A stretch of DNA of 64,000 bases from Intestinimonas sp. Lineage in GTDB: Bacteria; Bacillota; Clostridia; Oscillospirales; Oscillospiraceae. The stretch's first letter is position 1. Each line of letters starts with the position of its first letter. The notes under the pieces are model-generated. The model did not search any database, was not told the DNA's origin, and saw only the letters and a list, made by a program, of their open reading frames with translations. Both the position numbers and the translations under genes were made by a program. The stretch covers positions 1 to 64,000 of the forward strand of contig JALCSB010000010.1 of NCBI GenBank assembly GCA_022653075.1, given 5' to 3'. Below are positions 1 to 64,000 of the stretch, in pieces.

Positions 1-90
1 CCGAATTACGCCGCCACCAATGCGCGCCTGCGCACACAGCTAGAGCTGCTGTACGATATGGAGGCTCTTTCCGTGCAGAATATCTTTTAA
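1..90 (+). CDS. 3' end of an unidentified CDS (ends ...PNYAATNARLRTQLELLYDMEALSVQNIF*)
   Basis: Open frame from base 1 to TAA at 88-90, followed by a terminator; too short to assign a family. Confidence 0.6.
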   Translation, partial: PNYAATNARLRTQLELLYDMEALSVQNIF

Positions 91-97
91 ATAAACA

Positions 98-135
98 AAA
101 GGCCCCCCGCCGGAAACGGCGGGAGGTCTTTTAAG
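98..135. terminator. Bidirectional intrinsic terminator
   Basis: AAAGGCCcCCCGCCGgaaaCGGCGGGaGGTCTTTT hairpin between convergent genes. Confidence 0.8.
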
Positions 136-150
136 ATAATTCGATCCGAT

Positions 151-2235
151 TTATAGCATGCCCATCAGATTAAAGGAGAGGATAAGACCGGAAAATACGA
201 TAGACACGGTGGAACAAAGCTTGATCAGGATGTTCAAGGACGGGCCGGAAGTATCCTTAAAGGGATCGCCCACGGTGTCGCCCACAACGGCAGCCTTATG
301 GCAGGCGGAACCCTTGCCGCCATGGTGGCCGGACTCAATATACTTCTTGGCGTTGTCCCAAGCACCGCCGGCATTGGACATGAACACGGCCATGGCAAAC
401 CCGGTGATGGATACGCCGCCCAGCAGGCCCACAACGCCTTCCGCACCGAGAATCAGGCCGGTGACAATGGGGATGATAATCGCCAGCAGAGCAGGCGTGA
501 CCATCTCATGCAGAGCACCCTGGGTGCATAGGCCGACGCAGGACGCATAGTCGGGATCAACCTTGCCCTCCATAATACCGGCAATTTCTTTGAACTGACG
601 GCGGACCTCAACCACAATGGCCTGTGCGGCCGTCTGCACAGCGCTCATGGTGAAGGCGGAAAACACAAAGGTCAGCATAGCGCCGATGAACAGGCCAACC
701 AGCACGGTGGGGTTGGTGAGCTTTAGATCCATAATAATGCCCTTGGCGTCCACAATGTTTACATAGGAAACCAGCAACGCCAGCGCGGTCAGGGATGCAG
801 AGCCGATGGCAAAGCCCTTGCCGGTGGCGGCGGTGGTGTTGCCCAGGGAGTCCAGCGCATCGGTACGGTCGCGGACCTCCTCCGGCAAGCCGGACATCTC
901 GGCGATCCCGCCGGCGTTATCGGCCACAGGGCCATAGGCGTCGGTCGCCAGCGTAATGCCCAGTGTGGACAGCATGCCGACTGCGGCGATACCAATACCG
1001 TACAGGCCCATATTGTAGCTGCTGTTTCCACCGGCTGCATAGAAACTGACGATGACCGCAATGGCCACAATCAGGATGGAAGCCATGGTGGACTTCATGC
1101 CCAGAGACAGACCGCCGATAATAACGGTAGCGGAACCGGTCTCGGAAGACGCGGCCAGCTTCTGTGTGGGCTTATAGGTATCAGACGTGTAATACTCCGT
1201 AAAGTAGCCGATGGCACAGCCGGCGACCAGGCCGCACAGGATCGCCACATAGACGCCCCAGTTGCCCACGATAAAATAAGTCAGAGGCGCGGCAACAACG
1301 GCGGCCAGCACGGCGGCGGTGTATGTGCCGGTACGGAGAGACGTCAGCAGAGACTTCTGCGTTGCGTCCTCCTTCGTCTTGACGAAGAAAGAACCGATGA
1401 TCGAACAGAAAATGCCGCACACCGCAAGGGCCATCGGCAGCAGCATGCCGGCATAACCGTAGCCGGCCGCAGCACTCAGTGCGAACGTAGCCAGAATGGA
1501 ACCGACATAGGACTCATATAGGTCTGCGCCCATGCCAGCCACATCGCCCACGTTATCGCCCACATTGTCGGCAATGGTGGCGGGGTTCCGTGGATCATCC
1601 TCGGGAATACCGGCCTCGACCTTGCCAACCAGATCAGCACCCACGTCAGCGGCCTTGGTATAGATACCGCCGCCCACACGGGCAAACAGCGCCATGAAAG
1701 AAGCGCCCATGCCGTTCATGACCATAATGTTGGCCAGCACATTGGCGTTCGTAATACCGAAGGCGTAATGCAGCAGGTGATACCAGATAGAGATGTCCAG
1801 CATACCAAGCCCAACCACGGTGAAGCCCATGACGGAACCAGAAGAGAAAGCCACGCGAAGGCCCTTATTCAGGCCCTCGGAAGCCGCCTGAGCGGTGCGG
1901 GCATTGGCGTTTGTGGCGATCTTCATACCGATGAAGCCAGCCAGCATGGACCAGATACCGCCGGTCAGGAACGCAAACGGCGTAAACTCGGACAGCATCG
2001 TGCCATGGGTTGCAAAGGCCATAATGAGTAACACAACAAAGACCACCACAAATACCTTGGCAACAGTACTATACTGCCGCTTCAGGTATGCGTTGGCACC
2101 TTCACGGATGGAACCGGCAATTTTCTTCATGACGTCGGTACCTTCCGAATAGGAAAGCACCTTCCGGCTTTGGATAACGGCAAAGAGCAGCGCGCAGACC
2201 GCGCCGACTAAGCCGATCCAAAAATAGTTTTCCAA
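151..2235 (-). CDS. hppA: Membrane-bound sodium/proton-translocating pyrophosphatase
   Basis: Translation contains [35 protein letters not shown] and [22 protein letters not shown]; the 809-aa ORF is over-extended, likely TTG start at 2235 after AAAGGAG ([13 protein letters not shown]..., about 694 aa). Confidence 0.96.
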
Positions 2236-2671
2236 AATCCTCACTCCTTTGTGTTTGCCCCGCGTTCGGGGAGTTTGCAGAGTCTTTACTAATCTTAGCA
2301 TATTGAACTTGTTTTTCAAGGTGCAATCGTCGATTCCGTGCCAATTTTTTTGAATTTTTCTATTTGCACAAAGAAATGGGGTAAAGTGAAACTCTTTTGT
2401 GTGTTTCTCCCAACATACATAAAAGAAATTACTCCCGAGGTCTTCCGCCGGCACCGCTGATCGTGGAAAATTCGACTGCCTGGCTGCGCTTTTCCCCCAG
2501 AAACTGTGCAGTATGACAAAGAAATCTGTTGCTGCTCTTAAAAAATCAGTCATCTTCTGTCGGTTTTCCCCTTGCAGCATCCGGACATGTGTGCTACAAT
2601 AAGCCTCAACGCGCGAACAAATGGCCTTGTGTCAAGGACAAAACATTTGGATTACAATGGAGGGAACAGCT

Positions 2672-3112
2672 ATGGCGCTGCCGCCAAAATACTTCGTGGT
2701 GGATGCGGATGCTCTGCCTGAGATTTTTCGCAAGGTGGCCGAGACCAAGCGGCTGCTGGAGGTCGGCGAAGCCAATACCGTTCATCAGGCCACAGGGATG
2801 ACAGGGATCAGTCGAAGCGCATTCTATAAATATAAGGATGCGGTCCGGCCGTTCAATGACATGCTCAATGGGCGCATCGTGACTTTTCAGTTCCTTCTGC
2901 GGGATGAGCCCGGTGTTCTGTCGGCCGTACTCAATGCGTTTGCCGCATCCGGCGGCAACATTCTGACGATCAATCAGAATATTCCAAGCAGCGGCTGTGC
3001 GTTGGTAACCATTGGCGCCGAAACCTCCGGCCTGCATATCCCCATTGAGGAGCTGGTCACATCGGCCGGGAAACTCACCGGAGTTGTACGGTGCGAAGTC
3101 CTCGCGGGTTAG
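2672..3112 (+). CDS. ACT domain-containing protein (PheB/UPF0735-like)
   Basis: MALPPKYFVVDADALPEIFRKVAETKRLLEVGEANTVHQATGMTGISRSAFYKYKDAV... then an ACT domain; immediately upstream of hom. Confidence 0.85.
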   Translation: MALPPKYFVVDADALPEIFRKVAETKRLLEVGEANTVHQATGMTGISRSAFYKYKDAVRPFNDMLNGRIVTFQFLLRDEPGVLSAVLNAFAASGGNILTINQNIPSSGCALVTIGAETSGLHIPIEELVTSAGKLTGVVRCEVLAG

Positions 3113-3140
3113 CTTATATTACACAACGAGGTGATTAGAT

Positions 3141-4352
3141 ATGGTGAACGTTGCGATTCTGGGCTTTGGAACTGTTGGCTCCGGCGTAGCCGAACTGCTG
3201 ACGAAAAACGGGGCCCACATCGATGAGAAGGTGGAAACGCCTGTCCGGCTTAAATACATTTTAGATGTGCGCGATTTTCCGGACAGTCCGTTTGGCAATA
3301 AGATTGTCCATGATTTTTCCGTGATCGAAAAAGATCCGGAGCTGGATATCGTCGTGGAAACCATTGGCGGTACATCGGTGGCCCTGGATTTCACAACGCG
3401 TGCGCTGTGCGCGGGGAAAAGCGTGGTCAGTTCCAACAAGGAATTGGTGGCCACCCACGGATATGAGCTCATCCAGCTGGCCGCGCAGGAAGGTGTGAGC
3501 TATCTCTTCGAGGCCAGCGTGGGTGGCGGTATTCCCATTCTGCGTCCCCTGTCCCAGTGTCTGGCGGCCAATGAACTGACCGAGATCTGCGGTATTCTAA
3601 ACGGGACGACCAATTATATCCTCACCCGTATGATTCATGCCGGGCTCTCCTTTGACGCCGCGCTGGCCGAGGCGCAGGCCAACGGCTACGCTGAAAAGGA
3701 TCCCACGGCCGATATTGAAGGTCAGGATTCCTGCCGTAAAATTTGTATTCTGGGCGCCATTGCGTTTGGCCGACATATCTACCCGGATCAGGTCCCCACG
3801 GAGGGGATCACCCATGTCACACTGGCCGATGTAGCCTATGCCGACTCCTGTGGGAAAAAGATCAAGCTGCTGGGTCGGGCGATCCGTCAGCCGGACGGCC
3901 GGGTATGTGCCTATGTGGCTCCCCATCTGCTGGACGCGGCCAACCCGCTGGCCGGAGTGGAGGACGTGTTCAACGCCATAACGGTGAAGGGTGACGCTAT
4001 CGGCGATGTTATGTTTTACGGCCGCGGTGCCGGTAAGCTGCCTACCGCCTCCGCCGTGGTAGCGGATGTGATGGACGCCGCCCGGCATATCCGCTCCCGC
4101 AAGCGGATGGAGTGGGGACCCGGTGGGGACGACGTAACCCAATCGCCCGATGGTCTGGTGTGCCCATGGTATGTCCGCGCCCGCGGCACCGCCGATGGTG
4201 CCCACGCGGCGTTTGGCGACGTGAGCTGTCTGGCCCGCGCCGGCGCGCCGTGTGAGGAAGTGGCCTTCCTTACGCCACCCATGACCCGCGCCGCTCTAAA
4301 TGAAGCGATGGGAACTTTGACACCGGAAACGGTGCTGCGTGTGCTGGTCTGA
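3141..4352 (+). CDS. hom: Homoserine dehydrogenase
   Basis: NVAILGFGTVGSGVAELL, GILNGTTNYILTRM, ANGYAEKDPTADIEGQDSCRKICIL motifs. Confidence 0.95.
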   Translation: MVNVAILGFGTVGSGVAELLTKNGAHIDEKVETPVRLKYILDVRDFPDSPFGNKIVHDFSVIEKDPELDIVVETIGGTSVALDFTTRALCAGKSVVSSNKELVATHGYELIQLAAQEGVSYLFEASVGGGIPILRPLSQCLAANELTEICGILNGTTNYILTRMIHAGLSFDAALAEAQANGYAEKDPTADIEGQDSCRKICILGAIAFGRHIYPDQVPTEGITHVTLADVAYADSCGKKIKLLGRAIRQPDGRVCAYVAPHLLDAANPLAGVEDVFNAITVKGDAIGDVMFYGRGAGKLPTASAVVADVMDAARHIRSRKRMEWGPGGDDVTQSPDGLVCPWYVRARGTADGAHAAFGDVSCLARAGAPCEEVAFLTPPMTRAALNEAMGTLTPETVLRVLV

Positions 4353-4457
4353 TAGACAGACACATAGCCTGCCCTACACATAAAATAAGGTATGACTCGA
4401 TATAGTTTTGAACTCACGCCGCCCACAGGCGGCCTACATACTGGAGGTATCACCCAT

Positions 4458-5684
4458 ATGGGACTCATTGTACAGAAATTCGGCGGCTCCTCTGTGGCGG
4501 ACGCCGACCGTATCCGCAACGTGGCACGTATTATCACAGAGACTTACCGGAGAGGACACGACATGGTCGTGGTCCTCTCCGCCCAGGGGGACACCACCGA
4601 TGACCTGCTCAAAAAAGCCGGGCAGATCAACCCCAAGGCTTCCAAGCGGGAGATGGACATGCTGCTCTCCACCGGCGAACAGATGTCCTGCTCCCTGTGT
4701 GCTATGGCCATCGAGGCCATGGGATATCCCGTTATCTCCCTGACCGGCTGGCAGGCAGGCTTTCACACCACTTCTACCTATGGCAATGCCCGCATCAAAA
4801 GCATTCGTACCGAGCGCGTCCTGACCGAACTGGATAAACGGAAAATCGTCATCGTGACCGGTTTCCAGGGCTTGGATAAATCCGACGATATCACCACGCT
4901 GGGCCGTGGCGGCTCCGATACCTCCGCCGTGGCGCTGGCCGCCGTACTTCATGCCGATCTGTGTCAGATCTATACGGATGTGGACGGTGTATTCACCGCC
5001 GATCCCCGGTGCGTCACCGGTGCCAGGAAGTTGGATGAAATTACATACGACGAGATGCTGGAGCTGGCAACGCTGGGTGCGCAGGTTTTGCACAACCGGT
5101 CCGTTGAGATGGCAAAACGCTATAATGTCAACCTGGAGGTTCTCTCCAGCTTTTCCGGCAGCCCCGGCACAAAAGTCAAGGAGGTCACAAAAAACATGGA
5201 AAAACCTTATGTAAGCGGTGTGGCAAAAGATAAAAATATTGCGCGGCTTGCTCTTGTAGGGCTGCACGATCAGCCGGGTATCGCCTTCCGTATCTTCTCT
5301 TCCCTGGCCAAATACAAGATTAACGTGGACATTATTCTCCAGTCCATCGGCCGTGGGGATACCAAAGATATCAGCTTCACTGTGTGCCGCACCGATTTGG
5401 AGAAGGCGCAGGAGGTGCTGGAGGACCTTAAACCAGCGCTGCAATTTGATCATATCGACGCGACGGAGGATATCGCCAAGGTCTCGATTGTGGGTGCCGG
5501 CATGATCGACAACCCCGGCGTAGCCTCTCTGATGTTCGAGGCGCTGTATACCGCCGGCATCAACATCCGCATGATCTCCACCAGCGAGATCAAGGTCTCC
5601 GTTTTGCTGGATGAAAGCGATGCGGACCACGCCGTGCAAGCCATTCACGATCGCTTTTTCAGTGAGTTTGGCGATCTCAGCTGA
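4458..5684 (+). CDS. lysC: Aspartate kinase
   Basis: MGLIVQKFGGSSVADADRIRNVA, GRGGSDTSAVALAAVL, C-terminal ACT domains. Confidence 0.95.
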   Translation: MGLIVQKFGGSSVADADRIRNVARIITETYRRGHDMVVVLSAQGDTTDDLLKKAGQINPKASKREMDMLLSTGEQMSCSLCAMAIEAMGYPVISLTGWQAGFHTTSTYGNARIKSIRTERVLTELDKRKIVIVTGFQGLDKSDDITTLGRGGSDTSAVALAAVLHADLCQIYTDVDGVFTADPRCVTGARKLDEITYDEMLELATLGAQVLHNRSVEMAKRYNVNLEVLSSFSGSPGTKVKEVTKNMEKPYVSGVAKDKNIARLALVGLHDQPGIAFRIFSSLAKYKINVDIILQSIGRGDTKDISFTVCRTDLEKAQEVLEDLKPALQFDHIDATEDIAKVSIVGAGMIDNPGVASLMFEALYTAGINIRMISTSEIKVSVLLDESDADHAVQAIHDRFFSEFGDLS

Positions 5685-5695
5685 CCCCTCACGAT

Positions 5696-6313
5696 ATGGA
5701 ACTTATAAAACAGCTGGAGGACTATTCCCCCTTCAACGCGCAGGAGGAAAAAGACAGGGCGGAGCTCCTGCGGTATCTGCGTACGGAACCGGACTGTTTT
5801 ACGCGGAAGGATCATACGGCGCACATAACGGCCTCCGCCTGGGTGGTAAACCCCTGCAGGGACCGGGTACTGATGGTCTATCATAATATTTATCATTCGT
5901 GGTCCTGGCTGGGTGGTCATGCCGACGGGGACCGGAACCTTCTGACGGTAGCCGTGCGTGAGGTGCAGGAGGAGAGCGGGCTGTGCCACGTCAGGCCCGT
6001 GACGGACAATATTTTCTCCGTGGAAATCCTCACGGTGGACGGGCATGAAAAGCGGGGGACGTATATCTCCTCCCATCTCCATCTCAATGTAACCTATCTG
6101 CTGGAGGCAGATGAGATGGACCCACTGCGGGCAAAGCCGGATGAAAACAGCGGCGTAGCGTGGTTTGGCCTGGAGGAAGCCGTGGCGGCCTCTTCGGAGC
6201 CGTGGTTCCAAGCGCGAATTTACCGGAAGCTCAATAAAAAGCTTCTGCTGCTTGAGCGGGGAATTCACGCGGATAAAATGCAAAGGCCGGGTCCCGAACA
6301 CGAGACAACGTGA
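5696..6313 (+). CDS. NUDIX hydrolase
   Basis: Nudix-box-like GGHADGDRNLLTVAVREVQEESGL. Confidence 0.85.
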   Translation: MELIKQLEDYSPFNAQEEKDRAELLRYLRTEPDCFTRKDHTAHITASAWVVNPCRDRVLMVYHNIYHSWSWLGGHADGDRNLLTVAVREVQEESGLCHVRPVTDNIFSVEILTVDGHEKRGTYISSHLHLNVTYLLEADEMDPLRAKPDENSGVAWFGLEEAVAASSEPWFQARIYRKLNKKLLLLERGIHADKMQRPGPEHETT

Positions 6314-6319
6314 TATCGG

Positions 6320-6362
6320 AAACAAACCAGCATGGTCGCTCAGATGGCGCTGGTTTTGTTTT
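6320..6362 (+). terminator. Intrinsic terminator
   Basis: AAACAAACCAGC...GCTGGTTTTGTTTT inverted repeat with T-tract. Confidence 0.7.
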
Positions 6363-6593
6363 AGGTCGTATCGTTTCAGTTATATATTTTCAACAGTTTT
6401 TTTCTTTTTTTCTCAATATTTTTATCTATATTGTATCCCCCATTGGAGCTTATTTTCCCATCCCGAATATGATATTATGATTGCGAAACTTATCAGAAAT
6501 GATCGAAATGTGGGGCGGGTATTACTTTTTCCCCCAATATAGCAAGCCGGATCGCTTGTTCTCATACCGGTGCAGAGGCAGGGAGATGGACGG

Positions 6594-7007
6594 ATGAACC
6601 TTCTCGTCATTGACGGCCAGGGTGGCGGCTTAGGAAAACAGATTGTAGCGGCTATTGAATCCAACTTTCCGTCTATCACGGTTACAGCCGTAGGTACGAA
6701 CGCGATTGCCACCGCGGCCATGGTAAAGGCGGGCGCCAGACGGTCCGCCACTGGAGAAAACGCCGTGGTTGTGGGGTGCCGGGAAGCCGATGTGATTGTC
6801 GGTCCGATTGGAATTGTCATTGCGGATTCCCTGCTGGGAGAGATTACGCCCGCTATGGCAGCCGCAGTAGGTCAGAGCAGAGCCACACGGATTCTGATCC
6901 CTGTCAGCCACTGCAACAGTATCGTGGTGGGAGGAAAGGGGCTGTCCATCAGCAGGCTGATCAAAGACGTGGTTTTGGAACTTCAAACTCTGTATGAAAA
7001 CGCATAA
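6594..7007 (+). CDS. DUF3842 family protein
   Basis: MNLLVIDGQGGGLGKQIVAAIESNFPSITVTAVGTNAIATAAMVKAGA... Confidence 0.75.
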   Translation: MNLLVIDGQGGGLGKQIVAAIESNFPSITVTAVGTNAIATAAMVKAGARRSATGENAVVVGCREADVIVGPIGIVIADSLLGEITPAMAAAVGQSRATRILIPVSHCNSIVVGGKGLSISRLIKDVVLELQTLYENA

Positions 7008-7020
7008 CCAGTACCGTTTT

Positions 7021-7166
7021 TGTCACAGGCCAGTAAAACGCAATGCTGAAGCATTGCGTAGGGAGCTGAAGCTTCCCACCCGGCCCACTTTGGACATGCT
7101 TTTTGAAACGGTGGATCTTGTAGTCCGCCATGTATGTTAGAAAACATACATGGCGGATCTTTTTTT
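7021..7166 (+). promoter_or_regulatory. Structured 5' leader ending in an intrinsic terminator, riboswitch/attenuator candidate
   Basis: Stems CGCAATGC-TGAA-GCATTGCG (7039-7058) and GGGAGC-TGAA-GCTTCC (7061-7076), enclosed by TGTC.GGCC / GGCC.GACA; then CCGCCATGTATGTT-AGAA-AACATACATGGCGG-ATCTTTTTTT (7125-7166). Confidence 0.6.
7125..7166 (+). terminator. Intrinsic terminator in the leader of the methyltransferase/ABC operon
   Basis: 14-bp perfect stem followed by T7. Confidence 0.85.
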
Positions 7167-7181
7167 CTGGAAAAGAGGCTG

Positions 7182-7844
7182 GTGACCATTACGAACCTTG
7201 ATTTATCTACCATTAAGGCAAGCTGGAATCGAGCGGCGCCCGGGTTTGATGCGGAGCACAGCAAGGAAAATATCCCGCTGTGGATGGAACAAATTCAGCG
7301 TCTCATGGAAAACACGGAGGGTGCCGCCTTCTTGGATGTCGGAACCGGCACCGGCTTTTTAGCGCAGATGGCCTGTCGGCTCGGCTGCAACGTGGCGGGT
7401 GCGGATCTTTCGGAGGAGATGCTGGCCCTGGCCAAAAGGAAAGCTGCTCTTCAGGGGCTTCCCATTCACTACGTGCTTTTTGACGGTGTAACCCTTCCCT
7501 TTCCCGACGGCAGCTTTGACTGCGTGGCAAACAGCCGGCTGCTGTGGACCCTTCTGGACCCGTTACGGACCTTTCGGGAGTGGCGGCGGGTTCTCCGGCC
7601 CGGCGGAATCGTACTGAGCTTTATGCGGCTTCCCAAAGTATCCTCCGGCGATGACATTTGGTATTATAACCGCCAGGTTGAACGCCGCCTCCCGCTCAAG
7701 TATGTCACGAAGCGGGAAACGGCGGAATTATTTTTAAAAGCCGGCTTTTCCAACGCGGATATCTTTGACCTACCGGTGGAACTGAGTATGGCGGAACTGA
7801 ATCCATGGTACTGCATCCGCAGTGAAAAAGAAAGGCCGATTTGA
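7182..7844 (+). CDS. Class I SAM-dependent methyltransferase
   Basis: FLDVGTGTGFLAQMACRLGCNVAGADLSEEML, LRPGGIVLSF; GTG start at 7182 after AAGAGG is likely. Confidence 0.88.
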   Translation: MTITNLDLSTIKASWNRAAPGFDAEHSKENIPLWMEQIQRLMENTEGAAFLDVGTGTGFLAQMACRLGCNVAGADLSEEMLALAKRKAALQGLPIHYVLFDGVTLPFPDGSFDCVANSRLLWTLLDPLRTFREWRRVLRPGGIVLSFMRLPKVSSGDDIWYYNRQVERRLPLKYVTKRETAELFLKAGFSNADIFDLPVELSMAELNPWYCIRSEKERPI

Positions 7845-8846
7845 TGGAACAACGAGAAAAGCAGACTGCTGAAAAAAACTCTTCTGAGATTAATTGGGTT
7901 TTTTGTAACCATGCTGATCCTCTCAGTAGTGGTTTTTTATTTTGCGCGCTGGGCCCCGGGCGATCCGTTGCAGTCCTTTTACGGCGATGCCGTGGAGAGC
8001 ATGAGTTCGGAGGAGCTTGCGGCTGCAAGAAGCCGGCTGGGTCTGGACGCACCCATCCATGTGCAGTATGTCAGGTGGCTGCAGGGCGCATTACACGGAG
8101 AATTCGGCCTGTCACTGAAATACAAGATGCCGGCCATGCGCGTGGTTTCGCCTCTGGTGGGGAATACGTTGCTGCTGGGAACTACCGCCTATCTGTTGGT
8201 GTTTCTTCTGGCCACGTTTCTGGCGGTGGCATGTGCGCTGCATGAGGACACCTGGCTTGACCGCCTAATCTGCAAAATCGGTACGGCAGTCTACTACCTC
8301 CCTCCTTTCTGGCTGGGCGTAGTCCTGGTCCTGGTCTTCAGCATCCAGCTTAAATGGCTGCCCAGCAGTGGCGCGTATGACGTGGGGAAGGCCGGAGATG
8401 TATTCAACCGGCTCCGGCATATGATCCTGCCGCTGACGGTTATGATCCTCAGCCACCTGTGGTACTACGGGTACATGATCCGTAATAAGCTGCTGGACGA
8501 ACTGCGTCAGGACTACGTGCTTCTGGCAAAGGAGAAGGGCCTGACCAAGCGCCAAATCGTATGGAAGCACTGCCTACGCAATGTGGCCCCTGCTATTGTC
8601 AACATTATGGCCATCTCCATTCCCCACGTGCTGAGCGGCACGTATATCGCCGAGTCCGTGTTTAACTATCCCGGAATCGGTGCGCTGTCCGTGGCGAGTG
8701 CAAAATATCACGATTACAATCTGCTCATGATCCTGGTCCTGATTACGGGAGCACTGGTAATTCTAAGCAGTATTCTTGCGCAGACGGTCAGCGAGATCAT
8801 CGACCCGCGTATAAAGGAAACGGGGGTGTCCGCATGGCAGAGGTAA
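7844..8846 (+). CDS. Nickel/peptide-type ABC transporter permease (NikB/DppB-like), apparent 1-nt frameshift near the 5' end
   Basis: ARWAPGDPLQSFYGD and C-terminal RNVAPAIVNIMAISIPHVLSGTYIAESVFNYPGIG; the uninterrupted ORF starts only at 7911, but ATG 7844 joins the frame if one A is removed from A7 at 7872-7878. Confidence 0.88.
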
Positions 8847-9739
8847 AAGATCCTCGTTTCCAGGTCGTGGGCATCAATTGGAAGGCCCGCCCGCAGACGG
8901 CCGCAAAACCGGTGCCGAAGCGCCGCCTTGCCGGAAAGCCTGTTTTTGCCTTTGTGCTTTTGCTGGCCATTGTCCTGGGCTGCCTGTTCGCCGGGCAGCT
9001 TGCCAACCACGACCCCAGCGGATACTATCTGCAAAATCTGAACGAGGCCCCGGATTCCTCCTTCTATTTTGGAACGGATTCCCTGGGCCGGGATATCTAC
9101 TCCATGATTTGGTACGGAGGCAGGGTCTCTCTCTCCATTGGTCTCATGAGCATGGTGATCATCACGGCACTGGGTATTACCTACGGATGTATCAGCGGAC
9201 TTGCCAATACCGGCGTGGACGCGGTCATGATGCGCATCATGGAGATGGCAAACAGTATTCCGACCCTCCTGCTTCTGCTTTTGCTTATGTCGGTCATCGG
9301 CAAAGCAAACGCGGTCACGCTGGCAGCTGCCATCGGCGTGACCGGCTGGTTCGCGCTGGCGCGTCTGGTACGCAGCGAGGTGCGGCAGATCCGCAACAGC
9401 GAATATGTACTGGCGGCCCGCTGTATGGGCGTCGGCTTCGGGCGGATCATGACCCGGCACCTGATCCCGAATTTTGTGTCGTCCATTTTGTTTGTGATTA
9501 TCGCCAGTATCAGCTCCAGCATATCCATGGAATCCACTCTGAGTTTTCTCGGTCTGGGACTACCGGTGGATGTAATTTCCTGGGGCAGCATGCTGTCTCT
9601 GGCCAATCGGGCGCTCCTGCTGAATACCTGGTGGGTGATTATCATCCCGGGCGTTTTCCTGCTGGTAACGCTGAACGCCATCACCAGCATTGGAAACGCC
9701 TTTCGGAAAGGAAATACGAAAAAGCCCAGCAATCTGTGA
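8834..9739 (+). CDS. Nickel/peptide-type ABC transporter permease (NikC/DppC-like)
   Basis: FGTDSLGRDIYSMIWYGGRVSLSIGL signature. Confidence 0.92.
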   Translation: MAEVKDPRFQVVGINWKARPQTAAKPVPKRRLAGKPVFAFVLLLAIVLGCLFAGQLANHDPSGYYLQNLNEAPDSSFYFGTDSLGRDIYSMIWYGGRVSLSIGLMSMVIITALGITYGCISGLANTGVDAVMMRIMEMANSIPTLLLLLLLMSVIGKANAVTLAAAIGVTGWFALARLVRSEVRQIRNSEYVLAARCMGVGFGRIMTRHLIPNFVSSILFVIIASISSSISMESTLSFLGLGLPVDVISWGSMLSLANRALLLNTWWVIIIPGVFLLVTLNAITSIGNAFRKGNTKKPSNL

Positions 9740-9794
9740 CCATTTGACGGCGGCATTCCCGCCCGGTCAATGGAAAATAGAAGGAGGAAAAAGA

Positions 9795-11396
9795 ATGAAA
9801 AAAAGCAGTTTTCAAAGAGCCTGCTCTCTGCTCCTGGCGTTGGTCCTGACGGTATCTCTTGCGGCCTGCGGAAGCCAGAATCAGGCCGGTGAAAGCACCC
9901 CCGCATCCGGAAGCCCGGAGACTGAAGACCTGTCCCATACATTGATTTACGCGGGTGAATCGGAAAGCACCATCAACCCGCTGCTCAACAGCCATGACGA
10001 ACTGCCTGATTTGATTTTCTCGGGACTCATGAAGTATGACGGGAATGGAACTCCGGTCTGTGATCTGGCCAAGGATTACACCTATGACGACACAACGTTT
10101 ACCTACACGTTTACTCTTCGGGACGGCGTCAAGTGGCACGACGGCCAGTCTTTTACGGCGGATGATGTGGTATATACCTATGATCTGCTGACGCAGGACC
10201 AGTCGCTGTCCTCCAGCATTACCAGCAATTACGAGGATGTCTCCAGCGTGACCGCACCGGACGCGGCCACGGTAGTCATTCAGCTGAGCCAGTATAACGC
10301 GGCCATGCTGGATTACTTCACCATCGGCATTCTTCCCAAGCATCTGACCGAAGGGCAGGATATCAATACAATGTCCTTTAACCAGACACCCGTGGGCACC
10401 GGCAGATATAAATTTGTCTCGTGGGATACGGCCGGCGGCATGATCAGGCTGGACCGCAACACGGATTACTATGACAAGGTGCCGAACATTGAGCATATTA
10501 TCTACAAGACTGTCTCCGTGGAGAGCACAAAAGCCACCATGCTCCAGTCCGGCGAGGCCGACCTGGCCTGGCTGAACGCCAAATATGCCGACAGCTTCCG
10601 CGGAAACGACAAGTATAAAAACATTGATTTTAAAACTGCCGATTACCGCGCCATCTCTATGGACTTCAGCACAGACTTCTGGAAGAATAACAGCGACTCC
10701 ATCGGTGTTTTAAACTACGCCATTGACAAAGACACCATTGTAAAGAGCGTGCTGGACGGACGTGGCGTAGCCGCATATAGTCCCATCCAGCTCAACCGGC
10801 TTGGCGGGAATACTCAAGCCGACATCTACCCCTATGATCTAACCAGATTTGCCGCGGAGATGGAAAAGCTGGGCTGGGTCAAGGGAAGCGACGGCATCTA
10901 CGAACGCAACGGCGAGAAGTTCCATTTTACGGTTCAAGTCCGCGACTACGAGGAAGAGCGCGTGGACATCGCCAATCTCTGTGCCAGCCAGCTGAAGGCC
11001 GTCGGGGTGGACATGGAGGTAGACCTGGTGACGAAATTCGATTGGGACGCCGGCTATAACGGTTTTCTATCCGGATACGCGGCCCAATTCGATCCGGACA
11101 TGTTTTATAAGAACTACGTAACCGGCGCCAGCGACAATACCATGCACTACTCCAACCCCACCGTGGACAATCTGCTCTCCGAGGGCCGCCACACAGAGGG
11201 CGACGAGGCCCGCAGAACGATTTATCAACAGTTTGAAGCGGCTTACGCGCAGCAGCCCGGCGTCGTGCTGGTAGCGTTTCTGGACGGCTGCTATGTGAGC
11301 GTAGCTGGTCTGAGCGGCCTGGATACAACCCGAGTACTGGGCCATCACGCCGTCGGCGTGATGTGGAATATCGAGAATTGGACACTGAATAAATAA
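9795..11396 (+). CDS. ABC transporter substrate-binding lipoprotein, family 5 (peptide/nickel)
   Basis: Lipobox LAACGSQ; TFTLRDGVKWHDGQSFTADDVVYTYDLL. Confidence 0.93.
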   Translation: MKKSSFQRACSLLLALVLTVSLAACGSQNQAGESTPASGSPETEDLSHTLIYAGESESTINPLLNSHDELPDLIFSGLMKYDGNGTPVCDLAKDYTYDDTTFTYTFTLRDGVKWHDGQSFTADDVVYTYDLLTQDQSLSSSITSNYEDVSSVTAPDAATVVIQLSQYNAAMLDYFTIGILPKHLTEGQDINTMSFNQTPVGTGRYKFVSWDTAGGMIRLDRNTDYYDKVPNIEHIIYKTVSVESTKATMLQSGEADLAWLNAKYADSFRGNDKYKNIDFKTADYRAISMDFSTDFWKNNSDSIGVLNYAIDKDTIVKSVLDGRGVAAYSPIQLNRLGGNTQADIYPYDLTRFAAEMEKLGWVKGSDGIYERNGEKFHFTVQVRDYEEERVDIANLCASQLKAVGVDMEVDLVTKFDWDAGYNGFLSGYAAQFDPDMFYKNYVTGASDNTMHYSNPTVDNLLSEGRHTEGDEARRTIYQQFEAAYAQQPGVVLVAFLDGCYVSVAGLSGLDTTRVLGHHAVGVMWNIENWTLNK

Positions 11397-11409
11397 GGAT
11401 GTTTACTTG

Positions 11410-12426
11410 ATGAGAACGGTTTTGGAGCTAAATAATTATTCTTTGAGTTTTGATACGCCTGAAGGCGAGGTCGAAGCCGTGCGGGACGTCAGCTTTACGC
11501 TGAAAGAGGGGGAGATTCTTGCCATAGTAGGCGAATCCGGCTGTGGAAAAACCGTGTTGTGCCGGTCGCTGCTGAAGCTGCTTCCTGAAAATGCGTTTGT
11601 AAAAAGCGGTAATGTACGGCTCTGCGGTCAGGATATCACCGCGTGTTCGGAACGGCAGATGCGGCGCCTGCGCGGCCGGAAAATGGCCATGGTCTTTCAG
11701 GACCCGATGACCACACTGAATCCAACCGTTCCCATCGGAAAACAGATTATGGAAGCGCTGCGGAACCAGGAAAAGCTGGGATATCGCGCGGCGAAGGCAC
11801 GGGCATTAGAGCTTCTGAAACTGGTGGAGATCGACCACCCGGAGGAGCGCCTTGCCATGCAGCCGCATTTCTTCTCCGGCGGCATGCGGCAGAGATGCGT
11901 GCTAGCCATCGCGCTGGCCTCTCACCCCAAGGTTTTGCTGGCGGATGAGCCGACCACGGCGCTGGACGTCACCGTGCAGGCAAAAATTTTGGACCTGTTG
12001 CTGTCCATTCGTAAAAAAACAGGTATCGCCCTTGTTTTCATCTCCCATGACCTGGGCGTAGTCGCCCGGATTGCCGACCGGGTTGCCGTCATGTACGCGG
12101 GGAAAATTGTGGAAATCGGTACGGCGGAGGAAATCTTTTACGATCCCAGACATCCCTATACCTGGGGCCTTCTGGGGGCGCTTCCGGCCCTTGCGGCGGA
12201 GCGCGGCGAGCTGCGGAGCATTCCGGGTATGCCGCCCTCTCTGCGCGGGCTGCCGACCGGGGACGCCTTCGCGGTCCGGAATGAGTACGCCCTGGCCATT
12301 GATTATGAAGAAGCGCCCCCCATGTTTTCCATTTCACCGACGCACTCCGCCGCCACCTGGCTGCTGGATCCGCGCGCCCCGCAGATCGAACCGCCGGTGC
12401 GTATCAAAAGGAGACAGCCCCTATGA
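11410..12426 (+). CDS. Peptide/nickel ABC transporter ATP-binding protein (OppD/NikD-like)
   Basis: Walker A GESGCGKT, FSGGMRQR, LADEPTTALDVTVQ. Confidence 0.94.
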   Translation: MRTVLELNNYSLSFDTPEGEVEAVRDVSFTLKEGEILAIVGESGCGKTVLCRSLLKLLPENAFVKSGNVRLCGQDITACSERQMRRLRGRKMAMVFQDPMTTLNPTVPIGKQIMEALRNQEKLGYRAAKARALELLKLVEIDHPEERLAMQPHFFSGGMRQRCVLAIALASHPKVLLADEPTTALDVTVQAKILDLLLSIRKKTGIALVFISHDLGVVARIADRVAVMYAGKIVEIGTAEEIFYDPRHPYTWGLLGALPALAAERGELRSIPGMPPSLRGLPTGDAFAVRNEYALAIDYEEAPPMFSISPTHSAATWLLDPRAPQIEPPVRIKRRQPL

Positions 12427-13343
12427 GCACAGAGATCATTTTGAAGGTCAGCCACCTGAAGCAGGATTTCCCCATTAGCAGAAAGCTGACCGTACACGCG
12501 GTGGACGACGTCAGCTTCCAGATTCACCGGGGCGAAATTTTTGGTCTAGTGGGCGAGAGCGGGTCCGGGAAATCCACCGTTGCCCGGTCCATTATGGGTC
12601 TTTACCGCCTGACGGATGGTGAAGTGTGGTTTAAGAAAAACAAAATTTCGGATAAGCGGGTTTATCGGAAAAACCGGGCCGATATTCAGAAGAATGTACA
12701 GATTATTTTTCAGGACTCCGCCGCCGCTCTTAATCCAAGGATGACCGTCCGTGATATCATCGCGGAACCCATACAGGCCAGCCATCTCTGCCCCCGAACG
12801 GAAGAACTGGACGCGCGGATTGATGAGCTTTTGGGGCAGGTGGGGCTGGAGACGAGCTACCGGACCAAATATCCCTCCGAAATCTCCGGCGGACAGCGCC
12901 AGCGCGTGGCCATCGCGCGGAGCATCGGGACCCGTCCGGAGCTTATTATTGCGGACGAGCCGATTGCCTCGCTGGACGTCTCCATTCAGGCGCAGATCAT
13001 CAATCTGTTCCGGCGGCTTCAGCGGGAATACGGTTTTGCCTTCCTGTTCATCGCCCATGACCTGTCTATCGTCCGGTTCCTCAGCAACCGCGTAGGCGTA
13101 ATGCTCCGAGGCAGGATGCTGGAGCTGGGCGAGACGGAGACGCTGTACCAGACCCCTCTGCATCCGTATACAAAGGCCCTGCTGTCGGCGGTTCCGGTTG
13201 CCGATCCCGTCTACGAACGGGCCAAAAAAAGATTGGAGTTCGACCCGGATACCCTCCCCCAGGGCGGCACGCTACTGGAAAAAGCACCGGGTCACTGGGT
13301 TATGTGCCCTGATAAGGCGCCCGTCTTGACAGGACCGGATTAA
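12423..13343 (+). CDS. Peptide/nickel ABC transporter ATP-binding protein (OppF/NikE-like)
   Basis: GESGSGKST, SGGQRQRVAIARSI, ADEPIASLDVSIQ; 4-nt overlap with upstream gene. Confidence 0.94.
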   Translation: MSTEIILKVSHLKQDFPISRKLTVHAVDDVSFQIHRGEIFGLVGESGSGKSTVARSIMGLYRLTDGEVWFKKNKISDKRVYRKNRADIQKNVQIIFQDSAAALNPRMTVRDIIAEPIQASHLCPRTEELDARIDELLGQVGLETSYRTKYPSEISGGQRQRVAIARSIGTRPELIIADEPIASLDVSIQAQIINLFRRLQREYGFAFLFIAHDLSIVRFLSNRVGVMLRGRMLELGETETLYQTPLHPYTKALLSAVPVADPVYERAKKRLEFDPDTLPQGGTLLEKAPGHWVMCPDKAPVLTGPD

Positions 13344-13345
13344 AT

Positions 13346-13392
13346 AACGATTCGAGCAGAACAGCCATATAACCGTTCTGCTCGAATCGTTT
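13346..13392. terminator. Intrinsic terminator between convergent operons
   Basis: AACGATTCGAGCAGAAC...GTTCTGCTCGAATCGTTTT. Confidence 0.85.
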
Positions 13393-13405
13393 TCAGCGCC
13401 CTATT

Positions 13406-16036
13406 TCATTCTCCCGCCGTCTCCACCAACCCATATTTTACTTTAATCCGGTCCAATTTTTCCAGCATGGGGCGTGAGAGAAACCAGAGGAAAAAAGCGG
13501 TGGCCGCCGCCTGAACCAAGTCCATGGGAAAGCCGGTCACATAATAGGCCAGAATGATCTTCCCATTTATCTTGTTTTGCCACATAAGGGCGGAGGCGGG
13601 GTTCATGATGCCCCCGAAGATCACAATGGCGGCTATTCCTCCAAAGATGGCAAGAGACAGCCGGGTGCGGCGCAGCAGGCCCTTTCGGAACAGCACACCC
13701 GCCAAAAAACCGATAACGCCCATGGTAAACATCTGCCACGGCGTCCAGGGGCCCTGTCCAAACATGATGTTGGACACCAGCATGGTAACCGCGCCCACCA
13801 GAAAACCACTCTCTCCTCCAAAGGCGACACCCGAAAGAATGACCATCGCCATAACCGGCTTGAACTGCGGCAGCATGAAGAAAGCAGCCCTGCCCGCCAC
13901 GCTGATGGCACAAAGGACGGCAATGATAATGAGTTCCCGCGCCTGCGGCTTTCGGCCTTCAAAAACCAGGAAAAACGGCAGCATGCATTCCAGCATAACC
14001 AGCAGCGAAATAAAGTAGTATTTCCGGTCATTCAGATAAAAAACGCCGATAAAAATCGTCAGTGGGATAAGCAGCAGAATCATCACCGCCGCAGCCACGG
14101 TTCGCCCGGGCAGCCTGCGTTTGTCCGGCGCAACCTGTGCATGTTCAATGGGAGCCTCGCTCCGGCCGCCTACAGCCAGGGCCAGCACAAACAGCGCGAC
14201 GATCATGGTAAAATAGATGCCGTAGCCCGTTCCGAATACTCTGGTCATCCGGACAAGTCCTACCGCATGGAGAAAGGCTGCCAGAATAACCGCTCCGGAA
14301 ATCCCGGCAAGGAGCTTCCGCCATAGGGAAAGCCGTTTCGGCGCACCTGTTCCGGCCTCCGGCCGGTTCTCCGGCGGCCCATCCTCCTCCGGCGGCAGCT
14401 CCGGCTCCGGCGGTACGGTTCCGCCACAGGCGCGGATCACATCGGCGGCAGTGACGGCCTCCGGCAATAAATGTCGGGCCATACGGTTTTCCGATGTGGT
14501 ATAGAAGCTGTTGCCGGCAAAAAACGCACGGGGCGGGGCGTCTGTTACGATGTTTCCGTCAAAAAACAGTGCGCAGCGGCTGGCATGCTCCGCACAGAAC
14601 TCGATATCGTGGCTGACCATAACGATGCTTACACCGCGCCGCAGAAGCGTTTTCAAAATCACGGCCAGCGTCCGTTTGAACGCCGCGTCCAGCCCCTTGG
14701 TAGGCTCGTCCAGCAGCAGAATACGCGGGTCCAGCAGCAGGACCTTCGCCAGAGCCGCCCGCTGCTGCTCTCCACCGGACAAATCGTAGGGGTGCCGTTC
14801 CAGCAGCTCCTCCAGCCGGCAGAGCCGGACCACTGCGTCCAGCTTCCGTATCTTATCCTCCCCGGGAAACTTCTTTCCCCTTAAAATTTCCAGCAGGTCC
14901 TCTCGGACCGTCTTTTTTACAAACAGCGCCTGCGGATTCTGCGGCAGGGTCCCGATGGGTTCCGAACCGGTGATTTTCCCCCGGTATGGCCGGTTCAGCC
15001 CCGCCATCAGAGAGAGCATGGTGGTTTTTCCCGTGCCGTTTCCACCCAAGACGGCGAGGAATTCGCCCCGGCGCACGGTGAGCGACAGGCCCTTTATCAC
15101 ATCCGGCAGGTCCTTTTCATACTTAAACCACACGTCGTCCAGGGTCAGTACCGCTTCTCCGGTCAGCCGCGCCAGTTCGGGTGCGTCCATCTTTAAAAGC
15201 GGATGTGCCTTGGCATACCGGTCCAGCCAGTCCCGTCCCTCCCGCACTGTGATGGGGCAGGGCTGGTCATTGGGTACGGCGGCATAAATCCGCATGGGCG
15301 CGGGCATGGCGAAGAACATGGCGTGTTCTCTGTTTCGAAGCCACATTCCTACGTCCTTGGGCGTACCGTCGCAGACAATGGTCCCCCCGTCCATCACCAG
15401 TACCCGGTCGGACAGGGGAAATACCTCCTCGAGGCGGTGTTCCGTCAGGATGACCGTGGTACCCAGCTCACGGTTGATCTTCCCGACGGTCGCCAGAAAA
15501 TCAGACGCGGCGATGGGGTCCAGCTGGCTGGTGGGCTCGTCCAAAATGAGCACGGAGGGCTGCATGGCCATAATGGACGCCAGATTCAAAAGCTGCTTCT
15601 GGCCGCCGGAAAGCTCCGAGACATTCTGATAAAACCAGCCCTGGATGCCAAAAAAGCTGGCCATCTCCGCCACTCGGGCCCGGATGGCGGGCGTATCGTA
15701 CCCCAGGCTTTCCAGGCCAAAGGCCAGCTCGTGCCAGACCTTGTCGGTGACAATCTGATTGTCCGGATTCTGCTGTACAAACCCGATTTTCGCACTCTGC
15801 TCCCGCCGATCCAGTTCGTCCAGCGCCCGTCCCTCAAACCGGACGGCGCCCGTCCGCGCGCCGTGGGGCGCGAGAACGGTTTTGAGCTGCCGGAGAAGCG
15901 TGGATTTGCCGCAGCCGGAAGGCCCGCAGAGCGTCACAAACTGTCCCTGCTCCACCGTAACCGTTACGTCGTCCAGCGCCGCCCTGGTCTGCTCCGGATA
16001 AAAGAAAGTCAGGCCGCTGACCGCAAACGAATCCAT
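13406..16036 (-). CDS. ECF transporter: two ATPase domains fused to a C-terminal S component-like membrane domain
   Basis: Two complete ABC ATPase domains (GPSGCGKST...LSGGQKQLL; GGNGTGKTT...LSGGEQQRAAL), then about 250 aa of hydrophobic segment SVAGRAAFFMLPQFKPVMAMVILSGVAFGGESGFLVGAVTMLVSNIMFGQGPWTPWQM typical of ECF S components. Confidence 0.88.
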   Translation of the reverse strand: MDSFAVSGLTFFYPEQTRAALDDVTVTVEQGQFVTLCGPSGCGKSTLLRQLKTVLAPHGARTGAVRFEGRALDELDRREQSAKIGFVQQNPDNQIVTDKVWHELAFGLESLGYDTPAIRARVAEMASFFGIQGWFYQNVSELSGGQKQLLNLASIMAMQPSVLILDEPTSQLDPIAASDFLATVGKINRELGTTVILTEHRLEEVFPLSDRVLVMDGGTIVCDGTPKDVGMWLRNREHAMFFAMPAPMRIYAAVPNDQPCPITVREGRDWLDRYAKAHPLLKMDAPELARLTGEAVLTLDDVWFKYEKDLPDVIKGLSLTVRRGEFLAVLGGNGTGKTTMLSLMAGLNRPYRGKITGSEPIGTLPQNPQALFVKKTVREDLLEILRGKKFPGEDKIRKLDAVVRLCRLEELLERHPYDLSGGEQQRAALAKVLLLDPRILLLDEPTKGLDAAFKRTLAVILKTLLRRGVSIVMVSHDIEFCAEHASRCALFFDGNIVTDAPPRAFFAGNSFYTTSENRMARHLLPEAVTAADVIRACGGTVPPEPELPPEEDGPPENRPEAGTGAPKRLSLWRKLLAGISGAVILAAFLHAVGLVRMTRVFGTGYGIYFTMIVALFVLALAVGGRSEAPIEHAQVAPDKRRLPGRTVAAAVMILLLIPLTIFIGVFYLNDRKYYFISLLVMLECMLPFFLVFEGRKPQARELIIIAVLCAISVAGRAAFFMLPQFKPVMAMVILSGVAFGGESGFLVGAVTMLVSNIMFGQGPWTPWQMFTMGVIGFLAGVLFRKGLLRRTRLSLAIFGGIAAIVIFGGIMNPASALMWQNKINGKIILAYYVTGFPMDLVQAAATAFFLWFLSRPMLEKLDRIKVKYGLVETAGE

Positions 16037-17028
16037 CTCCGATTCTCCCTTACATCAATAATAACCGGCGCGAGGCACAACGCGAGGTAAGCCGCGCATA
16101 CGCTGACCGGATAGAGTTCGGAACCTGTCCCCTTCATGGTGGGGAAATACCTCCAGGACAGGGCGTTCCGGCAGGCGCCAAGGATAACGTATCCCCCGCA
16201 GGAGAGCAGGAACACCAGCGCGTTCCGGTCCCGCCTGTCAAAGCGGTAAATAGAGAAGGCGGTGCGCCCCGGCAGGCCGTAGCCACGGCTTTTCATGCTG
16301 TCCGCCGTCTCAATGGCGTTTTCCAGCGACCAGGTCACCAATATGGACAAAATGGTCAGTCCGTTCCCAGCCCGCCGGAGAAGACCGCCATTGGACACAT
16401 CCCGCCCCACACAGCGCTGTGCGCGGGAAACCACCCTGACCTGTGCCTTGAACTTTGGCACAAACCGCAGGGTCATGGAGAGGATCAGCGACAGCGCGGG
16501 GATGATCCGCCCAAAGAGATAGACAAATTTGTCCGAGGTCATAATCTCATGGTAGCAGGAAAACCAGCTCATGACGCTTACCAGCATGGTGGCCGCGGCC
16601 ACACCGTAAGCAATAGATTCCAGCGTCAGCGGATTGCCTGTGGGCAGGTAGGCCAGGATGGTCGCTCCCTCATGATTGAACGCGGGATTGATAAGCGCGG
16701 TGACCAGCATGAGCGGCAGCATAAACAGGAGGTGAAATCTGACCGCTTTTCGGCCCCTCAGATAAATCGAATAGGTCAGTGCGCCGGCCATGGAGATCAC
16801 CAGACAAGCCGGATGCATAAAGAGCATGGAAAAGCTCAGCACCAAGCCAAAATAGAGAAAGTTGATGGTTGGGTGAAAGCTGGAAAAAGCGTCTCTGTCT
16901 TTCAAAATATCAGTCCAATCTGAACCACACAGGGTCTTTCGAGAAAAATGCGGCAAAAAATAAACATTGACCGCGGCGGATTTTTCCGTCCCCACAGCCA
17001 ATGTTCCTGTGCCACCTGACGCTCTCAT
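16009..17028 (-). CDS. ECF transporter transmembrane component EcfT/CbiQ-like (start uncertain)
   Basis: TMs and RVVSRAQRCVGRDVSNGG...ENAIETADSMKSRGYG (EcfT coupling motif); the 17070 ORF start lies inside the riboswitch. Confidence 0.82.
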   Translation of the reverse strand: MRASGGTGTLAVGTEKSAAVNVYFLPHFSRKTLCGSDWTDILKDRDAFSSFHPTINFLYFGLVLSFSMLFMHPACLVISMAGALTYSIYLRGRKAVRFHLLFMLPLMLVTALINPAFNHEGATILAYLPTGNPLTLESIAYGVAAATMLVSVMSWFSCYHEIMTSDKFVYLFGRIIPALSLILSMTLRFVPKFKAQVRVVSRAQRCVGRDVSNGGLLRRAGNGLTILSILVTWSLENAIETADSMKSRGYGLPGRTAFSIYRFDRRDRNALVFLLSCGGYVILGACRNALSWRYFPTMKGTGSELYPVSVCAAYLALCLAPVIIDVRENRRWIRLRSAA

Positions 17029-17044
17029 TTCTGACGAGCAGCTT

Positions 17045-17225
17045 TCTGCACCATAGGTCTCCTGACTCACGATAGGGGGACCATTACGTCCCCTGCGGCC
17101 CCCTGCCTACCTTCTCAGGTTTCCCCAATGGCGAACTCACGTTCAGCGCCGTTTTTCCGGCGGTTGGCATGGCCTCACGTTTACAGAGCTGGTACGTTCC
17201 GGACTTCAACCGGATTCCCTCATCC
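17045..17225 (-). promoter_or_regulatory. Cobalamin riboswitch
   Basis: Minus strand: GGGAATCCGGTTGAAGTCCGGAACGTACC...GGGGAAACCTGAGAAGGTAGGCAGG...GTGAGTCAGGAGACCTATGGTGC, matching the B12 box AGYCAGRARACCT and the 5' GGGAA..GTGAA..TCCGG element. Confidence 0.92.
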
Positions 17226-17368
17226 CCGCGTCTGCCCGTCGTCCAGAAGGCAGCCTTTACGCAGAGTCACAGTGCGGCATATTCAAACTTTGGAGTTATC
17301 ATAGCACACCGCGGTATAGTTTCGCAAGAGGGATTCCCTAATCATCCCGCCCTGTTTTTCCATGTGGC

Positions 17369-17473
17369 CTATAAGGGGTCACCCTCGCGAATACGCATGG
17401 TACGTCTAATTTCCTTTGGAATTACCACACGTCCAAGATCGTCGATTCTGCGTACGATTCCAGTTGCTTTCAT
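17369..17473 (-). pseudogene. Truncated AbrB/SpoVT-type transition-state regulator (34 codons)
   Basis: MKATGIVRRIDDLGRVVIPKEIRRTMRIREGDPL then TAG; the usual EIFTD..GEVILKKY continuation is absent. Confidence 0.75.
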
Positions 17474-17611
17474 ATCGAAAACTCCTTTGTCTCTGTGTGT
17501 TTTCCAGTATTACAAAAGATAGTATCCGCAGGATTTGTTTGCCTATGCAGGAAAGATTCTGGTATACTTTGGAAAAGTTTTGATTTATGGTAATCCTTTC
17601 CGCCATAAGCC

Positions 17612-17815
17612 TTATGTAGAAGCCGCATCCTGCTCCGGCGCCTCCGGCGCTTCCAGCGCCAGCAGCGCCAAACTGTCACCCAGAACTGCAAAAAATGCGG
17701 CCATCACCGCCACCTGTTCTTCCGTCCGCCCCATGGCCAGCTGTGCTGCGACTGCGGTGGCCAGCAAAAGCAGCGCCTCTCCTCCCGGTCCGGTGCGCGG
17801 TGTCATACAGACCAC
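17612..17815 (-). CDS. Small hypothetical protein (67 aa, DUF6774-like)
   Basis: MVCMTPRTGPGGEALLLLATAVAAQLAMGRTEEQVAVMAAFFAVLGDSLALLAL...; family assignment from memory of similar short Clostridia proteins. Confidence 0.5.
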   Translation of the reverse strand: MVCMTPRTGPGGEALLLLATAVAAQLAMGRTEEQVAVMAAFFAVLGDSLALLALEAPEAPEQDAAST

Positions 17816-17862
17816 CCCCCAAAACCTATTTTATGAATCGAGACAAATCGCCGTGCCGCTAT

Positions 17863-17905
17863 AAAAGCGGCCCCCGTGTGCCAAATCGCACACGGGAAGC
17901 CGCAT
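17863..17905 (-). terminator. Intrinsic terminator downstream of GNAT gene
   Basis: Minus strand GCGGCttCCCGTGTGC-gatttg-GCACACGGGgGCCGC-TTTT. Confidence 0.8.
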
Positions 17906-17916
17906 TTTTCGTCTTT

Positions 17917-18465
17917 TTACAGTCGCAGGAACATGAGCCGGTCGGAACTATAATGCCCGTCCCGATGCCGGGAGGACCGCTCACGTATTCCATACGTCTC
18001 AAAGCCGAACTGTTCAAACAGGCGGACCGCACGCCGGTTTTCAGAGGCTACCTCCACCTCCATCTGTTCATAGTCCATATGCCGTGCCGCTTCGATCATT
18101 GCGGATACGAGAATCTTCCCAATGCCGAGTCCCCAGTAATCCTTTTTGACGGAAATAGTCAGCGCGGCGCGGTGTTTTTGCCGCATGTAAGGAGCCACCA
18201 CCTCCAAAATGGAATTGGCCACCAGCTCCCCTTCCACCACGGCGGAAATCATGAGCGCTCTTTCCCTGTTCAGCATCCGCAGCAAAAAGACATGCGCTTT
18301 TCCTTCCGTCATGGTGACCTCTTCCACCGAGCGCGGGAGATAATCCGTTTCTCCGGAAACCTGCTTCAGACACGCGAGAACCGCTTGGGCGTCCCCCTCA
18401 TCCGGGCTTTTTAGCAAACAGCGCTGCCCATTTTTCAGCGGGACGGTCTTTCTGCCATATTGCAT
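17917..18465 (-). CDS. GNAT family N-acetyltransferase
   Basis: ALTISVKKDYWGLGIGKILVSAMIEAARHMDYEQMEVEVASENRRAVRLFEQFGFETYG. Confidence 0.88.
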   Translation of the reverse strand: MQYGRKTVPLKNGQRCLLKSPDEGDAQAVLACLKQVSGETDYLPRSVEEVTMTEGKAHVFLLRMLNRERALMISAVVEGELVANSILEVVAPYMRQKHRAALTISVKKDYWGLGIGKILVSAMIEAARHMDYEQMEVEVASENRRAVRLFEQFGFETYGIRERSSRHRDGHYSSDRLMFLRL

Positions 18466-18509
18466 GACATGGGGCCTCCTTTTTGTGGTTTTTAATCACG
18501 TTCAGGTAT

Positions 18510-18573
18510 ATGCTCAGCCTCGGTTTCGAAGATTCTGTTTTTGTCTCAAGGTTATCCGTCGCGGGTAAGCGCC
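18510..18573 (-). repeat. Decayed partial copy of the 3' end of the adjacent gene
   Basis: atgctcagcctcggtttcgaagattctgtttttgtctcaaggttatccgtcgcgggtaagcgcc matches 18609-18709 with a 36-nt gap. Confidence 0.75.
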
Positions 18574-18612
18574 TTCCTTTTTATTATTTTCAATCCACGC
18601 GCCGGGTGATGC

Positions 18613-19650
18613 TCAATTTCGGTTTCGAAGATTCAGGAGCTCGCGCAGAGTAAAGTTGTCGGCCGAAAGTTCTGTTTCTGTTTCACGGTATCCGTCGCAG
18701 GCAGTCGCCCTGCCGTCTGCCGTTATGCCCAGGTAGCAGGGACGTTGGGAGATAATGCGATCAATAAACAGGTGATCTGTATAATAATCAATCAAAAGTA
18801 CCGGGTATTTCTGCTCTACCCTGGCGTCATGGGCATATTCCTGTACCGCGGCGCAGTCCTCGTCGGAACAGTCCGGCCTGGCAAAGCAGAAGGCAAACAG
18901 CGGTCCCTGGCAAAGCAGCTTTTCCGTCCAGGCTCCGGATGTAATAAGCATAGCCTGTGCATGTGTGCTATACTGTATGTGCGCTCCCCACAGGCAATGG
19001 GTCCGGCGCAAATGGGCGGCGGCTTTTTCCCACCCCGGCTTCTGGGCAGAGACGGAGATTAAAAGGTTTTTGCATTCCGCCAGCAGGCGTACGCTGTTTT
19101 CGTCCACCAGCGCCTTTGGAAGCATCAGGACAAACGCGCACTCCGGCTCAGCATGGAACAATCGGATCAGTTCGGAGAGGTCGGCGCCCTCGCGCATCTC
19201 AAACAAATATACATACATGCCGAGTTCCTTGCCCTCACGGATAAGACGTTGGCAGCGCGCCATCTGGTTGCCGCCAACGCCCGGAGCCAGGTGGAAAAAG
19301 ATGGCCCAGGGAATCTCACAACCCAGCTCCGCCTCAAATTTTCGGATCCGTGCAGCTCCGCGAGACCAGCCGTTAAGCCCCGTGTTGATTCCAAATGTCT
19401 TCAGGATTTCATGGTCGACTCCCTCTACGGCGTTCCGAATTAGTGTATAGTAGGGGCTGTCTTCATTTTCCAGCATAGTTTGAGAAATATCAAAAAAGTA
19501 TGACTGGAACGGGCCCTTGGCAAACTGACCACCCATATCCACAAGTTTACGGATACTTCGTTTGGGGTCCTCGCTGATCTCACGAAGATAGCGTTCTACC
19601 ACGGATTCCACGACAATGCGCATAAATGCGTCATGGTCCAAAACAGGCAC
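18613..19650 (-). CDS. Degenerate radical-SAM-like protein lacking the CxxxCxxC cluster motif
   Basis: Colinear with the intact radical SAM at 19870: ELGCEIPWAIFFHLAPGVGGNQMARC vs KYGCNVPWAILMDPTSACNLHCTGCW; MYVYLFEMREGADLSELIRLFHAEPECAFVLMLPKALVDE vs FMYIYSGGEPLVRKNDIIKLCQAHPDCMFLAFTNATLIDE. Confidence 0.75.
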   Translation of the reverse strand: MPVLDHDAFMRIVVESVVERYLREISEDPKRSIRKLVDMGGQFAKGPFQSYFFDISQTMLENEDSPYYTLIRNAVEGVDHEILKTFGINTGLNGWSRGAARIRKFEAELGCEIPWAIFFHLAPGVGGNQMARCQRLIREGKELGMYVYLFEMREGADLSELIRLFHAEPECAFVLMLPKALVDENSVRLLAECKNLLISVSAQKPGWEKAAAHLRRTHCLWGAHIQYSTHAQAMLITSGAWTEKLLCQGPLFAFCFARPDCSDEDCAAVQEYAHDARVEQKYPVLLIDYYTDHLFIDRIISQRPCYLGITADGRATACDGYRETETELSADNFTLRELLNLRNRN

Positions 19651-19869
19651 CTCCCAGGCTTTAGAAAAATGAATTTTTTCTCATTACATAACAGTATGTT
19701 CTTATCTTTATCATATGTCCGTTTGATTTGCTGTGAAAGGGACAATTTAAGGTATTTGTCCCAAAAGGTTACACCCAACTGTTTTTGTCCGGAGACAAAA
19801 GATACCTGCGCGGGGTAGAATAAATATAAAAATCGGAAAATTTTCCCTCAGCTGCTGAAAAGGAGTTGT

Positions 19870-21255
19870 ATGTGTATGGGCGACAGAACCATCGGGGAGC
19901 AGGTGCAGACCTTTGCCCTGAAGAAAGTATTAAACTATCTAAACGAAGATCCGGATGTGGCTTTTCCCAAAATTTTGGAGTGGGTAGATCGGTTTGATAC
20001 TTCCGGTACAGTGGCATCACAGCGCAAGGTGTTTCACAATATTCTGGACCATCCTGACTGCAACTGGTATCGGCTGGCCAAGACTATCTGGAACTGCATC
20101 GACCCCCAGGTGCGCGCCACCTTTTTTGAGAATTTCATTCTGAACGCCTCCACCATCGGTATGCAGCGCCAGCATAAAGCCAAAGATAAATACGGCTGCA
20201 ACGTGCCTTGGGCCATCCTGATGGACCCCACCTCTGCCTGTAATCTGCATTGTACTGGCTGCTGGGCCGCGGAATACGGAAACAAGCTGAATATGGATTA
20301 CAACACTCTGGACAACATCATCCGCCAAGGTACCGAGACGGGTACTTTTATGTATATCTATTCCGGGGGGGAACCGCTGGTCCGTAAGAATGACATCATA
20401 AAGCTCTGCCAAGCGCACCCGGACTGTATGTTTCTGGCCTTCACCAACGCCACTCTGATCGACGAGGCTTTTGCCGACGAAATGCTGCGGGTCAAAAACT
20501 TTATTCCCGCGATCAGCATAGAGGGCTTTGAGGCGGAAACCGACTTCCGCCGCGGCAAAGGCACCTATGCTGCGGTGGCCCGCGCCATGTCCATTCTGAA
20601 GGCGAAGCACCTCCCCTTCGGTGCCTCTTGCTGCTATACCAGCAAAAATGTGGATACCATCGGCAGTGAGGAATATTTTGACGATCTTATCGAAAAAGGC
20701 TGCCTCTTTGCCTGGTTCTTTACCTATATGCCCGTGGGTCACGGAGCACCCACTGATCTGATGGCCACCGCCGACCAGCGGAAATTTATGTATGATCAGG
20801 TCCGCAAGTTCCGCAAAACCAAGCCTCTATTTACCATGGATTTCTGGAATGACGGCGAATATGTGAACGGCTGCATTGCCGGCGGCCGCAACTATCTGCA
20901 TATCAATGCCAACGGCGACATTGAGCCCTGCGCTTTCATTCACTATTCTGATTCCAATATTCACACGCATACGCTGCTCCAGGCCTATCAGAATCCTCTG
21001 TTTATGCAGTACCATGACCACCAGCCCTTCAGCCCCAACCATCTGCGCCCCTGTCCGCTGCTGGATAATCATGGCGCACTGGCTGAAATGATCCATCACT
21101 CCGGCGCACAGTCTACGGATATGCTGGTAGCGGAGGACGTGGATGAACTGTGCGGCAAATGTAAATACGCGGCGGATCACTGGCAGCCTGTGGCGGATAG
21201 GCTGTGGACAGACTCGGGACACACTCTGCCCTGTGCAAGCGTCTGTGAGAAATAA
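19870..21255 (+). CDS. Radical SAM protein with C-terminal SPASM-like cysteines
   Basis: DPTSACNLHCTGCWAAEYG, YSGGEPLVRKNDI, CAFIHYSDSNIHTHTLLQAYQNPLF, CGKCKYAADHW; AAGGAG RBS. Confidence 0.92.
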   Translation: MCMGDRTIGEQVQTFALKKVLNYLNEDPDVAFPKILEWVDRFDTSGTVASQRKVFHNILDHPDCNWYRLAKTIWNCIDPQVRATFFENFILNASTIGMQRQHKAKDKYGCNVPWAILMDPTSACNLHCTGCWAAEYGNKLNMDYNTLDNIIRQGTETGTFMYIYSGGEPLVRKNDIIKLCQAHPDCMFLAFTNATLIDEAFADEMLRVKNFIPAISIEGFEAETDFRRGKGTYAAVARAMSILKAKHLPFGASCCYTSKNVDTIGSEEYFDDLIEKGCLFAWFFTYMPVGHGAPTDLMATADQRKFMYDQVRKFRKTKPLFTMDFWNDGEYVNGCIAGGRNYLHINANGDIEPCAFIHYSDSNIHTHTLLQAYQNPLFMQYHDHQPFSPNHLRPCPLLDNHGALAEMIHHSGAQSTDMLVAEDVDELCGKCKYAADHWQPVADRLWTDSGHTLPCASVCEK

Positions 21256-21285
21256 TCCTGTGATAGCAACGAGAGAATGGTGAAC

Positions 21286-22164
21286 ATGAGTAGTCAACAA
21301 TATCAGATCATAACGGATGCCACGTCAGACCTTTCCCCCGAACAGGTGAATCAGCTCGGCGTGGATGTCATTCCCATGACTCTAGATTTAAGCGGCACCT
21401 CCTACACCTTCGGTTCGGCGTACGACAGCATCACCACGGACGAGTTTTACACCCAACTCCGCCAGGGGAAAATAGCCTCGACCTCCCAGATTAATCCCAC
21501 CGTCTATCAAGAGCACTTCACGCAGTATTTGGAACAGGGGCTGGATATCCTGTATATCTGCTTCTCCTCCGGACTGTCCGGTACGATTCAGGCCGCGCGG
21601 CTGTGCATGGCCGACCTGCAAGAGGCTTTTCCCGACCGCACGCTTCTCTGCGTGGACTCCCTATGCGCCACAGGTGGAGAGGGGTTTTTGGTCCGGGAGG
21701 CGGTCGCCAGGCAGAAGGCGGGTCTGCCGATTAGTAAGCTCGCCCAGTGGCTGGAGGAGGAAAAGCTCCATGTAAGCCACTGGTTTACTGTGGATGATCT
21801 AGCCCATCTGCGCCGCGGTGGGCGCATTTCCGCCACTACCGCACTGGTGGGTTCCGCCCTTCAGATTAAGCCCGTCCTCCATGTGGATAACGAGGGCCGC
21901 CTGGTCAACATGGGAAAGGCACGGGGCCGAAAACGCTCCATTATCGCGCTGGCTGACCATATGGACGCCACATGGACCCCTGAGCGGGGCAAATTGGTAC
22001 ATATCGCCCACGGCTGCTGTCCCGAAGACGCGGATTTTCTTCGCCGGACTGTGCAAAAGCGGCATCCCGACGCAGAAATTACCGTCTATGACGTTGGCCC
22101 CATCGTCGGTGCCCACGGCGGCGTCGGCATCCTGACCTTGTTCTTCTGGGGCAAAGAGCGGTAA
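21286..22164 (+). CDS. DegV family (fatty acid-binding) protein
   Basis: QIITDATSDLSPEQVNQLGVDVIPMTL, SSGLSGTIQAARL, GGRISATTALVGSALQIKPVL. Confidence 0.93.
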   Translation: MSSQQYQIITDATSDLSPEQVNQLGVDVIPMTLDLSGTSYTFGSAYDSITTDEFYTQLRQGKIASTSQINPTVYQEHFTQYLEQGLDILYICFSSGLSGTIQAARLCMADLQEAFPDRTLLCVDSLCATGGEGFLVREAVARQKAGLPISKLAQWLEEEKLHVSHWFTVDDLAHLRRGGRISATTALVGSALQIKPVLHVDNEGRLVNMGKARGRKRSIIALADHMDATWTPERGKLVHIAHGCCPEDADFLRRTVQKRHPDAEITVYDVGPIVGAHGGVGILTLFFWGKER

Positions 22165-22220
22165 TACGTTTCGATAGGCCGTCCCATATCCCGCCTAAGG
22201 AAAAAATCTGACCAGACAAA

Positions 22221-22261
22221 AAAGCACAGAGGGCATTTAATGCCCTCTGTGCTTTTTTTTG
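22221..22261. terminator. Bidirectional intrinsic terminator overlapping the yjdF stop codon
   Basis: AAAGCACAGAGGGCATTTAATGCCCTCTGTGCTTTTTTTT. Confidence 0.9.
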
Positions 22262-22656
22262 CGTTTCTCCTGCCGCAGTCCAAACTGGCGCTTTTTTTCC
22301 GTCTCCCGCTGTTGGCGGGAGTGCGCCTTGCGTTCCAGTTTACCCTGCTCCTGCTGAAGCTTCAACGCTTGTTGAGCTTTCGTGCCGATCCCGCCGCTCT
22401 GCAATTGCTTATGGATCTCACGCTGCATACGCTTGGGACTAATCCGCCTTTCCTGTCCGGCTTCTGTTTCGACGGACGGACTGAACCGCAGCCTGTTCCA
22501 GTTTTTGAGGAAGTATTCCCAGACCTCGTAATCTTTCGGCTCTGCACCGAATGTGACCTTGCATACCTCGTACTGCCCTGCGCACTGGCATTCATATACG
22601 CCCACCCAGAACGGCTCCTCAAAAAATACGGTCAGCTTTGATACGGTTAAATCCAT
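22237..22656 (-). CDS. yjdF: YjdF family protein (DUF2992)
   Basis: MDLTVSKLTVFFEEPFWVGVYECQCAGQYEVCKVTFGAEPKDYEVWEYFLKNWNRLRFSPSVE and basic C-terminus; AAGGAGG RBS. Confidence 0.88.
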   Translation of the reverse strand: MDLTVSKLTVFFEEPFWVGVYECQCAGQYEVCKVTFGAEPKDYEVWEYFLKNWNRLRFSPSVETEAGQERRISPKRMQREIHKQLQSGGIGTKAQQALKLQQEQGKLERKAHSRQQRETEKKRQFGLRQEKRKKKHRGH

Positions 22657-22659
22657 GTC

Positions 22660-22755
22660 TATTCCTCCTTTTGGATTGCCTGCAAAGAACGGACAACCAA
22701 GGAGGCAGGTTACTGACGGCGCGAGGCCGCGTCCGGACTACCGACCGGAGCTGTG
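22660..22755 (-). promoter_or_regulatory. Probable yjdF-type riboswitch leader
   Basis: Minus strand CCTGCCTCCTTGGTTGTCCGTTCTTTGCAGGCAATCCAAAAGGAGG: CCTGC/GCAGG stem with CCTCCTT available to pair with the AAGGAGG RBS; directly upstream of yjdF. Confidence 0.6.
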
Positions 22756-22812
22756 TTTTTATCTTTGCATCTCTATTTTACCGCATGGCTCGGCAAAGTC
22801 AATGCCGGATGT

Positions 22813-23958
22813 TCAGATGCCGCCGGCCGCGGCAGAGGTGGGCGTGAAAATGGAGTTAACCTGCTCGTCCGTCAAATCCACGCCGAATACCGTCTTGTAG
22901 TAATCTTTGGCTTTCGCGGTCACGTCGATGTCCTGGAACAGGTCTGGATAGACCGTTTTAGCCAGCCACAGCAGAGTCACGGGCGTGTCTACGCCGGGCG
23001 TATAGCCCCGGTAAAGTCCCAATGGCATCTTATAAACCCGCTGATTTTGTATGGCGGCCACGCCGCTCCAGTCATAGCTCCCAATGGTGTTGTGGTACAG
23101 ATTCTCGGGCTGCGCACTGGTAAAGTTGGTGACCAAAACGACATCGGGGTTCCAAGCATAGACCTGCTCCATATTGACCTGGACGGAGTTGTCGGTAGTC
23201 AGTTCCTCCCCCACGTTGACCGCGCCGACAGCGTCACACCACCACTGTCCAAAGAAATTCTTACCGGAGGACAGCATCGTGGTATCGCTGTACTGGAATA
23301 GGACAAAAATACGGGCTCGCTGGGTGTCGGTCAGGGAGGAAACCCGCTGCTGGATCATCTGGTAGACGTCGTCGCTGTACTGCTTCACCACATCGGCCTT
23401 GGCGTCCTGGGGGAACATCTCACTGAGCAGCGAAATCCACTGGTTCAGCGTCTCGATACAATTGTAATCCCACTTATTGACCGAGATGCCAACCGCTGCG
23501 AAACCGGCATTGCGCAACTGCTCGCCGATGGCGGTATCCGAAGAGCTGTAAAACACCACGTCGGGCTTCAGCTTCATCAGCTCTTCCGTATTAACCTGGT
23601 CGCCGGACACGCAATCGGTCTGGGCATTCAGGATCTCAGGGTACATCTGTCCCAACAGACTGTTCTGGGCGGCCGTCATGCTGGCCTTGGGCATCGCCAC
23701 AATTTTCTCCGCCGAATGGAAGAACACCGATAGGACCGAGGGCAGCGGGTAAATGCCGCAGACCGCGATGCGGTCGATTTTCACCGGCACTGTCACGGTG
23801 TTGTCCGCCTGATCCGTGATTGTGATGGTATCCGCCGGTGTGCTCTCTGTGGGAGCGGCACTGCCGCCAGCGGCTGTGCCGGCGCCCCCGCCGCAGCCGG
23901 CCAGAGACAGAGACAGTGCGGACACAAGAATAAAAGAGAACCATTTTTTACATTTCAT
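22813..23958 (-). CDS. ABC transporter substrate-binding lipoprotein (BtuF/FhuD/FecB-like)
   Basis: Lipobox LSLAGCGGG; ITITDQADNTVTVPVKIDRIAV; LMKLKPDVVFYSSSD. Confidence 0.9.
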   Translation of the reverse strand: MKCKKWFSFILVSALSLSLAGCGGGAGTAAGGSAAPTESTPADTITITDQADNTVTVPVKIDRIAVCGIYPLPSVLSVFFHSAEKIVAMPKASMTAAQNSLLGQMYPEILNAQTDCVSGDQVNTEELMKLKPDVVFYSSSDTAIGEQLRNAGFAAVGISVNKWDYNCIETLNQWISLLSEMFPQDAKADVVKQYSDDVYQMIQQRVSSLTDTQRARIFVLFQYSDTTMLSSGKNFFGQWWCDAVGAVNVGEELTTDNSVQVNMEQVYAWNPDVVLVTNFTSAQPENLYHNTIGSYDWSGVAAIQNQRVYKMPLGLYRGYTPGVDTPVTLLWLAKTVYPDLFQDIDVTAKAKDYYKTVFGVDLTDEQVNSIFTPTSAAAGGI

Positions 23959-25109
23959 AGGTTGATGCTTCCTTTCCCATTCAATGGTGAACCAATTAAA
24001 TCAGGTATATTTCTCCGGAAAATTCGCCCCGAAAACGCCTCGCTCGGCAGCGGGTAAAACTCGCTGCCACCTGGGCAGATTGGGCGGTACAGCGGATCTG
24101 CGAGGATGTGGTCGGACGGCTTCAGCAGAGCGATCAAGTCGTCCTCGTCCTTCGCTTCCATGTCCCCTTCAGCCAGCAGGCCCGGCTCGGTCTCCAGCGG
24201 ACACAGAACACGGGCGGAACGTCCGAATTCCTCTCCGATGGCGGCGGCCAGGGAGCCAGCGCTGACGCTCTCCCCGATGAGAGTCAGTGCGGGGCGCGCC
24301 TCCCGCGGCCGGCGTAGGTACGCGGCGCCGCAGCAACCGGTGTCGGCCGCCCGCTCCAGCGCGGCTATAAGCCGCCCTGAAAATTTCACACCGAATGGTA
24401 CGCCGACCACATAGGGTGTGCCAAAGAGCTTCTGCAACGTCCGGGCAGCCGTCAGGCCCGAATAGGAGACCACCAGATTGACGGAGGCCCGCCCGGCCTG
24501 GCTTAACTCATCCAGCGTGCTGCCCATCGCCCATGAGGAAATAACGGTAAACCCGTTTCCCTCCAGGATACTCCGCATGGACCCGTCACTGCCGTTTACG
24601 GAAAAGTCCAGCGGTGTCAGGCCCAGTAGATTCACCGACCGTCCCGGCTCCCGCCGCAGGCTCCGGTCGGCGAAGCGCCCCGCCACGGCGGCAAAGGCCA
24701 TACCTGCCCCGGACAAGTAGGAGTGCATCCCGTTGGTAGGCAGGCCAAAGGCCGGAATCCCCGTTCGGTGCTCTACCTCCGAGGCGATGGCGGGAAGATC
24801 CGTACCGATCATCATGGGGATGGGTGTCCCGCAGAGGGCGACAAACCGGGGGTGGAGCTCCAGCGCTGTCTCCGTGATGTCCCGGACGAGTTTTTCGTCG
24901 TCGCCCATGATGGCCTCCATCTCCGACAGGGCTGAGATAAACACCAGACTGTCCTGATCGTACCAGCGGGGTTCATCATGAGTATGGTAGGTGGAATTAC
25001 AGCCGGATGCGTCGTGGATAACGCACATGCCGCCCAGCTCGTAAAGCGCCGAACAGACGCCAGAGGAGTCGGCCGCGTAGGTGGAAATGATTCTCGCCGT
25101 CTGTTTCAT
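23955..25109 (-). CDS. Nitrogenase component 1-like protein (NifK/NifD family)
   Basis: ALYELGGMCVIHDASGCNSTYHTHDEPRW, FVALCGTPIPMMIGTDLPAIASEVEHRTGIPAFGLPTNG; 4-nt overlap with upstream gene. Confidence 0.85.
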   Translation of the reverse strand: MKQTARIISTYAADSSGVCSALYELGGMCVIHDASGCNSTYHTHDEPRWYDQDSLVFISALSEMEAIMGDDEKLVRDITETALELHPRFVALCGTPIPMMIGTDLPAIASEVEHRTGIPAFGLPTNGMHSYLSGAGMAFAAVAGRFADRSLRREPGRSVNLLGLTPLDFSVNGSDGSMRSILEGNGFTVISSWAMGSTLDELSQAGRASVNLVVSYSGLTAARTLQKLFGTPYVVGVPFGVKFSGRLIAALERAADTGCCGAAYLRRPREARPALTLIGESVSAGSLAAAIGEEFGRSARVLCPLETEPGLLAEGDMEAKDEDDLIALLKPSDHILADPLYRPICPGGSEFYPLPSEAFSGRIFRRNIPDLIGSPLNGKGSINL

Positions 25110-26434
25110 ATGCAGCACGCACACCCCAGTCCCTTTGCCTGAATGAGACTGCGGGCGTCCCTTTCCTCAAGATAGGCGCCGGTCATCAGGCCGGCCAGAC
25201 GGGCAATGCCGTCGTAGCCGTACATACCGCCGCCCTCGACGATGTTGACAAAGTGGCGGGTGCCGGTAAAGTAAGCCGCCTTTTGTCCTATCGCCAGCAC
25301 CGGCTCCCTGCCGGCTCTGGGAAGCACACGCATTTTGGGGTGTATGGTGGCCCGGAGCATTAGCTCCGGCACATGGGTCCGGAGCCAGCCGAAGGCCCCG
25401 CGCTCCTCCTCGTTTATGGCGTCCAGATACACGGAAGCCACACGGAATCCATGCTGGCAGAGCAGCCTTGCCAGACCCAGCGGCCTGGGCGTGGCCGTAT
25501 AGTCCACCGAAACCGCCATATCCCCGATAACCTCCCGAGCCCCCTGGAGCGCCCGCTCCGCCCGCGCCCGGCCCGGCGCGGTCTGTGGTGCATCTATGCT
25601 CAGGCATCCGGCAAGGCGGCATAGGTTGTCCTCAATTTCATCATAGTCAAACGACTGGGGAAGATACAGCTGCTTCTGACCCAGCCGCCGCTCCAGTTCC
25701 TCGCAGCCCGCCACCGCAGACGGATATGTGGAAAGATTGACCGATGCTTCCGCCATCTCCTGGTACTCACCATAGGTTCTGCACCAGGTGATGTCCCGTA
25801 GGCGGAACCCGTTTTTCTGAATCATCCGTACCAGTTCGGACGATGCGTCGGTGGGCAGATCGTTGCCGATGAGATTCACCGCTTTGGGATCCTTGGGCCG
25901 CGGCTTCAGCAGGCTGTACAGCTGCTTCCGCATGAGCTGGTCGGGGGTTAGTCCGCTTTTCCGCATGATGGGGTTCATATAACAGTCGGTGAATGCGGTT
26001 TGGGGAAAGCGCTCCCGCAGCACCCGGTAGACCTGGGGCAGGTCGCAGCTCATGAAATGGTGAATACAGCTGGTAAAAATGAGCACCGCCGGCGGCATAC
26101 AGGGCAGCTTGTTCAAAATGTCTGTAACGCCGTCGATGATCAGCTCCTCCATGTCCCCGTCCAGTACGTTTTCCTCCCGGATTTCCACGGTGGAAAACCG
26201 CTCCTCGGCCTTCATCTCCGCCGCCGTCAGCACCACGCCGCGCAGGCACCCGGCGGCGCAGACAAAGATCTGATGGGCTTCCGGGAGAAGCATACCCGTG
26301 TGGACAATATTCCACATGCCACGGGCCGGGGCGCCGTACTCCAGTCCCGAGGGAAACGGCGCCGGGAACGCGGCGTCCTTTATGGCGACCGCCGCTCCGG
26401 TCTCGTCGGGTTCAGCTCCTATCCGTTTGAGCAT
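25106..26434 (-). CDS. Nitrogenase component 1-like protein (NifD family)
   Basis: HQIFVCAAGCLRGVVLTAAEM, AVLIFTSCIHHFMSCD, KAVNLIGNDLPTDASSELVRMIQKNGFRLRDI, GGMYGYDGIARLAGLM; start MLKRIGAEP at 26434. Confidence 0.83.
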   Translation of the reverse strand: MLKRIGAEPDETGAAVAIKDAAFPAPFPSGLEYGAPARGMWNIVHTGMLLPEAHQIFVCAAGCLRGVVLTAAEMKAEERFSTVEIREENVLDGDMEELIIDGVTDILNKLPCMPPAVLIFTSCIHHFMSCDLPQVYRVLRERFPQTAFTDCYMNPIMRKSGLTPDQLMRKQLYSLLKPRPKDPKAVNLIGNDLPTDASSELVRMIQKNGFRLRDITWCRTYGEYQEMAEASVNLSTYPSAVAGCEELERRLGQKQLYLPQSFDYDEIEDNLCRLAGCLSIDAPQTAPGRARAERALQGAREVIGDMAVSVDYTATPRPLGLARLLCQHGFRVASVYLDAINEEERGAFGWLRTHVPELMLRATIHPKMRVLPRAGREPVLAIGQKAAYFTGTRHFVNIVEGGGMYGYDGIARLAGLMTGAYLEERDARSLIQAKGLGCACCI

Positions 26435-26435
26435 T

Positions 26436-27197
26436 TTACTTCTCCTTTCCGCACACGTGCAGAATGGCCTCGGCCAGCCTCCGGTACTCTCCAGCCATAG
26501 CGCTGTCCGGGAACGCCTCCACCACGGTCTTTCCCAGCTCCTCCGCCTCCTGTACCGTTTCGCTCCGGTCCAGGATCCCGATAATGCCGGTATGCACATC
26601 CTCGGCCAGTTCTTCCACCTTCTCCTGTTCTTTTTTGACGTTCCGGCGATTCAAAACAATGCCGCCCAGTTCGGCGTACCCGCGGGAGCGGAAGTTATCC
26701 ACCGCCAGTGCAATATTAGCCGCGGCATGGAGGGCCATATTTTCTCCCGAGGTCAAAATAAACACCTTATCGGCATAGCCTCGGCGCATGGGCACGGAAA
26801 AGCCGCCGCAGACCACGTCGCCCAGTACGTCGTAAATAATAACGTCGGGCCTGAATGTCTCAAAGGCGCCCTTCTCCCGCAGCTTCTCCAGCGCGGCGGT
26901 AATGCCCCGCCCGGCACAGCCCAGGCCCGGTGTGGGTCCACCCGCTTCCACGCAGAGAACCCCCCGATACCCCCTGGATACCATATCGTCCAGGGTCAGG
27001 CCGCCGCCCCGCTCCCGGATAAGGTCCAGAACCGTCCGGGCCGACCTTCCGCCCAGAAGGCTGGAGGTGGAATCGGCCTTTGGGTCGCAGCCAATCTGCA
27101 TCACGGTCAGTCCCTGCTCGGCAAGCGCCGCGGAGACATTTGACACCGTGGTGGATTTCCCGATCCCGCCCTTTCCATAAACCGCAAACTGTATCAT
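26436..27197 (-). CDS. Nitrogenase iron protein-like ATPase (NifH/CfbC/BchL family)
   Basis: [38 protein letters not shown]; cluster cysteines GLGCAGRGI and [11 protein letters not shown]. Confidence 0.93.
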
Positions 27198-28252
27198 CTG
27201 TGTTCCTCCCTGCTTTTGTAATCGCCCCGGGAAACGACCACCTCATAGCCGATCTCCCGCATGTGGCTCCGCAGGATATTCAGGCTTTCGGCGGCATCCT
27301 CTCCGGTGATGGCCTTATTGTCGTAAAGCGTGTAGTTCTTCCGCACCCCCACGGGAGACAAATTGGGCATGACCACATTCGCCCCCGCCAGCACACCCAG
27401 CTGCCGCCCGTCGCCACACACCGTACCCAGAGCGGTGGTGGCAGGCAGAAGCACATCCGGCAGCATGATGCGGCAAAGGCTCAGCAGTAGAAGCGTCGTC
27501 TCCGTGCTGCCGGCCGGACAGTCCCGAAAGGGCGTACCGTGGTGGGGAATAAACGGACCGATGCCGATCATCTCCGGCCGGAACCGGCTCATAAACACCA
27601 TATCCTCCGCCAGACATTCCACCGTCTGAAAGGGAGAACCCACCATCATGCCACAGCCCGTCTGGTACCCGATGTCCTTCAAATCCCGCAGGCAGCGCAT
27701 GCGGTTCCGCCACGACTGCTCCGGCGGGTGCAGCCTGCCGTAGTGGGCCTCGTCGGCTGTTTCATGCCGCAGCAGATACCGATTGGCTCCGGCATCAAAA
27801 AAGCACTTATATGCCTCGCGGCTTTTTTCCCCAACGGAGAGCGTTATGGCACAGTCCGGAAACTCCGCCCGGATGGCGGAGACGATGTCCGTTATCCGCC
27901 CGTCGGTAAAGTACGGGTCCTCTCCGCCCTGAAGCACGAACGTGCGAAACCCCGCCTGATATCCGGCGTGGCAGCACAGAAGGATTTCCTCCTTCGTCAG
28001 GCGGTACCGGACGGCACCGGTATTTTCCCGGCGGATACCGCAGTACAGGCAGTTATTTTTGCAGTAGTTGGTAAACTCTACAATTCCCCGGATATAGATT
28101 TTATTTCCGAAGCGGGCCGTTGTGATCGCGCGGGCCTTCTCCGCGGCGTAGGTTCTGTCCTCCTCGGTAAAGGTCCCCAGCAGCCGAACCCACTGGTCTG
28201 CGGGCAATGCCCGTTCCCGCTTCAGCCGGTCAATCCGTTCCGTGTTTTTCAT
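27194..28252 (-). CDS. HydE-like radical SAM protein
   Basis: [68 protein letters not shown]: HydE/PylB/BioB-type features. Confidence 0.87.
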
Positions 28253-29363
28253 CTCGGAATTCCTTCTTTCTCGGAAACACACCGGGGGCGTAGGTCGCCT
28301 TCACGCTGACCCCCGGCAGAATGCTCAGCCTTGCCACCAGCGTCTGAATCTCCCGCTCGGGCGCGTCAAAGGTGATCGTAATGATATGGACGCCGCCGTC
28401 CGGATAGGGCATGCCCATGCGGCCCACCGCGTAGCGGCCATACGCATGCAAAAGGTCATTGATCTTCTCTGCCGCACCGCCGCAGCCATCCGCCATAATA
28501 ATCGAGACAATGGCTAGGCTCCGCGAACCACTCCTGGCGGCATGACTCATGGGGGCCCCCGTATCCCGAGTCACCCACAGCGGGACCACGTCCCGCAGGA
28601 CCTGGCCCGGCGTCTCAATCTCCCCGATGACAGCCCTGACTCCAAAGGCCCGCTGAATATTCTCCTCCGTGACCACCTGACCCACCTCACCGAACAGGGA
28701 ATCCCCGTTTTCGCCCAGCAGAAGGGCCTTGTTCGCCCGCTGCATGGCGTGGGCGGGAAAGTGGGTATTAAATACGCATGTCATACCATCGGCGGCCAGC
28801 GCCGACAGGGTCTCCATAATGAGAAGCTGGTTTTTAAAGTCCAGATTGGATTCCGGTTCGTCCAGAATCAAAATTCTGGGCTCGGCGGCCAGCGCCCGGG
28901 CAATCAGTACCATCTGAAGCTCGCCGCCGCTGATCTCCGAGCATCTTTTTCGCATCAGTTTGGTAATGTGCAGGCGCTCCATAGCGGCGTGGGCCCTGTC
29001 CAGGTCCTCCGGTCCCGGCTGGGCAAACATGCCAATATGGCTGCTCCTGCCCAGCAGGACCATTTCCTCGGCGGTACAGGCGGATGCCGCACCGCGTGCC
29101 TGAGGCACATAAGCAAGGCTGGTCCAGCGCTCCCGGAACGGCATCTTGTGAATATCCCGTCCGTCGAGCAGGCTCTGCCCGCTTTTCCAGCGCAGAAACC
29201 CCATCGTACACCGCAAAAGCGTGGTCTTTCCGGCTCCGTTCGGCCCCAGAATCGCGACGATATCGCCAGGCCGGGTTTCAAAATTTACATTGCGCAGAAT
29301 CGGGCGGCCGTTTTTTCCGTAAGAATAGCAGCCGTCCTTCACCGTCAGCGTCACAGCCGCCAC
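28230..29363 (-). CDS. FepC/BtuD-type ABC ATPase with fused C-terminal TM1266-like domain
   Basis: LGPNGAGKTTLLRC, EISGGELQMVLIARALAAEPRILILDEPESNLD, then LAIVSIIMADGCGGAAEKINDLLHAYGRYAVGRMGMPYPDGGVHIITITFDAPEREIQTLVARLSILPGVSVKATYAPG. Confidence 0.88.
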   Translation of the reverse strand: MAAVTLTVKDGCYSYGKNGRPILRNVNFETRPGDIVAILGPNGAGKTTLLRCTMGFLRWKSGQSLLDGRDIHKMPFRERWTSLAYVPQARGAASACTAEEMVLLGRSSHIGMFAQPGPEDLDRAHAAMERLHITKLMRKRCSEISGGELQMVLIARALAAEPRILILDEPESNLDFKNQLLIMETLSALAADGMTCVFNTHFPAHAMQRANKALLLGENGDSLFGEVGQVVTEENIQRAFGVRAVIGEIETPGQVLRDVVPLWVTRDTGAPMSHAARSGSRSLAIVSIIMADGCGGAAEKINDLLHAYGRYAVGRMGMPYPDGGVHIITITFDAPEREIQTLVARLSILPGVSVKATYAPGVFPRKKEFRDEKHGTD

Positions 29364-30385
29364 CCCCCGCTTTTCCGCATAAGCATCACAAAAAACGGCG
29401 CGCCGATGATGGCGGTTAGAACAGATATGGGAATCTCCGCAGCGGAAACACTGCGGGCTATGGTATCCACCACCACCATGAAGCCGGCACCAACACAGAT
29501 GGAGGCCGGAATCAGCGCCAAGTGGTTATTCCCAAACCGCATCCGGCAGATGTGCGGTACCAGCAGCCCCACCCAGCCCACCTGGCCGCACATGGAAACG
29601 CAGGAGGCGGTCATGGCTGTGGCGCACAGAACAGTAACGGCGCGCAGGGCCTGAATATTGGTACCGGAGGCTCTGGCTTCATCGTCCGAGAGGGGCAGCA
29701 GATTCATCCGCCACCGCAGCAGGAACAGGACCAGAAGCCCCCCCAGAATCAGCGGTGCACCCACGGCAAGGGACGAGTAGCTCTTTCCGTTGAGGCTGCC
29801 CATGAGCCAGTAGGTGATGGCGGGAAGCTCCGACTCCGTGTCGGCCGTAAACTTGACCAGTGAGACCAGCGCCGTAAACAGGGAGCCGATCATGATACCG
29901 GCCAGCACCACGGTGTTTACCGACCGTCCACGGCCGGTTCCGGCCAAGACGGTCAGCGCCACGGCCGTAATCCCGAATACCAGCGCCGCCAGCTGGATGC
30001 CAAGCTGGCCGAGTCCCAGCAGAATTCCCAACGCGGCGCCAAAGCTGGCTCCGGAGGCCACCCCCAGCGTGTCCGGGGTCGCCAGCGGATTGGAAAACAG
30101 GCTCTGGAACGCGCAGCCAGCCACCGACAGACCGGCGCCGGTCAGAAGTGCCAGCAGGATACGGGGAAACCGAATGGACCAGAGGACCTTTCCGGTCTGC
30201 ACCCCCACATCGTACGCCGCGCCGAACTGATGGGCCACGGACTGAAAAATCGTTACGGGGGGAATCCAGATTCGGCCAACGGCCAGCGCGATCAGCACCG
30301 TGATCACCGGAAACAGCAGCAGCCCAACCACCGCCAGTACCGAGAGCGTACCGGCCGGGCGCTTACTCGCTTTGAGTGATGACAT
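29351..30385 (-). CDS. FecCD-family ABC transporter permease
   Basis: RFPRILLALLTGAGLSVAGCAFQSLFSNPLATPDTLGVASGASFGA; GQVGWVGLLVPHICRM. Confidence 0.93.
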   Translation of the reverse strand: MSSLKASKRPAGTLSVLAVVGLLLFPVITVLIALAVGRIWIPPVTIFQSVAHQFGAAYDVGVQTGKVLWSIRFPRILLALLTGAGLSVAGCAFQSLFSNPLATPDTLGVASGASFGAALGILLGLGQLGIQLAALVFGITAVALTVLAGTGRGRSVNTVVLAGIMIGSLFTALVSLVKFTADTESELPAITYWLMGSLNGKSYSSLAVGAPLILGGLLVLFLLRWRMNLLPLSDDEARASGTNIQALRAVTVLCATAMTASCVSMCGQVGWVGLLVPHICRMRFGNNHLALIPASICVGAGFMVVVDTIARSVSAAEIPISVLTAIIGAPFFVMLMRKSGGWRL

Positions 30386-30623
30386 TGGAATAGGCCGCCT
30401 TGGCGCTGACGTCGGGAAGCTTCCCAATCTTCCCCGATAATGCGCTGATAATGTCCTGTGGCGCATCCACCGCGATACTGATGATGTTAATTCCCCGGCT
30501 GCGGTACGGAATCCCCATCCGGCCGACGATATATGCCCCATACTCATGAAGGATTTCATTAAGCTGCTCCACGGATGCCAGGTTCTCCACAATTACACCA
30601 ATAATGGCCACGCGTGTCTCCAT
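30363..30623 (-). CDS. TM1266-type iron-only hydrogenase system regulator-like protein
   Basis: METRVAIIGVIVENLASVEQLNEILHEYGAYIVGRMGIPYRSRGINIISIAVDAPQDIISALSGKIGKLPDVSAKAAYS. Confidence 0.83.
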   Translation of the reverse strand: METRVAIIGVIVENLASVEQLNEILHEYGAYIVGRMGIPYRSRGINIISIAVDAPQDIISALSGKIGKLPDVSAKAAYSNVITQSE

Positions 30624-30649
30624 ATTTTTTCTCCCCCTAACAACGTAGT

Positions 30650-30686
30650 TTAAAATAAAAAAGGACTGCACCGGAACGATGCAGTC
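30650..30686 (-). terminator. Intrinsic terminator/attenuator inside the operon leader
   Basis: Minus strand GACTGCATCGTTCCGGTGCAGTCCTTTTTTATTTT between promoter and first gene. Confidence 0.8.
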
Positions 30687-30780
30687 ACATACCTTTCCCG
30701 CTGTCAAATACATCGGGAACTCTCGTATATTTCCGTATCTTTCATCTCAAAAACATTTTTCGATGTCAGGCTACGGAGTT

Positions 30781-30809
30781 AGTCTAGCATACTGCCCAAA
30801 GGAATGCAA
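30781..30809 (-). promoter_or_regulatory. Sigma-A-type promoter of the nitrogenase-like operon
   Basis: Minus strand TTGCAT-17 nt-TAGACT. Confidence 0.6.
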
Positions 30810-30845
30810 GAATTCCCCTTCGTCTTTCAACTTTTCCGGATCAGG

Positions 30846-30886
30846 AAAAAAGCCGGCCGTTCCCGGAAGAACGGCCGGCCTTTTTC
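30846..30886. terminator. Intrinsic terminator downstream of M23 peptidase gene
   Basis: AAAAAAGCCGGCCGTTC...GAACGGCCGGCCTTTTT. Confidence 0.85.
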
Positions 30887-30890
30887 ACAT

Positions 30891-31589
30891 TCAGCGCTCG
30901 GGAAGAATCGTTTCCGGATCCACGGGTTGTCCCTTCTGCCGCATCTCAAAGTATAGGTGGGGCGGACGGGCCGACTCGGCGATGGCCGTCTGTCCCACGG
31001 AGCCGATTACATCGCCTGTGCTGACTTTATCGCCTGTTTTCACGGTGGGCAGCGCCGCCAGATTGGAATATACACTCTCCATATCGTCCGCGTGACGAAT
31101 GATGACAGTCGTCCCCATCAGGTCGTCCTGCTTCACATCCTCCACTGTTCCGGCCGAAGTGGCCAGAACCTGGGTCCCCAAGTCTGCCGCGATGTCGATT
31201 CCACTGTGGGTGCGCCAGTCTCCCATTGTCTCGTCATAGGCCAGAACCTCCAGCGAAAAATCCGCGATGACCTTGCCCTGCACCGGCCAGGTATAGACCG
31301 AGGCCCCAATGGTAGCGGCCGAAGCGCTCGGCTCGGCGGCCTTCACCTTGGATGAGGCAGACGGCTTCGTGGTGGGCGACACGGTCGGCTTAACAGGCGT
31401 CACCGTCTGCATGGACGGCGTCACCGTCACCTGAACGGGCGCGGATACCGTCTGCCCGGTTTTACTGTGCATGGAAGAAAAAAGATAATAGCCCGAAATT
31501 CCCATTGCGGCGACGCACAGGAATAGGACTATGTAGAAGCCCTTTCCCGCCATAAAGTCGCCGATGCGTTGTACGATTGGTTTCTTCAT
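30891..31589 (-). CDS. M23 family metallopeptidase-like protein (SpoIIQ-like)
   Basis: N-terminal TM; VYTWPVQGKVIADFS...DWRTHSGIDIAADLGTQVLATSAGTVEDV; PHLYFEMRQKGQPVDP. Confidence 0.87.
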   Translation of the reverse strand: MKKPIVQRIGDFMAGKGFYIVLFLCVAAMGISGYYLFSSMHSKTGQTVSAPVQVTVTPSMQTVTPVKPTVSPTTKPSASSKVKAAEPSASAATIGASVYTWPVQGKVIADFSLEVLAYDETMGDWRTHSGIDIAADLGTQVLATSAGTVEDVKQDDLMGTTVIIRHADDMESVYSNLAALPTVKTGDKVSTGDVIGSVGQTAIAESARPPHLYFEMRQKGQPVDPETILPER

Positions 31590-31760
31590 GAAAACACCTC
31601 CCGGAGCCTATTGTGGACAAGTTTTTCAGCGGTTATACGCGGTCTTCCGCTTTTTTCCGCACGCACCGGAAATTTAAGGTTTTTTTAATCTTTCTCTTGG
31701 TTCTTCTTTATATTTTTCCTGTATAATACAACTATAAATGCAAGAATGGCAGCCTGGGGA

Positions 31761-31806
31761 TTGACAGGTGACAATGTGTCGTATATACTGATATGACAAT
31801 TTGTCA
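31761..31806 (+). promoter_or_regulatory. Promoter with two candidate TetR operators
   Basis: TTGACA-17-TATACT (31761-31789); TGACAATGTGTCG (31769-31781) and palindrome TGACAATTTGTCA (31794-31806). Confidence 0.65.
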
Positions 31807-31826
31807 TGTGGAGGAGGTATTTAGGC

Positions 31827-32450
31827 GTGCCAAGCACCACGTTTTTTAATTTACCGGAGGAAAAGCGCCAACGGCTGCTGGCTGCCGCCCGCTCCGAATT
31901 TGCCCATGTTCCCTATCCGGATGTGTCCATTAACCAGATCATCCGTGGCGCGGGCATCCCACGGGGCAGCTTTTACATGTATTTTCAGGATAAAGCCGAC
32001 CTGTTCCGCTATCTGCTTCAATGCCACAACGAACAGTTCGAGTCGGAACTGTGCCTGCTTCTTCGGGAACACCACGGTGACCTGTTTGCCGCCGCCATGG
32101 CTTTGTTCGACCACATCCGGGATGAGAAGCAGAGTTCGCTCGGCACACAGAAATACGAGTTCATGTCCCAGGTCATACGGCTCAATCAGCAGCTGTGGTC
32201 CGCCGACCTGGCGGCGGCCTGCGCCTCCGCACATGCGGGTACGCCCGCCTTTCTGGCGCTGATCGACACGAGCCGTCTGGACCTTCGTGGTCCCGAGGAC
32301 CTGCGGGATATGCTGCATATCCTCTCCTATGTAACAGCCACTGCTTTTCACCTGGGCGCCATGACGGGCGATACGGAGGCCGTCCGCGCCCAGTATTCGA
32401 ATTTTCTGCGTATCCTTCAGCGGGGCATGTCCAGCAAACCCGCGGTTTGA
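31827..32450 (+). CDS. TetR/AcrR family transcriptional regulator
   Basis: LLAAARSEFAHVPYPDVSINQIIRGAGIPRGSFYMYFQDKADLFRYLL; GTG start after GGAGGAGG. Confidence 0.92.
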   Translation: MPSTTFFNLPEEKRQRLLAAARSEFAHVPYPDVSINQIIRGAGIPRGSFYMYFQDKADLFRYLLQCHNEQFESELCLLLREHHGDLFAAAMALFDHIRDEKQSSLGTQKYEFMSQVIRLNQQLWSADLAAACASAHAGTPAFLALIDTSRLDLRGPEDLRDMLHILSYVTATAFHLGAMTGDTEAVRAQYSNFLRILQRGMSSKPAV

Positions 32451-32485
32451 TCGATATTTTCAATCTGCAAAAAGGAGACACCGCT

Positions 32486-34159
32486 ATGGAAACAACACAG
32501 CTCAAACCGGAGGCTAACCCTGAAAAGCCCGCCTCCCCAACCCCTGCCGCGGGCGGCACCGCACACGCGCCGTTCAAGCCAAAAAAGAAACGTAAATGGC
32601 CTAAGCGGCTCATTATCTTTGCCGTAATCGCGGCGGCCGTCTTTTTCCTGTTCATCCGGCCCCGCCTCAACAGCAGCGGCAGTTCGGTCTTATCCAGCTA
32701 CCTGCCCACCGAGGTCATCCGTCAAGACCTTACGGTTTCTGTCTCTGGCACCGGTACCATTCAACCCAATGATTCCTTTAAGGCCACGCCGCTGGTAAAG
32801 GGTGAGATTCTGGAGGCCCCCTTCGAGGAAGGCGACACCGTCCACAAGGGCGACCTGTTGTTCCGCATTGATGCCAAGGACGTAGAGAACCAAATCCAAC
32901 AGGCTCAGCTTTCTTTACAGCAGGCCCAAGTTACTTATAACAACTTGCTCAAGACCCGCTCCGACAATAACACGGACCGCACCATCACCGCACCAGCCAC
33001 CGGCGTTATTGAAAAGCTGTACGTAAATCAGGATGATTCTATCACCACCGGCTCCACCATCGCGGACCTTCTGGACCGGACTCACCTCAAACTGGTGCTC
33101 CCCTTCCACTCTGCCGATACCGCCAACATCTACATTGGCGAACCTGCCGCAGTCACCGTTGACGGAAGTTTGGAAACGGTACAGGGCACGGTGGACTTTA
33201 TATCCGCCGCCGATGAAGTGGGCGCGGGCGGTGCGCTTATCCGCCAGGTCACCATTCTGGTCGTCAACCCCGGCGCCCTATCCGACAGCAGCAGCGGCAC
33301 GGCCGTTATCGGTTCCTCCTCCTGCTCCGCCAGCGGAACCTTCCAGTACATCACCAGCAAGAAGATTCTCGCCAAGACATCTGGTAATCTGGACCATCTG
33401 TACGTCAAGGAGGGCGATCTAGTAGGCAGCGGCCAGACGTTGGGCGTTATCGCCGCCACCGATATGGACGCGCAGATTGAAAACGCCCGCATCGCCGTGG
33501 ATAACGCCAAGCTCACCTTGCAAAATGCGCAGGACAGCCTGGACGATTACAGCATCACCTCCCCCATTGACGGCAAAGTCATCGAGAAAAACTACAAAGT
33601 GGGGGACAACATAGACACCTCTGCTTCTACTACCACCACGTACATGGCCGTGGTCTATGATTTGTCCCGGCTCACCTTTGACATGAATATTGATGAGCTG
33701 GACATCAGCAAGGTCCAGGTGGGACAGACCGTGAACATCACCGTGGATGCCCTGGATTCCCGTTCGTTTACCGGACATGTGGATAAAATCAACGTGAACG
33801 GCACCACGAAGGACGGGGCCACCACTTATCCGGTCACCATAGTGGTGGATGACCCCCAGGACCTGCTTCCCGGTATGAACGTTTCGGCCACCATTATCTC
33901 CGAGACGATTCCAGACGCCCTGTGCATCCCCGTGGACGCCGTGGCACGGAACAACATGGTCACGGTGGCTGATCCCGGCGCACTGAGTGAGGACGGCTCC
34001 GGCGTAGTGGATTCCAGTAAGCTGCGCGAGGTACAGGTGACATTAGGCCGCAGCAACGACCAGTATATTGAAGTACTGGACGGCCTGTCGGAGGGCGACG
34101 TAGTCGTCATCCAAAATGTCTCCTCCAACTTCTACGACCAGATGAGAAGGGGCGATTAA
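32486..34159 (+). CDS. MacA/HlyD-type periplasmic adaptor (membrane fusion) protein
   Basis: TGTIQPNDSFKATPLVKGEILEAPFEEGDTVHKGDLLFRIDAKD...; start METTQLKPEANPEKP after AAAGGAG. Confidence 0.9.
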   Translation: METTQLKPEANPEKPASPTPAAGGTAHAPFKPKKKRKWPKRLIIFAVIAAAVFFLFIRPRLNSSGSSVLSSYLPTEVIRQDLTVSVSGTGTIQPNDSFKATPLVKGEILEAPFEEGDTVHKGDLLFRIDAKDVENQIQQAQLSLQQAQVTYNNLLKTRSDNNTDRTITAPATGVIEKLYVNQDDSITTGSTIADLLDRTHLKLVLPFHSADTANIYIGEPAAVTVDGSLETVQGTVDFISAADEVGAGGALIRQVTILVVNPGALSDSSSGTAVIGSSSCSASGTFQYITSKKILAKTSGNLDHLYVKEGDLVGSGQTLGVIAATDMDAQIENARIAVDNAKLTLQNAQDSLDDYSITSPIDGKVIEKNYKVGDNIDTSASTTTTYMAVVYDLSRLTFDMNIDELDISKVQVGQTVNITVDALDSRSFTGHVDKINVNGTTKDGATTYPVTIVVDDPQDLLPGMNVSATIISETIPDALCIPVDAVARNNMVTVADPGALSEDGSGVVDSSKLREVQVTLGRSNDQYIEVLDGLSEGDVVVIQNVSSNFYDQMRRGD

Positions 34160-34162
34160 ACC

Positions 34163-34936
34163 ATGGGACACCTCATCGAGCTGAAGGATCTTTATAAGAT
34201 TTATCAGATGGGCGATTCGGAGGTTCGGGCACTGGACGGGGTTTCTCTCACCATCGACCGGGGAGAATTTGTGGCCATCGTGGGCCAGTCCGGGTCTGGT
34301 AAATCCACCGCCATGAACATCATCGGCTGCCTGGATGTCCCTACCTCCGGAAGCTATCATTTAAATGGGATCGACGTGTCCACCATGGACGACGACCAGC
34401 AGGCCGAGATTCGCAACAAAATGCTGGGCTTTATTTTCCAGCAGTATAATCTAATCCCCAAGCTGAATGTACTGGAAAACGTGGAGCTGCCGCTGCTCTA
34501 TGCCGGCCTACCCAACGCGGACCGGAGGGACGCTGCCATGGAGGCACTGCACCGCGTGGGGCTGGCCGATAAATACAAACATCTGCCCAGCCAGCTTTCC
34601 GGAGGCCAGCAGCAACGGGTGTCCATCGCCCGCGCTCTGGCCGGCGCCCCGTCGGTTATTCTGGCTGACGAACCTACCGGCGCACTGGATTCCCGCACCG
34701 GTAGGGAAGTGCTGGGATTCCTGCAAAAACTTAATCATGAGGGCAACACGGTTGTTCTCATCACCCATGACAACTCCATCGCCGTAAAGGCACAGCGCAT
34801 CGTCCGCCTGCAGGACGGACACATCATTTATGATGGAGACTCCAGCGACCCGGCGGCCGTGGTCCAGCCCAACGAGGATGCGGAGGACACCGACGTCGGT
34901 TTTGGAGATCAAGAGGAAAAGGCGGTGATGCCATGA
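34163..34936 (+). CDS. MacB-type ABC transporter ATP-binding protein
   Basis: [54 protein letters not shown]. Confidence 0.95.
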
Positions 34937-36135
34937 ACTTCACGCAATCTTTCCGTCTGGCCATCAAGTCCCTGCTGACCAGCAAGATGCGCGCCCTGTT
35001 AACCATGCTGGGCATCATCATCGGCGTGGCCGCCGTCATTGTTATTATCAGTCTCGGCAACGGTATGCAGGATATGCTGGATTCTCAGTTTGAAAAGCTG
35101 GGCTCCAATCTGATTCAGGTCCAGATCATGGGGCGTGGCGGAGACGCCTCCTCCCGCTCGATTTCTCCGGACGACATGTACGCGCTGGTGGACAAATACC
35201 CCCAGTATCTCAGCGGTGTAAGTCCCTATGTCAATGCGCAGGCCGCCGTCCGCTGTGGAACCGAGGACTATGATCAGACCTCCGTCTACGGGTGCAGTGA
35301 AAATTTCGTCAATGTCGGTACTGCCACCGTGGCCAGCGGCCGCTTTTTGCAGTATATCGATGTGGAACGGCTGCAGAATGTCTGCGTCATCGGCAGTTAC
35401 CTCAACCAGGCAGCCTTTAAAGGTGACGGGCTGGGCAAAACCATACAAATTACCGGCTCCCCCTATACGGTTATCGGCATTTTGGAAGAAAATGGGGACT
35501 CAACCGAGGGAAGCGACGACGACTGTCTGTACATCCCCTATACCAACGCGGCCCGGCTGAACGGAACCAGCCATGTCAACTTCTACTTATTCAGTGCCAC
35601 AGACCGCAATGCCGCGGCCACGGCCAAAGGCATCATTGAAAACCGTCTGCTTAAAACCTTTCAGGACAGCGACGTATACATGGTCGTTACGGCCGCTGAG
35701 ATGATGGACGCCATGAACACCATGATGAACACCATGATGACCGTTCTGGTGGCTATTGCGGCCATCTCCCTGCTGGTGGGCGGCATCGGCATCATGAACA
35801 TCATGCTGGTTTCCGTCACGGAGCGCACCCGTGAAATCGGCATTCGGAAGTCTCTGGGCGCGAAACGCCGGGACATTCGCGGCCAGTTTATTATCGAAGC
35901 TGGAACCACCTCGGCCATCGGCGGTATGCTCGGCATCGGATTGGGTGTTCTGCTGGCCATTGCGGCGGGCGGTGTGATTGGAAATATGATGGGAGAGGGC
36001 TTCAGCGCCCATCCCACTATCACTGCGGTCGGTGTCGCCTTTGGTGTTTCCGTAGGGATCGGAATTCTATTCGGATACCTACCCGCCAACAAGGCTTCCA
36101 AGCTCAACCCCATCGACGCCCTCAGATATGACTAA
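34933..36135 (+). CDS. MacB-type ABC transporter permease
   Basis: SKMRALLTMLGIIIGVAAVIVIISLGNG; GGIGIMNIMLVSVTERTREIGIRKSLGAK. Confidence 0.95.
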   Translation: MNFTQSFRLAIKSLLTSKMRALLTMLGIIIGVAAVIVIISLGNGMQDMLDSQFEKLGSNLIQVQIMGRGGDASSRSISPDDMYALVDKYPQYLSGVSPYVNAQAAVRCGTEDYDQTSVYGCSENFVNVGTATVASGRFLQYIDVERLQNVCVIGSYLNQAAFKGDGLGKTIQITGSPYTVIGILEENGDSTEGSDDDCLYIPYTNAARLNGTSHVNFYLFSATDRNAAATAKGIIENRLLKTFQDSDVYMVVTAAEMMDAMNTMMNTMMTVLVAIAAISLLVGGIGIMNIMLVSVTERTREIGIRKSLGAKRRDIRGQFIIEAGTTSAIGGMLGIGLGVLLAIAAGGVIGNMMGEGFSAHPTITAVGVAFGVSVGIGILFGYLPANKASKLNPIDALRYD

Positions 36136-36150
36136 AGGAGCGAACGACTG

Positions 36151-38004
36151 ATGAAAAAAAGACTGTTATCCGGCCTGCTGGCCGCCCTGATCCTAATCTC
36201 CCTCTTTCCCGCGGCGCTGGCGGTCGCCCCCAATGAAACGGACGCGGCCCAAGTGCTGGCCGCCCTGGATATCATGGTGGGGGATGAAAATGGAAACCTC
36301 CAGCTGGACCGCTCCGTCACACGGGCGGAATTTGTCAAGATGATCATGGCCACCTCCGGTGTCAGCGTCGGCAGTGTGACCGCCGTCTCGCCGTATCCGG
36401 ATGTTTCCCGCACCTATTGGGCCGCACCCTACGTGGAGGCCGCCGTCACCGCTGGCTATGTAACCGGCTATCTGGATGGTACGTTCCGCCCCGGCAACTC
36501 CATCACGCTGGCCGAGGCAGTGGTCATGTCCCTGCGGTTGCTCGGTTACTCCAGCAGCGACTTTTCCGGCGCGTATCCCGCCGGACAGATGGCTCTTTAC
36601 CGTACGCTGGAGCTAGACGAGGGTATCAGCGCCGGACAAAACGATGCCATTACCCGTCGGGACGCCATGTATCTGCTTTACAACCTGCTGACTGCGCAGA
36701 ACAAGTCCGGGCAGGTGTACCTCACCTCTCTGGGTTACTCCGCGCTCACTGCCTCCGGTGAAATCGACACGCTGGCCCTCATTAACGCCAAGATGGAAGG
36801 CCCCGTCGTCATGGGTTCCTCCGGCTGGCAAAGCAAAATTCCCTTTGACCTCACCGGAGCAAAGGTCGTGCGTGACGGCGTGACCAGTTCCTCCAGCGCA
36901 CTGACCCAGAGCGACGTAATCTACTGGTCCAAGTCCATGCGGACCCTCTGGGTCTACACGGACCGGAACACTGGCTCTATTGAGACCATCGCCCCGAACA
37001 CCGCCTCTCCCACCTCTGTTACCGTGGCGGGTAAAACATACGCTCTGGAAACCTCTTCCGCTGCCTGGGCTCTCTCCGATCTGGGCTCTTACCGTGTGGG
37101 TGACACCGTAACCCTGCTGATGGGCCGCGCCGGCGGCGTAGCCGCAGTAGTCTCTCCCACCCAATCCTCCGCCAGCGTGATCGGCATGATTACCGCCGTG
37201 GCCACTTCGACTTATACGGATGCCAAGGGCAAGGATTACACCGCCAATACCGTGACCGTTACCGCCACAGACGGAAACTCCTACTCTTACCGCAGCGACA
37301 AGACCAGTTGGAAAACCGGCACGCTGGTACGGGCCACGGTCTCAGGCAGCAGCGTACAACTGAGTGTACTTACCTCCGCGTCTCTTGCCGGCAGCGTAAA
37401 CACGGCGGGTACCAAACTGGGCAGCTATACCTTTGCCAGCGACGCGGAAATTCTGGACGTCTCCGGCAAAACGCAGGCAAAGCGCATCTATCCCAGCCGC
37501 TTGGCCGGCGTGAAGCTGACTGACCGTATGGTGAAGTATTACATGCTGAATAATCAGGGGGAAATCAGCCGCCTGATTCTGAGCGACGTCACCGGGGATC
37601 TGCACAGCTACGGCATGCTGACCGGGATTTCCGACTACTCCTACAGCATATCTGTAAGTGTAAAATATACCTACGATATCGGCGGAATATCCTCCACCCT
37701 GCTCTCTGATACACAGTACAATTCCGCTGAAATCGGCCCTGTGCAGATCAGGTACGACGAGGGCGCGGTGGACAATATCGTAGCGCTTACCGAGCTGAAA
37801 TCCATTACGATCAGCGGCAATTCCGCCCTCTGCGGCAACGCCTCCTATCCCCTCTCCGACACGGTAGCAGTCTACGAATGCAAAGACGGAGACTATTATC
37901 TGTCCACGCTCGCAGCGGTTTCCGGTGGTGACTATACTCTGACGGGCTGGTACGATAAGGAACCCTCTCAGGGCGGCTGTGTTCGTGTTATCATTGCGGA
38001 TTAA
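36151..38004 (+). CDS. S-layer homology (SLH) domain-containing secreted protein
   Basis: Signal peptide; YPDVSRTYWAAPYVEAAVTAGYVTGYLDGTFRPGNSITLAEAVVM SLH repeats. Confidence 0.88.
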   Translation: MKKRLLSGLLAALILISLFPAALAVAPNETDAAQVLAALDIMVGDENGNLQLDRSVTRAEFVKMIMATSGVSVGSVTAVSPYPDVSRTYWAAPYVEAAVTAGYVTGYLDGTFRPGNSITLAEAVVMSLRLLGYSSSDFSGAYPAGQMALYRTLELDEGISAGQNDAITRRDAMYLLYNLLTAQNKSGQVYLTSLGYSALTASGEIDTLALINAKMEGPVVMGSSGWQSKIPFDLTGAKVVRDGVTSSSSALTQSDVIYWSKSMRTLWVYTDRNTGSIETIAPNTASPTSVTVAGKTYALETSSAAWALSDLGSYRVGDTVTLLMGRAGGVAAVVSPTQSSASVIGMITAVATSTYTDAKGKDYTANTVTVTATDGNSYSYRSDKTSWKTGTLVRATVSGSSVQLSVLTSASLAGSVNTAGTKLGSYTFASDAEILDVSGKTQAKRIYPSRLAGVKLTDRMVKYYMLNNQGEISRLILSDVTGDLHSYGMLTGISDYSYSISVSVKYTYDIGGISSTLLSDTQYNSAEIGPVQIRYDEGAVDNIVALTELKSITISGNSALCGNASYPLSDTVAVYECKDGDYYLSTLAAVSGGDYTLTGWYDKEPSQGGCVRVIIAD

Positions 38005-38039
38005 CCTAAATTTTCCCTTTCAAATTTTTGTTTTGCTCT

Positions 38040-38076
38040 GTCCCTGCCGTTTGTTTTTAAACGGCAGGGACATTTT
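38040..38076 (+). terminator. Intrinsic terminator
   Basis: GTCCCTGCCGTTTgtttttAAACGGCAGGGACATTTTT. Confidence 0.85.
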
Positions 38077-38136
38077 TCATAAAAAGGCCCGGCAGGAGGC
38101 AAACTACCGTTAAATATCACGAAAGGACGTGCCGAC

Positions 38137-38586
38137 ATGGATATGTCGAATCAGGAATATAATCAATATGTCATGAACAAAGCAAAGCCCTCTCCGCTGT
38201 TTAAAGACCTTTGCTGGGCCTTTGTGGTGGGCGGCCTGATCTGCACGGCGGGACAGGGTCTGCGTAATTTTTATCAGTCCGTGGGGCTTTCCTCGGAGGA
38301 CGCGGGGACGGCCGTTTCCATCACGCTGATCTTTGCTACCGCCTTTTTGACCGGACTGGGGCTGTTTGACGACGTGGCCAAACGAGCCGGTGCCGGCACA
38401 TTGGTCCCCATTACCGGTTTTGCCAACGCCATGGTCTCGCCCGCGCTGGAGTTTAAAAGCGAGGGGCTTGTCACAGGTACCGGCGCCAAGCTTTTTACCG
38501 TCGCCGGACCGGTCCTGGTATTTGGGATCTCAGCCAGCATTATTTATGGCGTTATTCTGATCCTGTTTGGGCTGGTACCCGCGTAA
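38137..38586 (+). CDS. spoVAC: Stage V sporulation protein AC-like
   Basis: PSPLFKDLCWAFVVGGLICTAGQGL, FDDVAKRAGAGTLVPITGFANAMVSPALEFKSEG, GTGAKLFTVAGPVLVFG. Confidence 0.9.
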   Translation: MDMSNQEYNQYVMNKAKPSPLFKDLCWAFVVGGLICTAGQGLRNFYQSVGLSSEDAGTAVSITLIFATAFLTGLGLFDDVAKRAGAGTLVPITGFANAMVSPALEFKSEGLVTGTGAKLFTVAGPVLVFGISASIIYGVILILFGLVPA

Positions 38587-38700
38587 GAATATCTCGTCTC
38601 TTCCCCAAGTGGAAAGTGCGACGCACAAAAGCAGGGCGGCATGGATATTATTCCATACCGCCCTGCTTACCGTCACAAAACGCCTGCCCGGGTATTATCT

Positions 38701-39732
38701 TTATTTCGCAGAAATCATCGGGAAGAACCCGCTCAGGTCATTGCTCTTCATATAGCCTCGCTCCAGCCAGAAGGAGGCGGCCTGATTTGCCACATCCATT
38801 ACGTTCTGCTCGGTGGTTAGATCAGCAAACTCCGCGTTTTTATCCTGGCCATAGAACGTGATGCCCTCACAGCTGTCCTTGACGTCCTGTAAATCCAGGT
38901 CTAGACCATCCGCCATGATCTGGCAGCCCGCTTCATAGTTGGCATTCAGATAGTCAATCGCCATATTCCAGATCTCAGCCAGATCTTGATTGGCCTTGGG
39001 ATACTTCGCGGTAAAATTAGAGTTCACGGTCAGTACGTCCATAATGGCTTTGGGATAGTCAGCAGAGGATACCAGAACGTGACCGCCTTCCCGCTGGGAG
39101 CAGTTGCTCAACTGAGGCTCCCAGGTAACGGCCGCATCCACATTGCCTGCGATAAAGGCCTCTCCGGCCTCATCGTTGCCCATCTCCACAATATTGACGT
39201 CTTTTTCCGTAATATTGCTATCAGCCAGTACCTGCAGGAAAAAGAAATAAGAGGTAGCGGATTTATCCAGCGCCACCGTTTTGCCTTTCAGATCGTCCAC
39301 ACTCTGGATGTCGCCTGTGGCCACAAGACCATCGCCGCCTGTGGAGGCATCCATCGTACAAACATACTGCTCTGGCGCACCGGCATCATACTGGATGATA
39401 TCGCGGTCCAGTACCTGACCCAGCGCATCAATACTGCCCGATACCAGCGCAGAACCATAGGTGGATTCGTCCTCCATAATGATCAGATCCGCATCATAGC
39501 CATACGTTTCAAAATACCCCTGATCCTTGGCAATAAACAGGGGGGCATAGCCGACCCAAGTGCAAAAAGCGATCTTGATGGGGATGAGGTCTTCGCCCTT
39601 TCCGGCATCCGCGCCGGCCGTGGGGGCCTCGGAGGCGGAACTGTTGTCGGTGTTTGTTTTGCTGCCGCAGCCCGACAGCAGGGTGGCCAGCAGCGCCGCA
39701 GCGCTAAGCAGGGCAAGGATTCGTCTTTTCAT
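38701..39732 (-). CDS. ABC transporter substrate-binding lipoprotein (SsuA/TauA/NMT1-like)
   Basis: Lipobox LLSGCGSK; IKIAFCTWVGYAPLFIAKDQGYFETYGYDADLIIMEDEST. Confidence 0.9.
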   Translation of the reverse strand: MKRRILALLSAAALLATLLSGCGSKTNTDNSSASEAPTAGADAGKGEDLIPIKIAFCTWVGYAPLFIAKDQGYFETYGYDADLIIMEDESTYGSALVSGSIDALGQVLDRDIIQYDAGAPEQYVCTMDASTGGDGLVATGDIQSVDDLKGKTVALDKSATSYFFFLQVLADSNITEKDVNIVEMGNDEAGEAFIAGNVDAAVTWEPQLSNCSQREGGHVLVSSADYPKAIMDVLTVNSNFTAKYPKANQDLAEIWNMAIDYLNANYEAGCQIMADGLDLDLQDVKDSCEGITFYGQDKNAEFADLTTEQNVMDVANQAASFWLERGYMKSNDLSGFFPMISAK

Positions 39733-39756
39733 TTCTATTCTCCTCCAGTTTTTTTC

Positions 39757-40551
39757 TTACCGATCCATGGCGGCATCCTGGCTCTCTTGCCAAAGCATAT
39801 CCATAATCTTCTTTTTTAGCTTCAGAAATTCCGGATTGATCAGGATGTTATGATTCCGCTCGCCTTCAATCTTCACCTCCAGCACTGCGCGGACTGTGCC
39901 GGGGCGGCGCGACATAACATAAATGCGGTTGGCCAGCAGAATTGCCTCGTCGATGTCATGGGTAATAAACAGAATGGTATTTTTTGTCTCCCGGCTGACA
40001 CGAGCCAGAAGCTCCTGCATCACTACGCGGGTCTGCGCGTCCAGTGCGCCGAATGGTTCGTCCATCAGCAGCACCTCCGGCCGGGCGGCCAGCGTCCGGG
40101 CAATGGCGACCCGCTGCTTCATACCGCCGGAAAGTTGGTTCGGCAGCGCGTTTTCAAAGCCCTCCAACCCCACAAGCCGTAAGTATTCCTGTGCGGCTTT
40201 GGCCCGCGTTCCCGCATCCACGCCCTGCATCTTCAGGCCAAATTCCACATTTTTTCGGACGGTCAGCCAGGGGAACAGACTATACCCCTGAAAAACCATT
40301 CCCCGGTCCGCGCCTGGTCCCGTGACCTCCCTGCCTTCAATCGTCACGCTGCCGGAGGTAGCCGTCTCCAGCCCCCCGATAATATTCAGCAGCGTGGACT
40401 TTCCGCAACCAGACGGGCCGACCATGACAACAAACTCCGCTTCCCCGATACTCAGGCTGATATCACGAAGCGCCGTCACGTCAGGATCTTTCTTTGTTTT
40501 CCCGGAAAATATCTTGTTCAGGTTCGAGACCTGCAGTTTAGTTTCCGCCAT
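39757..40551 (-). CDS. ABC transporter ATP-binding protein (SsuB/TauB-like)
   Basis: [54 protein letters not shown]. Confidence 0.93.
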
Positions 40552-40552
40552 C

Positions 40553-41356
40553 TCAGTCACCCAGCCTTTCATGCCAAGGTACGATAACCGATGTCAGCAG
40601 CTTGACGGTAAAATCCGTAATCAGGCCGATAATACCAATGGTAATCAAACCGGAAAAGATTACATCTGTCGCCAGAAAGCGCTGAGATTTTAAGATGATG
40701 TACCCCAAGCCATTGCTGGCCGCCACCATCTCGGCCACCACCAGATAGGTCCACGCCCATCCAATTGTCAGGCGGAAATCGTCCATTAATCCGGGCAGCG
40801 ATGCGGGGAAAATGACTTCTTTATAGACCTGCCAGCGGCTGGCACCCAGCGTACGGGCGGCATTGATCATATTTTTATCCACAGAGGAGACCGTATCACA
40901 GACCATCAGCACCAATTGAAAAAAAGTTCCCAGCCAGATAATGACGTATTTCTGCGTCTCATCAATGCCAAGATATAAAATCGTCAGCGGAACCAGCGCC
41001 ACCACAGGGAGATAGCGGGCAAACTCAATGATCGGCTGGATAATTGCACTGAACGCCTTAGAGCGGGCCATCACCATCCCCATGGGAAGCGCGACCACGG
41101 CCGACCAGAACCAGCCAACCATAACCCGCTTGACCGACATCCAGCAATTCATCCACAGCGAGCCATCCCTGGCCATTTCCACAGTTGTTTGAATCACTTG
41201 CGTGGGCGAAGGCATAAAAATCTTATTGACCATACCTCCATAAGTAGCGATGCACCACAGCGCAAGGATGGCACAGAAGGAAATGACGGACATGGTCCGA
41301 TATGCCATGTGCCGCCTGGATATCCGCACTTTTTCCCGCTTGCTTTCTTCCGTCAT
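40553..41356 (-). CDS. ABC transporter permease (SsuC/TauC-like)
   Basis: [60 protein letters not shown]. Confidence 0.93.
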
Positions 41357-41548
41357 ATGACACCTCGGTTTATTTCATTATCGCTTTAATATGGTAGCGT
41401 ACTAGAAACAACGGGAGCATTATATCACAGCACGCCAGCACTTGCAAAGCTTTCCCGCGCTAATTTGCAAAATTTCTTGGAATCCTCTTAAACTTCTACA
41501 TTTTGGGCTGGTTGTTTGTACGAAATGTGTAAGCTTCATGGCGAATAA

Positions 41549-41584
41549 AAAGCTCTGTGATCCATGCATGGATCACAGAGCTTT
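41549..41584. terminator. 36-bp perfect palindrome acting as terminator of the CarD-like gene
   Basis: AAAGCTCTGTGATCCATGCATGGATCACAGAGCTTT, T-rich on the minus-strand side. Confidence 0.75.
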
Positions 41585-41588
41585 CCGC

Positions 41589-42125
41589 TTAAACATTTAT
41601 GGTAGTTTCGCTTTTCTTCTCCAAAGCGGCCATTTTTTTCCGAATGTACCCCTCTACTTTTTCCAGGGGGATGTCCAAAGCCACAGACAACTCTCCGTAC
41701 AGCAGATCTTCCGCCCGTTTCTTGTACTTTTGGTCGGTCTGGCCTGGTTTTTTCCCCCGGTGGATATAATTCCGGTTCTTCGCGTAGACCGTTTTAATAA
41801 GCTGCAACAGATCCTCGCAGGTATGGGTCTGCAGCACGGCCTGATAGTGCTCGTTCAGGGTACGCTGATTGCTGCTGTCGCAGATGTCCTCCTGAATCAG
41901 CGGAATCCGGTCAATCAGTCGGTCGGCCTCCTCGCGTGAAATGACCGGGCGCATAAACACCGACGTATCCACAGGAATGTAGATATTGCCAGTCCCGTAG
42001 ACCGGTGACAGTGTGTAGTACAGCCGGTCCCGGTCCGCCCCGCCGATGTTTTTCGGCGGGCCGACTTCCTCGACCCGGCACACTCCCGTGTTTCCATAAA
42101 TGATAAGGTCGCCTTTCTGAAACAT
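41589..42125 (-). CDS. CarD/CdnL family transcriptional regulator
   Basis: MFQKGDLIIYGNTGVCRVEEVGPPKN...YYTLSPVYGTGNIYIPVDTSVFMRPVIS. Confidence 0.9.
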   Translation of the reverse strand: MFQKGDLIIYGNTGVCRVEEVGPPKNIGGADRDRLYYTLSPVYGTGNIYIPVDTSVFMRPVISREEADRLIDRIPLIQEDICDSSNQRTLNEHYQAVLQTHTCEDLLQLIKTVYAKNRNYIHRGKKPGQTDQKYKKRAEDLLYGELSVALDIPLEKVEGYIRKKMAALEKKSETTINV

Positions 42126-42312
42126 TTTCTTTCCCTCCACATCGCCAGGACTAAACACAACGCGCGGCTCCGGTAACCGGGCTTACCTTCCGCATAGCCT
42201 ACTTTTAATATTTTAGCACATTTCTTCCCACAATGTAAGTCAAATTTTTAGTTTTTAAAAATTTTCTGTCTGTTCCATACATTTTACAGCTATTCCCGGC
42301 CCGCAGATCAGA

Positions 42313-42341
42313 TTGCTTTTTTGTGTTTTCTCCTTTATAAT
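42313..42341 (+). promoter_or_regulatory. Sigma-A-type promoter
   Basis: TTGCTT-17-TATAAT upstream of the aminotransferase gene. Confidence 0.65.
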
Positions 42342-42407
42342 AGAAAAAATGCGGTCCGGGTGCGGTACTTCTTGCCTCGCAACCATTTGTAGAGGAGGTC
42401 CTCCCAC

Positions 42408-43583
42408 ATGTTTGAGCATTCCGTTGCACACCGTATGAGTCTTCTGCATACCGAGTCCGCCTTCGGCATTATGGCCCATGCCAACGCGCTGGAGGCACAA
42501 GGGAAACGTATCATTCACATGGAAATTGGGCAGCCCGATTTCAAAACGCCGCGCAATATCATTGAAGCGGCTTATCGCGCCATGAACAGTGGCTACACCG
42601 GTTATACTCCCACACCTGGCCTGCCGGTCCTGCGTAATGCCATCGCTGACTACGCCCGCCGCTGGAAACAAATTGATACGTCGCCGGAGGAAATCGTGGT
42701 GGTGCCTGGCGGTAAGCCTGTCATGTTTTACACCATGCTGATGCTCATTGAGCCGGGAGACGAGGTCATCTATCCCAATCCCAGTTTTCCTATCTATGAA
42801 AGTTGCATCAAATTCGCGGGCGGCGTACCAGTCCCCCTGCCGCTCACGGCGGAAAACGGATTCCGGCTGGATGTGAACCGACTGCGCGCCCTCATCACTC
42901 CCAAAACCAAGCTGGTACTCATTAACAGCCCCTCCAACCCGACCGGCGGCGTATTTACGCCGGAGGATATTCAGTCTCTCGCCGACGCGCTCCGCCCGCA
43001 TCCGGATATTTTCATTCTTTCCGATGAAATTTATGATCGTTTGGTGTTTGGGAAAAAGCCACCCTCCATCGCCTCTCTGCCCGGCATGAAGGACCGGACC
43101 ATCATTTTGGACGGCTTCTCCAAAACCTACTCCATGACCGGCTGGCGTCTGGGCTACGGCATTCTGCACCCGGACCTGGCTAAGCACATGGAGATGCTGA
43201 TGGTAAACTCCAACTCCTGCGCCGCCGCCTTTACGCAGATGGCCGCGGTGGAAGCGCTTACCGGACCTCAGAACTCGGTGGAGACGATGAAGCGCGCGTT
43301 CCGGGAGCGCCGGGACTATCTCGTGGCCGCGCTGAACGGCATCCCCGGTATCACCTGCTGTATGCCCCAGGGTGCGTTTTATGCTTTCCCCGATATCTCC
43401 TCATTTGGGCTGGACTGCAAAACCTTCTGCGACAGGCTGCTGGAGGAAGCTGGTGTAGCCGCCGCATGGGGTACCTCCTTCGGCGCATATGGTGAGGGGT
43501 ATCTGCGGCTTTCCTATGCCACCTCGCTGGAAAATATCCGAGAGGCGGTCCGCCGCATTGGGGACTTCACCGCCCGACTGTAA
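42408..43583 (+). CDS. Class I/II PLP-dependent aminotransferase
   Basis: YTPTPGLPVLRNAIADY, LINSPSNPTGGVF, SDEIYDRLVFG, DGFSKTYSMTGWRLGYG. Confidence 0.94.
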   Translation: MFEHSVAHRMSLLHTESAFGIMAHANALEAQGKRIIHMEIGQPDFKTPRNIIEAAYRAMNSGYTGYTPTPGLPVLRNAIADYARRWKQIDTSPEEIVVVPGGKPVMFYTMLMLIEPGDEVIYPNPSFPIYESCIKFAGGVPVPLPLTAENGFRLDVNRLRALITPKTKLVLINSPSNPTGGVFTPEDIQSLADALRPHPDIFILSDEIYDRLVFGKKPPSIASLPGMKDRTIILDGFSKTYSMTGWRLGYGILHPDLAKHMEMLMVNSNSCAAAFTQMAAVEALTGPQNSVETMKRAFRERRDYLVAALNGIPGITCCMPQGAFYAFPDISSFGLDCKTFCDRLLEEAGVAAAWGTSFGAYGEGYLRLSYATSLENIREAVRRIGDFTARL

Positions 43584-43688
43584 CCTTCCCATGCAAACTT
43601 CACAAATCTTTAAGAACGCCTTTTCCCATTATGTGCTAGAATGGGTCCATGAACGGTTGTTTTCGGAAAAATCTGGAGGGGTGACGTT

Positions 43689-44177
43689 TTGGACCTGATT
43701 CAGCAATGGCTGACGGAAAGTCAGCTTGGAAAGCTTATCTTTACCTCGCTGGTTTCCATGCTGCCCGTGGTGGAGCTGCGCGGAGGCATCCCCTTTGCGG
43801 CTGGGCTGGGTCTGGGATTCTGGCCAGCCTACCTTGCCAGCGTTGTGGGAAATCTGCTCCCTATCCCGTTCATCATCGTCTACATTCGCCGTATTCTCCA
43901 GTGGCTGCGGGCGAAAAGCATCCGTTTGAATCATATGGTTTCCATGCTGGAACACCGTGCCCATCTAAAGGGGCGCAAGGTGACCAAATACCGCTGGCTG
44001 GGCCTTTTGATTCTGGTGGCTATTCCTCTGCCCGGCACCGGTGCTTGGACGGGCGCGCTGGTGGCCGCGTTTCTGGATATACGCCTTCGAACCGCTTTTC
44101 CCGTAATTACCGCAGGCGTGCTGGCAGCCGGCGCAGCCGTATCCGCCCTCACATTCGGCGTCGCCGCGCTGTTCTGA
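43689..44177 (+). CDS. Small multidrug export-related membrane protein (COG2426)
   Basis: LVSMLPVVELRGGIPFAAGLGLGFWPAYLASVVGNLLPIPFIIVYIRRIL; LVAIPLPGTGAWTGALVAAFLDIRLRTAFPVI. Confidence 0.85.
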   Translation: MDLIQQWLTESQLGKLIFTSLVSMLPVVELRGGIPFAAGLGLGFWPAYLASVVGNLLPIPFIIVYIRRILQWLRAKSIRLNHMVSMLEHRAHLKGRKVTKYRWLGLLILVAIPLPGTGAWTGALVAAFLDIRLRTAFPVITAGVLAAGAAVSALTFGVAALF

Positions 44178-44226
44178 GTCACCCGCAGCCCGCCGGGGGC
44201 ATAGGATGGCGCGGAGGTGGGGAATT

Positions 44227-44553
44227 ATGCTGCGGGATTGTGTACAAATCGTATTATCCCTGCTGGCGGTCTTTGGTCTGTTCTCTTTGGGCTGGCTGCT
44301 GTTTGGGCGGCTGCTAGCACCGTCCGTCTGGACGTCGCCGGTTTTTGCCGTAATCCCTGCGCGGGGAAACGGCGTATCGTTGGAGCAGACGGTAAAGGGA
44401 CTGCTGTGGCTGCGTGCGGGAAACCTTCAGCGCTATACTATTCTGATCGCTGACTACGGTCTGGACGCGGAAGGCCGTACGGTCGCGGATCTTCTGGCCG
44501 CAGACCATCCGGGTGTGGCGGTATGCGACGGGTTCGACCTGCCCCTTCACTGA
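44227..44553 (+). CDS. Hypothetical protein with N-terminal TM segment
   Basis: Intact ORF with GGAGG RBS, directly upstream of recD2-like gene. Confidence 0.6.
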   Translation: MLRDCVQIVLSLLAVFGLFSLGWLLFGRLLAPSVWTSPVFAVIPARGNGVSLEQTVKGLLWLRAGNLQRYTILIADYGLDAEGRTVADLLAADHPGVAVCDGFDLPLH

Positions 44554-46797
44554 ATGATACAGACAAAGGATGTGACTCAGAGCTTGGAGCATGCAGAGGA
44601 ACTAATTTCAATGGAGGGTACCGTAGACTCTGTCATTTTTCGGAACGAGGAAAACGGCTACACCGTTCTGCGGCTGGATACCGGTGGGAACGAACCGGCG
44701 ACCGTGGTGGGCTGCATGCCTGGTACTGCACCCGGAGAGGGGCTTCAGGTTCAAGGGTACTGGAGCCGGCATAGCTCCTATGGCGCTCAGTTTAAAGCGG
44801 AAGTCATCCAGCGGAGCATCCCCCGGGGAAAAAAGGCTGTTTTTGACTATCTGGCCTCCGGCGCCATCCGGGGTATCGGCGCCGCCACCGCCCGCCGTTT
44901 GGTGGACGAATTCGGGGATGACCTTTTTCGCATTCTGGAAGAGGAACCGGAGTCACTGTCCCGCCTCAAGGGTATTACCCGAAAGCGGGCCGCACAGATC
45001 GGTGAATCCTTCCGCCAACAGATGGGAATGCGGCGGCTGCTGGAATTTTTATCGACCCACTCCTTGCCCCTTCAATTGGGTATGCCGCTCTACCGTCAGT
45101 ACGGAAATCGGGCGCTGGAGGTTCTGCGGGAAAATCCTTATCTTCTGCTGGGCGAGGAGCTGGGCGTACCTTTCTCCACTGCCGATGAACTGGCCCTTTC
45201 CCTCGGCATGGAGGGAGACGATCCTCAGCGTATTGAAGCCGCCCTGCTGTTCGAGCTGACCCACAACCTGAATAATGGACATGCCTTTCTGCCCCGGCGC
45301 AAGCTGATTCCCGCCACCGCTCAGCTCATCGGTGTGGAGGGCGAGTGCCTGGAAGATGGGTTGGAAGTCCTGCTGGAGCAGGGCTATGTGGTGGAGGAAA
45401 CCGTGGCCGGCGAGGATGCCTGCTATCTGTCTGCCCTGCACACGGCGGAAGTCTATGTCGCCTTCCGTCTGGGAGAAATGAGCGACCATGAGTTAAATCC
45501 GCCCCCCGGGCTGGACCGGCTTATCTCCCGGATTGAGCGGGAACAGGGCATCACCTATGCCCCTCAGCAGCGCAGCGCCGTGACCACGGCCGCCCGGCGT
45601 CAGGTTATGCTGCTGACCGGCGGACCGGGTACCGGCAAGACCACCTCCCTGCGGGGTGTGTTGGCTCTGTTTGATGCACTGGGACTGGAAACCGCACTGG
45701 CGGCCCCCACCGGCAGGGCGGCCAAGCGCCTGAGCGAAACCTGCGGAGCCGAGGCCTTCACCATTCACCGCCTGTTGGAAACCCAGTTTGACAATCATAC
45801 CGGCCAACTGGTTTTTTCCCATGACGAAAGCGACCCGCTGACTGCAGACGCCGTCATTGTGGACGAGACTTCAATGGTGGATATCGTGCTGATGCGAGCG
45901 CTGCTGGCCGCCCTGCGGGGCGATTGCCGGCTGGTTCTGGTTGGGGACCCGGATCAGCTCCCCTCCGTAGGGCCGGGCAACCTGCTCTCCGACCTGCTGC
46001 GCAGCGGCCGAGTCCCCACCGTGCGGCTCACCGAAATATTTCGTCAGGCTGCTCAGAGCGCCATCATCATGAATGCCCATTCCATTAATCGGGGGCAGCT
46101 TCCGGATCTGAGGAAAAACGATTCTGACTTTTTCTTTCTGCGTCGCCGGGACTCTCAGCGGCTGGTGGATACGATTGTGGAATTGGTCGCCCAGCGGCTG
46201 CCCCGGAACATGGACATCCCCTCCGACCAAATTCAGGTTCTCTCCCCCACCCGCAGGCGTCAAACCGGCACCGCCGCGCTCAATGAAGCGCTACAGGCCG
46301 CGCTGAATCCGGCCGCGCCGGACAAGCCGGAGCGGCGCTTCGGCTCCTATGTATTCCGTCTGGGCGATCGGGTGATGCAGGTGAAAAATAACTACGATAT
46401 TCTGTGGAAAAACAGCTCCGGTTCCGGCGCGGGCATGGGTATCTTCAACGGGGATATCGGACGGATTTCCGCCGTTGACCCGCGGGCCGAAACCATCACT
46501 GTGGATTTTGAGGGACGCACCGCTGAGTATAGTACCGATATGCTGGGGGAATTGGAGCCAGCCTATGCCATGACAGTACACAAAGCACAGGGCAGCGAAT
46601 ACCGAGCGGTCATTCTGGCGGCTCTGGACGGTGCGCCCATGCTGCTGACCCGTGGAGTCCTGTACACCGCCGTAACCCGCGCGCGGGAGCTGTTCATCGC
46701 CGTAGGTGAGGAGGCTGTGCTGGCCCGCATGGTGGCCAACGACCGGCAGCAGCGGCGCTATTCCGGTCTGCGGGCACGGCTGACTCAATACGGATAA
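44554..46797 (+). CDS. recD2: ATP-dependent RecD2-like DNA helicase
   Basis: MLLTGGPGTGKTTSLRGVL, VDETSMVDIVLMRALLAAL, VGDPDQLPSVGPGNLLSDLL, AMTVHKAQGSEYRAVI. Confidence 0.95.
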   Translation: MIQTKDVTQSLEHAEELISMEGTVDSVIFRNEENGYTVLRLDTGGNEPATVVGCMPGTAPGEGLQVQGYWSRHSSYGAQFKAEVIQRSIPRGKKAVFDYLASGAIRGIGAATARRLVDEFGDDLFRILEEEPESLSRLKGITRKRAAQIGESFRQQMGMRRLLEFLSTHSLPLQLGMPLYRQYGNRALEVLRENPYLLLGEELGVPFSTADELALSLGMEGDDPQRIEAALLFELTHNLNNGHAFLPRRKLIPATAQLIGVEGECLEDGLEVLLEQGYVVEETVAGEDACYLSALHTAEVYVAFRLGEMSDHELNPPPGLDRLISRIEREQGITYAPQQRSAVTTAARRQVMLLTGGPGTGKTTSLRGVLALFDALGLETALAAPTGRAAKRLSETCGAEAFTIHRLLETQFDNHTGQLVFSHDESDPLTADAVIVDETSMVDIVLMRALLAALRGDCRLVLVGDPDQLPSVGPGNLLSDLLRSGRVPTVRLTEIFRQAAQSAIIMNAHSINRGQLPDLRKNDSDFFFLRRRDSQRLVDTIVELVAQRLPRNMDIPSDQIQVLSPTRRRQTGTAALNEALQAALNPAAPDKPERRFGSYVFRLGDRVMQVKNNYDILWKNSSGSGAGMGIFNGDIGRISAVDPRAETITVDFEGRTAEYSTDMLGELEPAYAMTVHKAQGSEYRAVILAALDGAPMLLTRGVLYTAVTRARELFIAVGEEAVLARMVANDRQQRRYSGLRARLTQYG

Positions 46798-46839
46798 ATT
46801 TGATGTAGGCGGTGTTATATTTGATTCGAAATATACATT

Positions 46840-47535
46840 TTGGAATTTGAAATGCGTCTAAAAAAACATAATGTGAATGGTTTGGCGGACTTTTTACTGG
46901 ATCTGCTCTTCCCACCGCGCTGTCCCTTTTGCCGGACACTGCTCCATCCCGGAGAGGGAGAATGCTGCCCCACCTGCAGAAAAACTCTCCCCTGGGCGGA
47001 AGGCGACGAAGCTGAACAGTACCTGGAGTTTATCTCCCTGTGCGTCTCGCCGCTTTGGTACCGGGACCAGGTACGGGACTGTATCCGGCGGTACAAATTT
47101 CACGGTGTAAGCAGCTATGCCACACCCTGCGGGCGGCTTTTGGCACGCTGTATTTCCGGCCATTTGTCTGGACGGTATGACCTTATTACTTGGGTGCCGC
47201 TCTCCGCCCGCCGGAAACGGGAGCGGGGTTATGACCAGGCGGAGCTTCTTGCTCGCCGTACGGCGGAGGTTCTGGGCGCTTCCACGCTTTGTCTGCTTCA
47301 AAAAGTACGCCATACTCCCGCATTGTCGGGTCTGGGCGGGGAGGTGTCAATCCGTCGGGCCAATGTACTAAACTGCTACCAGGTTCCGGATTCGGCTATG
47401 CCGGCCGGAGCGCGGGTCCTGCTGGTGGACGACGTGGTTACCACGGGTTCTACCCTATCTGAATGCGCACGCATACTTAGAACGGCAGGCGCAACTGATG
47501 TGGTATGCGCCACGCTGGCCCGTGCGCGGAAATGA
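46840..47535 (+). CDS. comF: ComF family protein
   Basis: LLFPPRCPFCRTLLHPGEGECCPTCRKTLPW; VLLVDDVVTTGSTLSECARIL phosphoribosyltransferase motif. Confidence 0.92.
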   Translation: MEFEMRLKKHNVNGLADFLLDLLFPPRCPFCRTLLHPGEGECCPTCRKTLPWAEGDEAEQYLEFISLCVSPLWYRDQVRDCIRRYKFHGVSSYATPCGRLLARCISGHLSGRYDLITWVPLSARRKRERGYDQAELLARRTAEVLGASTLCLLQKVRHTPALSGLGGEVSIRRANVLNCYQVPDSAMPAGARVLLVDDVVTTGSTLSECARILRTAGATDVVCATLARARK

Positions 47536-47569
47536 GTGACGGATTCACTCGAAATCCAGAAAATAATTG

Positions 47570-47598
47570 TTGAAACCGCCGCGCTTTCCGATTATAAT
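47570..47598 (+). promoter_or_regulatory. Sigma-A-type promoter of mreB-like gene
   Basis: TTGAAA-17-TATAAT. Confidence 0.7.
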
Positions 47599-47705
47599 AA
47601 AAATGATACAGTAGCTTTTCATTTTGCCGTTCTGTTTGGAGTGTGTAAAAGATGGGTTTCTGGGCTAAACTATGTCAGAAGCTAAGTAGATTTCGAGGTG
47701 CAGGT

Positions 47706-48731
47706 ATGTTCAGTAAAGATATAGGCATTGATTTGGGGACCGCGTCCATTCTGGTTTATGTGAAGGGAAAAGGCGTGGTTTTGCGCGAGCCTTCCGTGGT
47801 TGCCATTGATAAAAATACAGGAAAACTCCTGAAGGTGGGTACCGATGCACAGAAAATGCTGGGCCGTACCCCGGGTAATATTGTCGCAATCCGTCCGCTA
47901 CGCGAGGGCGTTATTTCCGACTATGATATGACCGAACGTATGCTCCGTGAATTTATTCGCAAAGTAACTTCTTTTCGCGTGTTCAAGCCCCGTGTGGTAA
48001 TCTGCGTCCCATCCGGCATCACTGAGGTGGAGGAGCGTGCTGTCATCGACGCAGGCGTGCAGGCGGGCGGCCGCCGCGTCTACCTGATCGAGGAACCGCT
48101 GGCCGCCGCAATTGGCGCCGGTATCGACATTAATCAGGCCGATGGTCATATGATCGTGGATATCGGCGGCGGCACCACCGATATTGCGGTCATTTCCCTG
48201 TCCGGTATTGTGGAGTCCGCTTCCATCAAAATCGCAGGCGACCAGTTCGATGAGGCCATTATCAAGTACATACGCCGGAAGCACAATGTGCTCATCGGTG
48301 AACGTACTGCTGAAGAGTTGAAGATTGCCATCGGCTGCGTTTTTCCCCGCCCCGAGGAGCAGTCCATTGAGATCAAGGGCCGTTGCCTGATGACGGGTCT
48401 GCCCCGTGTATTCACCGTTACATCGTCAGAGATGATTGAGGCTTTTGAGGAACCCTCCACCCGTATTCTGGAGGCCATCCACAGTGTGCTGGAACGTACA
48501 CCGCCCGAGCTGGTGGCTGACATTTCCACCAACGGGATTGTGATGACCGGCGGTGGCAGTTTGATTTGGGGTTTCGATAAGCTGATTGAATCTCATACCG
48601 GCATCACTACCAACGTGGCAGACGACGCAATCTCCTGCGTGGCCTATGGCACGGGCAAAAGTCTGGAATGGGTGGGGGATATGCAGGATGGCACCATCAA
48701 CATTTCCCGCCGCAAGCAGATGAACCACTAA
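47706..48731 (+). CDS. MreB/Mbl family rod shape-determining protein
   Basis: FSKDIGIDLGTASILVYVKGKGVVLREPSVVAID; VDIGGGTTDIAVISLSGIV; GIVMTGGGSLIWGFD. Confidence 0.95.
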   Translation: MFSKDIGIDLGTASILVYVKGKGVVLREPSVVAIDKNTGKLLKVGTDAQKMLGRTPGNIVAIRPLREGVISDYDMTERMLREFIRKVTSFRVFKPRVVICVPSGITEVEERAVIDAGVQAGGRRVYLIEEPLAAAIGAGIDINQADGHMIVDIGGGTTDIAVISLSGIVESASIKIAGDQFDEAIIKYIRRKHNVLIGERTAEELKIAIGCVFPRPEEQSIEIKGRCLMTGLPRVFTVTSSEMIEAFEEPSTRILEAIHSVLERTPPELVADISTNGIVMTGGGSLIWGFDKLIESHTGITTNVADDAISCVAYGTGKSLEWVGDMQDGTINISRRKQMNH

Positions 48732-48744
48732 TTCAACCTGATAA

Positions 48745-48783
48745 ACGGCCACTCCCCGCTGTGCGGCGGGTGGCCGCTTTTTT
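48745..48783 (+). terminator. Intrinsic terminator
   Basis: CGGCCACtCCCCGCtgtGCGGcGGGTGGCCGCTTTTTT. Confidence 0.75.
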
Positions 48784-48799
48784 ACAGGAGGTACTGGAT

Positions 48800-49375
48800 G
48801 TGAAAAAATATCTGAATGGACCATCGATTTTTCTGGGGCTGATTTGCTTCGCCGTATTTATGGTGGCCGCCTGTGCCTTTTATTATCTCACTGCCGGTGT
48901 GTTCGTCAGCGCGGAGGTAGCTGCACTCTATGCGGCGCTAGCCGCGCTGGGCGGCCTTGCCGTTATTTTCTGCCGTTTTCTTTTCGCTATTTTCTTCTAC
49001 ATCGGTTGTCTACTGGGCTGGCTCTCCGGCCGTTATATTGGCAGTCTGGAGGGTGCGTTCGCCCCTACCGCCGGGCTGATTTGCACCTTTTTTCTGATTT
49101 CCGTATTTTCTCTTATCGGGGTCTACCTGGAATATCACCGGATCCGCCGCAGCATCCGGAAATCGCGTGCCCGCCGGGAGCAGGAGGAACAAAAGTCCAG
49201 CGCGGCGGCGGCAGCCATGAATACCGAGCATCTCTCCCACTTTCATGTGTCAGGACAGAATGACGGCGGATCTACCACTGTTTGTTCTCCACCGATGGAA
49301 TCCACACAGGAAACAACCGCAACCGATTCAGCAGAAGTCTCTCAAACTGGTCATAAAAATGGGCCTCAGAATTAA
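48800..49375 (+). CDS. Hypothetical multi-pass membrane protein
   Basis: GTG start after CAGGAGG; several hydrophobic segments. Confidence 0.65.
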   Translation: MKKYLNGPSIFLGLICFAVFMVAACAFYYLTAGVFVSAEVAALYAALAALGGLAVIFCRFLFAIFFYIGCLLGWLSGRYIGSLEGAFAPTAGLICTFFLISVFSLIGVYLEYHRIRRSIRKSRARREQEEQKSSAAAAAMNTEHLSHFHVSGQNDGGSTTVCSPPMESTQETTATDSAEVSQTGHKNGPQN

Positions 49376-49436
49376 TTCTGAGGCCCATTTTTATGAGTTC
49401 TGTCTCATGGCACACCAACGAGACAGAATTTTTTAT
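49355..49436. terminator. Two tandem terminator hairpins
   Basis: AAAATGGGCCTCAGAATTAATTCTGAGGCCCATTTTT, then TTCTGTCTC...GAGACAGAATTTTTTATT. Confidence 0.8.
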
Positions 49437-49516
49437 TATCTTTTCTTCCCGAAGTCTCTCAGGTCTCAATCAGGACACCTGATTTTTCTGAATCGGCAGG
49501 CAGGCCAGATGCAGTT

Positions 49517-50800
49517 TTATACAGTGGCCAGAGCCTGCTCCAGGTCCCGGAGAATGTCCCCAATGTCCTCAATCCCCACAGACAGACGCACCAGGTCGGG
49601 CGACACACCCGCAGCCGCCAGCTCCGCATCATTCATCTGCCGATGTGTGGTGGACGCGGGATGAAGTACACAGGTTTTGGCGTCGGCCACATGGGTGGCA
49701 ATAGACGCCAGTTTTAGACCGGCCATAAACTTCTCCGCACCGGCGCGGCCACCCTTTACGCCAAAAGAAACTACACCGCAGGTGCCCTTTGGCATGTACT
49801 TTCTGGCAATCTCATAGCAGGGGTCATCGGGCAGACCGGGGTAGCGTATCCAGCTCACTTTGTCGCTGTGTTTCAAAAACTGAGCCGCTTTCAGCGCGTT
49901 TTCGCAGTGGCGGGGCACCCGCAGATGCAGGGTCTCCAGCCCCAGCCCCAACAGGAAAGCGTTCATCGGCGCGGGAATGGAGCCGAAGTCGCGCATCAGC
50001 TGCGCGGTAGCCTTGGTGATAAAGGCCCCGCCCAGCCCAAAGCGTTCGGTGTAAGTCACACCGTGATAGGACTCATCCGGCGTGGTCAGTCCCGGATACT
50101 TATCCGGGTATTGGGTCCAGTCAAATTTTCCGGAGTCTACAATGGCCCCGCCCACAGCCGCGGCGTGGCCATCCATATACTTGGTGGTCGAGTGCGTTAC
50201 AATATCCGCGCCCCACTCAAAGGGGCGGCAGTTCACCGGCGTTGGAAATGTATTATCTACAATGAGCGGCACACCGTGGGCATGGGCCGCGGCCGCGAAC
50301 TTCTCGATATCCAGCACCGTCAGGGCTGGATTGGCGATGGTCTCCCCGAACACAGCCTTGGTATTTGGCCGAAACGCGGCGTCCAGCTCCTCTGGAGTAC
50401 AGTCCGCTTCCACAAAGGTAAAGTCGATGCCCATGCGCTTCATGGTCACGGCAAAAAGATTATAGGTCCCCCCATAGATAGAGGAAGACGACACCACATG
50501 GTCGCCAGCCGAGCAGATATTGAACATGGCGTAAAAGGAAGCGGCTTGGCCGGAGGAGGTCAGCATGGCCGCAGTCCCGCCCTCCAATGCGCAAATCTTC
50601 GCCGCCACATGGTCGTTGGTGGGGTTCTGAAGGCGGGTATAGAAATAGCCCTCCTTCTCCAGATCAAACAGCGCGCCCATGGCAGCTCCGGTGGCGTAGC
50701 GAAAGGTTGTACTCTGCACAATGGGAAAATTACGGGGCTCTCCGTTTCCGGCCGTATAGCCGCCGTGGACGCAATTGGTATCAAGCTGATAATCAGACAT
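49517..50800 (-). CDS. O-acetylhomoserine aminocarboxypropyltransferase / Cys-Met metabolism PLP enzyme
   Basis: NCVHGGYTAGNGEPRNFPIVQSTTFRYA; DIVTHSTTKYMDGHAAAVGG; LSVGIEDIGDILRDLEQAL. Confidence 0.94.
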   Translation of the reverse strand: MSDYQLDTNCVHGGYTAGNGEPRNFPIVQSTTFRYATGAAMGALFDLEKEGYFYTRLQNPTNDHVAAKICALEGGTAAMLTSSGQAASFYAMFNICSAGDHVVSSSSIYGGTYNLFAVTMKRMGIDFTFVEADCTPEELDAAFRPNTKAVFGETIANPALTVLDIEKFAAAAHAHGVPLIVDNTFPTPVNCRPFEWGADIVTHSTTKYMDGHAAAVGGAIVDSGKFDWTQYPDKYPGLTTPDESYHGVTYTERFGLGGAFITKATAQLMRDFGSIPAPMNAFLLGLGLETLHLRVPRHCENALKAAQFLKHSDKVSWIRYPGLPDDPCYEIARKYMPKGTCGVVSFGVKGGRAGAEKFMAGLKLASIATHVADAKTCVLHPASTTHRQMNDAELAAAGVSPDLVRLSVGIEDIGDILRDLEQALATV

Positions 50801-50943
50801 GGAACTTCTTCCTTTCCTCCCGATGGGCACGGCACTGTGCCGCATTGATATTTTTATTATCCTAATCCCAAACGTGGCGGTTTGTCAACCTGTTTATCTT
50901 TGAGTCAGAAACTGACGTATGCGGGACTGCCCAAGCTATGGCC

Positions 50944-51783
50944 CTAGTCCTTCATCATATGGACATTCAAATGATTATAGGTCATCTCGATGCCATGCTG
51001 GTCAAAAGATGCCTTGACCTGCTCCAGCATGTCGTAATAGACATCCCAGTAGTCCCCCGTGGCACACCAGGCGCGTAGCGCATAGTCGATGGCGCTGTCC
51101 TGGTAGGCACTGACACGAACAAACGGTTCCGGCTCATGCAAAACCATTGGGTGCTTCCGCACCGTCTCCAGAATCGCGGCTTTAACCTGTTCTACCGGCG
51201 CATCATAGGAGGCCGAAAAGATAAGGTCCACTCTCCGCCGCTCCTGATCTGTATAATTGCTGATTTTCTCGCCGGAGATCTGCCCGTTGGGGACAAAAAT
51301 AATCTTGTTGTCGATCGTTCGGATTTTGGTATAGACCATTCCAACGTCCGCTACCGTGCCGCTGATTCCACCGGCCTCTACGAAATCTCCTACCTTAAAC
51401 GGTTTGGAGATCAGTACCATAATACCTCCCGCCAAATTGGCCAGGATGTTCTGAACGGCCAGAGAAACGGCCAAGCCAACCACACTGAGTACCGCAATGA
51501 GTGACGTGGCGTCAATTCCAAGCGAGCTGGCCACAATTAGAATCGTAATAAACCACAGAAGAATGCGTAGGCTGGAGCGCAGGAACGTGTGCAGACTGCG
51601 CTCCACGTTTAGCCGGTTGATTGCCCGGTTCATTAGATGCATTATGACTTTCATGGCAATCAGACAGACCACCAGCAAAATCACAGCACGCAGGATTGTC
51701 TGTGCCAGTACTGCGCCGCTTTCCGCTTGGAGAGCGCTGGCCACCTGACTCACATTTTTTGTTAGTTCTTCTGTCCCTGTCAT
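50944..51783 (-). CDS. MscS family mechanosensitive ion channel
   Basis: GLAVSLAVQNILANLAGGIMVLISKPFKVGDFVEAGGISGTVADVGMVYTKIRTIDNKIIFVPNGQI. Confidence 0.94.
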   Translation of the reverse strand: MTGTEELTKNVSQVASALQAESGAVLAQTILRAVILLVVCLIAMKVIMHLMNRAINRLNVERSLHTFLRSSLRILLWFITILIVASSLGIDATSLIAVLSVVGLAVSLAVQNILANLAGGIMVLISKPFKVGDFVEAGGISGTVADVGMVYTKIRTIDNKIIFVPNGQISGEKISNYTDQERRRVDLIFSASYDAPVEQVKAAILETVRKHPMVLHEPEPFVRVSAYQDSAIDYALRAWCATGDYWDVYYDMLEQVKASFDQHGIEMTYNHLNVHMMKD

Positions 51784-51832
51784 CGCTGCCCTTATCCTCC
51801 TATGCTTTTTATCTCAATTTCATTGGATAGAA

Positions 51833-51867
51833 AACGGGGCGGCCCGCACATGGGCCGCCCCGTTCAG
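51833..51867 (-). terminator. Intrinsic terminator downstream of tuf
   Basis: ACGGGGCGGCCCgcacatGGGCCGCCCCGTT hairpin, T-rich on minus-strand 3' side. Confidence 0.75.
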
Positions 51868-51878
51868 GCAAAACAAAC

Positions 51879-53081
<1,203 letters not shown>

Positions 53082-53180
53082 GTTTTGTAATCCTCCTTAT
53101 ATCAGCAGGTTTTCAAATTTTTTGATTCATTCATATTGCAGTTGCTATTTTATCGCATGAAACTGCAAATTGCAAGAGAT

Positions 53181-55289
53181 TTATTCCTCGTCCTTGCGTC
53201 CACGTTGAGCAATTATCTTTTCCGCAATGCTCTTGGGAATCTCAACATAACTGTGTGGCTCCATAGAGTACTGGCCACGGCCCTGCGTACGGGAGCGAAG
53301 GTCGGTTGCATAGCCGAACATCTCGGACAAAGGTACCAGCGCATCGATCTGCTGGGCACCGGAGCGGGCTTCCATGCCCTGGATCTGGCCGCGGCGGGAA
53401 TTCAGATCGCCCATCACGTCACCCATATAGTCCTCAGGAACGATGACAGCCACCTTCATAATAGGTTCAAGCAGAACAGGGCCGGCCTTGCGGCAGGCTT
53501 GTTTAAAAGCCATGGAACCGGCAATCTTAAAGGCCATTTCAGAGGAGTCCACTTCGTGGAAGGAGCCGTCGTACAGTGTGACCTTGACATCCTCCACCGG
53601 GTAACCGGCCAGTATACCGGCCTGCATGGCACCCTGAATACCGGTGTCAACAGCAGGAATATATTCCTTGGGGATGGCACCGCCTACAATGGCGTTCACA
53701 AACTCATAGCCCTTACCGGACTCGTTGGGTTCCACATGGATCTTAACATGACCATATTGGCCCTTGCCGCCGGACTGACGGGCATACTTGGTATCCTGAT
53801 CCACCGCCTTGCGGATGGTTTCTTTGTAGGCGACCTGGGGTGCGCCCACATTAGCCTCGACCTTGAACTCGCGGAGAAGGCGGTCCACAATAATCTCCAG
53901 ATGCAATTCGCCCATGCCGGCAATAATGGTCTGGCCGGTCTCCTCATCCGTGTAAGTCTTGAACGTCGGGTCCTCTTCCGCCAGCTTAATAAGCGCCAGA
54001 CTCATCTTCTCTTGGCCAGCCTTCGTCTTAGGCTCAATGGCCACGCGGATAACAGGATCGGGGAATTCCATAGACTCTAGGATAATAGGGCTTTTCTCAT
54101 CACAGAGGGTATCGCCCGTCGTCGTATTTTTCAAACCGACAGCGGCCTCAATATCGCCGGAGTAGACTTGATCGATATCCTCCCTGTGATTTGCACGCAT
54201 CTGCAAAATACGGCCGATGCGTTCCTTGACGTCCTTGGTACTGTTCAGTACAGAGGACCCGGTACTCAGTGTGCCGGAATAGACACGGAAGAAAGACAGG
54301 CGGCCCACATAGGGGTCCGTCATAATCTTAAATGCGAGGGCGGAGAAGGGGGCGCTGTCATCGGCAGGACGCTCATCCTCCTCACCGGTATCGGGATTGG
54401 TACCCTTAATGGGCGGAATATCCGTCGGGGAGGGGAGATAATCCACGATAGCGTCCAGCAACTTCTGAACACCCTTATTTTTATAGGAGGTACCACAGGT
54501 TACGGGCACAAACTTGTTGTCAATCGTACCCTGCCGGATAACCTTGCGGATCAGATCCTGAGAGATCGGCTTCTCTTCCAGCGCCAACTCCATGATCTCG
54601 TCGGACAGATCCGCGCAGGCATCGATCAGCTTGGTCCGATACTCCTGGGCCAACTCCAACATGTCTTCGGGAATCTTCTCCACACGCATGTCTTTGCCCA
54701 TCTCATCATAATAAATATCAGCATCCATCTCTACCAGATCGATGATCCCTTTAAAGGTGTCTTCACTGCCGATGGGAAGCTGAATGGGCACTGCGTTACA
54801 CTTCAGACGTTCATGGATCATGTCCAGTACATTATAGAAGTTGGCGCCCATAATATCCATTTTGTTAACATAGATCATGCGGGGAACTTTGTAGTGGTCG
54901 GCCTGCCGCCAGACAGTCTCAGACTGTGGCTCAACACCGCCCTTAGCGCACATTACGGTCACGGAACCATCCAACACACGCAGAGAACGCTCCACTTCCA
55001 CAGTGAAGTCTACATGGCCCGGGGTATCAATGATATTGATACGGGTCTGGGGAAATTGGTCCTTGGTCCCTTTCCAAAAACAGGTGGTGGCGGCAGAGGT
55101 AATGGTAATGCCGCGCTCCTGCTCCTGCGCCATCCAGTCCATGGTGGCAGCGCCATCATGCACTTCGCCGATCTTATAGTTGACACCGGTGTAATAGAGA
55201 ATGCGCTCGGTGGTTGTCGTCTTGCCGGCATCGATGTGCGCCATGATACCAATATTTCTAGTGTTCTGTAAGGATACTTTCCTAGGCAT
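53181..55289 (-). CDS. fusA: Translation elongation factor G
   Basis: [24 protein letters not shown]...; full-length 702 aa. Confidence 0.99.
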
Positions 55290-55308
55290 ACTCTAATAAC
55301 TCCTTATC

Positions 55309-55779
55309 CTACCAGCGGTAATGCGCGAAAGCCCTGTTGGACTCGGCCATCTTGTGGGTATCCTCGCGCTTCTTCACGGCGGAGCCAAGGTTATTGGCAG
55401 CGTCCATGATTTCGCCGGCAAGGCGTTCCTTCATCGTCTTTTCGCTGCGGGTGCGCGCATACGTGGTGAGCCAACGCAGACCCAAAGTCTGACGGCGCTC
55501 GGGGCGCACTTCAATCGGTACCTGATAAGTGGCACCGCCGACTCGGCGGGCTTTCACTTCCAGCGACGGCATAATGTTCTCAATGGCGGCGGTAAAGACA
55601 TCCAGCGGCTCCTTACCGGCTTTTTCCTTAATAATATCGAAAGCGCCGTAAACCACCTTTTGAGCGACACCCTTCTTACCGTCCAGCATAATACTGTTGA
55701 CCAGCTTGGTCACCAACACCGAGTTATACAGCGGATCGGGCAAAATCTCCCGCTTGGGTACGTTTCCTCTTCTTGGCAC
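55309..55779 (-). CDS. rpsG: 30S ribosomal protein S7
   Basis: [36 protein letters not shown]. Confidence 0.98.
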
Positions 55780-55982
55780 TTTGCTTCCCTCCTTCACAGT
55801 ATGATTTCATAGGTACTCGAAGATCCCGATGGACCCCCGTGTAAAGACAAGTGCCTGCTTGTCCAGTGCCCGCCGGAAAAAACGTTTACCCTTTATTGAA
55901 TAAACGCTTTCAGGCAAGGCTGCTGCCTTGCGCCTTAAGCGCAAAAATGAGTTAAAACAATTTTCATCCAGCAAAAAGCGTT

Positions 55983-56405
55983 TTACTTCTTGCCAGCCTT
56001 GGGCCGCTTCGCGCCATACTTGGAGCGGGCCTGCATACGACCGTTCACACCCTGAGCATCCAGCGTACCACGAATAATGTGATAACGCACGCCAGGCAGG
56101 TCCTTAACACGGCCGCCGCGGATCATGACCACAGAGTGTTCCTGCAGGTTGTGGCCCACACCGGGAATATAAGCGGTCACTTCGTAGCCGTTGGTCAGAC
56201 GCACACGGGCGATCTTACGCAGGGCGGAGTTCGGCTTCTTCGGAGTGGAAGTACGCACAGCCGTGCAGACACCACGCTTCTGAGGGGAAGGCAGTTCAGT
56301 CTCGCGGTTCTTCAGAGTGTTCAGGCCATACTGCATGGCAGGAGAAGCGGACTTGTAAGTCACCTGCTGACGGCCCTTGCGAACGAGCTGATTAAACGTA
56401 GGCAT
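55983..56405 (-). CDS. rpsL: 30S ribosomal protein S12
   Basis: [19 protein letters not shown]...[32 protein letters not shown]. Confidence 0.99.
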
Positions 56406-56480
56406 AATGTTCCTCCTTTCACAAATTCTCAAATTTATATTTTAACGGAATTTCTGGAAATTATTCCGCTAAAAACATTA

Positions 56481-56723
56481 TTAGCGCACCACGGCCGCTA
56501 CGGCGGAACCAACGGCAATGCCGCACGCATCGCCCAGTTCCCGCATGGATGAAACCGCCACGGTGGGAACCGCGCGCTCGGCACACAGCGCCTTGATGGG
56601 TCCGGTTACGGCTGGGTCGGCGTTTTCCGCCAGATAAACGCAGACCACGCGCCTGTCATTCAGGGCACGGCGGGTCTGCTTCGCGCCCACGACTCTGGGT
56701 CCGGTCTTGAGTTCGGTCAGCAC
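56481..56723 (-). CDS. L7Ae/L30e/S12e-family ribosomal protein
   Basis: LTELKTGPRVVGAKQTRRALNDRRVVCVYLAENADPAVTGPIKALCAERAVPTVAVSSMRELGDACGIAVGSAVAAVV; canonical position between rpoC and rpsL. Confidence 0.9.
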   Translation of the reverse strand: MLTELKTGPRVVGAKQTRRALNDRRVVCVYLAENADPAVTGPIKALCAERAVPTVAVSSMRELGDACGIAVGSAVAAVVR

Positions 56724-56951
56724 CGTCGTCCCCCCTGTTCCAGGATTTACGGCAAAATGCGGGATTTTTCCCACAGTTCACTCTGCGCAGAAACACCTGC
56801 GCAATTTAAGATTATATCATGACGTTTGCTGTTCGTCAAGGATAAAAATATACAGACTATGACAATTCTTCTTTTTTCCTCTGAGCACAAACAGCAAAAC
56901 AGGGCGACTCCGGTCCTGTTTCAGGTTCCGGAGCCGCCTGAAACACCGTCT

Positions 56952-60725
<3,774 letters not shown>

Positions 60726-60746
60726 AGTGTGAATCGTCCTCCCTTA

Positions 60747-63700
60747 TTATTCCATATCATCATTTTTGTTGCCGGCATCCGCGGTGTTATCAAATGGCGC
60801 GCTATCCCCGCTGTCGGGCCCATCCGCACTGCCTCCAACCGCCAAATCATCTTCGTCGCTGTTCTCCTTCATCGTGTAACCGGCGGCTGAGAAAGCGGAC
60901 TCGTCGGTGAAGTTGCCAAAATCGTCAAAGTCACGGCGGTCCGGCTGATAGTTGTCGTCGTCATCGTCGTCCTTCAGCTCGATCTCATTACCGCTGCTGT
61001 CCAGCACACGGACGTCCAGGCACAGGGCCTGCAATTCTTTTACCAAAACCTTGAAAGACTCCGGAACCCCGGGCTTAGGCACATTGTGGCCCTTCACGAT
61101 GGCCTCGTAGGTGCGGACACGGCCGGTGACGTCGTCGGATTTCACCGTCAGAATTTCCTGAAGGGTATAGGCCGCGCCGTAAGCTTCCAGCGCCCAGACC
61201 TCCATCTCACCGAAGCGCTGGCCGCCGAACTGGGCTTTGCCGCCCAGCGGCTGCTGGGTCACCAGCGAATATGGGCCGGTGGAACGGGCATGGATCTTAT
61301 CATCCACCAGATGGTGCAGCTTGAGGAAGTAGACATAGCCGACGGTGACACGGTTATCGAACCGTTCGCCGGTTCTGCCGTCATACAGCCAGCTCTTGCC
61401 GTCCTCCTTCAGACCGGCCGCGTGAAGCGTTGCGGCGATCTCCGGTTCGTTGGCGCCATTAAAAATAGGTGTGGCCACCTTCCAGCCCAGAGCCTTGGCG
61501 GCATAACCCAGATGGACCTCCAACACCTGGCCGATGTTCATACGCGAAGGTACGCCCAGAGGGTTCAGGACGATATCCAGCGGCGTGCCGTCCGGCATGA
61601 AGGGCATGTCCTCCTGCGGCAGGATGCGGGAGACAACGCCTTTGTTGCCATGACGGCCGGCCATTTTATCACCCACGCTGATTTTGCGCTTCTGGGCAAT
61701 ATAGACGCGGACCACCATGTTGACGCCGGGCGACAGCTCATCGCCCGCCTCGCGGGTAAATACCTTCACATCCACGATGATGCCGTATTCGCCGTGGGGC
61801 ACTTTTAAAGAGGTATCACGAACCTCGCGGGCTTTCTCACCGAAGATGGCGCGCAGCAGGCGCTCCTCGGCGGTGAGGTCGGTCTCACCTTTGGGCGTGA
61901 CCTTACCCACCAGAATGTCGCCGGCGCGGACTTCCGCACCCACACGGATGATGCCCCGCTCGTCCAGGTCCTTCAGCGCATCTTCGCCTACATTGGGGAT
62001 ATCGCGGGTAATCTCCTCGGGGCCCAGCTTGGTGTCGCGGGACTCCGTCTCGTATTCCTCGATGTGGATGGAGGTGAATACATCCTCCTTTACCATACGC
62101 TCGTTGAGCAGGATGGCATCCTCGTAGTTGTAGCCTTCCCACGTCATAAAACCCATGAGTATGTTCTTGCCCAAACTGATTTCGCCCTGACTGGTAGAGG
62201 GTCCGTCGACGATAACGTCGCCCTTCTCCACCCGGTCGCCGGCGGAGACAATGGGCCGCTGGTTGATACAGGTGCCGTGGTTGGAGCGCATAAACTTGGT
62301 CAGCTTATAGTCAGTCACCGTTCCGCTGTCATAGCGGACGGTTACATGGTCGGCGGCCACGCGGGCAATCTCGCCGGCCTCTTCTGCCAGGAACGCCACC
62401 TCGGAATCAATGCAGTTTTTATGCTCCTGCCCGGTGGCCACAATCGGCGCTTCGGTAGTCAGCAGCGGCACGGCCTGCCGCTGCATGTTGGCGCCCATGA
62501 GGGCACGGTTGGCATCGTCATTTTCCAGGAAGGGGATCATGGCGGTGGCGATGGACACCATCATCTTAGGGGATACGTCGATGTAGTCCACCTGTTCACG
62601 GTCCACCTCGATAATTTCATTGCGGTGGCGGCAGGTAATCCGCTCATGAATCAGATGATTATTCTCATCCACCGGCTCGGTGGCCTGAGCGATGGTATAC
62701 TCATCCTCCACATCGGCGGTCATATATTCAATGGTGCCGGTCAGGCATCCGGTGGCCTTATCCACCTTGCGGTAGGGTGCCTCGATGAATCCATACCGGT
62801 TGATACGGGCATAGGAGGCCAAGTAGGAGATAAGGCCGATATTCGGGCCTTCTGGCGTCTCAATGGGGCACAGACGGCCGTAGTGACTGTAATGGACATC
62901 CCGGACATCAAAGGAGGCGCGGTCACGGGACAGGCCGCCGGGCCCGAGGGCGGACAGGCGGCGCTTGTGAGTCAGCTCGGCCAGCGGGTTGGTCTGGTCC
63001 ATAAACTGGCTTAGGGGACTGCTGCCGAAGAACTCTTTAATGGAGGCGGTGACCGGACGAATATTGATGAGAGACTGCGGTGTCACAATATCCAGGTCCT
63101 GAATGGTCATGCGCTCTCGGATGACACGCTCCATACGGCTAAACCCAATGCGGAACTGATTTTGCAGCAGCTCACCCACGCAGCGCAGACGGCGGTTACC
63201 CAAATGGTCGATGTCGTCGGGTCCCATTAGGCCGCACGCCAGACAGTTGAGGCAGTTAATGGAGGCCATCATATCCTCCACAATGATGTGCTTAGGGATC
63301 AGCTCGTCAATGCGTTCCCGAATAGCCTCCTTCATGCCGTCCAGGTCATCGCCATACTGTTCCATCAGCTCACTGAGCACGGGGAAGAATACCTTCTCGG
63401 TAACGCCCAGCGCCTCCAGCTCTTCGTCTGACAGGGGGATGAAGTTCTTCATGTCCACCATATTGTTGGAAAACACCTTGACCTGAGTATCTTCCAAATC
63501 CACTACGGCCTCGCTGACGCCCTTGGCGTCCAGCTCCCGGGCACGCTCGCGGGTCAGGACCTCACCGGCCTCGGCCAAAATCTCTCCGGTCATGGGATCG
63601 GCCACCGGCTGGGCCAGCTTTTGGCCGTTAAGGCGCTGCCAGATGGACAGCTTTTTATTGAATTTATAGCGGCCCACGGCGGACAGGTCATAGCGCCGGG

Positions 63701-64000
63701 GGTCGAAAAACAACGTGGCCAGCAGGGACTCGGAGGAATCCACCGTGGGCGGCTCACCGGGGCGCAGCTTGCGATAGATCTCAAGCAGCGCGTCCTCCCG
63801 TGTCTTACAGGGGTCCTTTTCAATGGTGGAAAGGATACGGGGGTCCTCACCGAACATGTCGATAATCTCCGCATCGGTCTGCGGGCCTACGGCACGGATA
63901 AGGCAGGTGATGGGCAGCTTACGGTTCTTATCGATGCGGACGTAGAACACATCGGACAGGTCCGTCTCATATTCCAGCCACGCGCCGCGGTAAGGGATTA
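60747..64000 (-). CDS. rpoB: DNA-directed RNA polymerase subunit beta, partial (N-terminus beyond window)
   Basis: Frame stays open to the window edge ([38 protein letters not shown]...). Confidence 0.98.

Follow-up and report, generated by a model that had tools for sequence, protein, structure and literature searches.

The question raised by the locus

In the window, by which is meant the whole stretch of 64,000 nucleotides analysed here, a radical-SAM gene is faced by a divergent gene for what appears to be its own paralogue without the cluster motif, and so the question is what such a stripped enzyme is kept for. The initial annotation took the product for a pseudoenzyme that may act as partner, regulator or substrate scaffold of the neighbouring enzyme. 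That it is a pseudoenzyme is borne out by a conserved family under purifying dN/dS values, a radical-SAM fold and a conserved pairing with the enzyme, all set out below, and the likely nature of its role follows from a third gene that lies on another contig in this genome. Features of the locus are collected in Table 1.

Table 1. Features of the window near the divergent pair (positions in the window)
Feature	Position	Strand	Basis or remark
Pseudo-radical-SAM protein gene	18613..19641	-	likely TTG start, 342 aa; Shine-Dalgarno, homologue N-termini
Predicted pseudo-radical-SAM promoter	19710..19737	-	-35 TTCACA (19737-19732), -10 TATGAT (19715-19710); just downstream of operator
Operator-like inverted repeat GGGACA-N12-TGTCCC	19739..19762	.	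intergenic, enzyme/pseudo-enzyme promoter region
18-bp perfect palindrome TTTTGTCCGGAGACAAAA	19783..19800	.	over -35 region of active gene
Predicted active-gene promoter	19792..19821	+	GAGACA-N18-TAGAAT; consensus match only
Active paralogue, radical SAM with SPASM-like C-terminus	19870..21255	+	CNLHCTGC; family uncharacterised; PF04055 E 1.3e-13, alignment, model, Foldseek
DegV (fatty-acid-binding family) gene	21277..22164	+	PF02645 E 8.9e-69; 22 bp 3' of active gene
Heme/siderophore-type substrate-binding lipoprotein	22813-23958	-	adjoins nitrogenase-like cluster
NifE/NifD-like protein	23955-25124	-	nitrogenase-like cluster
Open frame without family match	25106-26599	-	nitrogenase-like cluster
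NifH/CfbC-like ATPase	26436-27197	-	nitrogenase-like cluster
HydE	27194-28282	-	TIGR03956, 557 bits against cut-off 255

Homology to the active enzyme and loss of its catalytic parts

The frame at 18613-19650 on the reverse strand is open through 345 codons, as initially annotated, when it is read from the GTG at 19650 (345 aa). The start is nevertheless likely to be the TTG at 19641, giving a product MDHDAFMR..., because a GGGAGG lies 8 nt upstream of it, homologues begin MDxDAF and the GTG itself overlaps the GGGAGG. The starts of the two divergent ORFs are 219 bp apart, or 228 bp when counted from the TTG. Homology of the product to the enzyme, and the divergent placing of the two genes, had been seen correctly from the letters: BLASTP aligns the two colinearly over residues 17-318 at 22% identity (E 3e-22), and the HMM-HMM comparison that had been proposed as a check, done here by hhalign between the pseudo-enzyme and active families, gives a probability of 100% and E 1.7e-39 over 332 columns.

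What the pseudo-enzymes have lost is clear from a joint alignment of 47 of them with 29 active enzymes. CxxxCxxC is absent from this ORF, as had been claimed, and from every pseudo-enzyme ORF collected. The motif site, described at first as replaced, is rather deleted, with a gap in 47/47 members that removes the second and third Cys together with the W...YG after them. Gone as well in this alignment are GGEP, N-x-T after strand 3, S-x-E, D-x-RRG and the MPVG loop, and at the positions matching C335, C354 and C395 of the active enzyme the SPASM auxiliary-cluster cysteines are missing or unconserved; a PF04055 search of the 47 sequences gave 0 matches. The C-terminal 'CYLG...ACDGY' region does remain as initially stated, although as a remnant of the fold and not as a kept cluster site, since GGEP, N-x-T, S-x-E, D-x-RRG and the SPASM cysteines went with the rest and its Cys318 is unconserved. 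Common to both families are N89, G98, P114, W115, G140, G144, F173, N195, Y227, R277 and D292. Conserved in the pseudo-enzymes specifically are R31, R34, L36, D38, G46, Q49, Y67, Y68, G87, G91 and R103, which lie in the N-terminal helices, and so, with the catalytic motifs gone, constraint has shifted away from the catalytic site and into the N-terminal domain.

An AlphaFold2 model of the pseudo-enzyme built with 47 sequences (pLDDT 95, pTM 0.92) bears out the radical-SAM fold, prediction of which had been named as a further check, and has five helices at the N-terminus, a partial barrel of six strands and a hairpin at the C-terminus. Its closest solved structures by Foldseek are SuiB and SkfB, at E 1e-6 to 1e-5 and a TM-score of about 0.5. 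The predicted structure of the active enzyme is laid out alike, its matches being SkfB, anSME and SuiB. Judged by model and alignment, the pseudo-enzyme is a radical-SAM/SPASM fold by descent that falls outside the radical-SAM enzymes proper.

Distribution and selection

The pseudo-enzymes form a Clostridia-wide family without a Pfam or NCBIfam model, of which about 70 non-redundant copies were collected. Named carriers are Tissierella praeacuta, Acetobacterium tundrae, two Fusibacter species, Butyrivibrio proteoclasticus and Intestinimonas, together with many gut MAGs, and about 40 of the 401 genomes from the taxonomic family of the source organism hold a copy. The whole source genome has one pseudo-enzyme and, on another contig, a second active paralogue. 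A search of plasmids for the pseudo-enzyme gave none, and a literature search on pseudo-radical-SAM proteins found nothing relevant among the papers covered. The tree places all pseudo-enzymes in a single clade (support 0.90) on a long stem. Pairwise dN/dS among them is 0.10-0.37 for the 21 pairs with measurable dS, against 0.03-0.12 for their active partners. The initial annotation had left the choice between selection and recent degradation, and had named missing homologues with a dN/dS near 1 as the mark of a decaying copy; with these values and a monophyletic family across Clostridia, selection stands and recent decay falls away.

In three loci (L130:2925-4748, L132:5185-7008 and L067:6588-8345) the pseudo-radical-SAM ORF is lengthened at its N-terminus by an open stretch of about 250 residues; those of L130 and L067 gave no Pfam match, and the three could be genuine fusions or frames that are open by chance.

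Neighbours of the active gene

The DegV gene follows the active gene in 9 of the 31 loci with room for it, which hints weakly at fatty acids as the substrate class. A membrane-spanning lipid synthase, a candidate prompted by the nearby DegV and VTT genes, was set aside, the active protein being best matched by anSME, SkfB and SuiB in sequence as well as fold. A RiPP system with a precursor peptide was rejected: among small ORFs within 1.5 kb of the gene units none was conserved, the largest cluster of them being mainly DegV antisense. The PADLOC defence search returned just a weak viperin similarity, in the active enzyme. Further along the window, at 22813-28282 on the reverse strand, there is a nitrogenase-like cluster.

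The three-gene module and its DhaS-like TetR

Across 71 non-redundant loci the active gene lies upstream of, and divergent from, the pseudo-enzyme gene in 41, so that the pseudo/active pair which the initial annotation suggested looking for in related genomes does recur. Convergent with the pseudo-enzyme gene in 40/71 loci is a TetR gene, within about 600 bp and typically about 50 bp downstream; nine further loci have one at another place in the locus, and in 25 both active enzyme and TetR adjoin the pseudo-enzyme. This TetR is DhaS-like, with matches to PDB 4mk6 (E 1.4e-19) and to 2iu5 (E 4e-13), the latter being DhaS, the dihydroxyacetone kinase activator (PMC12647141). Against TIGR02366 it scores 115-129 bits for a cut-off of 129, that is, at or just under the DhaS equivalog threshold. 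The five strongest matches to TIGR02366 outside the source genome in a class-level search include two genes that converge on a pseudo-radical-SAM gene and a third that neighbours an active radical-SAM gene.

The source genome has its TetR orthologue, which is 64% identical to the one in the congener G005, on contig 1 next to an asparaginase-like gene, and the DhaS-like TetR was invisible to the initial annotation because it is on that other contig. No operator stands in front of this orthologue, which counts against a co-regulatory role. A remnant of the TetR gene was sought 3' of the pseudo-radical-SAM gene in the window and none was found. Imperfect direct repeats of 77-79% identity (18477-18709) surround the 3' end of the gene and occupy the place that the TetR gene has in relatives, perhaps as the scar of a rearrangement; with the TetR on contig 1, these repeats make the module look rearranged here. 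Elsewhere (L158:483-3070, on G475:C27) a DhaS-like TetR gene lies next to two others, one DegV-like and one radical-SAM activase-like.

Many sampled genomes are MAGs with broken contigs, so that absences of genes are provisional. With this proviso, five genomes with a solo pseudo-enzyme gene, four of them having the adjacent TetR, yielded no enzyme of the active family, and neither did genome G311, where the pseudo-enzyme again has its TetR alongside. Genomes G012, G148 and G173 hold the pseudo-enzyme with neither a close TetR nor the enzyme, and these count against the co-regulator reading.

Operator-like repeat and predicted promoters

The operator core GGACA-N12-TGTCC emerged de novo from k-mer and inverted-repeat counts in intergenic regions, before the link to DhaS was known. 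It is present, with spacer 12, in 22/40 paired enzyme/pseudo-enzyme promoter regions where shuffling leads one to expect 0.125 loci of 40. As these are the very regions in which the motif was discovered, more weight belongs to the specificity of the spacer, to the solo and TetR regions, to the scan of the whole genome and to the control in coding sequence. The core stands ahead of solo pseudo-enzyme genes in 9 of 31 regions and ahead of the TetR gene in 14 of 49 (mostly with spacer 12, some with 11), and control CDS stretches have it in 3 of 71. The 18 paired regions of 40 that are without an exact core speak against the co-regulator reading.

Scanned over the whole source genome, a longer operator pattern matches solely at 19736-19764. 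In G005 it is likewise found solely in the pair, in G008 there is a single exact match in the pair plus one mismatched match elsewhere, and in G169 the operator is at the pair and at two places ahead of the TetR gene. Genome G309 has a second active radical-SAM paralogue, which is unpaired; a one-mismatch operator some 70 bp ahead of it (G309:C213:19643-19671) suggests that this gene may belong to the same regulon.

A -10-like hexamer is found 24 nt past the operator, toward the pseudo-enzyme, in 15/22 loci, and therefore the operator sits just upstream of the -35 box, a position typical of activators. The palindrome listed in Table 1 has one exact match, and shuffles expect 0.14 even when up to 2 mismatches are allowed; TGTC/GACA elements related to it occur in other pairs. 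Related DhaS-like regulators of Listeria innocua and Paraclostridium have AGACA-N12-TGTCT directly adjoining the regulator gene. At the Listeria innocua locus (L160:5001-7371) this element lies between the TetR gene and the oleate hydratase gene that follows, and this TetR is a possible fatty-acid-responsive member of the DhaS-like family.

Co-evolution, proposed mechanism and alternatives

For the 28 loci that hold all three genes, tree distances of pseudo-enzyme and TetR correlate at r 0.81, those of pseudo-enzyme and active enzyme at 0.49 and those of enzyme and TetR at 0.47, with the caveat that a slowly evolving enzyme gives noisier distances. Partial correlations are 0.75, 0.21 and 0.15 in the same order, and the pseudo-enzyme/TetR value exceeded the pseudo-enzyme/active-enzyme value in 1000/1000 bootstraps. 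Shared species history or joint transfer is not a ready explanation of this difference, given that the three genes lie side by side.

Sequence and analogy make it reasonably probable that the pseudo-enzyme, a paralogue of the divergent radical-SAM enzyme that has lost catalysis, senses a ligand and, together with a DhaS-like TetR, co-regulates transcription. We propose this role because DhaQ and DhaS show this same pattern, down to the operator spacing, which was found here before the regulator was recognised as DhaS-like. The pseudo-enzyme would hold the active enzyme's substrate or product in its emptied barrel and would dock onto the TetR, probably via the N-terminal five-helix domain, which holds conserved residues absent from the enzyme (R31, R34, D38, Q49, Y67, Y68, G87, G91 and R103). 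Seated on the operator, next to the -35 box on its upstream side, the complex would then switch on the pseudo-enzyme gene, and the same operator region would also switch on the active enzyme, the direction of regulation being presumed; the enzyme is taken as a regulated gene because of the operator in its promoter region. It is co-evolution that supports the putative stable, ligand-dependent complex of pseudo-enzyme and TetR. The wider claim, that a stripped radical-SAM fold is the ligand receptor of a DhaS-type TetR controlling the active paralogue, and shows that this TetR branch repeatedly recruits dead enzyme paralogues as sensors, has about an even chance of being right.

Inactive subunits serve as scaffold or allosteric subunit in other heteromeric enzymes, and the pseudo-enzyme might similarly complex with the active enzyme. 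The divergent, apparently co-regulated pair in 41 loci would fit this, as would the presence of the enzyme in 34/40 pseudo-positive against 93/361 other genomes of the family sample (odds ratio 16, p 2e-13) and tree distances that correlate at r 0.42-0.49. That correlation, however, drops to 0.21 given the TetR while pseudo-enzyme and TetR hold at 0.75, several genomes carry the pseudo-enzyme without a detectable enzyme, and a mean column identity of 35% for the pseudo-enzyme against 61% for the enzyme is a freedom to diverge unusual for an obligate subunit, which together leave a heteromeric partnership unlikely. Among the roles initially suggested regulator is therefore favoured, although through transcription with a DhaS-like TetR, and partner and substrate scaffold are weakened because the pseudo-enzyme co-evolves with the TetR and the two are kept without a detectable enzyme. 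Rather improbable is that the pseudo-enzyme contacts both enzyme and TetR and signals enzyme occupancy to the promoter, much as Escherichia coli DhaK and DhaL report to DhaR in a dual-reporter manner; linkage to both neighbours and the co-occurrence with the enzyme would be accounted for, but the residual co-evolution with the enzyme is weak and the pseudo-enzyme persists where the enzyme is missing.

The operator by itself could mean ordinary TetR regulation with the pseudo-enzyme a mere target, which is a point against co-regulation. A protein that acts by itself as a binder or chaperone (of a lipid or peptide precursor, say) and simply shares the enzyme's regulon could draw on the DegV gene after the active gene in 9/31 loci and on a fold nearest the peptide maturases SuiB and SkfB; the small-ORF scan near the pair gave none conserved and co-evolution points to the TetR, and so such a binder is very improbable. 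A decaying duplicate heading for loss would agree with the vanished catalytic site, the imperfect repeats at the 3' end and the fragmented copies, few in the family, yet an old monophyletic family with conserved residues, the dN/dS of its 21 pairs, the conservation of operator and gene order and a model at pLDDT 95 refute it for the family and leave it barely credible for this gene.

Should the co-regulator reading be true, the radical-SAM fold joins those turned into transcription co-regulators, and a family without Pfam or NCBIfam model gains a testable role. The ligand that makes pseudo-enzyme and TetR act on the operator should then be substrate or product of the enzyme, which opens a route to what this radical-SAM enzyme, widespread among gut Clostridia, acts on. 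It also suggests that partnerless DhaS-like regulators are worth checking for an adjacent dead enzyme.

Comparison with known systems

Radical-SAM homologues without the cluster motif are also known as the NCBIfam pseudo-SAM/SPASM proteins, such as TIGR04347 of Halobacteria and TIGR04150 (GG-Bacteroidales). Membership of such known families was rejected, 0/47 members matching the models, and in contrast to them the present family lacks a precursor peptide and comes with a TetR and an operator of its own. Among solved folds the closest to pseudo-enzyme and active enzyme alike are the radical-SAM/SPASM peptide maturases SuiB and SkfB, but unlike the pseudo-enzyme they are catalytic, with clusters and peptide substrates, and sequence identity is 10-18%. 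Dph1-Dph2, a non-canonical radical-SAM heterodimer, is similarly a paralogous pair of which one member, Dph2, is not catalytic; its fold is different, no TetR is present there, Dph2 keeps its cluster and both make one enzyme.

The nearest parallel is DhaQ-DhaS of Lactococcus lactis. DhaQ is reported to be an inactive paralogue of DhaK, a kinase subunit, and to bind dihydroxyacetone and complex with the TetR-type activator DhaS, which reportedly protects GGACACAT-N6-ATTTGTCC beside the -35 box. This site amounts to GGACA-N12-TGTCC on the -35 side of the promoter and matches the operator described here; the dha operon was sought in the plasmid collection as a check on it and not found, and the related regulators had the same spacing. 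DhaS and DhaQ have been named as regulators of DhaKLM (PMC10746215). Here too a dead paralogue of the regulated enzyme adjoins a DhaS-type TetR (40/71 loci, the source genome not among them). In contrast to DhaQ, which has the dihydroxyacetone-kinase fold, the pseudo-enzymes have a radical-SAM fold and gave no Pfam match to a dihydroxyacetone-kinase domain; the regulated enzyme is a radical-SAM enzyme, and the TetR reaches the DhaS equivalog cut-off or falls slightly short of it. Overall the arrangement would be the DhaQ/DhaS logic rebuilt upon a radical-SAM fold.
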